The notes beneath the pieces are model-generated. The model saw nothing but the letters and a program-made list of their open reading frames with translations. It made no database searches and was not told where the DNA came from. From NCBI GenBank assembly GCA_037139415.1, contig JBAXGN010000031.1:1-49586 (forward strand): a stretch of DNA of 49,586 nt, read 5' to 3'. Source of the DNA: Verrucomicrobiota bacterium. GTDB taxonomy: Bacteria; Verrucomicrobiota; Verrucomicrobiia; Limisphaerales; Fontisphaeraceae. This document shows, in pieces, positions 1 through 49,586 of the stretch. The position numbers and the translations under genes were made by a program. The first letter of the stretch is position 1; every line of letters starts with the position of its first letter.

Positions 1-1
1 G

Positions 2-45
2 GGACTGAGGAAACATGGACCGCAAGGTTGCGTGCGCCTCAGTCC
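2..45. repeat. Nested inverted repeat at window edge
   Basis: A 9-bp perfect inverted repeat (GGACTGAGG at 2-10, CCTCAGTCC at 37-45) encloses a second perfect hairpin (CGCAA-GG-TTGCG, 21-32). This would fold as a stem with an inner hairpin. No T-tract follows on either strand, so it is not an obvious intrinsic terminator. It could be one end of a mobile palindromic element cut by the window edge. Function unknown. Confidence 0.5.
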
Positions 46-110
46 TACTCGACCCCGAAATTATTTCTGCAAAAGTTCTTTCGGATTTCCGTTTTCGCGC
101 TTCGGACGTA

Positions 111-140
111 TTCCATCCTGTCCATCCCGTTCATCCTGTC
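111..140. repeat. Short tandem repeat, CATCCTGTC type
   Basis: Three imperfect 9-10 bp copies of a CATCCTGTC-like unit lie head to tail in the non-coding stretch 1-312. The same stretch has a TTTCGGATTTCCG-like run (about 83-95) similar to the larger repeats near 3,450 and 3,590. I see no gene, tRNA or convincing promoter in 1-312. Confidence 0.5.
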
Positions 141-312
141 TTTCGATTTCGCGGTTTTAGCAAAGGGGTTGACACTCAGAAATACATAAAATTTGTACCA
201 CCTTGGCAAATCCAGTAGAAGACCCGCCAGGAGTGGAAAACCTGCTCGCTTGGAATTTGTGCGTGGATCGGCCAGCCGGTATTCCTGCCTCAACAAAAGC
301 GACCGAGGCAGG

Positions 313-594
313 CTACCGACGCAGGACAGGTTCCAGCCACAAGCCCCAGGTACCGTTGAGATTGGTGGTCGCGGCTTGCGATTTCAGTTCCAATTGGTTC
401 ACGTCTGCCACGGCGATGGAAAACGATTTACTGGTCATCGGCTTGAGGGGGCCGGAGCGCCAGAGTTCGCGACCGTCGCCAACGATGGTAAATTCCATTT
501 GTCCAGTTTTTTCCGCGCCCGCACCGGTGGTTTTCCAAGCGTGTGGAAAGAGAATAGTCAAACTCCCAAAAAGGAGAAAAAGACGTTGTTTCAT
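313..594 (-). CDS. Small secreted protein, NPCBM-like C-terminal half
   Basis: 93 aa, ATG start. Residues 1-19 look like a signal peptide (MKQRLFLLFGSLTILF). The rest (FTIVGDGRELWRSGPLKP, then SIAVADVNQLELKSQ, ending WGLWLEPVL) resembles the C-terminal beta-strands of the NPCBM/CBM51 family: the 'shared property' strand, then the 'difference/Asp' strand, then the terminal 'W-x-x-P-x-L' strand. A full NPCBM domain is about 140-150 aa, so this would be a half-domain: a truncated remnant or a short family member. It lies 27 bp downstream of the large secreted protein on the same strand and is probably co-transcribed with it. No strong Shine-Dalgarno is visible. Domain assignment is by eye. Confidence 0.6.
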   Translation of the reverse strand: MKQRLFLLFGSLTILFPHAWKTTGAGAEKTGQMEFTIVGDGRELWRSGPLKPMTSKSFSIAVADVNQLELKSQAATTNLNGTWGLWLEPVLRR

Positions 595-621
595 ATCCAG
601 TTTCGTTGTTGTGTGAGTTGC

Positions 622-3552
622 TCAGGGCGTTTGCAGTCTTAGGGCGCGAAGTTGGCAGGGGTAGAGGGAGAGTTTCAAAATTCCATTTGGCGCGGACACG
701 GTATCGCCAGTCACGGCGTCGGTGAGGCGGCCGTTCGGTGGAAGCCTGATAGTGAGGTTGGATTTTTCCGCGAAGCCGGTGTTCACGATGGCGAGGTAGG
801 TGCCGTGTTGGGGTGTGGGGATGGAGCGGACGGTAATTTCAGCGTCCGCACAGGCATCCTTCAGGCGCGAGGAGGGCAGCGCGGGCAGGGAGAGAAAGGC
901 GGTATTGAAGGCGCGCACGTATTCCGGGAAGCCGCGGTTAAAAGTGCGCCCCACCAGGTAGCCGAGGAAGCGCGGGTCGCCATTGGCCATGGCGCGGGCC
1001 TCGGCCAGGAGGCAATAGGGGCCAGCACGTTCGATGTCGGCGGCAAAGTAACCCAGTTTTTCGTGATCTTCGCGGTCGAAGGCCATGTTTTCGTTGAGGG
1101 TGTAGTGGCGCACGAGGGCCAGGCCGCTGAGCGTGCGGAAGGCGTCAAAGGTCCTGGCGTCGCCCACAGTGTAGCTGCGGTTGAATGCGTGAGTCAGCAG
1201 CACGCCCTCAGTGTTTTGATAGCGTTTGGGATCGGCGGGCGGGTTGCCGTGATCGGGTTCCCAACCACCCCAGCGCAATGGGCCGGTCTGCATGGCTTGC
1301 AGGTAGAGGTTCTGGGCGTACACGTCTTCCGGGGTGATGGCTTTGCCGGGTTTTTCCTTACCGGGCGGTTGCTTTAACCATTCCAGCCAGCCAGCAGGGT
1401 TGTCGGTGACAAGATGGCGATCCCAAGAGGGCAGGGAGACTCCGGGCTCGGAGGCGTCGGTGGTGTAGAGCATGAAAGCGTTGGAATTCACACCGGATTG
1501 GCGCAGGTGATCGCGCATGGCCAGGAGGAACTCGCGGCGTTTGCCGTACCACCAGTCGTAATAGGCGTCGAGCAACGGCTTGCTGGCTTGGAGTTCTTCC
1601 CGCGTGACGGCTTTCCCGTGATTGGCTTCGGTGGCAAAGCGTTGGCGGGTGGCATCGCCAAAGCCAATTGGCAGTTGCGAGCGTGGACGCATCCAGGCAC
1701 CGAGGAATTGCGCGGAGTCTTTGAACCGCACCATGGTCACATCGAGCATTTTCTGAAAGTCAGCGCGGGTATCCGGATCGGTGAGATCGGCGTTGGCGGA
1801 TTCAATCCACTTGATGTGGGTGTAGGCATCGTTGCGGGTCAGGGGCTTGGCGCGGCGTTGCGGCCCCAGACCTTTGGAGCCTTTGCTGCCCGAGTATTCA
1901 TAGTAGGGTAGCACAGAAAACCCGCGTTCGCCCATGAGTTTGACGATGTCGCTCCAGAGATTTTTGTGCGCGTTATTGAAGTACACCCATTCATTGCCGC
2001 CGCCGGGGGTGGAATCCCAGTGTTGGCACGCGCCGAATTCAAGCAGGTCCTTGGTATAGGTGTTAATAGCAAGGAACTGCATCACCTCAGCCTTGTAACG
2101 GTACCAATCCAGTGGGTTCTTCAGGCCGCGCTCCTCTTCCTTGGTGGCGTCAATCACGCCATCCGCCATTTCCTCACGCCAGAAGATGTGGCGGCGCGGC
2201 AACCCGGCGGGGGGCGCGGTGTAGCGGGCTTGCAGGCGGGCGGGGTCCGGCACTTCAAACAGGCGGATGCGCCGTACGGCGGCTCCGTGCGATGGCGGAT
2301 CATTTTCGGCGGAGAATTGAACGATGGTTACATCAAAGCCATCTTCAGGCATCAGGGATCGCACCCCTTTGCCGCGTGGAAACGAACGGTCCGGAAAGCG
2401 GTCGTGCAAATTGAAGAGCATTTTCCAGGTCTCATAGCGCCCGGATAGGGGAACGCGCAGGGACTCGGAGTTGTTATTGACGTATTTGGGGTACAACGCA
2501 TCGCCCACGGTTGGCCCGGTATGAAAGCCGCGGCAGGTTTCGTTACCGCTGTTCAACACCATCATGGAGCGGGGGGCGTCCTCGGGATACTCCACGGTGA
2601 GCAAATACGCTTTGCCCGGGGTGAGCAGTTTGTAACGGCCGAGCCGGTACGAAAAATAGGCGGCTTCGCCAGGCACTGGTGGCAGGACCCGGCACGGAGT
2701 GCCGAGGAGACGTTCAACCTTGCTGGCATTGGCCGGGCTTTCCACGAGTGTCCGGGTGGGGGCAGTTTGTGCGCAATCCACTTCATCCACCAGCGGCAGC
2801 GAACCAAAGAGAGGCCCGCAATCCACGAGCGGACGGTTGGCGACTTCCTTTTGAGCTGCCGCCAACGCGGTCTCCCGCTCCGCTTTGGCTTTGGCGGCAG
2901 CAACTTTGCTTGCTTGTAAAGCCTGGAAGGTTTCTGGCGAGTACTCGTAGAGGACCGCTTCCCCCACTTGCGCACCACCCGTCTGCCGAGTGAACCGCAC
3001 GTAACGCGTGGTGACCTCTAGCGGCACTTGCGCCCATTTCTTGAACGCCACCGTTTCGTAGGTCGCCACTTTCTGCCACTTACCCGGTTCGCCGATGGAA
3101 ATATCAATGAAGCCCACGTTGAAAAGATCGTATAACCAGAGTGTGGATAGATGGCGCGCGTGCCCCAGATCCAAGTATGCGCTGACCGGGTATTCGTTTT
3201 TGAATTGGGCACCCACCTGCCAGATGGTTTGCGGTGCCCCAGTGGGAGGATCATTCGCAATTTCCTGCTCGTCCACCAGCGCCTCGGGGTTGCCATGCGT
3301 GGCCTCGTTTACCACCATTTTGGGGTTGAGGGGGACGCGGGTTTCACCGGGACTGCGGGCTGGGGCTGGAGCGGCATTGGCGCAAGGCAGGCAATGGCCC
3401 AATGATAGGAGCAGCAGAGGAAGGAGGAGGGGAACCTTAACTCCGAAATCCGAAATTCGAATACCGAAAGAAGTCCGAAATCCGAATGCTGAAACGGTGG
3501 TTTGGTGATCTGTATGGCAGTGTTCTGTTACATGTAATTTCTTATCGCTCAT
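622..3552 (-). CDS. Secreted discoidin-like plus glycoside-hydrolase-like protein
   Basis: 976 aa. ATG at 3552 has an AGGGA 9 nt upstream, which supports this start. The N-terminus is unusual: about 40 residues, part of them encoded by a TTTCGGATTTCGG-type DNA repeat (3442-3490), precede the hydrophobic signal segment PLLLPLLLLSLGHCLPCANAA (residues about 41-61). Residues about 105-215 look like an F5/8-type C (discoidin) carbohydrate-binding fold (SAYLDLGHARHLSTLWLYD, then TTRYVRFTRQTGGAQVGEAVLYEY). Residues about 450-880 look like a TIM-barrel hydrolase-like domain with many W/Y/H/D (QHWDSTPGGGNEW, GAWMRPRSQLPIGFGD). The last 80 residues resemble a beta-sandwich domain as found at the end of many glycosidases. 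I cannot name a GH family or the catalytic residues. Likely role: periplasmic or outer polysaccharide binding and cleavage. Confidence 0.7.
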   Translation of the reverse strand: MSDKKLHVTEHCHTDHQTTVSAFGFRTSFGIRISDFGVKVPLLLPLLLLSLGHCLPCANAAPAPARSPGETRVPLNPKMVVNEATHGNPEALVDEQEIANDPPTGAPQTIWQVGAQFKNEYPVSAYLDLGHARHLSTLWLYDLFNVGFIDISIGEPGKWQKVATYETVAFKKWAQVPLEVTTRYVRFTRQTGGAQVGEAVLYEYSPETFQALQASKVAAAKAKAERETALAAAQKEVANRPLVDCGPLFGSLPLVDEVDCAQTAPTRTLVESPANASKVERLLGTPCRVLPPVPGEAAYFSYRLGRYKLLTPGKAYLLTVEYPEDAPRSMMVLNSGNETCRGFHTGPTVGDALYPKYVNNNSESLRVPLSGRYETWKMLFNLHDRFPDRSFPRGKGVRSLMPEDGFDVTIVQFSAENDPPSHGAAVRRIRLFEVPDPARLQARYTAPPAGLPRRHIFWREEMADGVIDATKEEERGLKNPLDWYRYKAEVMQFLAINTYTKDLLEFGACQHWDSTPGGGNEWVYFNNAHKNLWSDIVKLMGERGFSVLPYYEYSGSKGSKGLGPQRRAKPLTRNDAYTHIKWIESANADLTDPDTRADFQKMLDVTMVRFKDSAQFLGAWMRPRSQLPIGFGDATRQRFATEANHGKAVTREELQASKPLLDAYYDWWYGKRREFLLAMRDHLRQSGVNSNAFMLYTTDASEPGVSLPSWDRHLVTDNPAGWLEWLKQPPGKEKPGKAITPEDVYAQNLYLQAMQTGPLRWGGWEPDHGNPPADPKRYQNTEGVLLTHAFNRSYTVGDARTFDAFRTLSGLALVRHYTLNENMAFDREDHEKLGYFAADIERAGPYCLLAEARAMANGDPRFLGYLVGRTFNRGFPEYVRAFNTAFLSLPALPSSRLKDACADAEITVRSIPTPQHGTYLAIVNTGFAEKSNLTIRLPPNGRLTDAVTGDTVSAPNGILKLSLYPCQLRALRLQTP
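3442..3490. repeat. TTTCGGATTTCGG-type low-complexity repeat inside a CDS
   Basis: On the minus strand this reads as imperfect copies of TTCGGATTTCGG with a central TTCTTTCGGTATTCG. It lies within the first 40 codons of the 976-aa secreted protein, immediately before its hydrophobic segment. A related copy in the opposite orientation lies at 3571-3619, so the two could pair in a single strand. Confidence 0.65.
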
Positions 3553-3570
3553 GTCACGGTGTCCCTGTTT

Positions 3571-3619
3571 CGGGTTTCGATTTTTGGATTTCTTTCGGTA
3601 TTCGGTATTCGGGTTTTCC
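3571..3619. repeat. Second TTTCGG/TATTCGG-type repeat, inverted
   Basis: Contains TTCTTTCGGTATTCGG, matching the centre of the 3442-3490 repeat but in opposite orientation. It lies between the rho terminator and the start of the 976-aa gene. It may be a dispersed intergenic repeat; its effect on expression is unknown. Confidence 0.6.
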
Positions 3620-3645
3620 AGTTTCCACTAGAAACGCGAGGTCTG

Positions 3646-3677
3646 AAAAAAGCAAGACGCGCCCGAGGGCGCGTCTT
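3646..3677 (-). terminator. Intrinsic terminator of rho
   Basis: Perfect 11-bp stem AAGACGCGCCC/GGGCGCGTCTT (3654-3677, GA between the arms), followed on the minus strand by a run of six T (3651-3646). It lies 24 bp past the rho stop codon, in the right orientation. It probably also shields the divergently arranged repeat region from rho read-through. Confidence 0.85.
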
Positions 3678-3700
3678 GACGTTTTACATGGAGGATGACA

Positions 3701-5404
3701 TCAGTGGGGGATTGCCATTGCGAGCAAAAACTCGATGTTGCTGCGCGTTTTCTTTAGTTTTCCCAGCAACAGTTCCATGGCTTCCACAGGCGGCACACCG
3801 GTGAGGGCGCGGCGCAGAATGACCACCCGGGAATATTCGTCGGGATGATAGAGCAGCTCTTCCTTGCGGGTTCCAGAGAGTTCAACGTTGATCGAGGGGA
3901 AGATGCGGCGATCCACCAAGTGGCGGTCCAAGTGTACTTCCATGTTGCCGGTGCCTTTAAACTCTTCAAAGATGACTTCATCCATGCGGGAGCCGGTATC
4001 CACCAACGCCGTGGCCATGATGGTCAGTGACCCACCTTCCTCAATGTTACGCGCGGCACCGAAGAAACGCTTCGGTTTGTGCAGCGCATTGGCGTCCACA
4101 CCGCCGGAGAGAATCTTGCCCGAGTGAGGCTGCACGGTGTTGTACGCACGAGCCAGGCGGGTGATGGAATCCAACAGGATGACCACGTCCTTTTTGTGTT
4201 CGACCATGCGCTTGGCTTTTTCGATCACCATCTCGGCGACGGCGACGTGCCGTTCCGGCGGTTCATCGAAGGTGGAACTGATGACTTCCGCGCCTTTGCA
4301 AGTGCGCTCCATATCCGTGACTTCCTCGGGGCGCTCGTCAATCAGGAGAATGAAGAGATAGGACTCGGGGTTGTTCTTTAGAATGGCGTTGGCCAACTTC
4401 TGCATTAATACGGTTTTGCCGGTACGCGGCGGCGCGACAATGATGCCACGAGTGCCTTTACCGATGGGGCAGACCAAGTCCAGCACGCGCGTGGACAATT
4501 CATCTGCGGCGTTTTCCAGAATGAAACGCTTTTCCGGGAACAACGGCGTGAGGTTGTCAAAGTGCGTTTTATCCTTGGCCTTGTCCGGCTCTTCGCCGTC
4601 CACCGCCTCGACTTTCAGCAGCGCAAAAAACTTTTCCTTTTCCTTGGGCGGGCGAATCTGGCCGGCGACCAAGTTGCCGGTTTGCAGATTGAACCGGCGG
4701 ATTTGCGACGGGGAAACGTAGATATCCTCAGGGCAAGGCAGGTAGTTGAAGCTCTTTGAGCGCAAGAAACCGAAGCCTTCCGGCAGGATTTCCAGCACGC
4801 CCTCGGAGAACATCACGCCGCTGCGTTCCGCGTTCTTTTGCAAGACGTGAAAGATGACCTCATGCTTGCGCATGGTGCCGAAATTTTCGATGCCTATCTC
4901 CTTGGCCATGCGGTTCAGCGCGACCATGCTCATGGCTTGAAGATCGGCAATGTTCAAGGAGGTGGCAATCTTGTCGCGGCTTATCGGGGCGACGTCATCC
5001 ATGCCTTCTTTGGTTTCAATGGCATGCTTGGGCGGTTGCAGTTCCGCCGCTTCGTGAATCCGCACCGCTTCGCGCATCACGGCTTCCAGGATGGGATTTT
5101 TGCCGGTGTCACGCGGTGGACGAGCCCCCTTCGGTTGACGGGGTCGGCGCAGACCGGTTTCCGGCGTAGCCGGCTCGGGAACCGGGGCCGGCGCGGCAGG
5201 TTCCGGAGTCGGGACTTCAGCCACCGGAGTCGGCTCAGGTTCAGGCGATGGTGGGGCGGGCGGGGGCGGCGGCACGGACACAACCGGTTCAGGCTCTGGC
5301 GCCGAGACGGAGGCTGGCGTTTCGATGGACAACGTCGCCTGAGCCTCAACGGCAACTTTGGCCGCCTTCTTTTTTGCGACCTTGGGTTTCGCTATTCTTG
5401 GCAT
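3701..5404 (-). CDS. rho: Transcription termination factor Rho
   Basis: 567 aa, ATG start. Hexameric RNA-dependent ATPase that ends transcription. Residues about 1-110 are a low-complexity Pro/Ala/Glu-rich tail ([19 protein letters not shown]), much longer than the short N-terminus of E. coli Rho (419 aa). A Rho N-terminal-type helix bundle ([19 protein letters not shown]) and the RNA-binding cold-shock-like domain ([15 protein letters not shown]) follow. The ATPase core has Walker A (APPRTGKT, around residue 325), [14 protein letters not shown], and [17 protein letters not shown]. The C-terminus carries the [19 protein letters not shown] and [10 protein letters not shown] segments typical of Rho. 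It is the last gene of the purD > S41-like > fusion > rho series and ends at an intrinsic terminator. Extended N-termini are known in Rho from several phyla and can bind RNA or phase-separate; whether this one does is open. Confidence 0.97.
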
Positions 5405-5566
5405 AAATTTTTTCGTTAAAATTAATTATTTTCGCGGTGGGAACATAGCCAACCAGGAAGCCAATCCGAAGATCGCTCCCGTGAAGCGCCAGTCTAACAC
5501 GCGGGTTATCAAATGCACCAGTCGCCCATAGGACGCTGGGAACACCTAATGCATAGCCTAAGTTGG

Positions 5567-7735
5567 TCAGTACGGCAAGGGAAATTTTGCCGTTAATTCG
5601 CGGACACGTTCGCGGACCTTGTGGGCCGCCTCGATATTCTTCAGATCGAGCAGGACTTCCGAGATCATATCCGCGATGGCCGCCATTTCGGTCTCCTTCA
5701 TTCCGCGGGTGGTGACGGCAGGGGTGCCGACGCGGACGCCACTGGCTTGGAAGGGGGATCGGGTTTCAAATGGAATGGTGTTTTTGTTGACCGTGATACC
5801 CGCTTCATCAAGGGCGATCTGGCAATCTTTACCGGTCAGGTTGCGTGCGCCCACATCCATCAACATCAGGTGGTTGTCCGTGCCACCGCTGACCAGCCGG
5901 AAGCCGTTCCGCTTAAGTCCCTCCGCCATCGCTTTGGCGTTCTTGACGATTTGTTCCTGATACGTTTTGAAACCAGGTTGCAAGGCCTCTTGGAAGCAAA
6001 CCGCTTTGGCGGCGATCACGTGCATTAATGGCCCGCCCTGAATGCCGGGGAACACCATGGAATCAATTTCCTTGGCGTACTTTTCTTTGCACAGAATTAA
6101 ACCGCCACGCGGGCCGCGTAACGTTTTATGGGTGGTAGTGGTGACAAAATCCGCGTGAGGCACCGGGCTGGGATGCTGACCCGTCGCAACCAAACCGGCA
6201 ATATGCGCAATGTCGGCCAGCAGCAGCGCGCCGACTTCCCGTGCGATTTCGCCTAAACGTGCAAAATCAATAATGCGCGGATACGCGCTGGCGCCCACAG
6301 TAATCATTTTGGGTTTGTGCAGACGGGCGAGGTCGGCCAGTTGATTATAATCAATCCGTTCGTCGTCCTTGCGCACACCGTAATGGATGATCTCAAAGAA
6401 TTTACCCGAGAAATTGGCCTTGTTGCCGTGGGTCAGATGCCCGCCGTGCGAGAGATCCATGGTAAGCATGCGGTCCCCCGGTTTGAGCACCGCAAAATAG
6501 ACGCCCATGTTGGCACCACTGCCGGAGTGGGGTTGCACATTGGCGTGATCCGCTCCGAACAATTTCTTGGCGCGGTCAATCGCCAGTTGTTCCGCCACGT
6601 CCACGTTTTCGCAGCCGCCATACCACCGTTTCTTCGGATACCCTTCGGCGTACTTGTTCGTTAGCACCGAGCCTTGGGCCTCCATGACCGCTGGACTGGT
6701 GAAGTTTTCACTGGCGATCAGTTCGATGTTCTGCTGCTGGCGTTGGCGCTCATGCGCGATCACCTCGGCAATTTCCGGGTCCACCGCGCTCACGCGCAAT
6801 TCCGGCGCGGAGACGCACCATTCCATTTTATGAACGCGGCGCTCATGGCGTCCGCCACCGTCAAAGGGGGTGTTGAGAAACGCGTCAACCATCTGGCAAG
6901 CAAGGTCTGCCGGGGTGCTCTTGGCGCCGAGGCAGAGAACGTTCGCGTCGTTGTGAGTGCGGGAGATGGCCGCCATGTCGGCGTTGCACGCTAGCGCGGC
7001 ACGCACGCCGGCCACCTTATTGGCGGCAATGCTCATGCCGATGCCGGAGGTGCAGACCAGGACGCCAAACCGGGCCTGGCCACCGGCGACTGCTTTGGCT
7101 ACCGCGTGCGCAAAATCGGGATAATCAGTGGACGCATCAGATTGAGTGCCGAAATCGCGGCAGGCAATGCCTTTGCGCTGAAGGTATTCCACTAGGGACT
7201 GTTTGAGGATGAAGCCGCCGTGGTCGGCGCCAATTGCAATCGTGGTTGTCGAATTCAAGTTCGTTTCCATGGGTTTGGAGGTTTGTTCAATGAATTTTAA
7301 AACACTCAGGATGCCCTGCTCAATCTCGTCGCGGCAATAGGCATACACATTGAAGGGCATGCCGATCGGGTCCCGGATTTCTTTCTCGTAGCCCTGCAAG
7401 GCATCGTCAAATTCGCGGAGCAGGAAGGTTTTTTCTGCCGCCTGGGGGTAAATCAGCATGATGGCGTCCACGTGGCTCATCGTCATGCCGAAGATATAGT
7501 CGGCCTGGTTGACCAACTCGGCGGTCAGCGCCCGGCTGCGTTGCGCGGAGATATCAATGCCGATTTCTTTCAACGCCCGGACGGAGTGGTCACTGGGCGG
7601 TTGACCGTCGTAGGCACCCACGCCGGCGGAAAGCACGCGGAATTCGCCGCGCCCCTTTAATAGGCGGCGGCAAATTCCCTCAGCCATGGGGCTGCGGCAG
7701 ATATTGCCAGTGCATACAAATAAGATTGTCTTCAT
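5567..7735 (-). CDS. glyA: LMW phosphatase - RpiB - serine hydroxymethyltransferase fusion
   Basis: 722 aa from ATG 7735 (an upstream in-frame TTG at 7777 is less likely, since [16 protein letters not shown] is the natural domain start). Three complete enzymes lie in one frame. Residues 1-150: low-molecular-weight protein phosphatase (YwlE/Wzb type), CX5R loop CTGNICR (C8-R14), general-acid Asp in RDPIG. Residues 156-303: ribose-5-phosphate isomerase B, with GADHGG and [14 protein letters not shown] (C228). Residues 304-722: serine hydroxymethyltransferase, with [21 protein letters not shown] and the PLP lysine in [11 protein letters not shown] (about K536). Each later domain begins with an internal ATG (METNLNS, MEWCVSA), but no stop or frameshift separates them. 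The order matches the separate ywlE-rpiB(ywlF)-glyA genes of Bacillus. Cytosolic; roles in dephosphorylation, the pentose phosphate pathway and one-carbon/glycine supply. Confidence 0.93.
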
Positions 7736-7809
7736 ACCAGCGTAAGACTGGGAAAGACCTTGTGACGGCCCGGCCAAAACGTCAACGGGAAATCCTGAAA
7801 ATTTCGCAT

Positions 7810-8820
7810 TTATGGTTTGGTTGGTTGCACGATGGCCAGCCCTTTCAAAAGGTCCAGTGCGCGCGCCAGCACGGGGTCGCGCACCAGCTTGGCGGGGTTG
7901 GCGATTTTGGTTGCCGCGCTGTCTTCCTGATCCGGGTCCTTGCCTTCCCGGCGCATCCGCACCAGTTCGGCCTCGTTAATACGGGCGCGAGCGGTCCGGT
8001 TGGTGGACGTGTTGCCGACTGCTGCCAGCGGTTGATTGGGCAGGCGAAATTCATCTTGGAAAAAGGCGATTTCCTCTTCCGGGCTGATTCTCACCAAAAT
8101 GTCGGGCCGGACGCCTCGCGTTTCCAAGGGTTGGCCTTCACCTACCTGGACCAGCGCGCTGGCAATGCGGATCGTTTGTCCGTTGGCCAGTTTGAACTCT
8201 TGTAACACGGCAGCCTGTCCGGCGGTGTTGGTGCCCAGGATCAGGCCGGTCCGGTTTTCGCGCAATGCCGCTGCGAGCGCCTCCGGAGCGCCCATGGTTC
8301 CCTGGTTTACCAGAATCATCACGGGTCCCTTGATCGCGTTGGTTTTGGCATGGGAACGCGCGTTTTCTCCCGCCCAGGAGAGCAGGGAACGTTCGTCGGA
8401 GAAAAATAAATCTGCTACCGCGCCTGCGGCGGCAAAGTCCGTGCCGCGCGCAAACCGGAGATCAAGCACCAGCCCTTTCAGGCGGTTGGTGGTGGCGAGG
8501 TTTTCCCAAGCCTTGATAACAGTTTCCGCCGCGCCAGCCTCGACGCGGTTGAGGCGGAGGTAGGCATAACTGCTATCATACACTGTCGCTTTAGGAAGCA
8601 CTGGTGCATTGGTGTCGGTGGGGGCGGTTGTTCCCAGAATGACCCGGCCTTTGAAGCGTTCCAGCAGTCCGGCCAAGGCGGCTTGATCCAACTGCTGCTC
8701 CGTGACGCCTTTAAGTTGGGTGCGCAGCAAGTCATAGACTTCCCGGAAGGAAGGTTCGGCCGCCGCGTGCGCGCTCAGGCTGGCGCTCAGCAGGAACGCA
8801 AACATGTTCATCAATTTCAT
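7810..8820 (-). CDS. S41 (C-terminal processing) peptidase-like, catalytic residues lost
   Basis: 336 aa, ATG start, 1 nt after the purD stop, so probably translationally linked. Residues 1-20 are a signal peptide ([20 protein letters not shown]). The core matches the S41/CtpA catalytic domain: [25 protein letters not shown], then [20 protein letters not shown], then [19 protein letters not shown], then RGVRPDI. In active members the middle motif is G-S-A-S-A-S-E and the next F-G-K-G; here T175 occupies the Ser nucleophile position and Q202 the Lys general-base position. No PDZ domain is obvious, and the protein is shorter than typical CtpA (about 400 aa). Probably a periplasmic pseudoprotease with a binding or scaffolding role. 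Inference from motif alignment by eye. Confidence 0.75.
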
Positions 8821-8821
8821 A

Positions 8822-10120
8822 TCATACCCCTTTCATGGCCTTCGACGCGATGTCGCGACGAAATTGTGCCCCTTCAAACTGGATGGTTTCCACCGCTGCA
8901 TAGGCTGCCGACTGGGCGCTTCGCAGGTCTTTCGCCCAGGCGGTCACGCCAAGGACGCGTCCGCCTTGGGTGACGATTTGATCGCCCGCCCGTCCGGTGC
9001 CGGCATGGAATACTTTCGTGTTTGGCAGCCGGGCGGCGGTGTCCAAACCGGCAATTGGTTTGCCTTTGGCGTAGCTGCCGGGGTAACCGCCGGAGGCCAT
9101 CACCACGCACACGGCCGACATGGGGCTCCATTTAAGCTCGATTTTGCGCAAGGTGCCGTCCAGGCAGGCTTCCATTAGTTCTACCAAGTCATTTTCCAGG
9201 CGCGGCAGGTACACTTGGGTTTCTGGATCGCCAAAGCGGGCGTTGTATTCGAGCACTTTGGGGCCGTCAGCAGTCAGCATTAGCCCTGGATACAGGATAC
9301 CACGATAATCAATGCCTTCCGCCTGGCAACCTTTGAGCCATGGCTCCATGATTTTTTTGGCGACCTTGATTAGATCTCCCGGTCCCAGGAACGGGGTAGG
9401 GGAATATGTGCCCATCCCGCCAGTATTCAGCCCTTGGTCGCCATCCAGTGCGCGCTTATGGTCTTGCGCGGTTGGGAACAATTGCGCGCATTGGCCGTCG
9501 CAGAGGGCGTGCAGGGAGACCTCGATACCGGTCAAAAACTCTTGAATGACCACTTGGCGTCCGGCGGTGCCGAAGGTTTGTTTGACCAAGATTTCCTCGA
9601 TGGCTTGATCGGCTTGCGCCATATCTTTACAGATCAACACGCCTTTTCCCAGCGCGAGGCCGTCGGCTTTGACGGCGCACTTGCCGCCCAGTTCAGCGGC
9701 GAACCGCGATGCCTCAAGCGGGTCGGTGAATGTGCCGGCGCGGGCGGTGGGAATGCCGTGGCGCTGCATGAACTCCTGGGAAAACACCTTGGATGACTCG
9801 AATTGGGCGGCTTTTTGGTTGGGACCCCAGATGCGCAAACCATGTTGCTGGAAGAGGTCCACGATCCCCATGGCCAACGGGTTATCCGGCCCGACGACGG
9901 TGAGCGCCACGTGTTTTTCCTGGGCGAACGCCAGCAGCCGTGGCAAATCCTCAGCGCTTAACGGCACGCATTCCACCAGCGACTGGTTGCCGGCCAGGCG
10001 TTCCTGCCCAATACCGGCATTTCCGGGCGCACACCACAGTTGCGTGGGGTGCGGCGACCGGGCCAGTTTCCAAACCAACGCGTGTTCGCGTCCGCCAGAG
10101 CCGATGACCAATATCTTCAT
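8822..10120 (-). CDS. purD: Phosphoribosylamine-glycine ligase (GAR synthetase)
   Basis: 432 aa, usual length (420-430). Joins 5-phosphoribosylamine and glycine using ATP in the second step of purine synthesis. Begins MKILVIGSGGREHALVWKL, the PurD N-domain nucleotide-binding loop. The ATP-grasp domain shows KADGLALGKGVLIC, HKRALDGDQGLNTGGMGTYSPTP and VLEYNARFGDPETQ (metal/ATP ligands). First gene of a minus-strand series: 1 nt separates it from the S41-like gene, followed by the fusion enzyme whose GlyA part makes glycine and whose RpiB part makes ribose-5-phosphate. Divergent from the htrA-type gene. Confidence 0.97.
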   Translation of the reverse strand: MKILVIGSGGREHALVWKLARSPHPTQLWCAPGNAGIGQERLAGNQSLVECVPLSAEDLPRLLAFAQEKHVALTVVGPDNPLAMGIVDLFQQHGLRIWGPNQKAAQFESSKVFSQEFMQRHGIPTARAGTFTDPLEASRFAAELGGKCAVKADGLALGKGVLICKDMAQADQAIEEILVKQTFGTAGRQVVIQEFLTGIEVSLHALCDGQCAQLFPTAQDHKRALDGDQGLNTGGMGTYSPTPFLGPGDLIKVAKKIMEPWLKGCQAEGIDYRGILYPGLMLTADGPKVLEYNARFGDPETQVYLPRLENDLVELMEACLDGTLRKIELKWSPMSAVCVVMASGGYPGSYAKGKPIAGLDTAARLPNTKVFHAGTGRAGDQIVTQGGRVLGVTAWAKDLRSAQSAAYAAVETIQFEGAQFRRDIASKAMKGV

Positions 10121-10130
10121 GCGCGGCGCT

Positions 10131-10178
10131 ATTCAACCCAAACCCGGGACATAAGACAATCATTTCGTGAGGTTGAAT
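10131..10178. promoter_or_regulatory. Inverted repeat in purD/htrA divergent region
   Basis: ATTCAACC (10131-10138) and GGTTGAAT (10171-10178) form an 8-bp perfect inverted repeat, 32 nt apart, between the divergent starts of purD and the htrA-type gene. It could be an operator or a looped mRNA leader; no regulator is identified. Confidence 0.35.
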
Positions 10179-10183
10179 ATTTT

Positions 10184-10211
10184 TGAACAATTATTGCCGG
10201 CGGCGTTCAAA
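10184..10211 (+). promoter_or_regulatory. ECF/sigmaE-like promoter candidate for htrA
   Basis: TGAACAA (10184-10190), a 16-nt spacer, then TCAAA (10207-10211) fits the sigmaE pattern GGAACTT-N16-TCAAA/TCTGA, with the GAAC core and exact spacing. It ends 22 nt before the ATG at 10234. HtrA/DegP genes are classic sigmaE targets in Proteobacteria. No -10/-35 of sigma70 type is equally good here. One-site prediction. Confidence 0.4.
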
Positions 10212-10233
10212 TGCGGTGTATCGTTGCCAGATT

Positions 10234-11721
10234 ATGAGGTTGATTAAAAGTAAGTTGATGATTGGGACCTTGGTTACGGGTGGGTTGTTGTCCATCCTGA
10301 CGCCGGCGGTGTCGGCCAAGGAGAATTCTTCTGCGGCGCTGGATTTGGCGCGGCAGTTAAACCAGGCGTTCATTGAGGTGGCGGATAAAGTTTCGCCCTC
10401 GGTGGTCGTGGTCAAGGTGGCGCTTAAATCGCCGCATTCGTGGATGGATGACGAGGAGAATCCGCTCTGGGAGATGGTGCCCAAGGAATGGCGCAAACGC
10501 TATGAAGATCGTCGCGCCCGCCCGCGTGCCAATCAGGAACCGATCTTCGACGGCCAGGGTTCCGGTATTATTATTCGCAAGGAAGGGTATATCCTGACGA
10601 ATCGCCACGTGGTGGATGGCGCGAGCAAGATTCGTGTGCGTCTGAAGGATGGGCGTGAGTTTGACGCGGAGGTCAAGGGGATGGACGCCCAATCGGATAT
10701 CGCGGTGATTCGTTTGCTCGATAAGAGCCTCAAGGATTTGCCCGAGGCCAAGCTGGCGGATTCCAGTCTGGTGCGGGTGGGTGAGTTTGCCATCGCCATC
10801 GGCGCACCGTTTGACCTGGATTATAGCGTGACGTTCGGCCATGTCAGCGCGAAGGGGCGCACGCATGTCATTCCCGATCCGGCGATGGATCAGGATTTCA
10901 TCCAGACGGACGCGAACATCAACCCCGGCAACAGCGGCGGCCCGTTGGTGAACATTAACAGCGAAGTGATTGGCATTAATACCCTGATCAATGGTCTTCA
11001 CACCGGGATTGGTTTCGCCATCCCCTCCAGTCTGGCCAAGGAAGTGGCCGACCAATTAATCAGCGACGGCAAATTCACGCGCAGTTGGCTGGGCATCTCC
11101 ATCGCCGCCCTGCGCGAGGATGTCGAATACCGCAAACTGGTCACCGGCATCACGGATGGCGTCATCGTCAAGGAAATCATGCCGGACGGCCCGGCGGCCA
11201 AATCGGAATTAAAGCCTTCCGACATCATCACCTCGGTGGATGGTCATGCGGTGGCCACGCCCCAGCAGTTAAAGAATGAGATTCGCAGTAAAAAAGTGGG
11301 GAGCGATGTGGCCCTCAAAGTATATCGCAAGGATAAGTTGATTGATGTGAAGGTGCAGCCCGAGGCATGGCCGGATGACAGCGAAACCAAACTGGCTGCC
11401 CGGGGGAACCCGCGTGGCGAGTCGGCATTGAACAAAACCATGGGGCTCACGGTCCAAACCCTGACGAAAGAGTTGAATAAGAAGTATGGGACGGAGGTGA
11501 CGGAGGGAGTAATCGTCACGGATGTGGTGGTGGGCAGCCCGGCGGAAAGCAAAGGCATCCGAATCGGGGACGTGATTACCGAGGTGGATCGGAAACCAAC
11601 CGTGAATGTGAAAGATTTCCGCGAGGCCATGAAGGCGGCGGACAGTAAGAAGGGTGTCATTATCAATCTGAACAGTCAGGGCACCGGAAAATTTGTGGTT
11701 CTCAAGGATAGCGGCCAATAA
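10234..11721 (+). CDS. degQ: HtrA/DegP-family periplasmic serine protease
   Basis: 495 aa from ATG 10234 (an in-frame TTG at 10183 would add 17 residues ahead of the signal peptide). Signal peptide at residues 1-28 (LMIGTLVTGGLLSILTPAVSA). Trypsin-like domain with catalytic H125 (LTNRHVVDG), D155 (QSDIAVIRL) and S234 (NINPGNSGGPL). Two PDZ domains follow (about 255-350, SWLGISIAAL...GVIVKEIMPDGPAAKSELKPSDII; and about 400-490, GVIVTDVVVGSPAESKGIRIGDVI). Degrades or refolds damaged envelope proteins. A charged insert (residues about 66-100, WMDDEENPLWEMVPKEWRKRYEDRRARPR) sits in the LA-loop position. Divergent from purD, with an ECF-like promoter candidate upstream and a hairpin after the stop. 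DegP versus DegQ cannot be settled from sequence alone. Confidence 0.95.
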   Translation: MRLIKSKLMIGTLVTGGLLSILTPAVSAKENSSAALDLARQLNQAFIEVADKVSPSVVVVKVALKSPHSWMDDEENPLWEMVPKEWRKRYEDRRARPRANQEPIFDGQGSGIIIRKEGYILTNRHVVDGASKIRVRLKDGREFDAEVKGMDAQSDIAVIRLLDKSLKDLPEAKLADSSLVRVGEFAIAIGAPFDLDYSVTFGHVSAKGRTHVIPDPAMDQDFIQTDANINPGNSGGPLVNINSEVIGINTLINGLHTGIGFAIPSSLAKEVADQLISDGKFTRSWLGISIAALREDVEYRKLVTGITDGVIVKEIMPDGPAAKSELKPSDIITSVDGHAVATPQQLKNEIRSKKVGSDVALKVYRKDKLIDVKVQPEAWPDDSETKLAARGNPRGESALNKTMGLTVQTLTKELNKKYGTEVTEGVIVTDVVVGSPAESKGIRIGDVITEVDRKPTVNVKDFREAMKAADSKKGVIINLNSQGTGKFVVLKDSGQ

Positions 11722-11746
11722 CCCTCCCTTTGGCCCTTCCAAGAGT

Positions 11747-11771
11747 CGCGCCAACCCAAAAGGTTGGCGCG
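11747..11771 (+). terminator. Hairpin after htrA (weak intrinsic terminator)
   Basis: 10-bp perfect stem CGCGCCAACC/GGTTGGCGCG with a CAAAA loop, 26 bp after the stop codon, followed by the pyrimidine-rich CTTCCTTTCC. There is no continuous T-run, so termination may be partial. It sits between two converging genes and could serve both. Confidence 0.6.
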
Positions 11772-11809
11772 CTTCCTTTCCGGGGGGCGTGGTTTGGGCG
11801 GCGGGGCGG

Positions 11810-12562
11810 CTATTTCTGCGGTCCGGCGGGTTCGACGATGGTAAAACCTGGCTCGATGGGGGCCTTGAATATATCGGGCGGGAACACACTGTTTATTTCG
11901 GCGTTAAAGAAATCATTGCGCATGGAGGAACCATCCGCGGATTTGATTTCGGTGGCGGTTAACGCGCTGTCGTTCGTGCGGATGGTGGTCTTGATTTCCG
12001 GGAGCATCCGGCGCATGGTCGCGCTGGTGGGCTGCATCGTCAGGCACATCAGGTCGTTGGTCGGGACCATGGATAGAATTTTGAAATGCTTGTCCACATC
12101 CGCCCGGCTTTTGGGAAAGCCCGCTTCGATGAGCGTCAAGACATCCTTCCACGGGCCCGCTTTCTGTGTGTCGAGCGGATATTTTTCCACGCGCTTCAGC
12201 TTGGGATAAATTAACAGCATCTGATCGGGCAGGCGCAGGGCAATGATTTGCGGCGGCTGGCCAAGTTCAAAGCGGAACTGGTTGGGCCGCGCCACCCAAA
12301 CCCGCCCGGTGGCCATCAGCGGCTGCGTCATGGTTTTGAGGGAGCGGGTCTGGATCAATTCCGCCTTCCAAGTGTTCATGTTGGTCTGCGCGGCAATCCA
12401 GTTATCCAGCCGGGCATCGTCGTTGGCGGCGAGAAGTGCCAGTGGCAGGATTAGGGCGAGCAGGCCGAAAGCCAAGCCCAACGAATGCGGATTGCGGAAT
12501 GCGGATTGCGGAATACGGAACGCCGGGTTCTTGCGTTTAAATGAATTGGAAGGGGGAATCAT
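11810..12562 (-). CDS. LolA-like outer-membrane lipoprotein carrier
   Basis: 250 aa from ATG 12562, 10 nt after the acyltransferase stop; no clear Shine-Dalgarno, so coupling to the upstream gene is likely. Residues 9-29 are encoded by an ATTCCGCAATCCGC-type DNA repeat (12482-12520), just ahead of the hydrophobic signal segment LGLAFGLLALILPLALLAA. The mature part fits the LolA/LolB-like half-barrel: LDNWIAAQTNMNTWKAELIQTRSLK, then TGRVWVARPNQFRFELGQPPQIIAL, DQMLLIYPKLKRVEKYPL, and a C-terminal EIKTTIRTNDSALTATEIKSADGSS. Probably periplasmic, moving a lipid or lipoprotein between membranes. Last gene of the lipoprotein > acyltransferase > LolA trio. Canonical LolA or a paralogue serving a special lipid: unresolved. 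Confidence 0.75.
   Translation of the reverse strand: MIPPSNSFKRKNPAFRIPQSAFRNPHSLGLAFGLLALILPLALLAANDDARLDNWIAAQTNMNTWKAELIQTRSLKTMTQPLMATGRVWVARPNQFRFELGQPPQIIALRLPDQMLLIYPKLKRVEKYPLDTQKAGPWKDVLTLIEAGFPKSRADVDKHFKILSMVPTNDLMCLTMQPTSATMRRMLPEIKTTIRTNDSALTATEIKSADGSSMRNDFFNAEINSVFPPDIFKAPIEPGFTIVEPAGPQK
12482..12520. repeat. ATTCCGCA/ATTGCGGA tandem repeat inside lolA-like N-terminus
   Basis: Four alternating copies of GCGGATT/GCGGAAT in tandem (plus-strand reading), translated on the minus strand as FRIPQSAFRNPHS just before the signal segment. The same placement is seen for a different repeat in the 976-aa secreted protein. Confidence 0.7.
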
Positions 12563-12572
12563 AGTAATATAT

Positions 12573-13655
12573 TTAGGGGGATTGTCCTGGAGTGGGCGGC
12601 GGCTGGATGGGCGGGGCTGCGGGTTTGATGGGCGCGCTGCCGGTTGGTGCTGGTTCTGCCGCCGGCCAGACGGGCACAAAGTGATACCATTGATCCGGAT
12701 ACTGCCGAATCTCCGGCTCGAACGTGTGCATGATGCGCTGCGTCAACGTCCGGCGGGCCTCGCGGTTGCCCAAGGCGCGCCGGTCATATTCCAGTTCCGG
12801 ATAGACATGCACCCGGTAGCGATCCCCCTCGCGGATGATCACCACCGGCAGCAGCGCGCAACCCGAGGCCCGCGCCAGCTCAGCGGGGGCCAGCGCCGCG
12901 CGATACGGCCGCCCAAAAAAGTCCACCGCCTCAATATTCGCGCCCACCGGGCGGTCCACCAACATCGCCACAATCGCCCCCGCTTGCAGCCGCTTGATGA
13001 TCTCGACAAACGCAAACGCGTCATTCCCCACCACAATCGTCTCCACGCCCCAGCGCGAGCGGGAACCTTTGCGCAGCTCCGTGAGATTGCTGCCCGGCTC
13101 CGCCTGCGTGAGCACCGCGAGTTGGAACCCTTCCAGCGAGAGCAACGGCGCGCCCACCTCCCAGTTCCCCAAGTGCGGCGTCAGCAACAACACGCCCCGG
13201 CCCTTGGCCACCACGGCGCGCAACGCGTCCCAATCCTTCGGATTCAACTTCCACTCAGAAATCGCCTCCCCGCCTTCGAGCCGCAGCAAGTCCGCCAGCT
13301 TCAGCGCAAACTGCCGAAACATGCTCCGCGCCGCCCGCTCAGCCGCGCCGCGTTCCCCATTGAAAATCGGCAGCAAATTATCCGTCACCACCCGCACCCG
13401 CTCGGGGCGCAGCCGCGCATAACTTTGAAACACCGCCACACACAAGCCATTAAACACCGGCTTCGGGATCACCCGCGCCAGCCACAAGCCGAACTGCCAC
13501 ACCCGCGCTTGATAAAACGAGGAGGGCGCGGCGGCCGGAGGCGCGGACCCGCCCTGGCTGCGGGCGGACGTGGCCGGCTGACCCCGGCGCCACACGCGCA
13601 CCCCGATCAGCGCGCTCGCCAGCATCAAACCACCGCCAAGCCAAAGCGTGTTCAT
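12573..13655 (-). CDS. LpxL/HtrB-type lysophospholipid/lipid A acyltransferase
   Basis: 360 aa. The start ATG overlaps the stop of the upstream lipoprotein gene (ATGA), so translation is coupled. An N-terminal membrane segment (LWLGGGLMLASALIGVRVW) is followed by the acyltransferase domain: HX4E-type motif in LLTPHLGNWEVGAPLLSLEG (His and Glu catalytic), then AIVAMLVDRPVGANIEAVDFFGRP and GCALLPVVIIREGDRYRVHVYPEL. Family members transfer an acyl chain from acyl-ACP to lipid A precursors or other lipids at the inner membrane. With the flanking LolA-like carrier and lipoprotein this could modify lipid A or an aryl-polyene/flexirubin-like lipid, but no ketosynthase genes are in view. The family is sure, the substrate unknown. 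Confidence 0.85.
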   Translation of the reverse strand: MNTLWLGGGLMLASALIGVRVWRRGQPATSARSQGGSAPPAAAPSSFYQARVWQFGLWLARVIPKPVFNGLCVAVFQSYARLRPERVRVVTDNLLPIFNGERGAAERAARSMFRQFALKLADLLRLEGGEAISEWKLNPKDWDALRAVVAKGRGVLLLTPHLGNWEVGAPLLSLEGFQLAVLTQAEPGSNLTELRKGSRSRWGVETIVVGNDAFAFVEIIKRLQAGAIVAMLVDRPVGANIEAVDFFGRPYRAALAPAELARASGCALLPVVIIREGDRYRVHVYPELEYDRRALGNREARRTLTQRIMHTFEPEIRQYPDQWYHFVPVWPAAEPAPTGSAPIKPAAPPIQPPPTPGQSP

Positions 13656-14206
13656 GGTAATAAATAGCCCTCGATCAGTTCACCGATGGCCGGATTTTCC
13701 AACCGCCACGTGCCATTCGTGCCGGCCGCGAAGCGGAGCGGCGCGGGGAGCGGGCGGCTGGCCAACGCGGCGGGCAAATGCAACCATAACAACCGCACGG
13801 GCGGCGTCCCCCGGCCACTCCAGGATTGCCGGTTCGGGGGGAACTCCACATGCCACCCCTCGCCCTCCCGGAACGCCGACATCATCGTCATCATCGGCTT
13901 GGAAAACTCCACATACGCCGTCCCCTCCGCATTCGTGGCCAGCAAAACCTCCCCGGCCAGCTCCGGTTTATCCCGTCCGATATGCCAGACCGCCTGCCCC
14001 TGCCGGATACCCCAATCGGGGCCAATCGGTCGGCTCAACCGCGACGGGCCGAGCAGACTGCAACCCGCAACTCCCATCAATCCGCCCGCCAAAACCAGCC
14101 AAACCAGCCGCGCACCCCAAGCGTTGCAACCGCGCTGAAGCGCCCCCGGCACACCCTCGCGTGCCTGGGCGAAACAACCGAATACGATTCGCGCAAGACC
14201 ATTCAT
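13652..14206 (-). CDS. Putative lipoprotein, LolB-like or DUF3261-like
   Basis: 184 aa. Residues 33-49 (ARLVWLVLAGGLMGVAGC) form a lipoprotein signal with lipobox VAGC at Cys49. The N-terminal region before it is long (about 30 aa), so a downstream GTG near codon 19 may be the true start; no Shine-Dalgarno decides. The mature part (GEVLLATNAEGTAYVEFSKPM, WHVEFPPNRQSWSGRG, PLRFAAGTNGTWRLENPAIGELIEGYL) looks like an antiparallel beta protein of the LolB/DUF3261 kind and has no catalytic motif. First gene of the trio with the acyltransferase (ATGA overlap) and LolA-like gene, so probably the outer-membrane receptor or partner in that lipid pathway. Assignment by context and fold impression. Confidence 0.65.
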   Translation of the reverse strand: MNGLARIVFGCFAQAREGVPGALQRGCNAWGARLVWLVLAGGLMGVAGCSLLGPSRLSRPIGPDWGIRQGQAVWHIGRDKPELAGEVLLATNAEGTAYVEFSKPMMTMMSAFREGEGWHVEFPPNRQSWSGRGTPPVRLLWLHLPAALASRPLPAPLRFAAGTNGTWRLENPAIGELIEGYLLP

Positions 14207-14574
14207 TTAGGGGCTACTATCCGGCCAGCACCGGGGGGGTTGTCAAACCCGAATAATGAAGCCCTTTAGATCGCCACTCCGACGGTGAAAGGAAAGCTTC
14301 GGCGTCCCGCCTTCAGGCGGCCTGACTTCCAAACTGCCGCGAGCACCAGGGCTACCGAGCCCGCCAGCTAAAGTTCATGGGCGTCAACCCAAGGAGCGCG
14401 GGCCTCCGGCCCGCGTGGTTTTGGCTGCTTGAGCCGCACGCACCGCGGAGTGAATCACCGGGGCTACTCCCACGCCCCCAGCGGACCGGAGGTCCGCGCT
14501 CCATACGTATCGCCTCCCTAGGCTGATTGGCATCTTCATGCATACACGCTGCCGCCGCCCTACAAATCCGTAAG
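14207..14574. other. Non-coding stretch with palindromic element
   Basis: No supported gene. The notable content is the two-hairpin element at 14393-14502. A minus-strand frame open from 14899 to 14384 crosses both this element and the 21-bp array; it is judged spurious because its 5' part is pure repeat and its 3' part is palindromic DNA. Confidence 0.6.
14393..14502. repeat. REPIN-like pair of inverted hairpins
   Basis: Two 22-bp arms in inverted orientation (14393-14414 and 14481-14502) match at 20 of 22 positions. Each arm is itself a hairpin: GCGGGCC-TCC-GGCCCGC on the left, GCGGACC-GGA-GGTCCGC on the right. The two differences between arms are a compensated base-pair swap (G-C to A-T) that keeps both stems perfect. 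About 66 bp of unique sequence lies between. This is the architecture of REP doublets/BIMEs, which are moved by RAYT transposases; none is in this window. Confidence 0.75.
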
Positions 14575-14952
14575 TTTCCTTACAAATATACCCCATTCCT
14601 GTCAGTTCCACCCGTTTTCCTGTCATTCCGACGCCAATTCCTTTCAGGCACTCGCCCATTCCTGTCAAGTTTACCCGATTTCCTGTCATTCGGACGCCCA
14701 TTCTTGATTGGCGGAGGCCAATTCTTGAAAGGAATACCCCTATTCTTTTCAAGAAACCACCCGTTTCTGTCAGGAAAAGGCGATTTCCTGAAAGGAATTC
14801 ACCCATTCCGGTCAAGAACGCGCGACTTCCGGTCAAGAATTCGCCAATTCCTGATCGTCGGAGGCCCATTCCTGAAAGGAATAGGGGCATTCCTGTCAAG
14901 AATACCCCTATTCTTTTCGGGAAAACGGCGGTTTCCGACGAGAATTCAGATT
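14575..14952. repeat. 18 x 21-bp phased dyad array
   Basis: Eighteen consecutive units of exactly 21 bp without a single insertion or deletion. Each unit starts TTCCTG/TTCTTT-like; the commonest form is TTCYTGTCAAGAA plus a GC-rich 7-8 bp tail. Many units are small dyads: ATTCCTGAAAGGAAT at 14868-14882, with TTCCTGAAAGGAA at 14785-14797 and TTCTTTTCAAGAA at 14743-14755. Units share roughly half to three quarters of positions. Twenty-one bp is two helical turns, so the dyads fall on one DNA face; it is also seven codons, leaving one frame open on each strand. It ends about 60 bp before the promoter of the fn3 gene. Confidence 0.9.
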
Positions 14953-14971
14953 AGCTGTCGTAATTATATCC

Positions 14972-14988
14972 ATTTCAAATCGTGAAAT
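14972..14988. promoter_or_regulatory. Small inverted repeat upstream of fn3 promoter
   Basis: ATTTCA-AATCG-TGAAAT, a perfect 6-bp inverted repeat in AT-rich DNA about 25 bp upstream of the -35 box. A possible regulator site. Confidence 0.3.
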
Positions 14989-15012
14989 CGTATTAAAATT
15001 GTAGAATCTCAG

Positions 15013-15041
15013 TTGACAGCACCAGACTACATGAGTAAACT
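15013..15041 (+). promoter_or_regulatory. Sigma70-type promoter with overlapping palindrome
   Basis: TTGACA (15013-15018), 17-bp spacer, TAAACT (15036-15041): a perfect -35 and a 4/6 -10. The -10 lies inside a perfect palindrome ATGAGT-AA-ACTCAT (15031-15044), an ideal operator position. A 9-bp direct repeat GATTCTGGA (15090-15098 and 15108-15116) lies downstream. Transcription would begin near 15048 and run into the fn3 gene. Confidence 0.55.
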
Positions 15042-15158
15042 CATCATGAACATATAAAAATAGAGCTTATGGCACAAATACTACGATATGATTCTGGAAT
15101 GAGGTGCGATTCTGGAGCGATCTATGCTGGGAGCTCTTTTATAACAAAAAGGATCCCC

Positions 15159-15782
15159 ATGAAACTGATCACTACCGGTCAATACACCAAAATGGTGCAA
15201 CTCGAACTGTTCTCGAACTCCAGGGAAATCGCCAACGCCGTGAAGGCGACCCCCAAGTTTGCCAGCCTGGGTACCCAGGCCGATGCCATTCTGGCCAAGG
15301 CCACCCTTGCGGAGACCCAGCACGCCGAGCGCAAGAAAATGGAAGACGACCTGAAGAAACTGATCCTGCGCGATATTACCAATCACGAGGAACTTCAAGG
15401 CATGATCGAGGAACTCGCGGTGGATGCCGAGGCCATCTCCCTCGATCCCCAGGACCTCATCGGCCTGCACTTCACCCTGCAAAAGACGCCCGAGCCCGTC
15501 GGTCAGCTTGGCAAGGTGCTGGACGTGCGTCTGGAGCCCGGCGACGACGCGGGCACGGGCAAAATCCGTTGGAAATCCATGAAGGGCGCGCAACTCTACC
15601 AAGTGCAGATGACGGACGGCGACCCGAACGGAAACACCTGGAAGCTGCTCACCGCGGACAAGAAGTGCAAGCTCCTGCTCGAAGGCCTGACCTCCGGGAA
15701 GAACAACTGGGTGCGCGTGCGCGCCAAAGGCGCCGCCGGTTGGGGCCCCTGGAGCGACCCCGCCAAAGCCATGATCCCCTAA
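15159..15782 (+). CDS. Small cytoplasmic fibronectin type III domain protein
   Basis: 207 aa from ATG 15159, chosen for the AAAGGA Shine-Dalgarno 6 nt upstream; an in-frame ATG at 15069 would add 30 residues with no ribosome site. There is no signal peptide or membrane segment. Residues 15-105 are charged and helical (QADAILAKATLAETQHAERKKMEDDLKK), a likely coiled coil. Residues about 112-207 are a fibronectin-III-like beta sandwich (KIRWKSMKGAQLYQVQMTDGDP, WKLLTADKKCKLLLEGLTSGKNNWVRVRAKGAAGWGPWSDPA). It resembles a family of small helical+fn3 proteins found in multiple copies in Verrucomicrobiota and Bacteroidota, function unknown. Preceded by the 21-bp array and promoter, followed by a strong terminator: a stand-alone transcript. 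Confidence 0.88.
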   Translation: MKLITTGQYTKMVQLELFSNSREIANAVKATPKFASLGTQADAILAKATLAETQHAERKKMEDDLKKLILRDITNHEELQGMIEELAVDAEAISLDPQDLIGLHFTLQKTPEPVGQLGKVLDVRLEPGDDAGTGKIRWKSMKGAQLYQVQMTDGDPNGNTWKLLTADKKCKLLLEGLTSGKNNWVRVRAKGAAGWGPWSDPAKAMIP

Positions 15783-15803
15783 ACCACCCCGCCGCCAGAT
15801 CAG

Positions 15804-15843
15804 CGCGGTGCGCCGGCTTACCGGCGCGCCGCAAATCCTTTTT
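15804..15843 (+). terminator. Strong intrinsic terminator of the fn3 gene
   Basis: 12-bp GC-rich stem (15804-15815 with 15820-15831, one G-T wobble), CTTA loop, then six T at 15838-15843. It lies 22 bp after the stop codon. Confidence 0.85.
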
Positions 15844-15850
15844 AGGTGGC

Positions 15851-15878
15851 TTGACTCCTGGCGTGTTAGGTTTAGCAT
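15851..15878 (+). promoter_or_regulatory. Promoter candidate for small membrane protein
   Basis: TTGACT (15851-15856), 16-bp spacer, TAGCAT (15873-15878). It sits directly after the fn3 terminator and 70 bp before the next start codon. Moderate match only. Confidence 0.35.
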
Positions 15879-15947
15879 CGCCAAAGAAATTCTTAACAAA
15901 TGATGAAGTGAGTCTGGATGAATAACTGTTGAACACTATCACCCATC

Positions 15948-16358
15948 ATGAAAACAAACATGGGCACTTTGGCATTACGACTTCTCACGATCATTCCAGC
16001 GATTATTGCGCTGATTGCTTTAATGATTGCTGGAGCGTGCGCAGGACTTGCGATGCGTTATTCCTTATGGGCTCTGCTACTTAGCATTTTACTCGTTATC
16101 TTTGCAATACTTCCAATCCGTTGCTGTTATTTTGCATGGCGCAAACCATCGCCAGCCACTGTGCGAGAGCTTTGTGGCTGGACCGGGCTTGCAATTGTGG
16201 TGCTAGGCCGCGCGATTATAAATCATAATAACCGATTTGAAAACGCATGGGTGGAATGGGGTGGCTTTATCCTGTTATTGTTCGTAGCTAATGCTGCGTA
16301 TGAGTGGTTGACCCAATATATGTTACGAAAAATGTTTGGCCCGGACAGGTTGAAATGA
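15948..16358 (+). CDS. Hypothetical four-helix membrane protein
   Basis: 136 aa, ATG start. Four likely membrane segments: LLTIIPAIIALIALMIAGACAG (11-32), LWALLLSILLVIFAILPI (40-57), LCGWTGLAIVVLG (75-87, weaker), and WGGFILLLFVANAAYEWL (103-120). I recognise no family. Base composition is clearly more AT-rich than the flanking housekeeping genes, which suggests recent acquisition. It shares this with the next gene, 42 bp downstream; together they may be a small inner-membrane pair. Coding status is supported by the membrane pattern and lack of any alternative frame, but not by homology. Confidence 0.65.
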   Translation: MKTNMGTLALRLLTIIPAIIALIALMIAGACAGLAMRYSLWALLLSILLVIFAILPIRCCYFAWRKPSPATVRELCGWTGLAIVVLGRAIINHNNRFENAWVEWGGFILLLFVANAAYEWLTQYMLRKMFGPDRLK

Positions 16359-16400
16359 AAATGAGTTTGGCATAAACAACCATAGGATGAAAATAAGCTC

Positions 16401-16757
16401 ATGACCATGCGCACAAAATTATATCTGATTCTGGGGGTGGCATTTATCACCTATGGCTTGGCGCGCGGGCAGATTCTTTCCAGCGTATTATCGAAGCAGG
16501 AGAGTTGTCTCGAAGAGTATTGCAAGGTGCAGGCCAAGGAATTTTATGCGTCTCATGCCAACGACTCTTCGCACCCTACAAATTGGTGCATGCCACCCGA
16601 GTTAAATCGGCTGCGCAAAGGAATACTGCTTGCTGGAGGTACGTATCCCGGATGGCCACAAGCTATCTTTCCATGTGCTGCCGGTCTGATGTTACTGGCG
16701 ACGAGTTATTATTTCGGACAGAAGAAGACTGTGTCAAAGGATGAGTCGAACACCTAA
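16401..16757 (+). CDS. Hypothetical two-helix membrane or exported protein
   Basis: 118 aa. ATG at 16401 (a second ATG follows two codons later). Hydrophobic N-terminus (KLYLILGVAFITYGLARG, residues 6-23), a central Cys-containing loop (ESCLEEYCKVQAKEF and NWCMPPEL; three cysteines that could form disulphides outside the cytoplasm), then a second hydrophobic segment (AIFPCAAGLMLLATSYYF, about 88-105). Composition is AT-richer than the neighbours, as in the preceding gene. No recognised family. Possible two-pass membrane protein with a periplasmic loop. Confidence 0.55.
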   Translation: MTMRTKLYLILGVAFITYGLARGQILSSVLSKQESCLEEYCKVQAKEFYASHANDSSHPTNWCMPPELNRLRKGILLAGGTYPGWPQAIFPCAAGLMLLATSYYFGQKKTVSKDESNT

Positions 16758-16919
16758 CGAGTGCGCTCTCGCGTTTGGTGAGTTGTTGAAATGTTCTCAT
16801 TTCCCATCCAGTCGTTCTATTTTTCTGCCAATCAATTTTTCTGCAAGATCCCACCTTCCCCATTTCCTCTTCGCTTGACTTTTCGGGCGGTAAAGCCTGA
16901 ACATGTGTCACCTTAATCT

Positions 16920-18524
16920 ATGATGAATATTGTGCATACAACGAGTCGGATGGTGCGGCAGGCGTGCTGGGTCAGCCTGGGTTGCGCTGTGCTGCAACTG
17001 TTGCCCGCCTTCGCCGCCGAGACCGGGCGCGGCAAGGCCGAGCATGTGGTGGTGCTGGTCTGGGACGGCATGCGGCGCGACTTCATCACCCCGCAATATA
17101 CGCCGAATTTGTGCGCGCTGGCGCGGCAAGGGGTGTTTTTCAACAATCATCACCCGGTGTTCCCCACGTCCACGGAGGTGAACGGCGTGGCGCTGGCCAC
17201 GGGCGTCTATCCGAACCGCAGCGGCATGATGGCGAACAATGATTATCGCCCGGAGTTGAACTTTCTCGGCAGTATTGCCACCGAGGGCATGGATAACGTG
17301 CGCCGGGGCGACTTGCTGACCGGCGGTCGTTATTTGCAGTACGCCACGCTGCCGGAGATTTTGCAGCAGGCGGGCCATTCCACGATTGTTTCCGGCTCGA
17401 AGCCGGTGGCGATGTTGTGGGACCGCGCGGCGAAGCGCATTTCCGCCGCCCAATCGAACTCGCCGGTGCTCTTCGCCGGCCAATCCATCCCCAAGTCGTT
17501 GATGAAGCAGGTGGAGCGGATGTTGGATGGCAAGAAGTTCCCCAGTACCAACTCGGTGCCGAACTCGGAGAAGGACGCGTGGACCGCGAACGCCGTGATC
17601 AAGGGACTCTGGGACGACGGCGTGCCGAAATTCACGCTGATCTGGCTGTATGACCCGGACGCCACGCAACATGCCGAGGGCGTCGGTTCGGATCAGGCGC
17701 TCGCCAGCATCGCGCACTCGGATAAATGCCTGGCGGACGTGTTGAAAGCGCTGGATGAACAGGAAATCCGCGATAAAACGGATGTGATCGTGATCTCGGA
17801 TCACGGGTTCTCGAATGTCAAGCGCGGGCCGGATGTGGTGGAGGCGCTGAAGCGGGCGAAGTTCAAGGCCGTCCGCAAGTTTGACGATCCGGAACCGGAG
17901 GAAATCCTGGTGGTCGGTCATGGCGGCGCGGTTTCCTTCTACGTGGTGGATCATAATGAGAAGGTAACGCGCAAGTTGGTGGAGTTCCTGCAAGGGACGG
18001 ATTTTGCGGGGACGATTTTCTCGCGGGTGGCGGTGGAAGGCGCGTTTTCCCTGGAGACGGTGCGCATCAACACGACGAATGTGACGCCGGATGTGGTGAT
18101 GTCCATGCGGTGGGTGGATGAAGCCAATGAGAATGGGGTTTCGGGCATGTTTTATGGCGATGGCGGCGCACGGGGGAAAGGGTCGCACGCCTCGTTGAGC
18201 AAATATGATCTCAAGAATACGCTGGTGGCCGCCGGGCCGGACTTCAAGAAGGGCATGGTGGACGCGTTGCCGAGCGGGAATGTGGACCTGACGCCCACGA
18301 TCTTGTGGATTCTGGGGATTGCGCCGCCGCAACCGTTGGATGGGCGCGTGCTGCATGAAGCGCTGGTCAATGGGGATACCAAGGCCCCCAGCAAAGCCAC
18401 CACGAAAACGCTGGAGGCGGATCATGATTACGGCTGGTTCCGCTGGCATCAATATCTGAAGGTCAGCCAGGTGGGCAATACGGTCTATTTCGATGAAGGA
18501 AATGGCGGCATGGAAGCCAAATAG
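16920..18524 (+). CDS. Alkaline-phosphatase-superfamily phosphodiesterase
   Basis: 534 aa. ATG at 16920 is immediately followed by another ATG. Signal peptide at residues about 10-33 (CWVSLGCAVLQLLPAFAA). Matches the type I phosphodiesterase/nucleotide pyrophosphatase fold: metal ligand D49 in VVLVWDGMRRDF, nucleophile Thr85 in HPVFPTSTEVNGVALATG (canonical PTxTxxN), metal ligands D247/H251 in YDPDATQHAEG, D294/H295 in VISDHGFSNV, and a late His in GKGSHASLSKYD. All two-zinc ligands seem present, so probably active in the periplasm on a phosphodiester or phosphonate substrate; the specific substrate is not evident. It ends 16 nt before actA and may share its transcript. About 160 bp of T-rich upstream DNA holds no convincing promoter. 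Confidence 0.87.
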   Translation: MMNIVHTTSRMVRQACWVSLGCAVLQLLPAFAAETGRGKAEHVVVLVWDGMRRDFITPQYTPNLCALARQGVFFNNHHPVFPTSTEVNGVALATGVYPNRSGMMANNDYRPELNFLGSIATEGMDNVRRGDLLTGGRYLQYATLPEILQQAGHSTIVSGSKPVAMLWDRAAKRISAAQSNSPVLFAGQSIPKSLMKQVERMLDGKKFPSTNSVPNSEKDAWTANAVIKGLWDDGVPKFTLIWLYDPDATQHAEGVGSDQALASIAHSDKCLADVLKALDEQEIRDKTDVIVISDHGFSNVKRGPDVVEALKRAKFKAVRKFDDPEPEEILVVGHGGAVSFYVVDHNEKVTRKLVEFLQGTDFAGTIFSRVAVEGAFSLETVRINTTNVTPDVVMSMRWVDEANENGVSGMFYGDGGARGKGSHASLSKYDLKNTLVAAGPDFKKGMVDALPSGNVDLTPTILWILGIAPPQPLDGRVLHEALVNGDTKAPSKATTKTLEADHDYGWFRWHQYLKVSQVGNTVYFDEGNGGMEAK

Positions 18525-18540
18525 GTTGGTTCCATAACCG

Positions 18541-19191
18541 ATGTCCGATGTATTTCCACGCTGGACGAATCGCTTGCCGCTGTATGCGGTGATTGTTGGT
18601 CTGCTTTTGGGTGGCGGGGCGGTCGCGGGGTTGTGGTATTACTTCACTCCGAAATATACCCGCGTGGGTTATCAGCCGATCCAGCCGGTTTCGTTCTCCC
18701 ATGCCACGCACGCGGGGAAACTGGCGATGGATTGCCGGTATTGCCACACCGGCGTGGAGAAATCGTGGTACGCCGGATTGCCCTCGGCGAAGTCCTGCAT
18801 GAATTGCCACAATCAGGTGCTGAAAGATGATCCGCGCCTGGAGTTGGTGCGCACGAGTTCGCAAACTGGGGAGGGGATTCGGTGGGTGCAGATTCATAAG
18901 TTGCCGGATTACGTCTATTTCAATCATGCGGTGCATGTGACTCGGGGAGTAAGCTGCGTTTCCTGTCACGGCGAGGTGCAGAAGATGGTGGAAACGTATC
19001 ACGCCCAGCCGATGAGCATGACATTCTGCCTGGATTGCCACCGGAATCCCACGCCCAACCTGCGCCCCTTGGATAAAGTGACCGATCTCGCGTGGGATCC
19101 CCAGCGCAATTTGCCGCCCGGCTGGTTCGCCGAGGCGCGCCGCCACGGGAACATCAATCCCTCGGACCAGTGTTCCTCCTGCCACCGATGA
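18541..19191 (+). CDS. actA: Alternative complex III pentaheme cytochrome ActA
   Basis: 216 aa. One N-terminal membrane anchor (LYAVIVGLLLGGGAVAGLWYYF, residues 14-35), then five CXXCH haem sites: C65 (CRYCH), C86 (CMNCH), C139 (CVSCH), C163 (CLDCH), C211 (CSSCH), with additional His residues (SFSHATHAGK, FNHAVHV) that could be distal ligands. Size, anchor and haem count fit ActA, which passes electrons out of the quinol-oxidising alternative complex III toward periplasmic cytochrome c or an oxidase. Its stop overlaps the actB start (ATGA). It follows the phosphodiesterase gene by 16 nt. Confidence 0.93.
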   Translation: MSDVFPRWTNRLPLYAVIVGLLLGGGAVAGLWYYFTPKYTRVGYQPIQPVSFSHATHAGKLAMDCRYCHTGVEKSWYAGLPSAKSCMNCHNQVLKDDPRLELVRTSSQTGEGIRWVQIHKLPDYVYFNHAVHVTRGVSCVSCHGEVQKMVETYHAQPMSMTFCLDCHRNPTPNLRPLDKVTDLAWDPQRNLPPGWFAEARRHGNINPSDQCSSCHR

Positions 19192-22100
19192 AATCACCCG
19201 CCGACATGCCATCCCGTGCCGGAAGCGGCCCCGCCTATTGGCGCAGCCTGGATGAGTTGGCGGAGAAGCCGGAGTTTCGCGAGTGGGTGGAGCGGGAATT
19301 CCCCGCCGGCGCGAGCGAATGGACCGACCCCGCGACCCGCCGTCACTTCGTCAAAATCATGTCGGCGTCCTTTCTGCTCGCCGGGCTGGGTTTGACCGGG
19401 TGCCGACGTCCGGAGGAGAATATCGTGCCGTTTTCCCAGACGCCCGAACGGTATATCCATGGCGTGCCGCTGTATTTTGCGACGGCTTATCCGACCCGCG
19501 CCAGTGCGATTCCGCTGGTGGTGAAATCACACGAGGGCCGCCCCACGAAGATCGAAGGGAACGCCCGGCATCCCGATTCCAACGGCGGCACGGATGTTTT
19601 TGCGCAGGCGTCGTTGCTGAGCCTGTACGATCCGGATCGCTCGGTGCGTTTCCTGGAGAAAGGTCAGCCGCGCACGGCGGAACAGGCGCAGGTCATGCTC
19701 GCGGAGCTGGCCCGCCGGTTTGCCGGGACCGGCGGCGAGGGACTTTGTGTGCTGATGGAGCGCAGTAGCTCGCCTTCCCGCGCAAGAATGCTCGCCCACC
19801 TGACGAGAAAGCTGCCGGGCGTGCAATGTTTCATCCATGAACCGGTGGATTTTGACCGGCACCGGGAAGCCGCCAGCCGCGTCTTTCAGCAACCCGTCGC
19901 GCCTTATCTGAAGTTGGATCAGGCCAAAGTGATTGTCGCGCTGGATCACGATTTCCTGGCCGGGGAAGAGGACGCGTACTTGCATACCCGCCAGTTTGCC
20001 CGGGGCCGTTGGGTGAAAACTGCGGGCGACGGGATGAACCGGCTGTATGTCGTCGAGGCGCTGTACAGTCTCACCGGAGCGAACGCCGATCATCGGCTGA
20101 GATGCCCCGCCAGCCAAGTGCCCGCCGCCGCCGCATTCTTGGCGGTGGAGGTGCTGAAACAGACTGGGGCGATGCCCGAACTGGTTGCCGCGTTGCAATC
20201 GCTGGCCGCCACGGTATCCGCCGCGCAGGGCCAATGGCTGGCCATTTGCGCGCAGGATTTGATCGCGCAGGGCCGGGCAGGGGTCGTGCTGGCGGGTTAT
20301 CGTCAACCGCTGGTGGTGCATGCGTGCGCGCACGTCATCAATTCAGCGCTGCACAGTCTGGGCCAGACAATTTATTTCAAATATGCGCCAGTTCCCACCG
20401 AACAACCGATCGCCGAGTTGGCGGCGCGGCTGAACCAGGGGAAGGTGGACACGTTATTGGTGCTGGGCGGGAATCCGGCCTACCACGCGCCTGCGTCTTG
20501 CGACTGGCGGCACGCGCAATCCCGGGCGCGCAGCGTGATTCGGCTCGGTTATTACGAGGACGAAACCTCTGCCGGATGCGACTGGCACCTGCCGTTGCTG
20601 CATTTCCTGGAATCCTGGGGCGATGCGCGCACCGCCGATGGAACATTGGTGCCGGTGCAACCGTTGGTCCGCCCGTTGTTCGGCGGATTGACCGAGAACG
20701 AAGTGCTCGCCCGCCTCGGCGGATTGGAACCGGCCTCCGCGCATCAGATTGTGCGGGAAACCTTTCAGGAATTGGCGAAAACCAATCAGGACGACGCTTG
20801 GAAACAGTTCTTGCACGACGGTTTTCTGCTGAACAGCGCGGCGGCCGCCGTGCCGGTGAACCTGGCTGTCGAGTCGGTCCTTGAACTCGTTAGAACTTTC
20901 AAACTATCGCCCAGTCCGGCGCGGGACCGGTTGGAAATCCTGTTCCACCGGGACAGCAGCCTCGACGACGGACGATTCAATAACAACGGCTGGTTGCAGG
21001 AAACCCCAGATCCGATCACCAAACTCACCTGGGACAACGCCGCGCTCATCAGTCCGCTGACCGCGCGCGAATTCGGGGTAGCCGCGAACCAATCCGCGCC
21101 AGTCATGGAACTGCAATTGGAAGGGCGGACGCTGCGCGTGCCAGTCTGGATTCAGCCTGGGCTGGCGGATTACGTTGTCGCGCTGGCATTGGGCTATGGC
21201 CGCGAGAAATCCGGGCGGGTTGGCAACGGCGTCGGGTTTAACGCGTATGCCATAAAGCCGCAAAGCGAAGCGATCGTCGTGGGCGGCACGCTGCGCGGGT
21301 TGCCCGGTCAAACCCATCTGCTCGCCACCACGCAACAGCACGGTTCCATGGAGGGACGGCCTTTGGTGCGTGAGACGACGCTGAAGGAACTTAAACATTT
21401 CGCCGGTGCGCCTGCGGCGCTGCCGCCGAAAGCGATGTATCGCCAACCGCCGCTCGATGGACCGCATCAATGGGGCATGGTCATTGACCTTTCCGCCTGT
21501 GTGGGCTGCACCGCCTGCATGGTCGCCTGCCAGAGCGAAAACAACATCCCCATCGTCGGCAAAGAACAGGTGGCCACCGGGCGGGAAATGTCCTGGATTC
21601 GTCTGGATCGCTACTTTACCGGCAGCGAAAACAACCCGCGCCTGGCGTTCCAGCCCGTCTATTGTTTGCACTGCGAGAACGCGCCATGCGAAACCGTTTG
21701 TCCCGCGAATGCCACGGTCCACGACGGCGAAGGCCTGAACGTGATGGTGTACAATCGCTGCATTGGCACGCGCTATTGTGCCAATAACTGTCCGTTCAAG
21801 GTGCGCCGGTTCAATTTCTTCGACTATAATCGCCGTCCCGCCAGTGAGTTTTATCGGAGCCCGTTCGGGTTTAACCGGGATGGCTCCTGGGAACTCAGCC
21901 GCTGGTTCAAGAATCCCGATCAAGGCACCCTTCCTCCTGAGGAGTGGGACTTGCTTCAACTGGCGCGCAACCCGGACGTTACGGTACGCATGCGCGGCGT
22001 CATGGAAAAGTGTACCTACTGCGTGCAACGCATCGAGGGCGCGCGCATTGCCAGGAAAATCAAAGCGGGCGCCTCGGGCGATGTGCGGTTGCGCGAGCAA

Positions 22101-22319
22101 GATGCCACCATCCCGAAAACCGCCTGTCAGCAAGCCTGCCCGGCGGAGGCGATCACCTTCGGTGATCTGAAGGACGCGACCAGTACCGTCTCCCAACTCA
22201 AGAAGGCCTCTCATAACTACGAGTTGCTTGGCTGGCTGGGTGTCCGCCCCCGCACGACCTACCTGGCGCGCATCCGCAATCCCAATCCAGAACTGCTGAA
22301 GCTCGAGTCCGCATCTTAA
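19188..22319 (+). CDS. actB: Alternative complex III Fe-S subunit ActB
   Basis: 1043 aa from ATG 19188, overlapping the actA stop. The N-terminus has a Tat-type motif (TRRHFVKIM, RR at 51-52) and a following hydrophobic stretch ending in lipobox-like LTGC (C72). Residues about 80-780 form the molybdopterin-oxidoreductase-like domain, which in known ActB binds no cofactor. Residues about 790-1000 are ferredoxin-like with four cysteine sets: CVGCTACMVAC, CLHCENAPCETVCPAN, CIGTRYCANNCPFKV, and CTYCVQRIEG with CQQACPAEA, predicting one 3Fe-4S and three 4Fe-4S clusters. In complete operons actC (NrfD-like), actD, actE and actF follow; here a Tat-exported oxidoreductase-like gene starts about 70 bp later. 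Confidence 0.93.
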   Translation: MKSPADMPSRAGSGPAYWRSLDELAEKPEFREWVEREFPAGASEWTDPATRRHFVKIMSASFLLAGLGLTGCRRPEENIVPFSQTPERYIHGVPLYFATAYPTRASAIPLVVKSHEGRPTKIEGNARHPDSNGGTDVFAQASLLSLYDPDRSVRFLEKGQPRTAEQAQVMLAELARRFAGTGGEGLCVLMERSSSPSRARMLAHLTRKLPGVQCFIHEPVDFDRHREAASRVFQQPVAPYLKLDQAKVIVALDHDFLAGEEDAYLHTRQFARGRWVKTAGDGMNRLYVVEALYSLTGANADHRLRCPASQVPAAAAFLAVEVLKQTGAMPELVAALQSLAATVSAAQGQWLAICAQDLIAQGRAGVVLAGYRQPLVVHACAHVINSALHSLGQTIYFKYAPVPTEQPIAELAARLNQGKVDTLLVLGGNPAYHAPASCDWRHAQSRARSVIRLGYYEDETSAGCDWHLPLLHFLESWGDARTADGTLVPVQPLVRPLFGGLTENEVLARLGGLEPASAHQIVRETFQELAKTNQDDAWKQFLHDGFLLNSAAAAVPVNLAVESVLELVRTFKLSPSPARDRLEILFHRDSSLDDGRFNNNGWLQETPDPITKLTWDNAALISPLTAREFGVAANQSAPVMELQLEGRTLRVPVWIQPGLADYVVALALGYGREKSGRVGNGVGFNAYAIKPQSEAIVVGGTLRGLPGQTHLLATTQQHGSMEGRPLVRETTLKELKHFAGAPAALPPKAMYRQPPLDGPHQWGMVIDLSACVGCTACMVACQSENNIPIVGKEQVATGREMSWIRLDRYFTGSENNPRLAFQPVYCLHCENAPCETVCPANATVHDGEGLNVMVYNRCIGTRYCANNCPFKVRRFNFFDYNRRPASEFYRSPFGFNRDGSWELSRWFKNPDQGTLPPEEWDLLQLARNPDVTVRMRGVMEKCTYCVQRIEGARIARKIKAGASGDVRLREQDATIPKTACQQACPAEAITFGDLKDATSTVSQLKKASHNYELLGWLGVRPRTTYLARIRNPNPELLKLESAS

Positions 22320-22392
22320 ATTCTCATTTTATGATTGCGTCCTTGTATGAATGGCCGTATGGCTAAGGCATACCCTTAAGGGAAGCATGTTT

Positions 22393-23355
22393 ATGATGAA
22401 TATGACGCGACGCAAGTTTGTCAAAGGCGCATTGATAACCTCCGCCGGGCTGGCCTGTGCACCCGATAACTTTGGCCAAGATCAAAAGGCTCCGGAGCCT
22501 TCCGTGCCCGCTCCGCCGCCCCGCGCCAAGATCGGCAACTTGGAAATCAGTCGGGTGGTATTGGGCGGCAATCTGCTCACCCACTACACGCATAGCCGGG
22601 ACTTGAAATACGTCTATAACCTTGCCGCGCATTATAACACGGACGAGAAAATCATGGAAACGCTGGCGGCGGCAGAGGCCAACGGGATCAATACCGTTTC
22701 GATGCATAATCCGCCCCATCCCATGTCGTTGCTCAAGAAGTATCGCAAAGAGCGTGGCGGAAAAATCCAATGGATCATCTGTCCGACGGCTCCGGTGGAG
22801 CCGGATATGGCCAAGTATCGCGCGCACGTGGAGGATTTGATCAGCGCCGGGTGCGAAGCGATTTACCTATGGGGAGTACATGCAGATTCGCTGGTGTCGC
22901 AAGGCAAAATTGACCTCGTAGCCAAAGCGGTGGAGCTGGCGAAGGAATATAAGGTGCCTTCCGGCGTGGGCGGCCACTCGCTGGAGGTGGTCAAGGCGTG
23001 CGAGCAGCATGGCATCAAGGCGGATTTTTACATCAAGACCTTCCATAGTCATAACTATCCCTCCGCTCCCAAGCCGGAGCAGATCAAGGGCGCATATAAC
23101 GAATATCCCGGCTACTGGTGCGCCAACCCGCAGGAAACCGCGGAGTTCATGCGCAGCGTCGAGACGCCATGGATCGCCTTCAAGATCATGGCGGCTGGCG
23201 CCATCCCGCCCAAACAGGCGTTCCGTTATGCCTTTTTAAACGGGGCTGACTGTGTACTGGCCGGCATGTTCGATTACGAAATTGCCGACGACATGAAACT
23301 CGCCAAAGAAGCGATGACGAATCTCCGGGAGCGTTCCCGCCCCTGGCGCGCCTGA
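22393..23355 (+). CDS. Tat-exported aldo/keto reductase-like TIM-barrel protein
   Basis: 320 aa from ATG 22393, with AAGGGA 9 nt upstream (ATGs at 22387 and 22402 are alternatives). Tat signal MTRRKFVKGALITSAGLACA. The body looks like an aldo/keto-reductase-fold barrel: IGNLEISRVVLGGNLLTHYTHSRDL at the start, AAAEANGINTVSMH, GCEAIYLWGVHADSL, GVGGHSLEVVKACEQHGIKADFYIKTFH, and a terminal GADCVLAGMFDYEIADD. The NADPH-binding and Asp-Tyr-Lys-His tetrad of true AKRs is not clearly visible, so activity is doubtful. Such Tat-exported versions are common in Planctomycetota and Verrucomicrobiota. 24 nt separate it from the next gene; probably one operon. Confidence 0.8.
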   Translation: MMNMTRRKFVKGALITSAGLACAPDNFGQDQKAPEPSVPAPPPRAKIGNLEISRVVLGGNLLTHYTHSRDLKYVYNLAAHYNTDEKIMETLAAAEANGINTVSMHNPPHPMSLLKKYRKERGGKIQWIICPTAPVEPDMAKYRAHVEDLISAGCEAIYLWGVHADSLVSQGKIDLVAKAVELAKEYKVPSGVGGHSLEVVKACEQHGIKADFYIKTFHSHNYPSAPKPEQIKGAYNEYPGYWCANPQETAEFMRSVETPWIAFKIMAAGAIPPKQAFRYAFLNGADCVLAGMFDYEIADDMKLAKEAMTNLRERSRPWRA

Positions 23356-23379
23356 TCCCGAACCAAACCTATCCACCTT

Positions 23380-24240
23380 ATGACTCCCTCTATGATACAA
23401 ATCCGAAAACTCTGCCTCGCACTCGCGCTGTTGGCTATCAACGTTCAGGCGGCCACGGAACACTGGACGCCCAAGCTATACACCTATTGCATGGACATGG
23501 CCGACGCCCGCAAACGCACGGTGCCAGAACAGGCCCAGCTCCTGAAAGAATTGGGCTTTGACGGAGCCGGGTTCGGCCTGTGGCTGGATGCCAAGTGCGA
23601 GCAGAACCTGAAGATCTTTGATGACGCCGGCTTGCAGGTGTTCATGTTCCACACGTTTATCAAGTACGGCACCAATGGATTCACTCTGGACCCTCGTATG
23701 CCTGATACGATCCGCAAACTCAAAGGCCGTCCGGTGACCCTCTGCACGTTGCTCTCCGGTTTGAAGCCGGGTGACCCGAAAGGCATGGATTCCGCCGTGA
23801 AACTCCTGCGCGAGATGGGCGATCTGGCCCAGGCTTCGGGCATTCGTATTTCGGTGTATCATCACCTGAATGACTGGACGGAGACGCTGCCATTTGCCAT
23901 TGAGGTGATGAAGCAAGTCAATCATCCGGCGGTGGGCTTTAACTTCAATCTCTACCACTGGCTGCGCGTCACCGGCACGGAGGAATATAAGACCCTGCTC
24001 AAGGAAAACGCCGCCAAGCTGTTTGGAGTGGTGATTTGCGGCGCCCAGGTCGGCACCAAAACCTGGACCAACGGTTTGATTCAACCGCTGGATCAGGGGG
24101 ACTTCGATAATCGCAAGCTGGTGGACTACCTTAATGAAATCGGTTACCGAGGTCCAGTGGGGTTGATGTGCTTTGGTATTCCCGGCGACGCCCGTCCACA
24201 TTTGGAACGATCCATGAAGGTGTGGAAGTCCTGGCAGTAA
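23380..24240 (+). CDS. Exported sugar phosphate isomerase/epimerase-like protein
   Basis: 286 aa, ATG start. Signal peptide KLCLALALLAINVQAA (about residues 9-25). The remainder fits the xylose-isomerase-like TIM barrel (AP endonuclease 2 family): EQAQLLKELGFDGAGFGLW, then LREMGDLAQASGIRISVYHHLNDW, VMKQVNHPAVGFNFNLYHWLRV, VDYLNEIGYRGPVGLMCFGIPGD. The usual metal ligands (E, D, H, E) are only partly apparent: the family's Glu strand is replaced by ISVYHHLND, so activity is uncertain. Follows the Tat-exported oxidoreductase-like gene by 24 nt; the two may act on the same oxidised sugar in the periplasm. Confidence 0.8.
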   Translation: MTPSMIQIRKLCLALALLAINVQAATEHWTPKLYTYCMDMADARKRTVPEQAQLLKELGFDGAGFGLWLDAKCEQNLKIFDDAGLQVFMFHTFIKYGTNGFTLDPRMPDTIRKLKGRPVTLCTLLSGLKPGDPKGMDSAVKLLREMGDLAQASGIRISVYHHLNDWTETLPFAIEVMKQVNHPAVGFNFNLYHWLRVTGTEEYKTLLKENAAKLFGVVICGAQVGTKTWTNGLIQPLDQGDFDNRKLVDYLNEIGYRGPVGLMCFGIPGDARPHLERSMKVWKSWQ

Positions 24241-27186
<2,946 letters not shown>

Positions 27187-27192
27187 TTTACC

Positions 27193-29883
27193 ATGTCCGA
27201 CCAACCCATTCCCACCCCGAACGAAGGCCAACCGCCTCAACCAGCCCAACCAGTTGGCGCTAGGCCGCTGTTTGCCGCCAACGAGAAAATCACCAAGATC
27301 AACGTCGCCGATGAGATCAAGAACTCGTTTCTTGATTATTCGATGTCGGTGATCATCTCGCGGGCGCTGCCTGATGTGCGCGATGGTCTCAAACCTTCCC
27401 AGCGCCGCATTCTGTATGCCATGAATGACCTTGGCGTGCAGCCTAATCGCAAGCATGTCAAGTGCGCCAAAATCGTCGGCGAAACCATGGGTAATTACCA
27501 TCCGCACGGCGACCAGGCCATTTACCCGACGCTGGTACACATGGCCCAACCGTGGGCGATGCGTGATCGTCTCATTGAAGGACAGGGGAATTTCGGTTCC
27601 GTGGACGGCGACCCCCCGGCGTCCATGCGGTACACTGAGGCAAGGCTGGCGCACCTCGGGGCGGTCCTCATGGTGGACATGCAGAAGGATACGGTGGATT
27701 TTGTTCCGAATTACGACGAAACCCGCACTGAACCGACGGTTTTTCCGGCAGCATTTCCAAACCTGCTGGTCAATGGCGGTACCGGTATCGCTGTCGGCAT
27801 GGCCACCAATATCCCGCCGCATAATCTCGGCGAGGTGATTGACGGCGTTTGCGCCCAGATTGATAATCCAGCCATCACGATCCCGCAGTTGATGAAGTTC
27901 ATCAAAGGGCCGGATTTCCCCACCGGTTGCACAGTGTGTGGGCTGGATGCCATTAAGCAATACTTCACCACTGGACGCGGCAGCATCAAGGCGCGCGGGC
28001 GGGTGGTGATCGAGCAACTCAAGGGTAACAAGGAGCAGATTGTCATCACGGAAATCCCGTACAACGTCAACCGCGCCGGGCTGGTGGAGCGCCTAGCGGA
28101 AATGGTGAATGAAAAGACCCCGGGATTGACTGATATTTCCGCCATTCGTGACGAATCGGATGAAAACACCCGCGTGGTCATTGAGTTAAAGCGGGACGGG
28201 ATACCCAAGGTGGTTGTCAACAACCTGTATCAGTTGACGCAGTTGGAAACCAGCTTCTCGGTGAACATGCTGGCCATTGATCATGGCCGGCCCAAGACGC
28301 TGAACCTGAAGGAACTCATCAACTGCTACATCGAACACCGTCGCGAGGTCATCCTGCGCCGCACCCGGTTCGAGTTGCGTCAGGCCGAGGAACGCGCCGA
28401 ACTGCTCGAAGGCTACTTGATCGCGCTCGCCAACCTGGACGAGTTCATCCACATCATTCGCAGCTCCAGCACGCGTGAAGAAGCCAAGATCAAGCTGCTC
28501 GCGTTTGAGTGGTCGCGCGCGCAAGTCGAGACTCTGGGTATCTTGATACGCAGTGAGGCGCGACTTATCAGTGGACGCTACTCGCTCAGCGAGCACCAGG
28601 TGAATGCCATTCTCGAGTTACGACTGTATCAGTTGACTGGCTTGGAAATTGACAAGGTGGAGGCCGAGTACAAAAAGCTTATCGAACTCATTAAGGACTT
28701 GCTCGACATCCTGGCGCGGGAGGAACGCGTCTTTGCCATCATCAAGGACGAGTTGCGCGGCGTGAAAGAAAAATACGCCACTCCGCGCCTCACCGAATTG
28801 ATGCCGGATGAAGGTGAGATGGCCATTGAAGATTTGATTGCCAACGAGGGCGTCATCATCACCATCACTCACAACAGCCTGATCAAACGCACCAACATTT
28901 CTAATTACCGCGCCCAGCGGCGCGGTGGCAAGGGTGTGATTGGCATGGCCACCAAGGAGGGCGTAGTAGTTGAGGGTGAGGAGAAGGATTTTATTGAACA
29001 CCTATTTACCGCCAACACTCACGATTACCTGATGTTCTTCACGAGTACGGGCCGCATCTATGTGGAACGGGTGTATGAGGTGCCGGATATGGGGCGTGCC
29101 GCCAAGGGCCGCAGCATCGCCAACTTGCTCGAGATGCAGGCCAATGAAAAAGTGGCGGCCATGATGTGCATCAATTCCAAGACCGGTCCGACCAAGGATG
29201 ACCTTACTTGGCAGCAGCCGGGCTGCCTGTTCTTTGCCACTCAAAAAGGTACCGTCAAGAAGACGGCGTTGGAGGAATTCGCCAATGTGCGCAAAGGCGG
29301 CATTATCGCCATTAATATCGAGCCAGGCGATACCCTGATTGATGTCAAGATGACCACCGGCCAGAGCGAAGTGGTGCTCATCACTCATGAAGGTATGAGC
29401 ATCCGGTTCTCGGAAGAGGATGTGCGCTCCATGGGCCGCGCCACAACGGGCGTGCGCGGCATTGATCTGGATGAAAAAGACGTGGTCGTGGCTCTAGCCA
29501 TCATTGTACCGGATGCCACCCTCTTGGTAGCGGGTGAGAACGGCATTGGCAAACGCACTGCGTTTGATGAATACCGCCTGCAAACTCGCGGCGGCAAAGG
29601 CATCATTACCATGAAAACTACCGACAAGACTGGCGGCATTGCCGGAGCCTTGACGGTGCGCGACAGCGAAGAAATCATGCTTATCACCTCCGGTGGTCAA
29701 ATGGTGCGCACGTTCGTGAAAGATGTTCGCGAAGCAGGCCGCAATACCATGGGAGTCAAGCTTATCAACTTGGAGCAGGGCGATAAACTGCAAGCCATTG
29801 CCCCGGTCATCTCCGAGCGGGATGAGGAAGAATCGCCTGCTCCGCCCGCACCAACCGAGCCAATTGCGCCAGCGGCAAGTTAA
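27193..29883 (+). CDS. gyrA: DNA gyrase subunit A
   Basis: 896 aa. Breakage-reunion subunit of gyrase. A Pro-rich 30-residue extension precedes the usual start (KITKINVADEIKNSFLDYSMSVIISRALPDVRDGLKP). Catalytic R146-Y147 in ASMRYTEA equals E. coli Tyr122. In the quinolone-resistance-determining region NYHPHGDQAIYPTLV, Q108 replaces E. coli Ser83 and P112 replaces Asp87. The C-terminal beta-pinwheel includes the GyrA box (QRRGGKGV, about residues 576-583), so this is gyrase rather than topoisomerase IV. The terminal tail is Pro/Ala/Glu-rich. Co-transcribed with gyrB. It converges on the debranching-enzyme gene, 106 bp away, with no clear intrinsic terminator between. Confidence 0.98.
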   Translation: MSDQPIPTPNEGQPPQPAQPVGARPLFAANEKITKINVADEIKNSFLDYSMSVIISRALPDVRDGLKPSQRRILYAMNDLGVQPNRKHVKCAKIVGETMGNYHPHGDQAIYPTLVHMAQPWAMRDRLIEGQGNFGSVDGDPPASMRYTEARLAHLGAVLMVDMQKDTVDFVPNYDETRTEPTVFPAAFPNLLVNGGTGIAVGMATNIPPHNLGEVIDGVCAQIDNPAITIPQLMKFIKGPDFPTGCTVCGLDAIKQYFTTGRGSIKARGRVVIEQLKGNKEQIVITEIPYNVNRAGLVERLAEMVNEKTPGLTDISAIRDESDENTRVVIELKRDGIPKVVVNNLYQLTQLETSFSVNMLAIDHGRPKTLNLKELINCYIEHRREVILRRTRFELRQAEERAELLEGYLIALANLDEFIHIIRSSSTREEAKIKLLAFEWSRAQVETLGILIRSEARLISGRYSLSEHQVNAILELRLYQLTGLEIDKVEAEYKKLIELIKDLLDILAREERVFAIIKDELRGVKEKYATPRLTELMPDEGEMAIEDLIANEGVIITITHNSLIKRTNISNYRAQRRGGKGVIGMATKEGVVVEGEEKDFIEHLFTANTHDYLMFFTSTGRIYVERVYEVPDMGRAAKGRSIANLLEMQANEKVAAMMCINSKTGPTKDDLTWQQPGCLFFATQKGTVKKTALEEFANVRKGGIIAINIEPGDTLIDVKMTTGQSEVVLITHEGMSIRFSEEDVRSMGRATTGVRGIDLDEKDVVVALAIIVPDATLLVAGENGIGKRTAFDEYRLQTRGGKGIITMKTTDKTGGIAGALTVRDSEEIMLITSGGQMVRTFVKDVREAGRNTMGVKLINLEQGDKLQAIAPVISERDEEESPAPPAPTEPIAPAAS

Positions 29884-29989
29884 AACCGAATCGAGTCTAA
29901 TGAATAGCTAAACGCTCACCGCTCACTCGCGGGAGGCGTCAGTCATTTGCTGCCGTGTGTTGGATCTTGCACGTTCAGCCGGGCGTTTA

Positions 29990-32900
29990 TCAAGACGCAA
30001 TCGTTCCCAGCCAGCGCCAGACGCGCAGGGTTTCCGTGACGCCCCAGGCTTGGGCGTCGCAACCGCGGGCTTGATGCGGCGCGTCGCCGTCCAGAATTTC
30101 CGGGATTTGGCCGAGGCAGTTGCGCGACATGGATTGCGCCATGCCGCCCAGGTAGGCGCGCGCGGCGGCGATGGCTTCCGGCTGGCGCTCGTACGCGCGC
30201 ACCAGCGCCTCGCAGAACACCGGCAAGGTCCACGTCCAGGCCGTGCCGTTATGATAAGCCGGTTTGCGGCGCGTGTCTTCGTCGCCCTCGTAGCGTCCCC
30301 AGTACGGTTCGGCCGGGTTGTTCAGCAGGCGGCCATCGGCGGCGTGAATCGGATACGGCGGTTGGGCGGGCAACGGCGCGAGGGAGCGCACCGCGCCGGG
30401 CACCAGCAGGTATTGGCGCGCGGCTTCCACGCAGCGGCGGGCCGGTTCCCCCTTGAGCAGGCCCAGGCTGACGGCCAGCAGCGCGTTGCTGCGCAGCGCG
30501 TGATCCACCACGGCGTTCGCGGCGGACACGCCGGGTTTGGCCAGCAGGACATCGGCGAGCCAGCCCGGTTGCTCCAGCCAGAAGCGGGTGGTAAAGGAAT
30601 GTTCCGCGCGCGCGGCCAATTCGGCGTAGGTGAGGCCGTCGCGGGTCTCGCCCAGTCGGTGGAGCTGGCGCAGGAGGCGAATCCACAGCGCCTGAATTTC
30701 CACCGGGTAACCTTCGCGCGGTGTGCCGGCGGGGAAGTTGGTGTCCATCCACGTGAAGTGCGAGGGGCTCCAGACGAGGCCGGACTCAAGGTCCACGCGG
30801 ATGCCGTTGGGGGTGCCCGCGAGGTAATGCTCCGCAATGGATTTCAGGACCTGCCGCACAGTGCGCCCTTGATCATCCACCGGGAGCGCATAGAACGCCT
30901 TGGGATTGAACTTGGGATCGGTCTCGGCGAAGTCTTCGCACAGGACGCCGAACCACAGCGGCGCGTCGGTGGTGTCGCGGTTCGTGGCGTTGTCGCCATG
31001 GATGGAGTTGGGCAGCGTGCCGTTTTGCTCGAAGCGGGCAAAGGTGCGCAGAATTTCCAGCACTTCGGTGCGCCACTCGGCCGCGAGCAGCCCGCGCGCG
31101 CAAATCAGCGTGTCGCGGCCCCAATCAAGGAACCAGGGGTAACCGGCGATGACGGTCTTGCCCTGGCCGCGCCGGACCAGGAAAGCGCGGGCGGCGACGA
31201 GCAGACGGTCGTCGAGCGGATCCGTCCCCGCCGGTTTGCGGGGCGCGACGGCGCTCTGAACCTCCGGCGCGGGCAGCGCGTGGGGTTCGGCGGAAAGAAT
31301 CAGGGTCGTGGCGTCGCCTTTGCGCAGCGGGAGATCAAACCAGCCCGGGCTGTAGCCATCGCCGCTGCCCGGCATGCCGCGGCTCTGTTCGACGGGATGC
31401 GGCAGGTTGTCCGACCATTCCGATTGATGATGATAGAAGCCGTGATCGGCCGAGACCGTCAGTTGCCGGTCTGCCGCCGGGCGAAACGCGAACCCGGCGC
31501 ATTCCTGCAAGAGGTGGGTGTGGGATTGAAAGTGATATTCCGCGCCGCCGTTGTGATGCGTTTCCCAATGGAAGTTGCGGTCTTCGATATCCACCCGCAC
31601 GGTCAGGCGCACGTTACACGCGGCAGGCAAATCCCTGCCGAGCGGCGGCGGCGTCGGGGGCCGCAGGATTTTCAGGACGGTGGCGTTGCGCCCTTCCACC
31701 ATGCCGGCGTGCATCTGGATTTCCACGCTGCGGCCATCCCCGGCGTTGGCGACAAAGCGCCAGACCGCCGGCGGGCCGGGCTCGAACGCGACCAGATTGT
31801 CGGCGTTGAGCGGCGTGATGAAACCATCGGCATTCACCCAGATGCGGATACGCTTGGCGAAGACGTGGCGATCCACGGGGAACTCCGGATTCAGATTGGC
31901 TCCCAGCACGCAATCGTACTTGGAGGTGGTGCGGCCCAGGTCCACGCAGAGCCGGGCCATGCCGCCCAGGCCGTTGGTGAGCAAAACCAGCGGCAGATTC
32001 AGCGGCGAATCGGGCGTGCGCACCGCGGCCATCTCCAGAACGCGCAGATCGGGTGTCGCCGGGAGAAATTCCAGTCGCGCCTGCCAGCCGGGCTCGGTGG
32101 CGTGGTTGCGATCCAGTTGCAGTTCTGCCATCCCGAGCGGCTGCCCCGGCGGGATCGCGACGAAATGCCCATCCTGCGCGGGGAACGATTGCAGGTTCAA
32201 GGCGCGGCTGCCAGCGCCGGACTTCAGTGTGGCGCGGAACGAAACCGTGTCCCGCACCAGCAGCCAGTGCGCGGGCGGTACCGGCGTGATGCGGAGGACA
32301 TCGAGTTGAGTGATCAGCAGGACGCTGCCATAGCGCGGCGCGCGCGCGGACTCCGCCAACGCGCCGAGCACGTCCGGCAGGCGTTGGGTGGCATCCAGGC
32401 CGGTGAGCGCTTCAAGAAACGCCTTGGGCGAGGTTTCAACGAGGGCAGCTAGCTTCCGCCAGTCAATCGCGCCGATATACTCAAGCGGCAACGCGCACCC
32501 CAGCGCGGCGACGGCCCAGGCGGCTTGCGCGCGCGCGCGGCGATACGCCTCGCCCGCCAAACCGTGCGGCTTTTCCGTGGCGGCGAGGCAATACGCGGCG
32601 CCGGGTTCCAGTTGAAACTGAATTTTATGGTCCGCATGCCCCCGGTGGGGCATGTGTTGATGCAGCAGGTCCACCTTCAGTTTTTCAAACGGCAGCGCCG
32701 TGGGCGCGAACTCCACCGTGTGCGCGTGCTCAACATCGGTGTTGACGAGGATCAGGACCTGGTCCGCGCCTTCCTCGGAGACGCGGCTCAGCGCGAGTAC
32801 CGGCGACTCCGGCGCGCTGAGGCGGGTGATGGCGGCGCCATCAAAGAAACAGGGATGTTCCGCCAGCAGCAGATTCAGGCGGCTGAGCTGCGGCACCAGG

Positions 32901-34324
32901 TTCTCCGCCGCTTCCCACGCGAGCCCGGTGCAGCCGTGCACATTGATCTTCTCGGCGGCCAGCCATTCCACCCCGCATGTAAAACCATACCCGCCGGAAA
33001 CGCTGGCCAGCGCGCAAAGCCGGTTGCGCAGCAGCGACCAGGCTTGACCCTTCGCCGCTAGGCGCGCGTTGTCGTGCGTCTCGCTGTAATGCACATAGAG
33101 TCCGGTGCGCCGGCATTGGCCCAAGGCGTAGTCCAGGTACTTTGAAACCTCCGCGCCCGAGTAGTTTTGAAATAATTCGGAGTACGCCCACTGCATGCCG
33201 CCCTCGTGTAGCAATGTGTCCGTCGCTTCCCACGCTCCGCCGAGGCCTTCGAGTAAAAAGATCGTCTCCGGATATTCCTGTCGCACTCGGGCAATGATAT
33301 GCTGCCAGACGACCACGGGAATTTTGTAGCCGGCATCGCAACGGAAGCCATCCACCCCCCGTCGGCACCAGGTGAGGAAAACCTCGGCCAGCTCGGCCCA
33401 CAACGCCGGGAACCGCTGGTCCAGTTCCACCAGGTCCCGCCAGATGTTCCCCCACGCGCCGGGGCTTTCAAATTCGCCGTTCGGCAGGCGCCGGTACCAT
33501 TCCGGATGATTCTCCCACAGCGGTGCCCCCCAGCCGGTATGATTGATCACCAGGTCCAGAAACAATTTCCCCTCGTGCCGGTGTACGCCGCGCACTAATT
33601 CCTGGAATTGATCAAGCCCGGTGGTTCGGCAGTCAAATTCCACGAGCGCGGGATCAATGGCCGTCAAGTCCTGCACCGCGTACGGGCTGCCATAACGCCC
33701 GAAGCGCGCAAAGACCGTGGGTGTGGGATTCACGGGCAACAGATGCAGAATGCGGCAGCCCAGCTTCCCGAAGATGTGGGGCAACTGCCGCGTCAGATCG
33801 CGCAGTTTGCCCGACGGCGGGATGACCGTGAAATCCTGTTCGTCCAATTGCTGCATGGCAGGCTCCAAAGCCTTGTCATTGGCGGTTTGCCGCTCGCGGG
33901 TATCGCCAAACAAACGGGGAAACGCGCAGTAAATCAAATTCGCGGTGCGCGTGTCATTCGGGTTCACGGATACACCGAAGTCCGGTCCCCACGGCCAGTG
34001 CTGAAAACCATCGGGATCGAGCAAATACGCTTTGGCGCTGAAAAAGCCGACTTCGGAAAGCGGCAGCACCAGTTCCCAGCCGGATGCTCCGGCGACCATC
34101 GGGACATCGCGCCAGGAAGCGCCGGCCAGCGGAGCCTTTTGGAAATGGGCTTGCACGACTTCATTGCGCAACAGCTCCGCGCGCCCCAGATTGGTGCGCA
34201 AAAACGCGCGCCAGCCTGGCGCGCCTGCCCCGCCAGTGCGGTCTTGCAGGGTGAAACGCAGTTGATCCCCGACGAACTTCGCCAAGCGTTCGCCGCAGCC
34301 GGGCGTCATGTGCAAGTCTGGCAT
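29990..34324 (-). CDS. Bifunctional glycogen debranching enzyme (GH13 + GH133)
   Basis: 1444 aa. Residues about 100-480: alpha-amylase-type barrel with all four conserved regions, DLVINH (257-262), GFRCD with nucleophile D330, FLLEG with acid E359, and SETHD with D418. This half would transfer maltosyl/maltotriosyl stubs (4-alpha-glucanotransferase). Residues about 660-1010: a beta-rich middle with GDE-N-like features. Residues about 1040-1444: amylo-1,6-glucosidase toroid, with GYPWFLDWGRDTLICARGLL, NSIHGDNATNRDTTDAPLWF, WSPSHFTWMDTNF, GYPVEIQALW and YHNGTAWTWTLP (Y1357). The arrangement and size match the eukaryotic debranching enzyme AGL/Gdb1 (about 1,530 aa) rather than GlgX (about 660 aa). 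No signal peptide: cytosolic glycogen breakdown. Start ATG 34324 or 34309; no Shine-Dalgarno decides. Confidence 0.93.
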   Translation of the reverse strand: MPDLHMTPGCGERLAKFVGDQLRFTLQDRTGGAGAPGWRAFLRTNLGRAELLRNEVVQAHFQKAPLAGASWRDVPMVAGASGWELVLPLSEVGFFSAKAYLLDPDGFQHWPWGPDFGVSVNPNDTRTANLIYCAFPRLFGDTRERQTANDKALEPAMQQLDEQDFTVIPPSGKLRDLTRQLPHIFGKLGCRILHLLPVNPTPTVFARFGRYGSPYAVQDLTAIDPALVEFDCRTTGLDQFQELVRGVHRHEGKLFLDLVINHTGWGAPLWENHPEWYRRLPNGEFESPGAWGNIWRDLVELDQRFPALWAELAEVFLTWCRRGVDGFRCDAGYKIPVVVWQHIIARVRQEYPETIFLLEGLGGAWEATDTLLHEGGMQWAYSELFQNYSGAEVSKYLDYALGQCRRTGLYVHYSETHDNARLAAKGQAWSLLRNRLCALASVSGGYGFTCGVEWLAAEKINVHGCTGLAWEAAENLVPQLSRLNLLLAEHPCFFDGAAITRLSAPESPVLALSRVSEEGADQVLILVNTDVEHAHTVEFAPTALPFEKLKVDLLHQHMPHRGHADHKIQFQLEPGAAYCLAATEKPHGLAGEAYRRARAQAAWAVAALGCALPLEYIGAIDWRKLAALVETSPKAFLEALTGLDATQRLPDVLGALAESARAPRYGSVLLITQLDVLRITPVPPAHWLLVRDTVSFRATLKSGAGSRALNLQSFPAQDGHFVAIPPGQPLGMAELQLDRNHATEPGWQARLEFLPATPDLRVLEMAAVRTPDSPLNLPLVLLTNGLGGMARLCVDLGRTTSKYDCVLGANLNPEFPVDRHVFAKRIRIWVNADGFITPLNADNLVAFEPGPPAVWRFVANAGDGRSVEIQMHAGMVEGRNATVLKILRPPTPPPLGRDLPAACNVRLTVRVDIEDRNFHWETHHNGGAEYHFQSHTHLLQECAGFAFRPAADRQLTVSADHGFYHHQSEWSDNLPHPVEQSRGMPGSGDGYSPGWFDLPLRKGDATTLILSAEPHALPAPEVQSAVAPRKPAGTDPLDDRLLVAARAFLVRRGQGKTVIAGYPWFLDWGRDTLICARGLLAAEWRTEVLEILRTFARFEQNGTLPNSIHGDNATNRDTTDAPLWFGVLCEDFAETDPKFNPKAFYALPVDDQGRTVRQVLKSIAEHYLAGTPNGIRVDLESGLVWSPSHFTWMDTNFPAGTPREGYPVEIQALWIRLLRQLHRLGETRDGLTYAELAARAEHSFTTRFWLEQPGWLADVLLAKPGVSAANAVVDHALRSNALLAVSLGLLKGEPARRCVEAARQYLLVPGAVRSLAPLPAQPPYPIHAADGRLLNNPAEPYWGRYEGDEDTRRKPAYHNGTAWTWTLPVFCEALVRAYERQPEAIAAARAYLGGMAQSMSRNCLGQIPEILDGDAPHQARGCDAQAWGVTETLRVWRWLGTIAS

Positions 34325-34350
34325 ATTATATTAGTGTGCGCTCAAATCAT

Positions 34351-34366
34351 CGCGCTCGTGAGCGCG
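34351..34366. promoter_or_regulatory. Palindrome in debranching enzyme/aroA divergent region
   Basis: CGCGCTC-GT-GAGCGCG, a 7-bp perfect inverted repeat 27 bp upstream of the debranching enzyme start. Candidate operator; no T-run, so not a terminator. Confidence 0.35.
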
Positions 34367-34517
34367 TCAGATTCAGTACCAAAACCCCCGGTCAAACGCC
34401 ATCATGAATTTCGCAAACTAACCGGCGCTTCTTTCCAGTTGGCGAAACTGGCTTTAAAGGATTAGTATTCTCCCAGCATGATTGTGCCGCATCACCATCA
34501 GAGTTCAGGTGTCGCCG

Positions 34518-34538
34518 GCGAGACGCCGACCGTCTCGC
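34518..34538. promoter_or_regulatory. Hairpin in aroA leader
   Basis: GCGAGACG-CCGAC-CGTCTCGC, a perfect 8-bp stem with 5-nt loop, 73 bp upstream of the aroA start. It could be a leader structure or a dispersed repeat. The remaining divergent region (34325-34610) shows no gene. Confidence 0.4.
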
Positions 34539-34610
34539 GGGAATGTCTTGGCATAATGGTGCGGCATTTGTCTTATTCATTCGACGGGTCAACCCTCAGC
34601 CTTGTTTCCC

Positions 34611-35894
34611 ATGTCGCTGCCTGAATTGATCGAAATCGTTCCGCTGACCCATCCGGTCCAGGCGAACCTCACCGTCCCGGGATCGAAGAGCATTACGAAC
34701 CGCGCGCTGGTGCTCGCGGCGTTGGGCGAGGGTCCCTACCAGCTCAATGGGGCCTTGTGGAGTGAGGATACGCAAGTGATGGTGGATTGCCTTCGCAAAC
34801 TCGGGTTTGCCGTTCACGTTCACCCTGATGCTGCGGAATTCGCCAACCGCCAACTGGTGATCCAGGGTTTGGGCGGAAAGATACCGCTGGGCGGGACGGA
34901 AGAAAAGCCGTTGGAATTATTTGTCGGGAACGCGGGCACGGCGGCGCGTTTTCTTGCGGCCATGGTCTGTCTGGGCCACGGTGTCTATCGGTTGCACGGA
35001 GTGCCGCGGATGCACGAGCGCCCGCAGGCCGCGCTCTTTGACGCCCTGCGCGCGTTGGGTTATCGCGTGGATGCGCCCGGCGGCAAGGTGCCTGCCGTCA
35101 TCCACGGCTCCGGCCCGCGCCGGGGCTCGTGTCAGGTGAGCCTTGCGGAGAGTTCGCAGTTCGCCTCCGCGCTGCTCCTGGGTGCCGGTGTCGGCGGTTG
35201 GCACGTCACGATCGCCGGCGATAACGAAGAGGAATCACCCTACGTGGAAATGACGCGCCAGTTATGCGACGTATTCCCGCCCACCGGCGGCGCGTTCACG
35301 GTTGAACCGGATGCCTCTGGCGGCAGTTATTTCTGGGGCGTCAACGCCCTGCCGTCCCCGGCGGGGGGCGGAAAGCATCGTGTCAGCGTGGCGCGCTGGC
35401 CGGATTCCGGCTGGCAGATTGACGCGGCGTTTCCGCAATATCTGCCCTTGCCCAACACGCTTTCCCGGAGTCGTCACCTGGGTGATAGCATCATGACGGC
35501 CATTGTGCTTGCCCCATTCGCTGCTGCGCCCACCCGCTTCACGGATCTGGGCCGCCTGCGCGTGCAGGAATGCGAGCGCGTCAAGGCGCTGCAAACCGAA
35601 TTAACCAAGTGTGGCGCGAACGTTGTGGAAGCGGGCGATACCCTGGAAATCACTCCCTCCCTGTTGCACGGCGCGGAAATTGAGACGTATCATGATCATC
35701 GCATGGCGATGTGTTTTGCAATTCTGGGATTGCATGTTCCCGGTATTAAAATCAAGAATCCCGCCTGCGTGAACAAAACGTTTCCGAACTTTTTTGCGAA
35801 ATTGGCCGCGCCAACCCCTGCCGGGTTGGGTGCGACCATCCGGGACGCAGCCACCGGACGCGTATTGAGCGGTGGCGATTTGACGACCATTTAA
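34611..35894 (+). CDS. aroA: 3-phosphoshikimate 1-carboxyvinyltransferase (EPSP synthase)
   Basis: 427 aa from ATG 34611 (an in-frame TTG at 34602 is not needed). Joins shikimate-3-phosphate and PEP in aromatic amino acid synthesis. Family motifs: VPGSKSITNRALVLAAL (substrate loop), LFVGNAGTAARFLAAMVCLG (PEP-binding loop; Phe replaces E. coli Pro101), LAESSQFASALLLGA, DIETYHDHRMAMCFA-type segment (EIETYHDHRMAMCFAILG), and RVQECERVKALQTELTKCG. First gene of aroA-cmk-plsC(-nikR); the aroA-cmk neighbourhood is conserved in many bacteria. 26 nt separate it from cmk. Confidence 0.97.
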   Translation: MSLPELIEIVPLTHPVQANLTVPGSKSITNRALVLAALGEGPYQLNGALWSEDTQVMVDCLRKLGFAVHVHPDAAEFANRQLVIQGLGGKIPLGGTEEKPLELFVGNAGTAARFLAAMVCLGHGVYRLHGVPRMHERPQAALFDALRALGYRVDAPGGKVPAVIHGSGPRRGSCQVSLAESSQFASALLLGAGVGGWHVTIAGDNEEESPYVEMTRQLCDVFPPTGGAFTVEPDASGGSYFWGVNALPSPAGGGKHRVSVARWPDSGWQIDAAFPQYLPLPNTLSRSRHLGDSIMTAIVLAPFAAAPTRFTDLGRLRVQECERVKALQTELTKCGANVVEAGDTLEITPSLLHGAEIETYHDHRMAMCFAILGLHVPGIKIKNPACVNKTFPNFFAKLAAPTPAGLGATIRDAATGRVLSGGDLTTI

Positions 35895-35920
35895 ATTGAC
35901 TGAAACAGATTATTTGAAGC

Positions 35921-36592
35921 ATGAGCGGCACCAAACAAAACATCGTTGTGGCGATTGATGGCACCAGCGCCAGTGGCAAAAGCACCAATGCCCGACTGAT
36001 CACCCGCAAACTCGGCTACGTGTATGTGGATACCGGCGCCATGTACCGGACCCTCGCCTGGTACTGCCTGCGCAAGGGGCTCGATATCCATGACGCCAAG
36101 GCTGTGGGCAACGCCTGCCGCCGTTGGAAAACCGAGCTGAAATGCGAGCTCACCGGGGATATTCGATCTGTGCGCCTCTACGTGGAGGGGTACTACCCGG
36201 AAAAAGAAATCCGCACCGCCGAAACCAGCGCCGCCGTGCCGCACGTTGCCGCCGTGCCCAAGGTGCGTGATTGGATGAAAAACGCCCAGCGCAGTTGCAT
36301 CCAGTTCGGCGACCTAGTGATGGAGGGACGCGATATTGGCACTAATGTGTTCCCCGAGACGGATTATAAATTTTACCTGGATGCCAGCCTGGCAGAGCGT
36401 ACCCGCCGACGGGAAGCCGACGGGGTCAACGAGAATCTCGCCGCCCGCGACCAGCGGGACAGCCAGCGCGCCGCTGCGCCGTTGATGATTCCCCTCGGCG
36501 CCGTGGTGATTAATAATTCCGGCGATACGCCGGAGCAAACCTCCAACCGCATCATTGCCGAAGTGCAAAAACGACTTGAAAGCCACCTATAA
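35921..36592 (+). CDS. cmk: Cytidylate kinase
   Basis: 223 aa. Phosphorylates CMP and dCMP using ATP. P-loop IDGTSASGKST (residues 13-23), CMP-binding YVDTGAMYRTLAWYCLRKGL, and the lid/ligand region VMEGRDIGTNVFPETDYKFYLDASLAERTRRR. Normal length. Oddity: the P-loop ends KST rather than the commoner KGT, a minor change. Its 3' end overlaps the start of the acyltransferase gene, whichever TTG start is used. Confidence 0.97.
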   Translation: MSGTKQNIVVAIDGTSASGKSTNARLITRKLGYVYVDTGAMYRTLAWYCLRKGLDIHDAKAVGNACRRWKTELKCELTGDIRSVRLYVEGYYPEKEIRTAETSAAVPHVAAVPKVRDWMKNAQRSCIQFGDLVMEGRDIGTNVFPETDYKFYLDASLAERTRRREADGVNENLAARDQRDSQRAAAPLMIPLGAVVINNSGDTPEQTSNRIIAEVQKRLESHL

Positions 36593-37217
36593 ATTTGCCC
36601 AGTTGTTGTTCGGGGCGATCAGCCGTTACTATTTCGGCCAGGATATTTATCACGCCGAGCGGGTACCGTCGGAAGGACCAGTCATTCTCGCTAGCAATCA
36701 CGCCAGCTTTTATGACCCGTTCCTGGTCGGGTCCTCACTGGATCGGGAAGTGTACTACCTTGCCCGACAAAGCGCCTTTTTCTTCCCGTTGGGACCGGTG
36801 ATACGGGCCTGGAACGCGGTCCCTGTTGACCGCGAAGGAGGCGGCCCGAAAGGAATGATAGCCATCATCGAACGCTTGAAGAAAGGAAATGCCATCGTGC
36901 TTTTTCCCGAGGGCACGCGCACGTTTGATGGCCAGTTGCAAAAGGTAAAGTCCGGCCTGGGTTTGATCGTCGTCAAATCCCGCGCTCCAGTGGTGCCGGT
37001 GCGCGTCTTCGGCACGTATGAGGCGTGGAATCGCAAAATGATTTTCCCGCGTCCGCGCCATCGCATGGCAACCACCTTTGGGCAGCCCATGTATTTTAAA
37101 GAATTGCGGGCCGAAGCGGACCATTGCACCAAGGAACGTCTGCGCGAGATTTACCAGATAATTTCGGATGATATCATATCAGGAATTGCCGCCTTAAAAC
37201 CAAGCCAAGAGTCTTGA
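36576..37217 (+). CDS. plsC: 1-acyl-sn-glycerol-3-phosphate acyltransferase family protein
   Basis: 213 aa if begun at TTG 36576 (TTG 36555 would give 220 aa); no ATG is available in frame ahead of the domain, and either start overlaps cmk by 17-38 nt, so translation is probably coupled. The acyltransferase core has HX4D in SNHASFYDPFLVG, the glycerophosphate-binding FPEGTRTFDGQLQKVKSGLG, and APVVPVRVFGTYEAW. Acylates lysophosphatidate at the inner membrane during phospholipid synthesis. The cmk-plsC pair is a recurrent arrangement in bacteria. The substrate may differ from classic PlsC. Confidence 0.92.
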   Translation: MKATYKFAQLLFGAISRYYFGQDIYHAERVPSEGPVILASNHASFYDPFLVGSSLDREVYYLARQSAFFFPLGPVIRAWNAVPVDREGGGPKGMIAIIERLKKGNAIVLFPEGTRTFDGQLQKVKSGLGLIVVKSRAPVVPVRVFGTYEAWNRKMIFPRPRHRMATTFGQPMYFKELRAEADHCTKERLREIYQIISDDIISGIAALKPSQES

Positions 37218-37220
37218 GTC

Positions 37221-37649
37221 ATGAAACACCAGCTTGCCGCCCGTTTCACCGTATCCCTGCCGCCTCAGTTATTGAAGGGGCTGGATATTATGGTGAAAGC
37301 CAAGGGTTTTGCCAATCGTTCCCAAGCGGTGGCGGAGATGATCCGGGATCGCCTGGTGGATCAATTTCAAGACACGGACGACAAGGAAATCGCCGGTACC
37401 GTGACGCTGGTTTATGATCATCATAAACCGAATTTGCAAGCGGAGTTGACCGACGCGCAACATGATCATCATGCTGCCATTATCTCCACGCTGCATGTCC
37501 ACCTGGACCACCATAACTGTCTTGAAGTCTTGGTGCTGCGCGGACGCACCGCTGCGGTAAAACATCTGGCTGAACGCCTGCTTTCCGTAAAAGGCATCAA
37601 GCACGGCAAGTTGACCATTACCTCCACCGGCAAGGATTTACCGGGTTGA
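37221..37649 (+). CDS. nikR: NikR-family nickel-responsive regulator
   Basis: 142 aa, ATG 3 nt after the plsC stop. Ribbon-helix-helix domain (residues 5-50: AARFTVSLPPQLLKGLDIMVKAKGFANRSQAVAEMIRDRL), then an ACT-like tetramerisation domain. Nickel ligands of E. coli NikR (His76 from the partner, His87, His89, Cys95) appear in DHHAAIISTLHVHLDHHNCLEV (LHVH and the Cys). Represses nickel uptake genes when Ni(II) is bound. No nickel transporter, urease or hydrogenase gene is in the window, so targets are elsewhere, or it controls this operon. Convergent with the next gene (12 nt apart). Confidence 0.93.
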   Translation: MKHQLAARFTVSLPPQLLKGLDIMVKAKGFANRSQAVAEMIRDRLVDQFQDTDDKEIAGTVTLVYDHHKPNLQAELTDAQHDHHAAIISTLHVHLDHHNCLEVLVLRGRTAAVKHLAERLLSVKGIKHGKLTITSTGKDLPG

Positions 37650-37661
37650 ATTAGTTTAAGT

Positions 37662-39401
37662 TCAAGCCGTGGGAACGTCCGCTGCCAATGGGCGGACCAA
37701 TTCAAAATTGCACAAGCGCAGCTCTGGTTTTCCAAACGTATCGAGTACCAACTGTTTTTTTGCATCGAAGGCGATTAGCAAATGCTCGGGCTCCAGGTTG
37801 AGATCTTCAAAACCGAATCGGGCTAAACGAAGGCGGGCGTGCTCCAATAGTCCCACCACCTCGGTTGCCGAGAGCAACTTCATTTCCTGGGCTTGGTGCA
37901 GGTTTAAACTGCGGTAATGCCCTGTATCATGGTCGGCGAGCTGTTGGTCGGGGCCATTCCACCAACCCCAGATAGTGATGTAATCATGATCCTGACGCAG
38001 CACCGGATGGCCATCGGGCGTCCGTAGATCCGCCAGCGGCGTGTAGTGCCGCAGATCTACCAGTTGGGTCTCCGTTTTGTGCCCCGTCATGTAAATGGCT
38101 CGCGGATAGGTAGTGCGCCCGCCGCGTCGGGCAATTTCCATGGCATACGAAAACGCCTCGAACGGGTTGTTGAAGCCATGCTCAAGGATGGCACGGGAAT
38201 TCGAGCTATCATCGGGTACTTCGGGACGCAACCCCAAACGGGAGATTTTCCACACCAAGTTGACATTGTCCTTGGTGCGTGTGTGCGCCGCCTGAGAATG
38301 GTCTGCCAGCGGGTTTTTGGGCGTGCGCCGCCAGCGTTCCGGCAGGAAGAAATTAAACAGCTCAGGATCTTTGCCCACCACCCACATCAGCCCCCCAGTG
38401 CTTTCGGCATGGCCGTAAATATAATCCACGCCGAGAATATTGACTGCTTTGAGATGTGATGGCAGTGGATTACTGGCGTTATCCTCAAAACGGCGCGCCA
38501 TGTGGCTGAGGTAATACTGGCGGTTGGCGCTGCGAACCGCCTGCTCGTGTTCTTCCGTTCGTAACATCAGTTCATAATCAATCAACGCATAGACGATCTG
38601 GCGATGACGATCTCGCATCAGGGAAAAATCCGGCTGGGGACGCACGATCACATGGGCGGGCTTCATATCCACCACCCGGTAGCCTTTTTGTTCCAATTCG
38701 TGGATGACCAGACTGGTCATGCCAGCTAGCATTTGATTTCGCGCCGTCCCTTCGAGTTGGAATAAATCCGCAGTTTCCACCAAGTCCAGCCCCTTGACCC
38801 AGCCATAAATTACCACGTATTGCCGTAGGATATCCAATTCCACCCCCGGACTACGCGCCAGCTTCGCAGCCATTTTGTCTTCCGAGCGTCCGGTTTGCCA
38901 GAATTGCAGGCGCTCAGAGGGCACATAGATGGCGAGCGGTTTTTGAGTGCGGATACGAATATCAGGCGGACCATACTCTCCTTTGCGTAATTCCATGAGC
39001 AAGGAGAACTCCTCGAACGGACTGTTGAATTCGGCATGAATAAATTTATTCATGGTCAGGGTATCCACGGGAATCACCTCGCCGACGCGGGACCATTTGA
39101 CTACCAGGTGGAGACTGACGCCGCCCACCTCCTTCGTGGGTAAACGATACACAGTGCTGGTGCCCAAGAGCCGTTCCCGCTTGGTTTCAAACCAATCCCG
39201 GGCGTACCAATTATGCGGCTGCAGATGTTCCCAGAACGGGCAGCCGTACTGGGTTAGGAATAGATCGCCACCATCCTCCGTTTTCAGGTGGAAATACTCC
39301 ACCCCCAACAGATTCATGCGCACTGCTGTCGTGGGCAGAGACGCGCGCACAGGCAGTGCCGGCTTACGGCCGTCAGTCTTCGTTTTGACCGTGTGCGCCA
39401 T
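37662..39401 (-). CDS. Unrecognised protein with two tandem kinase-like domains
   Basis: 579 aa, ATG start, no signal peptide or membrane segment. The protein is an internal duplication with an offset of 279-290 residues. Matching pairs: LLGVEYF/ILGVDYI (31/322); LHLVVKWSRVG/VNLVWKISRLG (K102/K385, like the beta-3 lysine of kinases); FNSPFEEFSLLMEL/FNNPFEAFSYAMEI (125/410, like helix C); YVVIYGW/YITIWGW (195/474); YRVVDMKPAHVIV/FGFEDLNLEPEHLLI (D245/D533, like the HRDLKPEN loop); YALIDYELM/LRLCNFELV (D275/N565, like DFG). Repeat 1 keeps K102, D245 and D275, so it might bind ATP and metal; repeat 2 has N in place of the last Asp and looks degenerate. I infer an active plus pseudokinase pair. 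Neighbours do not reveal a substrate. Confidence 0.7.
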   Translation of the reverse strand: MAHTVKTKTDGRKPALPVRASLPTTAVRMNLLGVEYFHLKTEDGGDLFLTQYGCPFWEHLQPHNWYARDWFETKRERLLGTSTVYRLPTKEVGGVSLHLVVKWSRVGEVIPVDTLTMNKFIHAEFNSPFEEFSLLMELRKGEYGPPDIRIRTQKPLAIYVPSERLQFWQTGRSEDKMAAKLARSPGVELDILRQYVVIYGWVKGLDLVETADLFQLEGTARNQMLAGMTSLVIHELEQKGYRVVDMKPAHVIVRPQPDFSLMRDRHRQIVYALIDYELMLRTEEHEQAVRSANRQYYLSHMARRFEDNASNPLPSHLKAVNILGVDYIYGHAESTGGLMWVVGKDPELFNFFLPERWRRTPKNPLADHSQAAHTRTKDNVNLVWKISRLGLRPEVPDDSSNSRAILEHGFNNPFEAFSYAMEIARRGGRTTYPRAIYMTGHKTETQLVDLRHYTPLADLRTPDGHPVLRQDHDYITIWGWWNGPDQQLADHDTGHYRSLNLHQAQEMKLLSATEVVGLLEHARLRLARFGFEDLNLEPEHLLIAFDAKKQLVLDTFGKPELRLCNFELVRPLAADVPTA

Positions 39402-39422
39402 GGCGTTCCCGCACAGTTCCGA

Positions 39423-40400
39423 TTATTTGCCGCCGAAAATCAGGCTCAACCGCTGGCTATTCTCTTCCAGTGTGCATTGCCCGCCTTCGATGGTCAGGAA
39501 ACCAGTATAACCAACTTTCTCCAGCGCTTGCCGCACCAGCGGCCAATTGACGTCGCCCTCGCGAATATTTACAAACTTGCCACCACTCTTGGCGGCACGA
39601 TCCACTTTGAAATCCTTCGCGTGTAACTTCACAATCAGTCCGCCGAGCGTGGTGATCCATTCCTCGGATGGCGCATACTTCACGTGATTGCCGATGTCGA
39701 AATAAGCACGAATCCACGGGCTCCCGAACGATTCCACAAACTGTTTGAAGACCGCCGGTTTCACCCACAGGTTGTTCCACACGTTTTCCAGCGCGACCTT
39801 CACGTTGGTTTTCTCGGCGATTGGGATTAACTTGCTGACCCATTCGCGCGATGTGTCCACCGCGTGATCGTGTGCCTTGATATACTCGGCATAAGGTGCG
39901 TTATCCCCTTTGACCACACGTTTCAAATGTCCCGTTTGCGCGTCAAATTCAATGTCGAAGTCCCACGGATCCGGCGTCTTCACGCCACCGATGCGGCACG
40001 GCACCAGCAATACGGCATCCGCGCCAAACGCCTGGGCGGTTTCCAGCGCCAGCACGGTTTTATCGAATGTGGCCTGCGCCTTGGCCTTATCCGGGCTGTT
40101 AAATTCCGCCCACCCACGGATGACCGAATGAATCCGCAGGCCAACCTTATCGGCCAGCACCCGGCACTTGGCCGCCTCTTCCGGGCCAATGACCCCTCCT
40201 TCCACCCCATCGTAACCGGCAGCCTTTAGTTTCTCCAGTGCTGCCTCTGTGTTTTTTTCAGCGATGACCGCCTTAAATAGTTTGGTCTTGAAGGTGGTTT
40301 CTTGTGCCTGGCTGGTCAATACTTGGGAACCAATCGCCACACCCGCTGCCATGGTGGTGGCTGAGGCCAGGAACTCCCGTCGGTGATGCAAGTGCTTCAT
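39423..40400 (-). CDS. Tat-exported sugar phosphate isomerase/epimerase-like protein
   Basis: 325 aa from ATG 40400 (the in-frame TTG at 40424 adds eight poor residues). Tat signal HRREFLASATTMAAGVAIGSQ. TIM barrel of the xylose isomerase-like/AP endonuclease 2 family: LEKLKAAGYDGVEGGVIGPEEA, RIHSVIRGWAEF, GADAVLLVPCRIGG, VKVALENVWNNL (metal Glu), WIRAYFDIGNHVKY (metal Asp/His), IVKLHAKDFK (His), and FLTIEGGQC (Glu). All four usual metal ligands are therefore seen, unlike the related exported protein at 23,380. Probably periplasmic sugar isomerase or epimerase. It lies 21 bp upstream of the kinase-like gene on the same strand, likely one transcript. Confidence 0.87.
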   Translation of the reverse strand: MKHLHHRREFLASATTMAAGVAIGSQVLTSQAQETTFKTKLFKAVIAEKNTEAALEKLKAAGYDGVEGGVIGPEEAAKCRVLADKVGLRIHSVIRGWAEFNSPDKAKAQATFDKTVLALETAQAFGADAVLLVPCRIGGVKTPDPWDFDIEFDAQTGHLKRVVKGDNAPYAEYIKAHDHAVDTSREWVSKLIPIAEKTNVKVALENVWNNLWVKPAVFKQFVESFGSPWIRAYFDIGNHVKYAPSEEWITTLGGLIVKLHAKDFKVDRAAKSGGKFVNIREGDVNWPLVRQALEKVGYTGFLTIEGGQCTLEENSQRLSLIFGGK

Positions 40401-40462
40401 GGCCGTAACTATGATCGGATCCAACCAAAATACAAGTTCAGGTTATCGGATTGAATAAGGCA

Positions 40463-40517
40463 CGCCAAGTATTCCTGCCCTCTCGACAAGCCCATGTATT
40501 CCTGGTTAGGCTTGGCG
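40463..40517 (+). promoter_or_regulatory. Inverted repeat that could hide the start of the 550-aa gene
   Basis: CGCCAAG (40463-40469) pairs perfectly with CTTGGCG (40511-40517), whose last base is 2 nt before the ATG at 40519. A 9-bp direct repeat GTATTCCTG sits just inside each arm (40469-40477, 40496-40504). In mRNA this would bury the ribosome site; in DNA the repeats could bind a dimer. Confidence 0.4.
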
Positions 40518-40518
40518 C

Positions 40519-42171
40519 ATGAACCAAGCGCCACAGGTGAAGGCGGAAATACAGAGTGCGCTGGCAGCGGTGGCCAGTCGCATGTTGCCGCGCATTCTCA
40601 CGGCGATCTGCCGCGATCCCAACAGCCCGTGCTACGGCGCGGCCGACCGCGACTGGTGGCATTACAAGATCCGGGATTTCCCTTCGTTGATTCTCCAGCA
40701 GGGCGGCTACGCGCTTTGGCAGGCGGCTGCGCTGGAGGCGTGGCGCGAGGACGCTCCGGCGTTGCGCGCTTTGGCAGCCGCTTCGTGCCGCTTTTGGAAT
40801 CAGCGGGCCATCAAGTTCCGCGCCTTCGAAGAGTATTATCCCTGGGAGGAAGGCTATCCTCCCCTGGCATTCTCCACGCTGGCGGTGGCCAAACTGGTGG
40901 CGGAACAGGCGCTACCGGTGGGGGACGTGCTGCCCGGCTTGCGGGTGGCCGCCCGGCAATTGCAGATTCGCTTTGAATCCGAAGCCGCCAATCAGCAGGT
41001 TGCCGGGCTGGCCGCGCTAGCCTGGGTTCGCAAGGTGGCGCCCGAACTGGTCGCGGCGGCGCGCTTTGAGGAATGGATCACCCGCAGTTTGGCGTTACAA
41101 CACGACGAGGGTTGGTTTCGTGAATATGGCGGGCCGGATTTGGGCTATCTCGCGGTCACGCTGGATTGCCTGTTTGATTTGCTGGACGCCACCGGGGATG
41201 CCCGGTTCGCCAGGGCGATTCAGCGTGCGCTTGCGTTCATTGTCACGGTGACCGATTCGGGGCGCGTGGCCGTGGGCCTGCATAACGCCCGTAACACCGA
41301 TTACCTGGTGCCGTACGGGTTGGTGCGCGCCTCGCTAGATGCCAGTTTCGCCAATCCCGGTTTGACCGCCACTGTCGAACGCCTTTTCGGCAACGCCGCT
41401 GATCCCAGCCATTTCTTTGCTGCCGTGGATGACCGGTATTGCTGCCATTACATCGGGCAATCCGTCGTGCGCGTCCTAGCCTGGATTTCACGTCAGACGG
41501 GTGATGCGCCTGCGAAAGATCAAACGCCGACTATCAGTCCAGTGGCAGCAACGTTTCCGTCCAACCAAATGCTGCCCGGTGCGGGATATTGGCTCGTTCG
41601 CGAGAACGTTCAGGCGGGTGGTTGGCATGGTCTGGTGGCTCTGCGTAAAGGCGGTATCATCACCGCGGCTCGTGGCGCATCCGTGCTGGCGGATTTTGGT
41701 TGGATTTATTTCGCCTCGGATGGCCAGCATATCTCGCATTGGTGGAGCGATGATTGGAAATTTTCCTGCCAGAATCAAACCGCTGCCGTGGAAGGCTCCC
41801 TGTATGTGCATCGCGAGACCGCCAGCAGTCCATTTTCCCATATCGCGCTGCGCGGACTCAGTCTGGTATTCGGACGTCAGATCATCCAGATGCTGAAACG
41901 CCTGCTGATTTTCAAAAAACCGCAGTCGCCCGTCCGTTTCTGCCGCCAGATTGAGTTCAGCAAGGATGAGGTGCGGGTGACGGACCGATTCACGGGACTA
42001 CCCGCCAACCCGGATTTGCGGCGCGCCCCGCGCACATCCAAACGGCATGTGGCCAGCGCGGATTCTTTCCACGCAGAGGATTTGCGCCTTCTACGCGGTG
42101 TTCAGTACACCGAGGAGCGGCGTGAGGCGGCGGGGGTGCTAACGGTGGTGACAATTTACCGGCTAGGATAA
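40519..42171 (+). CDS. Unrecognised 550-aa protein, helical toroid-like
   Basis: ATG start; no signal peptide or clear membrane anchor. Residues 1-330 have helical pairs with scattered aromatic residues (DWWHYKIRDFPSLILQQGGYALWQAAAL, EGYPPLAFSTLAVAKLV, GWFREYGGPDLGYLAVTLDCLFDLLDATGD) as in alpha/alpha-toroid enzymes acting on polysaccharides; residues 350-550 are beta-rich (WHGLVALRKGGIITAARGASVLADFGWIYF, HISHWWSDDWKFSCQNQTAAVEGSLYVH), as in the C-terminal domains of heparinase-like lyases. I cannot assign a family or active site. The next gene starts 1 nt after the stop, so it is in an operon with a lipoprotein and a DUF2238 membrane protein. Confidence 0.75.
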   Translation: MNQAPQVKAEIQSALAAVASRMLPRILTAICRDPNSPCYGAADRDWWHYKIRDFPSLILQQGGYALWQAAALEAWREDAPALRALAAASCRFWNQRAIKFRAFEEYYPWEEGYPPLAFSTLAVAKLVAEQALPVGDVLPGLRVAARQLQIRFESEAANQQVAGLAALAWVRKVAPELVAAARFEEWITRSLALQHDEGWFREYGGPDLGYLAVTLDCLFDLLDATGDARFARAIQRALAFIVTVTDSGRVAVGLHNARNTDYLVPYGLVRASLDASFANPGLTATVERLFGNAADPSHFFAAVDDRYCCHYIGQSVVRVLAWISRQTGDAPAKDQTPTISPVAATFPSNQMLPGAGYWLVRENVQAGGWHGLVALRKGGIITAARGASVLADFGWIYFASDGQHISHWWSDDWKFSCQNQTAAVEGSLYVHRETASSPFSHIALRGLSLVFGRQIIQMLKRLLIFKKPQSPVRFCRQIEFSKDEVRVTDRFTGLPANPDLRRAPRTSKRHVASADSFHAEDLRLLRGVQYTEERREAAGVLTVVTIYRLG

Positions 42172-42172
42172 T

Positions 42173-42625
42173 ATGAAAATACTGCTGGCTGTCATTTTTG
42201 GGGTCTGCTTGATATCTTGTTCGCCCAAGCCGCAGGCAACCATCGTCGGCAAGTGGCAACAGGCGTCCGGGCCATCGAGTGCCTTTGGCCTGACGCAAGC
42301 GCAAAAGTCTGGACCGGGCGTGATGACTTTCGATTTCCGTCCGGACGGGACGCTGATCACCCAAGGGGGCGTCGAGGTGAGCGCCAAAACGGTTGGCGGT
42401 AAAGAGCTGAGTCAGGGTGGTAGCCAGCCCGTGACCAATCGCTATTCCCTCGTGAATGAGCATTCGCTCAAAATTACCTTTGCTGAAGGATTGCGCTTCC
42501 AAGGGCGCGTGGTGACGCTCAGAGTTTCCATCGCGGGAGACAGGCTCGTGCTGACTGAAATCACACCGTCCGGACTGGACTTGGCGGATGCACGAGGAAA
42601 TTGGATATTGCAACGGGTGCCATGA
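42173..42625 (+). CDS. Small lipoprotein, lipocalin-like
   Basis: 150 aa. Lipoprotein signal MKILLAVIFGVCLISC with lipobox LISC at Cys16. The rest is a beta-rich domain beginning IVGKWQQASGPS and containing VMTFDFRPDGTLITQG and YSLVNEHSLKITF, the W-x-F-x-x-D-G-T pattern of lipocalin-like/DUF5640-type small lipoproteins. It begins 1 nt after the stop of the 550-aa gene and is followed 18 nt later by a DUF2238 gene. Function unknown. Confidence 0.8.
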   Translation: MKILLAVIFGVCLISCSPKPQATIVGKWQQASGPSSAFGLTQAQKSGPGVMTFDFRPDGTLITQGGVEVSAKTVGGKELSQGGSQPVTNRYSLVNEHSLKITFAEGLRFQGRVVTLRVSIAGDRLVLTEITPSGLDLADARGNWILQRVP

Positions 42626-42643
42626 CGTGAACAAAATCCATTT

Positions 42644-43267
42644 ATGCAACTATTCCGCATCCTGATCGTTCTGGTGTTGGCGGCCAATGTGCTGCTGGGA
42701 ATCCAGCCCAAGGCGGACCGCCTCACTTGGGCGCTGGAGAATGCGCCGGTCTGGCTGGGAGTGGGGCTGCTGCTTTTTACGCACCGGCGTTTCCCGCTCA
42801 CGCCGCTGGTGTATTATCTGCTGGCCGCGCACGCCTTGATCCTGATGGTGGGCGGGCATTACACGTATGCCAAGGTTCCGCTGGGGGATTGGGTCAAGGA
42901 CCTGTTCGGTTTGGCGCGCAACCATTACGACCGGCTCGGGCATCTCGCGCAAGGATTCGTTCCGGCCCTGGTCATGCGCGAGATTCTGATCCGCGTGGTG
43001 CGCGTGCCGCGCGGTGGCTGGCTGTTTTTCCTGTGCGTTTGCGTATGCCTGGCTGGCAGTGCCTTTTATGAGCTGATCGAATGGTGGGTGGCCGTGGCCA
43101 CCGGGGATGCCGCCAACGACTTTCTCGGCACGCAGGGCGATCCCTGGGACACCCAGTGGGACATGTTCATGTGCCTGATCGGGTCCGTTCTTTCACTGGC
43201 GACGCTGGGCAACTTTCAAGACCGGCAAATGGAAAAGCTCGGAACTGCTGGCGCAGCGCAGCGGTGA
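42644..43267 (+). CDS. DUF2238 (YjdF-type) membrane protein
   Basis: 207 aa with about five to six membrane segments (RILIVLVLAANVLLGI; WLGVGLLLF; PLVYYLLAAHALILMVGGHYTYA; GWLFFLCVCVCLAGSAFYELIEWWV; MFMCLIGSVLSLATLG). The signature NHYDRLGHLAQGFVPALVMREIL and the DFLGTQGDPWDTQWDM segment fit the DUF2238/YjdF family, an inner-membrane protein of unknown role. Third gene of the 40,519-43,267 operon; convergent with the pseudopilin gene. Confidence 0.88.
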   Translation: MQLFRILIVLVLAANVLLGIQPKADRLTWALENAPVWLGVGLLLFTHRRFPLTPLVYYLLAAHALILMVGGHYTYAKVPLGDWVKDLFGLARNHYDRLGHLAQGFVPALVMREILIRVVRVPRGGWLFFLCVCVCLAGSAFYELIEWWVAVATGDAANDFLGTQGDPWDTQWDMFMCLIGSVLSLATLGNFQDRQMEKLGTAGAAQR

Positions 43268-43294
43268 ATGACGCTTTTCCGGTGGCCGCCCGGC

Positions 43295-43891
43295 CTATTT
43301 GGTTTTGGTCTTATCCACGCGCCCCTCAAAGAATAGCGCGTTCTTGCCGGTCCAAATCCCCTCCGCGTCGTGGAAAGCTGCCGAATCCCCGATCAGCGGG
43401 GTATTAATGCGTCCGCCGAAAACCAACTCCACGACGGCTTGGGTGGCGGGCGACCAATCCTGCGGCCGATCATAGGAAGCGCCGCTGAGAAAGGTGTTCC
43501 ACTCGTAGCTGGTTTGCTCGACGGGAAAGACCGTCTGGTCGGCGGGACATTGAAAGACGCTTTTGGAATTCAGGTTTGGGTTGAGCAGGGTGACCAGCGA
43601 CGGCAGGTTGGTGTTCAGGCTCGGCATCTGGGCGCAGACGGGCAGGTGGCTGTCGTTGTCCTGCACGTAGAGGTCCAGCGCCAGGCCAATCTGGTGCAGA
43701 TTGCTCAGGCAGGCGACGCTGCGCGCGCTGCGCTTGGCTTTCCCCAGGGACGGCAGCAGCAGCCCCGCCAGAATGGCGATGATGGCGATGACTACCAGCA
43801 ATTCAATCAGGGTGAAACCCCGCGCGCCCCAGCTCCGGTATATGTGGGCCGGGCGGCTGGGAATTGCGGTTGGGGCAGGGGGCGGTTGCAT
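43295..43891 (-). CDS. Type II secretion-like pseudopilin (prepilin N-methylation site)
   Basis: 198 aa. Prepilin peptidase site G-FTLIE at residues 25-30 in [20 protein letters not shown], followed by [29 protein letters not shown], the usual helix and loop of PulG-type proteins. The C-terminal part ([39 protein letters not shown]) resembles the H-X9-DG-type tail of the large prepilin-like families in Planctomycetota and Verrucomicrobiota. No secretion machinery is adjacent. Starts 9 nt after the stop of the upstream gene, so co-transcribed. Confidence 0.9.
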
Positions 43892-43900
43892 GGGGTTGGC

Positions 43901-44452
43901 TCAGGGTTGCTGGATGGCGGTGAGAGTGGTCATGAGTTCCCGCACCACGACTGCGCTGTCCGAGCGGTAGCGCACATCCTGCGAAAGGTATTGGGCGGTG
44001 GCCTGTTTGATTTTTACGCGCCCGGCCTCGGAATTCAGCTTGTTCCGGAGCGCCTCTTTCTCGTCGGGCGAAAGCGTCCGCCGGTATTCGGCGATCCACC
44101 GGGCCATGGCGGCGATGCTCTTTTCCTTTGCCGCCGGTTTCAGATGGCTGACGACGATGCGCAGCCCCTCGACGTGCCCCACCTCGAAGAAGTCCAGGAA
44201 AGCCTCCTCGCGGTTGGCAGCCTCCGTCATCGCCCCGTAACGTTTCTGCATGAATTGCTCCACGCTTTTCGAGCCGGTGGCCGCGCGGATGTCTTTCATG
44301 GCGACCGCCGGCGTGTAATCGTGAAAGCGATGCACCCAGAAGCCGATGCCGAGCCCAATGAGGAGAAGCACCACGACGCCCGCCCAAGCGAGCTTTCGGC
44401 CGCGGCTTATTGGCTGGCGGCGTGGCGCGGTTGGCTGCGGTGTGCTTTTCAT
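43901..44452 (-). CDS. Hypothetical single-pass membrane protein
   Basis: 183 aa, ATG start. A basic N-terminus (PRRQPISRGRK) precedes one membrane helix (LAWAGVVVLLLIGLGIGFWV, about 21-40); the rest is helical and periplasmic (AATGSKSVEQFMQKRYGAMTEAANREEAFLDFFEVGHVEGL, AAKEKSIAAMARWIAEYRRTL, LSPDEKEALRNKLNSEAGRVKIKQATAQYL). No known family. Directly upstream of the pseudopilin gene (9 nt); it may help with its assembly, but this is inference from position only. Confidence 0.75.
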   Translation of the reverse strand: MKSTPQPTAPRRQPISRGRKLAWAGVVVLLLIGLGIGFWVHRFHDYTPAVAMKDIRAATGSKSVEQFMQKRYGAMTEAANREEAFLDFFEVGHVEGLRIVVSHLKPAAKEKSIAAMARWIAEYRRTLSPDEKEALRNKLNSEAGRVKIKQATAQYLSQDVRYRSDSAVVVRELMTTLTAIQQP

Positions 44453-44515
44453 GCCGCCACTCTACCGCTGCTTGCCTGCAAAGTCATGCGCAACTTTCGG
44501 GGAATTCAGAGGGCC

Positions 44516-46996
44516 TTACGGCGCGCCCGCCGCAGCCGCGCGCTGGTGCCCGGCCCAATACAGGAGCACGCCCAAGAGTGCAAAGGGCAGCAGGGAAAGT
44601 GCGTCGGAATACGCGCCATTGTAGAACGGGTTGCCCATCGCCCAATGCTCCATCGTGGTATTAAATCCGCTCAGTGCCACGGCGCAGAACGCGATGACGA
44701 TGCCCGCAATGGCGCCGCCGGCAATGTACCCTGAGGCCATTAGCACGCCCGGGCTTTTGTCGCCTTCCGCCACCAGTTGCTCCTCGGTGAGGTCGTGATC
44801 CTTGAGTCTCCGGCGCAGATGCCGATCCACCAGCCAGCGGATCAGCCCGCCAACAAAGATCGGCGTGGAGGAGGACAGCGGCAGGTACACGCCCACCGCG
44901 AACGCAAGCGAGGAAATCCCGCACAGCTCCAGCGTCACCGCGATCATCACGCCAAGAATCACCAGCGCCCAGGGAAGCCGGCGGTCCAGAATGCCTTTGA
45001 TGATGTACGACATCAGCGTCGCCTTGGGCGCGACGAACTTCTGCACCTCGCTGCCATCCGGGCGGAACTTATGCGTGCCGTTGATGCCGGGGTCCGAAAG
45101 GCAGACGGGCGCACCCTGGGCATTGATCAGGTAACAACCGGCGGGGCCGCCGGTGTCGTCGGTTTTGTACCAGACGTCATACGTCCCGGCGGGCACTCCG
45201 GCGGTGGCCGCGATGGTTTTCTGCCTGGTGATCTGCGCCGGGTTGGCTTGCAGCGTGGCCGGGTAATTTTCCACGCGGCGGTAAATGGCTTTGCCCGCCG
45301 CCTCCACGGCGTAGCAGCCGGGCGTCAGGTTGGTGAACACGGCGGCGTTTTCGCCGGTCACGAGCAGTTCGCGGTAATCGCCGGGTTGTGGCGGCGCGGG
45401 CTGGGCGGTCCAGGGTTTCAAGGACGCGAGCTGCCGGGCGTCGAGCCGCAGCGCGGATTCCGGCTCCAGCGTGACGCGCGGTACATAGACAGTGGCGGCG
45501 TCATTCAGCCGCAGCAGAATCGGGCCCAGCACCAGGGCCGAGGCCAGCGCGCCAAGCAGGATCGCGATCTGTTGCAGACGCGGCGTGGCGCCCACAAGGA
45601 AGCCGGTCTTCAAATCCTGGGACGTCGTGCCGCCGTTGGAAGCCGCAATGCACACGATACCGCCCACCGAGAGCGCGGTGACAAAGTAGCCCGGCCCCGT
45701 CCAGCCGAGCACGAGGAAGATCAGGCAGGTCAGCAGCAGCGTGGCGACCGTCATGCCGGAGATGGGGTTCGAGCTGGAGCCGATCTCGCCCGTCAGCCGC
45801 GAGGAAACTGTCACAAAGAGGAACCCGAACACCACAATGAGCACCGCACCGAGCAGGTTCATGTGCAGGGTGGAGGCCGCGAGGATGGCCGCGAGCAGCA
45901 CGACGATCCCGCCGATCACAAACTTCATGGAAAGATCCGTCTCCGTGCGCGTGCCGCTAGTCTGGCCCGCCCGCGCCGCCTGGAAATCCGCCAGGCCGGC
46001 CTTCAGCCCGTGCAGCAGGGTCGGCAGGGAGCGGAACAGGCTGATGATGCCCCCCGCCGCCACCGCCCCCGCGCCGATATATAATATATAGGCGCCGCGA
46101 ATTTCATCCGGCCCCATGTTCTTGATCAAGTCGCGCCCCGGCGGCAACGCCTCGGTCAGGTTATCGCCGAAGAACTTGATCATGGGAATCAGCACCAGGT
46201 ACGACAGCACGCCCCCGGCGCACATAATGGACGCAATGCGCGGGCCAATGATGTACCCCACGCCCAGCAGCTCCGGGGAAATCTCCGCCGAAACCGAGCC
46301 CGACTTAAAGACCCCGCCAAAAATCTTCTCAGGCACTTCCTTCCAGCCCTTAAAGACCAGCATCACCGTCTTATAAGCCAGTCCGATGCCGAACCCGGCG
46401 AAAATGGTCCGCGCGCTGATTTCCCCGGCCTGGATGGATTTCTTTGCGGAGGCAGAAGCGTTGGCCTTGGACTCGGCGGAAGCCCCCGCCTTCAGCACCT
46501 CGGCGCAAGCGGTGCCCTCGGGATATTTCAACTGCCCATGCTGCTGCACAATGAGCGCCCGCCGCAGCGGGATCATCATCAGAATGCCCAGCAGCCCGCC
46601 CAACACCGCCACCAGCATCACCCGCGAAATCTCCAGGTCAAACCCCAGGATCATAATGGCCGGCATGGTGACGCCAATGCCGAACGCAATGGACTCGCCC
46701 GCCGACCCGGCGGTCTGCACGATGTTGTTTTCCAGGATTGTGGCGTCCTTGACGCCCAGTTTGGACGCCAGCCGGAACAGCGCCACCGAGATCACCGCCA
46801 CCGGGATGGACGCACTGACCGTCAGGCCCACCTTAAGGACCAGATACAGCGAACTCGCACCGAACACGATCCCCAGAATCGTCCCCAGGATCAGCGCGCG
46901 GACGGTAAACTCCGGCAGGCGGACCGACGCGGGGATGTACGGCTCAAACGCCGGGGGCGGGGCCGGGCGGCTGGCCGGTGGTTCTGGGTTTTGCAT
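44516..46996 (-). CDS. OPT-family oligopeptide transporter with extra loop domain
   Basis: 826 aa, many membrane segments. OPT signatures: LYLVLKVGLTVSASIPVAVIS, NNIVQTAGSAGESIAFGIGVTMPA (residues 90-113), YPEGTACAEVLKAG, TSQDLKTGFLVGATPRLQQIA, and SGYIAGGAIAGIVIAF near the end. Between LRLNDAAT (about 500) and VAPKATLMSYIIKGIL (about 650) lies a soluble insert of about 140 aa, beta-rich, where ordinary members have a short loop; it would face one side of the membrane. Imports small peptides, possibly with metals. Starts 21 nt after the S46 dipeptidyl-peptidase stop: peptidase and peptide importer in one transcript. Confidence 0.93.
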   Translation of the reverse strand: MQNPEPPASRPAPPPAFEPYIPASVRLPEFTVRALILGTILGIVFGASSLYLVLKVGLTVSASIPVAVISVALFRLASKLGVKDATILENNIVQTAGSAGESIAFGIGVTMPAIMILGFDLEISRVMLVAVLGGLLGILMMIPLRRALIVQQHGQLKYPEGTACAEVLKAGASAESKANASASAKKSIQAGEISARTIFAGFGIGLAYKTVMLVFKGWKEVPEKIFGGVFKSGSVSAEISPELLGVGYIIGPRIASIMCAGGVLSYLVLIPMIKFFGDNLTEALPPGRDLIKNMGPDEIRGAYILYIGAGAVAAGGIISLFRSLPTLLHGLKAGLADFQAARAGQTSGTRTETDLSMKFVIGGIVVLLAAILAASTLHMNLLGAVLIVVFGFLFVTVSSRLTGEIGSSSNPISGMTVATLLLTCLIFLVLGWTGPGYFVTALSVGGIVCIAASNGGTTSQDLKTGFLVGATPRLQQIAILLGALASALVLGPILLRLNDAATVYVPRVTLEPESALRLDARQLASLKPWTAQPAPPQPGDYRELLVTGENAAVFTNLTPGCYAVEAAGKAIYRRVENYPATLQANPAQITRQKTIAATAGVPAGTYDVWYKTDDTGGPAGCYLINAQGAPVCLSDPGINGTHKFRPDGSEVQKFVAPKATLMSYIIKGILDRRLPWALVILGVMIAVTLELCGISSLAFAVGVYLPLSSSTPIFVGGLIRWLVDRHLRRRLKDHDLTEEQLVAEGDKSPGVLMASGYIAGGAIAGIVIAFCAVALSGFNTTMEHWAMGNPFYNGAYSDALSLLPFALLGVLLYWAGHQRAAAAGAP

Positions 46997-47017
46997 GGCG
47001 TCAGGGCGGGGCGTGTT

Positions 47018-49108
47018 TTACGGCTTTTTGCCGAGCAGCTCCGCAGCCAGCGGCGCGGCATCATAAACCTTCGTCAGCGCCTCGATAATCGCGCTTGAAT
47101 GCACCGAGACGGCGCGGCCCTGCTCATCGGTGTACTGGATATCCGCGATCAACGATTGCAGGTTGCCATCAAAAATGATCCCCACGAATTCGCCTTGGCG
47201 GTTGACCACCGGGCTGCCCGAATTGCCGCCCACAATGTCCGCCGTGCACACGAAATTATACGGCGTGTCCAGGTTCAACTTCGCGCGGCGCGCGGCCCAC
47301 TTGGGCGGCAGGTCAAAGGGCGGCTCGTTATGATGCTCGGCGGCGCGCGCGTACAGCCCGGCGAGGGTTGTCTGGTGCGGAATCTTCCGCCCATCCTCCT
47401 CATAGCCCTTCACCAGGCCAAAGGCCAGGCGCAGCGTGAACGTGGCGTCCGGGTACGCGCTGTCGCCCTCGACCGCGTACCGCGCCTTGGCGATTTGCGC
47501 GTGCGCCTGCTGCTGGATCTCCCGCTGCACATCCACGACCTTGCGCGCCGCCCGCGCCTCGGCGTCCACCAGGCGTGCCAGCTCGATCATGGAATCCTTC
47601 GCCGCATTCAGGGCAGGCAGCCCGCCCTCGTAAATTTTCTTGCGGACCGCCGCATCGCCCAGCTTCGTCCCGCGGATCAGCTCGCTGGCCCGCTCGCGCG
47701 GCGATTTGCCCGCCAAAACCTTTTGCACCAGCGGATGCCCGTAGCCCAGCTCGACGGCGAGCTGCGCAAACCCGTCCGCCAGCTTCAGCGTCTCCACATC
47801 GGCGTAAATCGGCTGCTCGGCAAACAAGTCATACTCGAACGATTCCCGGCTGGAATCGCTGTACTCCTCCAACCGCTCGCCGTTGGGCTTCTGCCGCTCC
47901 TCGGCGGCGCGCAATAACTGCCGGCCGTAACTGAACAACTCGCTGTGGAACCCGTGCGCGTGCTCCAGCAAATTATACTTCAGCGCGTTCGTGCCGATCA
48001 CCTGCTGCGCCTGCGCGATGCGGTCCCACGCCCCGGCGCACGGCGCCAGCGCGGGGTTCGCCGCCACGGCGGCGCGGAGCTTCTGCTCGGCGGCACGTTT
48101 GCGCTCCAGCACCGTGGGATCCTGCAACCCTTCCAGCACCCCGTCATCCGCCTTGCGCACATTCTTCAGGCCGAACAACTCCGGCTTGGCGCGGCGCGCA
48201 TTCTCGGCGCTGCGCTCGCTGAAGACCCCCAGCAACACCTCCAGCCGCTTCACCCGCAGCAACTCGCGCGGCAACCGCACATCCCGCTGATACTCCAGCT
48301 CCACGACCGTCCGCGAGCGGTCCGTATGCCCCGGATGCCCGCTGACGAACACCAGCTCACCCTCCGCCGCGCCCGCCGCGCTCCACTTCAAATAATGCTT
48401 CAGCCGTACCGGCTTGCCGCCCTCATACACGCGGAACAGGCAGATATCCAAATCAAAGCGCGGATACTCGAAATTATCCGGGTCCCCGCCAAAGAACGCC
48501 GCCTGCTCCTCCGGCGCGAACACCAGCCGCACATCCGTGTATTTTTTGAAGCGATACAAATGATACTGCCCGCCCTGATACAGCGTCACCACATCGCTGC
48601 GCAGCCCCGTCTTCTCCAGCGACTCCTTCTCAATCGCCGCAATCACGCCCCGCCGCGCCGCGAACGCCGCCTCATCCGCCATGCCGGGCGGAATCGCCGC
48701 GTTCACCCGCGCCGTGACATCCTCAATGCTCTCCAGCACATTCAACTCCAAGCCGGGGCACGGCTTCTCCTCCGCGCGCGTCCGCGCATAAAAGCCGTCG
48801 TGCAGATAATCATGCTCCTTGGAACTGAGCCGCTGCAGCGAATCCGAGCCCACGTGGTGATTGGACAGCACCAGGCCATCCGGCGAGACGAACTCCCCCG
48901 ATCCGCCGCTGCTGAACCGCACCGACGCCCGCTGCAAATTCTCCAGCCACGCCTCCGACGGCTCAAAGCCATGGCGCTCGCGCAACAACTGGCGCGGCGG
49001 ATGATTATACAGCCACATACCCTCATCGGCGCCGGTCGGCTGGCCGGCCAAAACAATTCCCATGCTTAACATAACCGTGTACGGCTTCACATGATCGCTC
49101 AATTTCAT
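47018..49108 (-). CDS. S46-family dipeptidyl-peptidase (DPP7-like)
   Basis: 696 aa from ATG 49108; a longer frame to 49375 begins in repeat DNA and is unlikely, and DPP7 is about 710 aa. Weak signal peptide (KPYTVMLSMGIVLAGQPTGA). The family start DEGMWLYNHPP and the chymotrypsin-like triad are present: His in GLVLSNHHVGSDS (84/85), Asp in FFGGDPDNFEYPRFDLDICLFR, Ser in DIVGGNSGSPVVNRQGE. After the Ser, IIFDGNLQSL has Gly where DPP11 (acidic-P1-specific) has Arg673, so a DPP7-like preference for hydrophobic P1 is predicted. It clips dipeptides from peptides in the periplasm. Operon with the OPT transporter. Confidence 0.93.
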   Translation of the reverse strand: MKLSDHVKPYTVMLSMGIVLAGQPTGADEGMWLYNHPPRQLLRERHGFEPSEAWLENLQRASVRFSSGGSGEFVSPDGLVLSNHHVGSDSLQRLSSKEHDYLHDGFYARTRAEEKPCPGLELNVLESIEDVTARVNAAIPPGMADEAAFAARRGVIAAIEKESLEKTGLRSDVVTLYQGGQYHLYRFKKYTDVRLVFAPEEQAAFFGGDPDNFEYPRFDLDICLFRVYEGGKPVRLKHYLKWSAAGAAEGELVFVSGHPGHTDRSRTVVELEYQRDVRLPRELLRVKRLEVLLGVFSERSAENARRAKPELFGLKNVRKADDGVLEGLQDPTVLERKRAAEQKLRAAVAANPALAPCAGAWDRIAQAQQVIGTNALKYNLLEHAHGFHSELFSYGRQLLRAAEERQKPNGERLEEYSDSSRESFEYDLFAEQPIYADVETLKLADGFAQLAVELGYGHPLVQKVLAGKSPRERASELIRGTKLGDAAVRKKIYEGGLPALNAAKDSMIELARLVDAEARAARKVVDVQREIQQQAHAQIAKARYAVEGDSAYPDATFTLRLAFGLVKGYEEDGRKIPHQTTLAGLYARAAEHHNEPPFDLPPKWAARRAKLNLDTPYNFVCTADIVGGNSGSPVVNRQGEFVGIIFDGNLQSLIADIQYTDEQGRAVSVHSSAIIEALTKVYDAAPLAAELLGKKP

Positions 49109-49315
49109 AAATGCACGGCAGGGGAATTCCCCCGGCCACGCCTGCGCAAGATAAATCCCCCGCCGCCAACCTGCAATCGGTAATTCCAACTCTGCGTTGC
49201 TGTAGAGGCAAGGCGATGGACCCCGTGCCGCAACCGTTTTCAGGATTGCCGATCCAAAGTGCGCTGGTTGCAAACGCTCAATGCGAACCACCCCCTCACC
49301 CCGCCTGCGGCCACA
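49109..49315. other. Non-coding DNA upstream of the S46 gene
   Basis: No gene, RNA or strong promoter recognised. Part of a roughly 480-bp gene-free end region that also holds the two palindromic elements listed next. Confidence 0.5.
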
Positions 49316-49403
49316 GTAGGAGCTGACGTAAGGAAGCTCTAACTTCTTCCGCGCAACGCGGTGGTTACGCGGCAAGTTTGAGTCTCGTTACCTCGCCTGC
49401 TAC
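49316..49403. repeat. 88-bp MITE-like element with 28-bp terminal inverted repeats
   Basis: Left end 49316-49343 and right end 49376-49403 are inverted copies, ungapped, 20 of 28 identical; both tips read GTAG. The centre holds a hairpin CCGCG-CAA-CGCGG (49349-49361). No transposase gene inside. Resembles non-autonomous elements or palindromic intergenic repeats. Confidence 0.65.
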
Positions 49404-49447
49404 TTGTTAATTGCCATCCGGGTTGCGGTGCGCGATGACACGCGGTT

Positions 49448-49547
49448 TCATCCCGTGAGGGATGACATATAGTAGCCGGTCGGTCGCGAGGGGCACGGGG
49501 CGCGACCACCGGTGCGCACCAGAAAACCGACGCATCCTGAAGGGATG
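49448..49547. repeat. Cluster of three hairpins
   Basis: TCATCCC-GTGA-GGGATGA (49448-49465), then a 13-bp stem with one bulged base (GCCGGT and GGTCGCG, 49475-49488, pairing with CGCGACC and ACCGGT, 49501-49513), then CATCC-TGAAG-GGATG (49533-49547). The outer hairpins share the CATCC/GGATG stem, so they may be ends of a palindromic repeat element. Confidence 0.65.
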
Positions 49548-49586
49548 AATGTATTAACTGCATTTTACCGCATTTTTTTAGGTTTA

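Follow-up and report, generated by a model that had tools for sequence, protein, structure and literature searches.

The window analysed here, the whole 49,586-nucleotide stretch of a Verrucomicrobiota contig, carries on its minus strand a gene for a 579-residue protein (P0001) in which a kinase-like half is followed by a related, degenerate half. Its features are listed below; residue counts, here and later, were taken over 68 full-length homologs, which represent about ten phyla.

37662..39401, minus strand: whole gene, open frame with ATG start, tandem kinase-pseudokinase protein of 579 residues
38556..39338, minus strand: N-terminal kinase-like domain, residues 22-282 (model pLDDT 91.5, kinase matches in the PDB, residue counts)
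39096..39098, minus strand: K102, beta-3 lysine candidate, end of strand 98-103 (68/68)
39009..39014, minus strand: E130/E131, helix 128-140, alpha-C position (68/68)
38652..38669, minus strand: catalytic loop D245-M-K-P-A-H250 (D and K 68/68, P 66/68, H 67/68)
38577..38579, minus strand: D275, putative metal-binding Asp of the DFG-equivalent, D-Y/F-E-L (68/68)
37686..38468, minus strand: C-terminal pseudokinase domain, residues 312-572 (modelled with the same fold as the N half and homologous to it)
37782..37799, minus strand: degenerate catalytic loop N535-L-E-P-E-H540, catalytic Asp lost (profile alignment, 68 homologs)
37707..37709, minus strand: N565 where the metal Asp would be (65/68 have Asn, none has Asp)

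The two halves of the protein are homologous. Residues 1-300 align with residues 301-579 at E=2e-12 (BLASTP, 25% identity, 277 residues aligned) and the family profiles of the two halves align over 244 columns with a probability of 99.8 and E=2e-29 (hhalign); the internal duplication is therefore far beyond chance. An initial annotation of this DNA had described a tandem arrangement with paired segments 279-290 residues apart, and the profile alignment of the halves returns the same range: the offset is 283 residues for K102/K385, 285 for E130/E415, 279 for the hinge residues Y195/Y474, and 290 for each of D245/N535, H250/H540 and D275/N565. That annotation had also read the segments as following the order of kinase landmarks, a view that structure prediction and comparison with the PDB now bear out for both halves. 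AlphaFold, supplied with 68 family sequences, modelled the whole protein at pLDDT 90.9 (pTM 0.83) and the N half at pLDDT 91.5 (pTM 0.88). The top Foldseek matches in the PDB were kinases only, with E values from 2.7e-4 for the whole protein and 1.9e-4 for the N half, and every row listed by VIA-align for residues 29-291 and 321-579 was a kinase-fold protein, with Z up to 9.4; among them were DAPK1 (Z 9.4, 4.2 angstrom over 153 aligned residues), WaaP (Z 8.6-8.8), MSMEG_1954 (Z 8.0-8.9) and RIO1 (Z 7.3-8.5). A single Z of 8-9 is modest, and the kinase-fold claim is carried by the uniform list of matches together with the landmarks. In the whole-protein model these run, within the N half, from strand 98-103, with K102, through helix 128-140, with E130/E131, the hinge after strand 196-200 and a long helix (218-238) to the D245-H250 loop, a further strand and then D275, and from their places in the predicted secondary structure K102, E130, D245 and D275 would be the equivalents of K72, E91, D166 and D184. 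We regard the models as confirming that both halves belong to the protein-kinase fold, or protein-kinase-like (PKL) superfamily.

The N half had been called apparently intact, and its catalytic residues K, E, D, K and D do occur in all 68 homologs; the full invariant set comprises K102, E130, E131, D245, K247, D275 and E277. The D245-H250 stretch aligns with the catalytic loops of Ser/Thr kinases (hmmsearch), and its K-P (K 68/68, P 66/68) matches the [LI]KPx signature of Ser/Thr protein kinases (PMC1821047), the preceding position being mostly M or R, not L or I. The position equivalent to N171 is His in 67 of the 68 homologs (H250 in the window protein) and Asn in the remaining one. A His at this position is unusual, but WaaP, a PKL superfamily member, has the same replacement, so that Asn is not an exclusive mark of the superfamily; there H168 takes the place of Asn and coordinates the second Mg, and the H168A variant supports no growth (PMC6147952). 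The N half lacks the His and Arg of HRD, its catalytic loop reading VVD, and the Gly of DFG, which is replaced by D-Y/F-E. In the model it also lacks an activation segment and GHI helices, with one helix following D275 before the second half starts. We presume that the N half would bind Mg-ATP through K102/E130, H250 and D275 and would transfer phosphate through D245/K247.

The C half, its columns assigned from the profile alignment of the two halves, is more degenerate than the initial annotation had recognized. The N replacing the metal Asp was noted correctly (N565), but the catalytic Asp and Lys are replaced too, by N535 and E537, and the D-x-K-P-x-H motif that had been described as paired in both halves is present in the first half only and reads N-L-E-P-E-H in the second. 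Across the 68 homologs the catalytic-Asp column holds N in 37, L in 16, Y in four and D in four; the K247-equivalent is K or R alongside other residues, the H250-equivalent is H or D, and the beta-3 Lys column contains K, E or R. None of the 68 retains both Asp residues in the C half, which, as a kinase fold without at least one of the catalytic K, D and D, is a pseudokinase. Mean pairwise identity is 48% in the C half as compared to 47% in the N half, and because the two are equally conserved the C half is evidently under constraint at the sequence level. Such constraint on a dead half would fit regulation between the halves. For instance, the C half, presumably incapable of catalysis, might play a regulatory or docking role, either sensing a metabolite or holding a target enzyme.

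No family was recognized for this protein at the outset, and profile searches agree: the 579-residue protein passed no Pfam or NCBIfam cut-off, nor did 67 N halves pass any in Pfam. The nearest Pfam echo is of the UbiB/ABC1 type, found in 21 of the 67 members with a best E of 0.003. ABC1 (PF03109) was rejected as a family assignment, scoring 14.1 bits for P0001 against a cut-off of 22.9; the KxGQ motif, a hallmark of ABC1/UbiB, is absent, and P0001 contains no G-Q pair. FlgO (E=0.004-0.01) was likewise below its cut-off, matched only a 35-residue helix-strand stretch and was rejected. Pkinase (PF00069) gave no match to P0001 and weak matches to three of the 67 N halves (best E=0.011); PF06293 (Kdo) matched neither P0001 nor the family members searched at E<=1, WaaY (PF06176) appeared weakly in two members (best 0.034), and no SelO, SidJ or AceK match to P0001 was found in Pfam or NCBIfam. 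A PDB sequence search with the full protein gave nothing convincing; with the N profile it gave many Ser/Thr kinases, all at E>=0.02, and with the C profile no match. A literature search found no named family for the tandem protein and no bacterial kinase of phosphoenolpyruvate (PEP) carboxykinase (PEPCK), and a 2025 review that covers seven families of bacterial pseudokinases mentions none that is tandem or linked to PEPCK. As far as the literature and family databases were searched, this kinase-pseudokinase family appears to be undescribed. Weak matches to the family profile were also seen in small, genuine Pkinase proteins of Planctomycetota with the motif DIKPGHLIL, with His for Asn (L138:735-1541 and L139-L141), whose genes adjoin PAS-domain-like genes in several loci; these may be the nearest ordinary kinase relatives of the family.

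About 70 full-length homologs, at 38-67% identity, were found. By record titles they come from Verrucomicrobiota, Planctomycetota, Spirochaetota, Nitrospirota, Elusimicrobiota, Omnitrophota, Auribacterota, FCPU426, Raymondbacteria, Kiritimatiellota and deltaproteobacterial groups. The spread is patchy: 27 of 388 genomes in the window's phylum (counting single-domain members), six of 198 in Spirochaetota and 15 of 148 in Nitrospirota. Single-domain homologs of about 300 residues also exist; some of them (L014, L015 and L142) have Arg at the beta-3 Lys position and keep D, K, H and D. In a tree of the halves, sampled from phyla other than Nitrospirota, all C halves fall on one side of a branch with an SH-aLRT of 100, which points to a single old duplication as the source of the N and C halves. 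The single-domain proteins are placed among the N halves; with the root on the branch that separates the C halves, this would suggest that the C half was lost later, probably on two occasions. At two loci (L164:8470-10154 and L165:8135-9810, in G264 and G351) the kinase and pseudokinase halves occupy two overlapping ORFs in different frames, a layout due either to real splitting of the gene or to single-base assembly indels.

The genes beside the family point to the PEP node. GTP-PEPCK genes, identified as NCBIfam PRK04210 at E<1e-285, lie upstream of the kinase gene on the same strand, within about 200 bp, in most Nitrospirota loci, and 25-157 bp downstream on the same strand in two Verrucomicrobiota and one Raymondbacteria locus (L028, L033 and L040). 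When 70 immediate neighbours from all the other phyla (Nitrospirota set aside) were scanned without bias against Pfam and NCBIfam, only three functions came up at least three times, namely GTP-PEPCK, pyruvate carboxylase subunit B and PTS-EIIA. Among 70 genes lying beyond 2.5 kb, taken as a control from the same and further loci, no family exceeded two occurrences, and of the PEP-node enzymes only one EIIA was present. Rarer neighbours of the kinase include malic enzyme, malate dehydrogenase and FBP aldolase/phosphatase; PTS enzyme I lies beside one family member (L134), and a PEP carboxylase gene precedes a single-domain homolog by 13 bp. A PEP-node gene stands within 400 bp of the kinase in 28 of 101 loci, but as this gene set was named after the data had been seen, the unbiased scan is the firmer evidence. 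A gene for an M50 site-2-type protease-like protein, often followed by TrpS, is found near the kinase-PEPCK pair at Nitrospirota loci L045, L046, L051, L052, L055-L057 and L084, and a similar M50/TrpS pair lies near kinase and PEPCK in Planctomycetota (L142); we set the Nitrospirota protease and TrpS neighbours aside as probable lineage synteny.

In the window itself, as in most Verrucomicrobiota, no GTP-PEPCK gene adjoins the kinase, and this genome's copy is on another contig (G000:C106). A Tat-signal, xylose-isomerase-like TIM-barrel gene (39423-40424, minus strand) shares the strand of the kinase gene, 21 bp upstream of it, and is possibly co-transcribed with it; this pairing does not recur in other loci. 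A convergent NikR gene adjoins the kinase gene; NikR, cmk and plsC, none of them recurrent at homologous loci, were discounted as chance neighbours. The window also encodes a 550-residue protein (40519-42171, plus strand) without a Pfam or NCBIfam match at E<=1.

Of 148 Nitrospirota genomes, 15 encode the full-length kinase and 16 encode GTP-PEPCK. Every one of the 15 also has GTP-PEPCK, on the same contig and just upstream, as compared to one of the 133 without the kinase (Fisher p=1e-19, kinship ignored), a co-occurrence that may amount to one inherited operon. Among kinase-bearing genomes outside Verrucomicrobiota and Nitrospirota, 22 of 24 have GTP-PEPCK and none of the 24 has ATP-PEPCK above cut-off. 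Ten of these 22 (G444, G445, G446, G449, G451, G454, G456, G458, G461 and G769) carry a divergent class of GTP-PEPCK, scoring 341-369 bits as compared to about 510-590. Spirochaetota show no association (4/6 with the kinase versus 111/192 without), and in the two Spirochaetota members lacking GTP-PEPCK, G483 and G605, the genes next to the kinase are PTS-EIIA (L132) and PTS enzyme I (L134). In the window's phylum GTP-PEPCK is present in 340 of 388 genomes, including all 27 with the kinase, and because it is nearly universal there its co-occurrence is uninformative.

We tentatively favour a kinase with a regulatory pseudokinase half of the same ancestry, controlling PEPCK or the PEP-pyruvate-oxaloacetate node. 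Its job would be post-translational control of carbon flow among phosphoenolpyruvate, pyruvate and oxaloacetate, with GTP-PEPCK the likeliest partner or substrate. A fuller version, to which we lean with more reserve, is that this multi-phylum family forms a dedicated switch of the PEP node, phosphorylating GTP-PEPCK and other (de)carboxylating enzymes, with the pseudokinase serving for sensing or docking; as such it would parallel AceK and plant PEPC kinase. The variation in partner genes between loci, the lack of GTP-PEPCK in G483 and G605 and the separation of kinase and PEPCK in the window count against the favoured reading; the varied partners would fit one kinase shared by several PEP/pyruvate/oxaloacetate enzymes, where futile cycling must be prevented. 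Alternatively, the kinase may be a general one that stands near PEPCK through the inheritance of a few operons and not for reasons of function. The PEPCK-adjacent loci are indeed mostly in Nitrospirota, and neither the separation of the two genes in the window and most Verrucomicrobiota nor the missing co-occurrence signal in Spirochaetota speaks for a functional tie. We nonetheless consider this reading distinctly improbable, given that kinase and PEPCK occur in two opposite gene orders in unrelated phyla and that PEP carboxylase, pyruvate carboxylase, malic enzyme and PTS enzyme I adjoin other members, when the distal control holds a lone EIIA.

Three further alternatives concern the chemistry. 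The lack of the HRD His/Arg, of the DFG Gly and of the parts that protein kinases use for their substrates, the activation segment and GHI helices, argues against a protein kinase, and the N half might instead have a small metabolite of the PEP-oxaloacetate node as its substrate, or make a signalling phosphate compound, with the C half structural or allosteric. A domain with just one linking helix beyond the DFG-equivalent, and no activation segment, is like minimal small-molecule kinases, and the metal-site His is that of the LPS kinase WaaP; on the other hand, the invariant K-P of the catalytic loop is a protein Ser/Thr kinase signature, and differing partner enzymes suit a shared regulator better than a single metabolic step, so that we think a metabolite kinase unlikely. 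It is rather less likely that the protein is a non-catalytic scaffold, binding ATP or ADP together with PEPCK or other enzymes and acting allosterically without phosphotransfer. The UbiB/ABC1-type echo and the conservation of a dead C half to the same degree as the N half would suit such a role, whereas the complete catalytic set of all 68 N halves, including the base D245 and K247, exceeds the needs of ATP binding. Kinase-fold proteins with altered active sites can perform other chemistry, AMPylation in SelO and glutamylation in SidJ, and the DFG and HRD motifs of the tandem protein are non-canonical; with Lys, Glu, Asp, Lys and Asp at the usual kinase positions, and no match to either family, we judge this very improbable. 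The duplication, the fold of both halves, the catalytic set kept in one half and lost in the other, and the genomic linkage are observed; in the reading that we favour, phosphotransfer by the N half, a protein substrate, PEPCK or a neighbouring PEP-node enzyme as that substrate and regulation or docking by the C half are inferred.

The new element suggested here is the genomic tie of a kinase family to PEPCK and the PEP node, a link that lies outside the window and is absent from the initial annotation. If true, bacteria would gain a kinase family with a built-in pseudokinase partner, and PEPCK, the entry step of gluconeogenesis from oxaloacetate, would gain a covalent control point. The function is directly testable, since in Nitrospirota the kinase and PEPCK genes are neighbours with the same orientation. 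The family would also offer a clean case of a dead kinase half kept under the same constraint as its live twin.

With Pkinase (PF00069) the protein shares the kinase fold, beta-3 Lys, alpha-C Glu, catalytic Asp, xKPx and metal Asp; it differs in falling below the Pfam cut-off, in having His for Asn and D-Y/F-E for DFG, and in lacking the HRD His/Arg, the activation segment with its APE and the alpha-F to alpha-I lobe, GHI helices included. The WaaP/KdoK LPS kinases are alike in their minimal kinase fold (6dfl, Z 8.6-8.8) and in the D-x4-H loop, the His standing five residues after the catalytic Asp (D245/H250 here, D163/H168 in WaaP; PMC6147952), whereas our protein has no HRD, a pseudokinase in tandem and another gene context. 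ABC1/UbiB (PF03109) offers a weak profile echo at the catalytic region and structural matches to 7cyr and 5yjz (Z 7.7-8.9), but the protein is below cut-off, lacks KxGQ and has His instead of the Asn of DPHPGN. JAK-type tandems also join an active and an inactive kinase domain in one chain; here, however, the kinase comes first (the order is reversed), the sequence is unrelated, there are no receptor-binding or SH2 parts, and 8ewy, aligned to the whole model at Z 9.1, gives an rmsd of 18 angstrom, so that the two-domain arrangement is not superposable. AceK, which phosphorylates isocitrate dehydrogenase, resembles the proposed function in being a dedicated kinase at a branch point of central carbon metabolism (PMC6591243), and differs in the absence of a sequence match, in its enzyme neighbourhood and in lacking the tandem halves. 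In plants, phosphorylation of PEPC and PEPCK is known (PMC11971034, PMC10346404), which would follow the same logic with another kinase family, the link in our case coming from genomic context alone. We thus offer AceK and the plant enzymes by analogy, as precedents for the logic of such control and with no claim of family membership.
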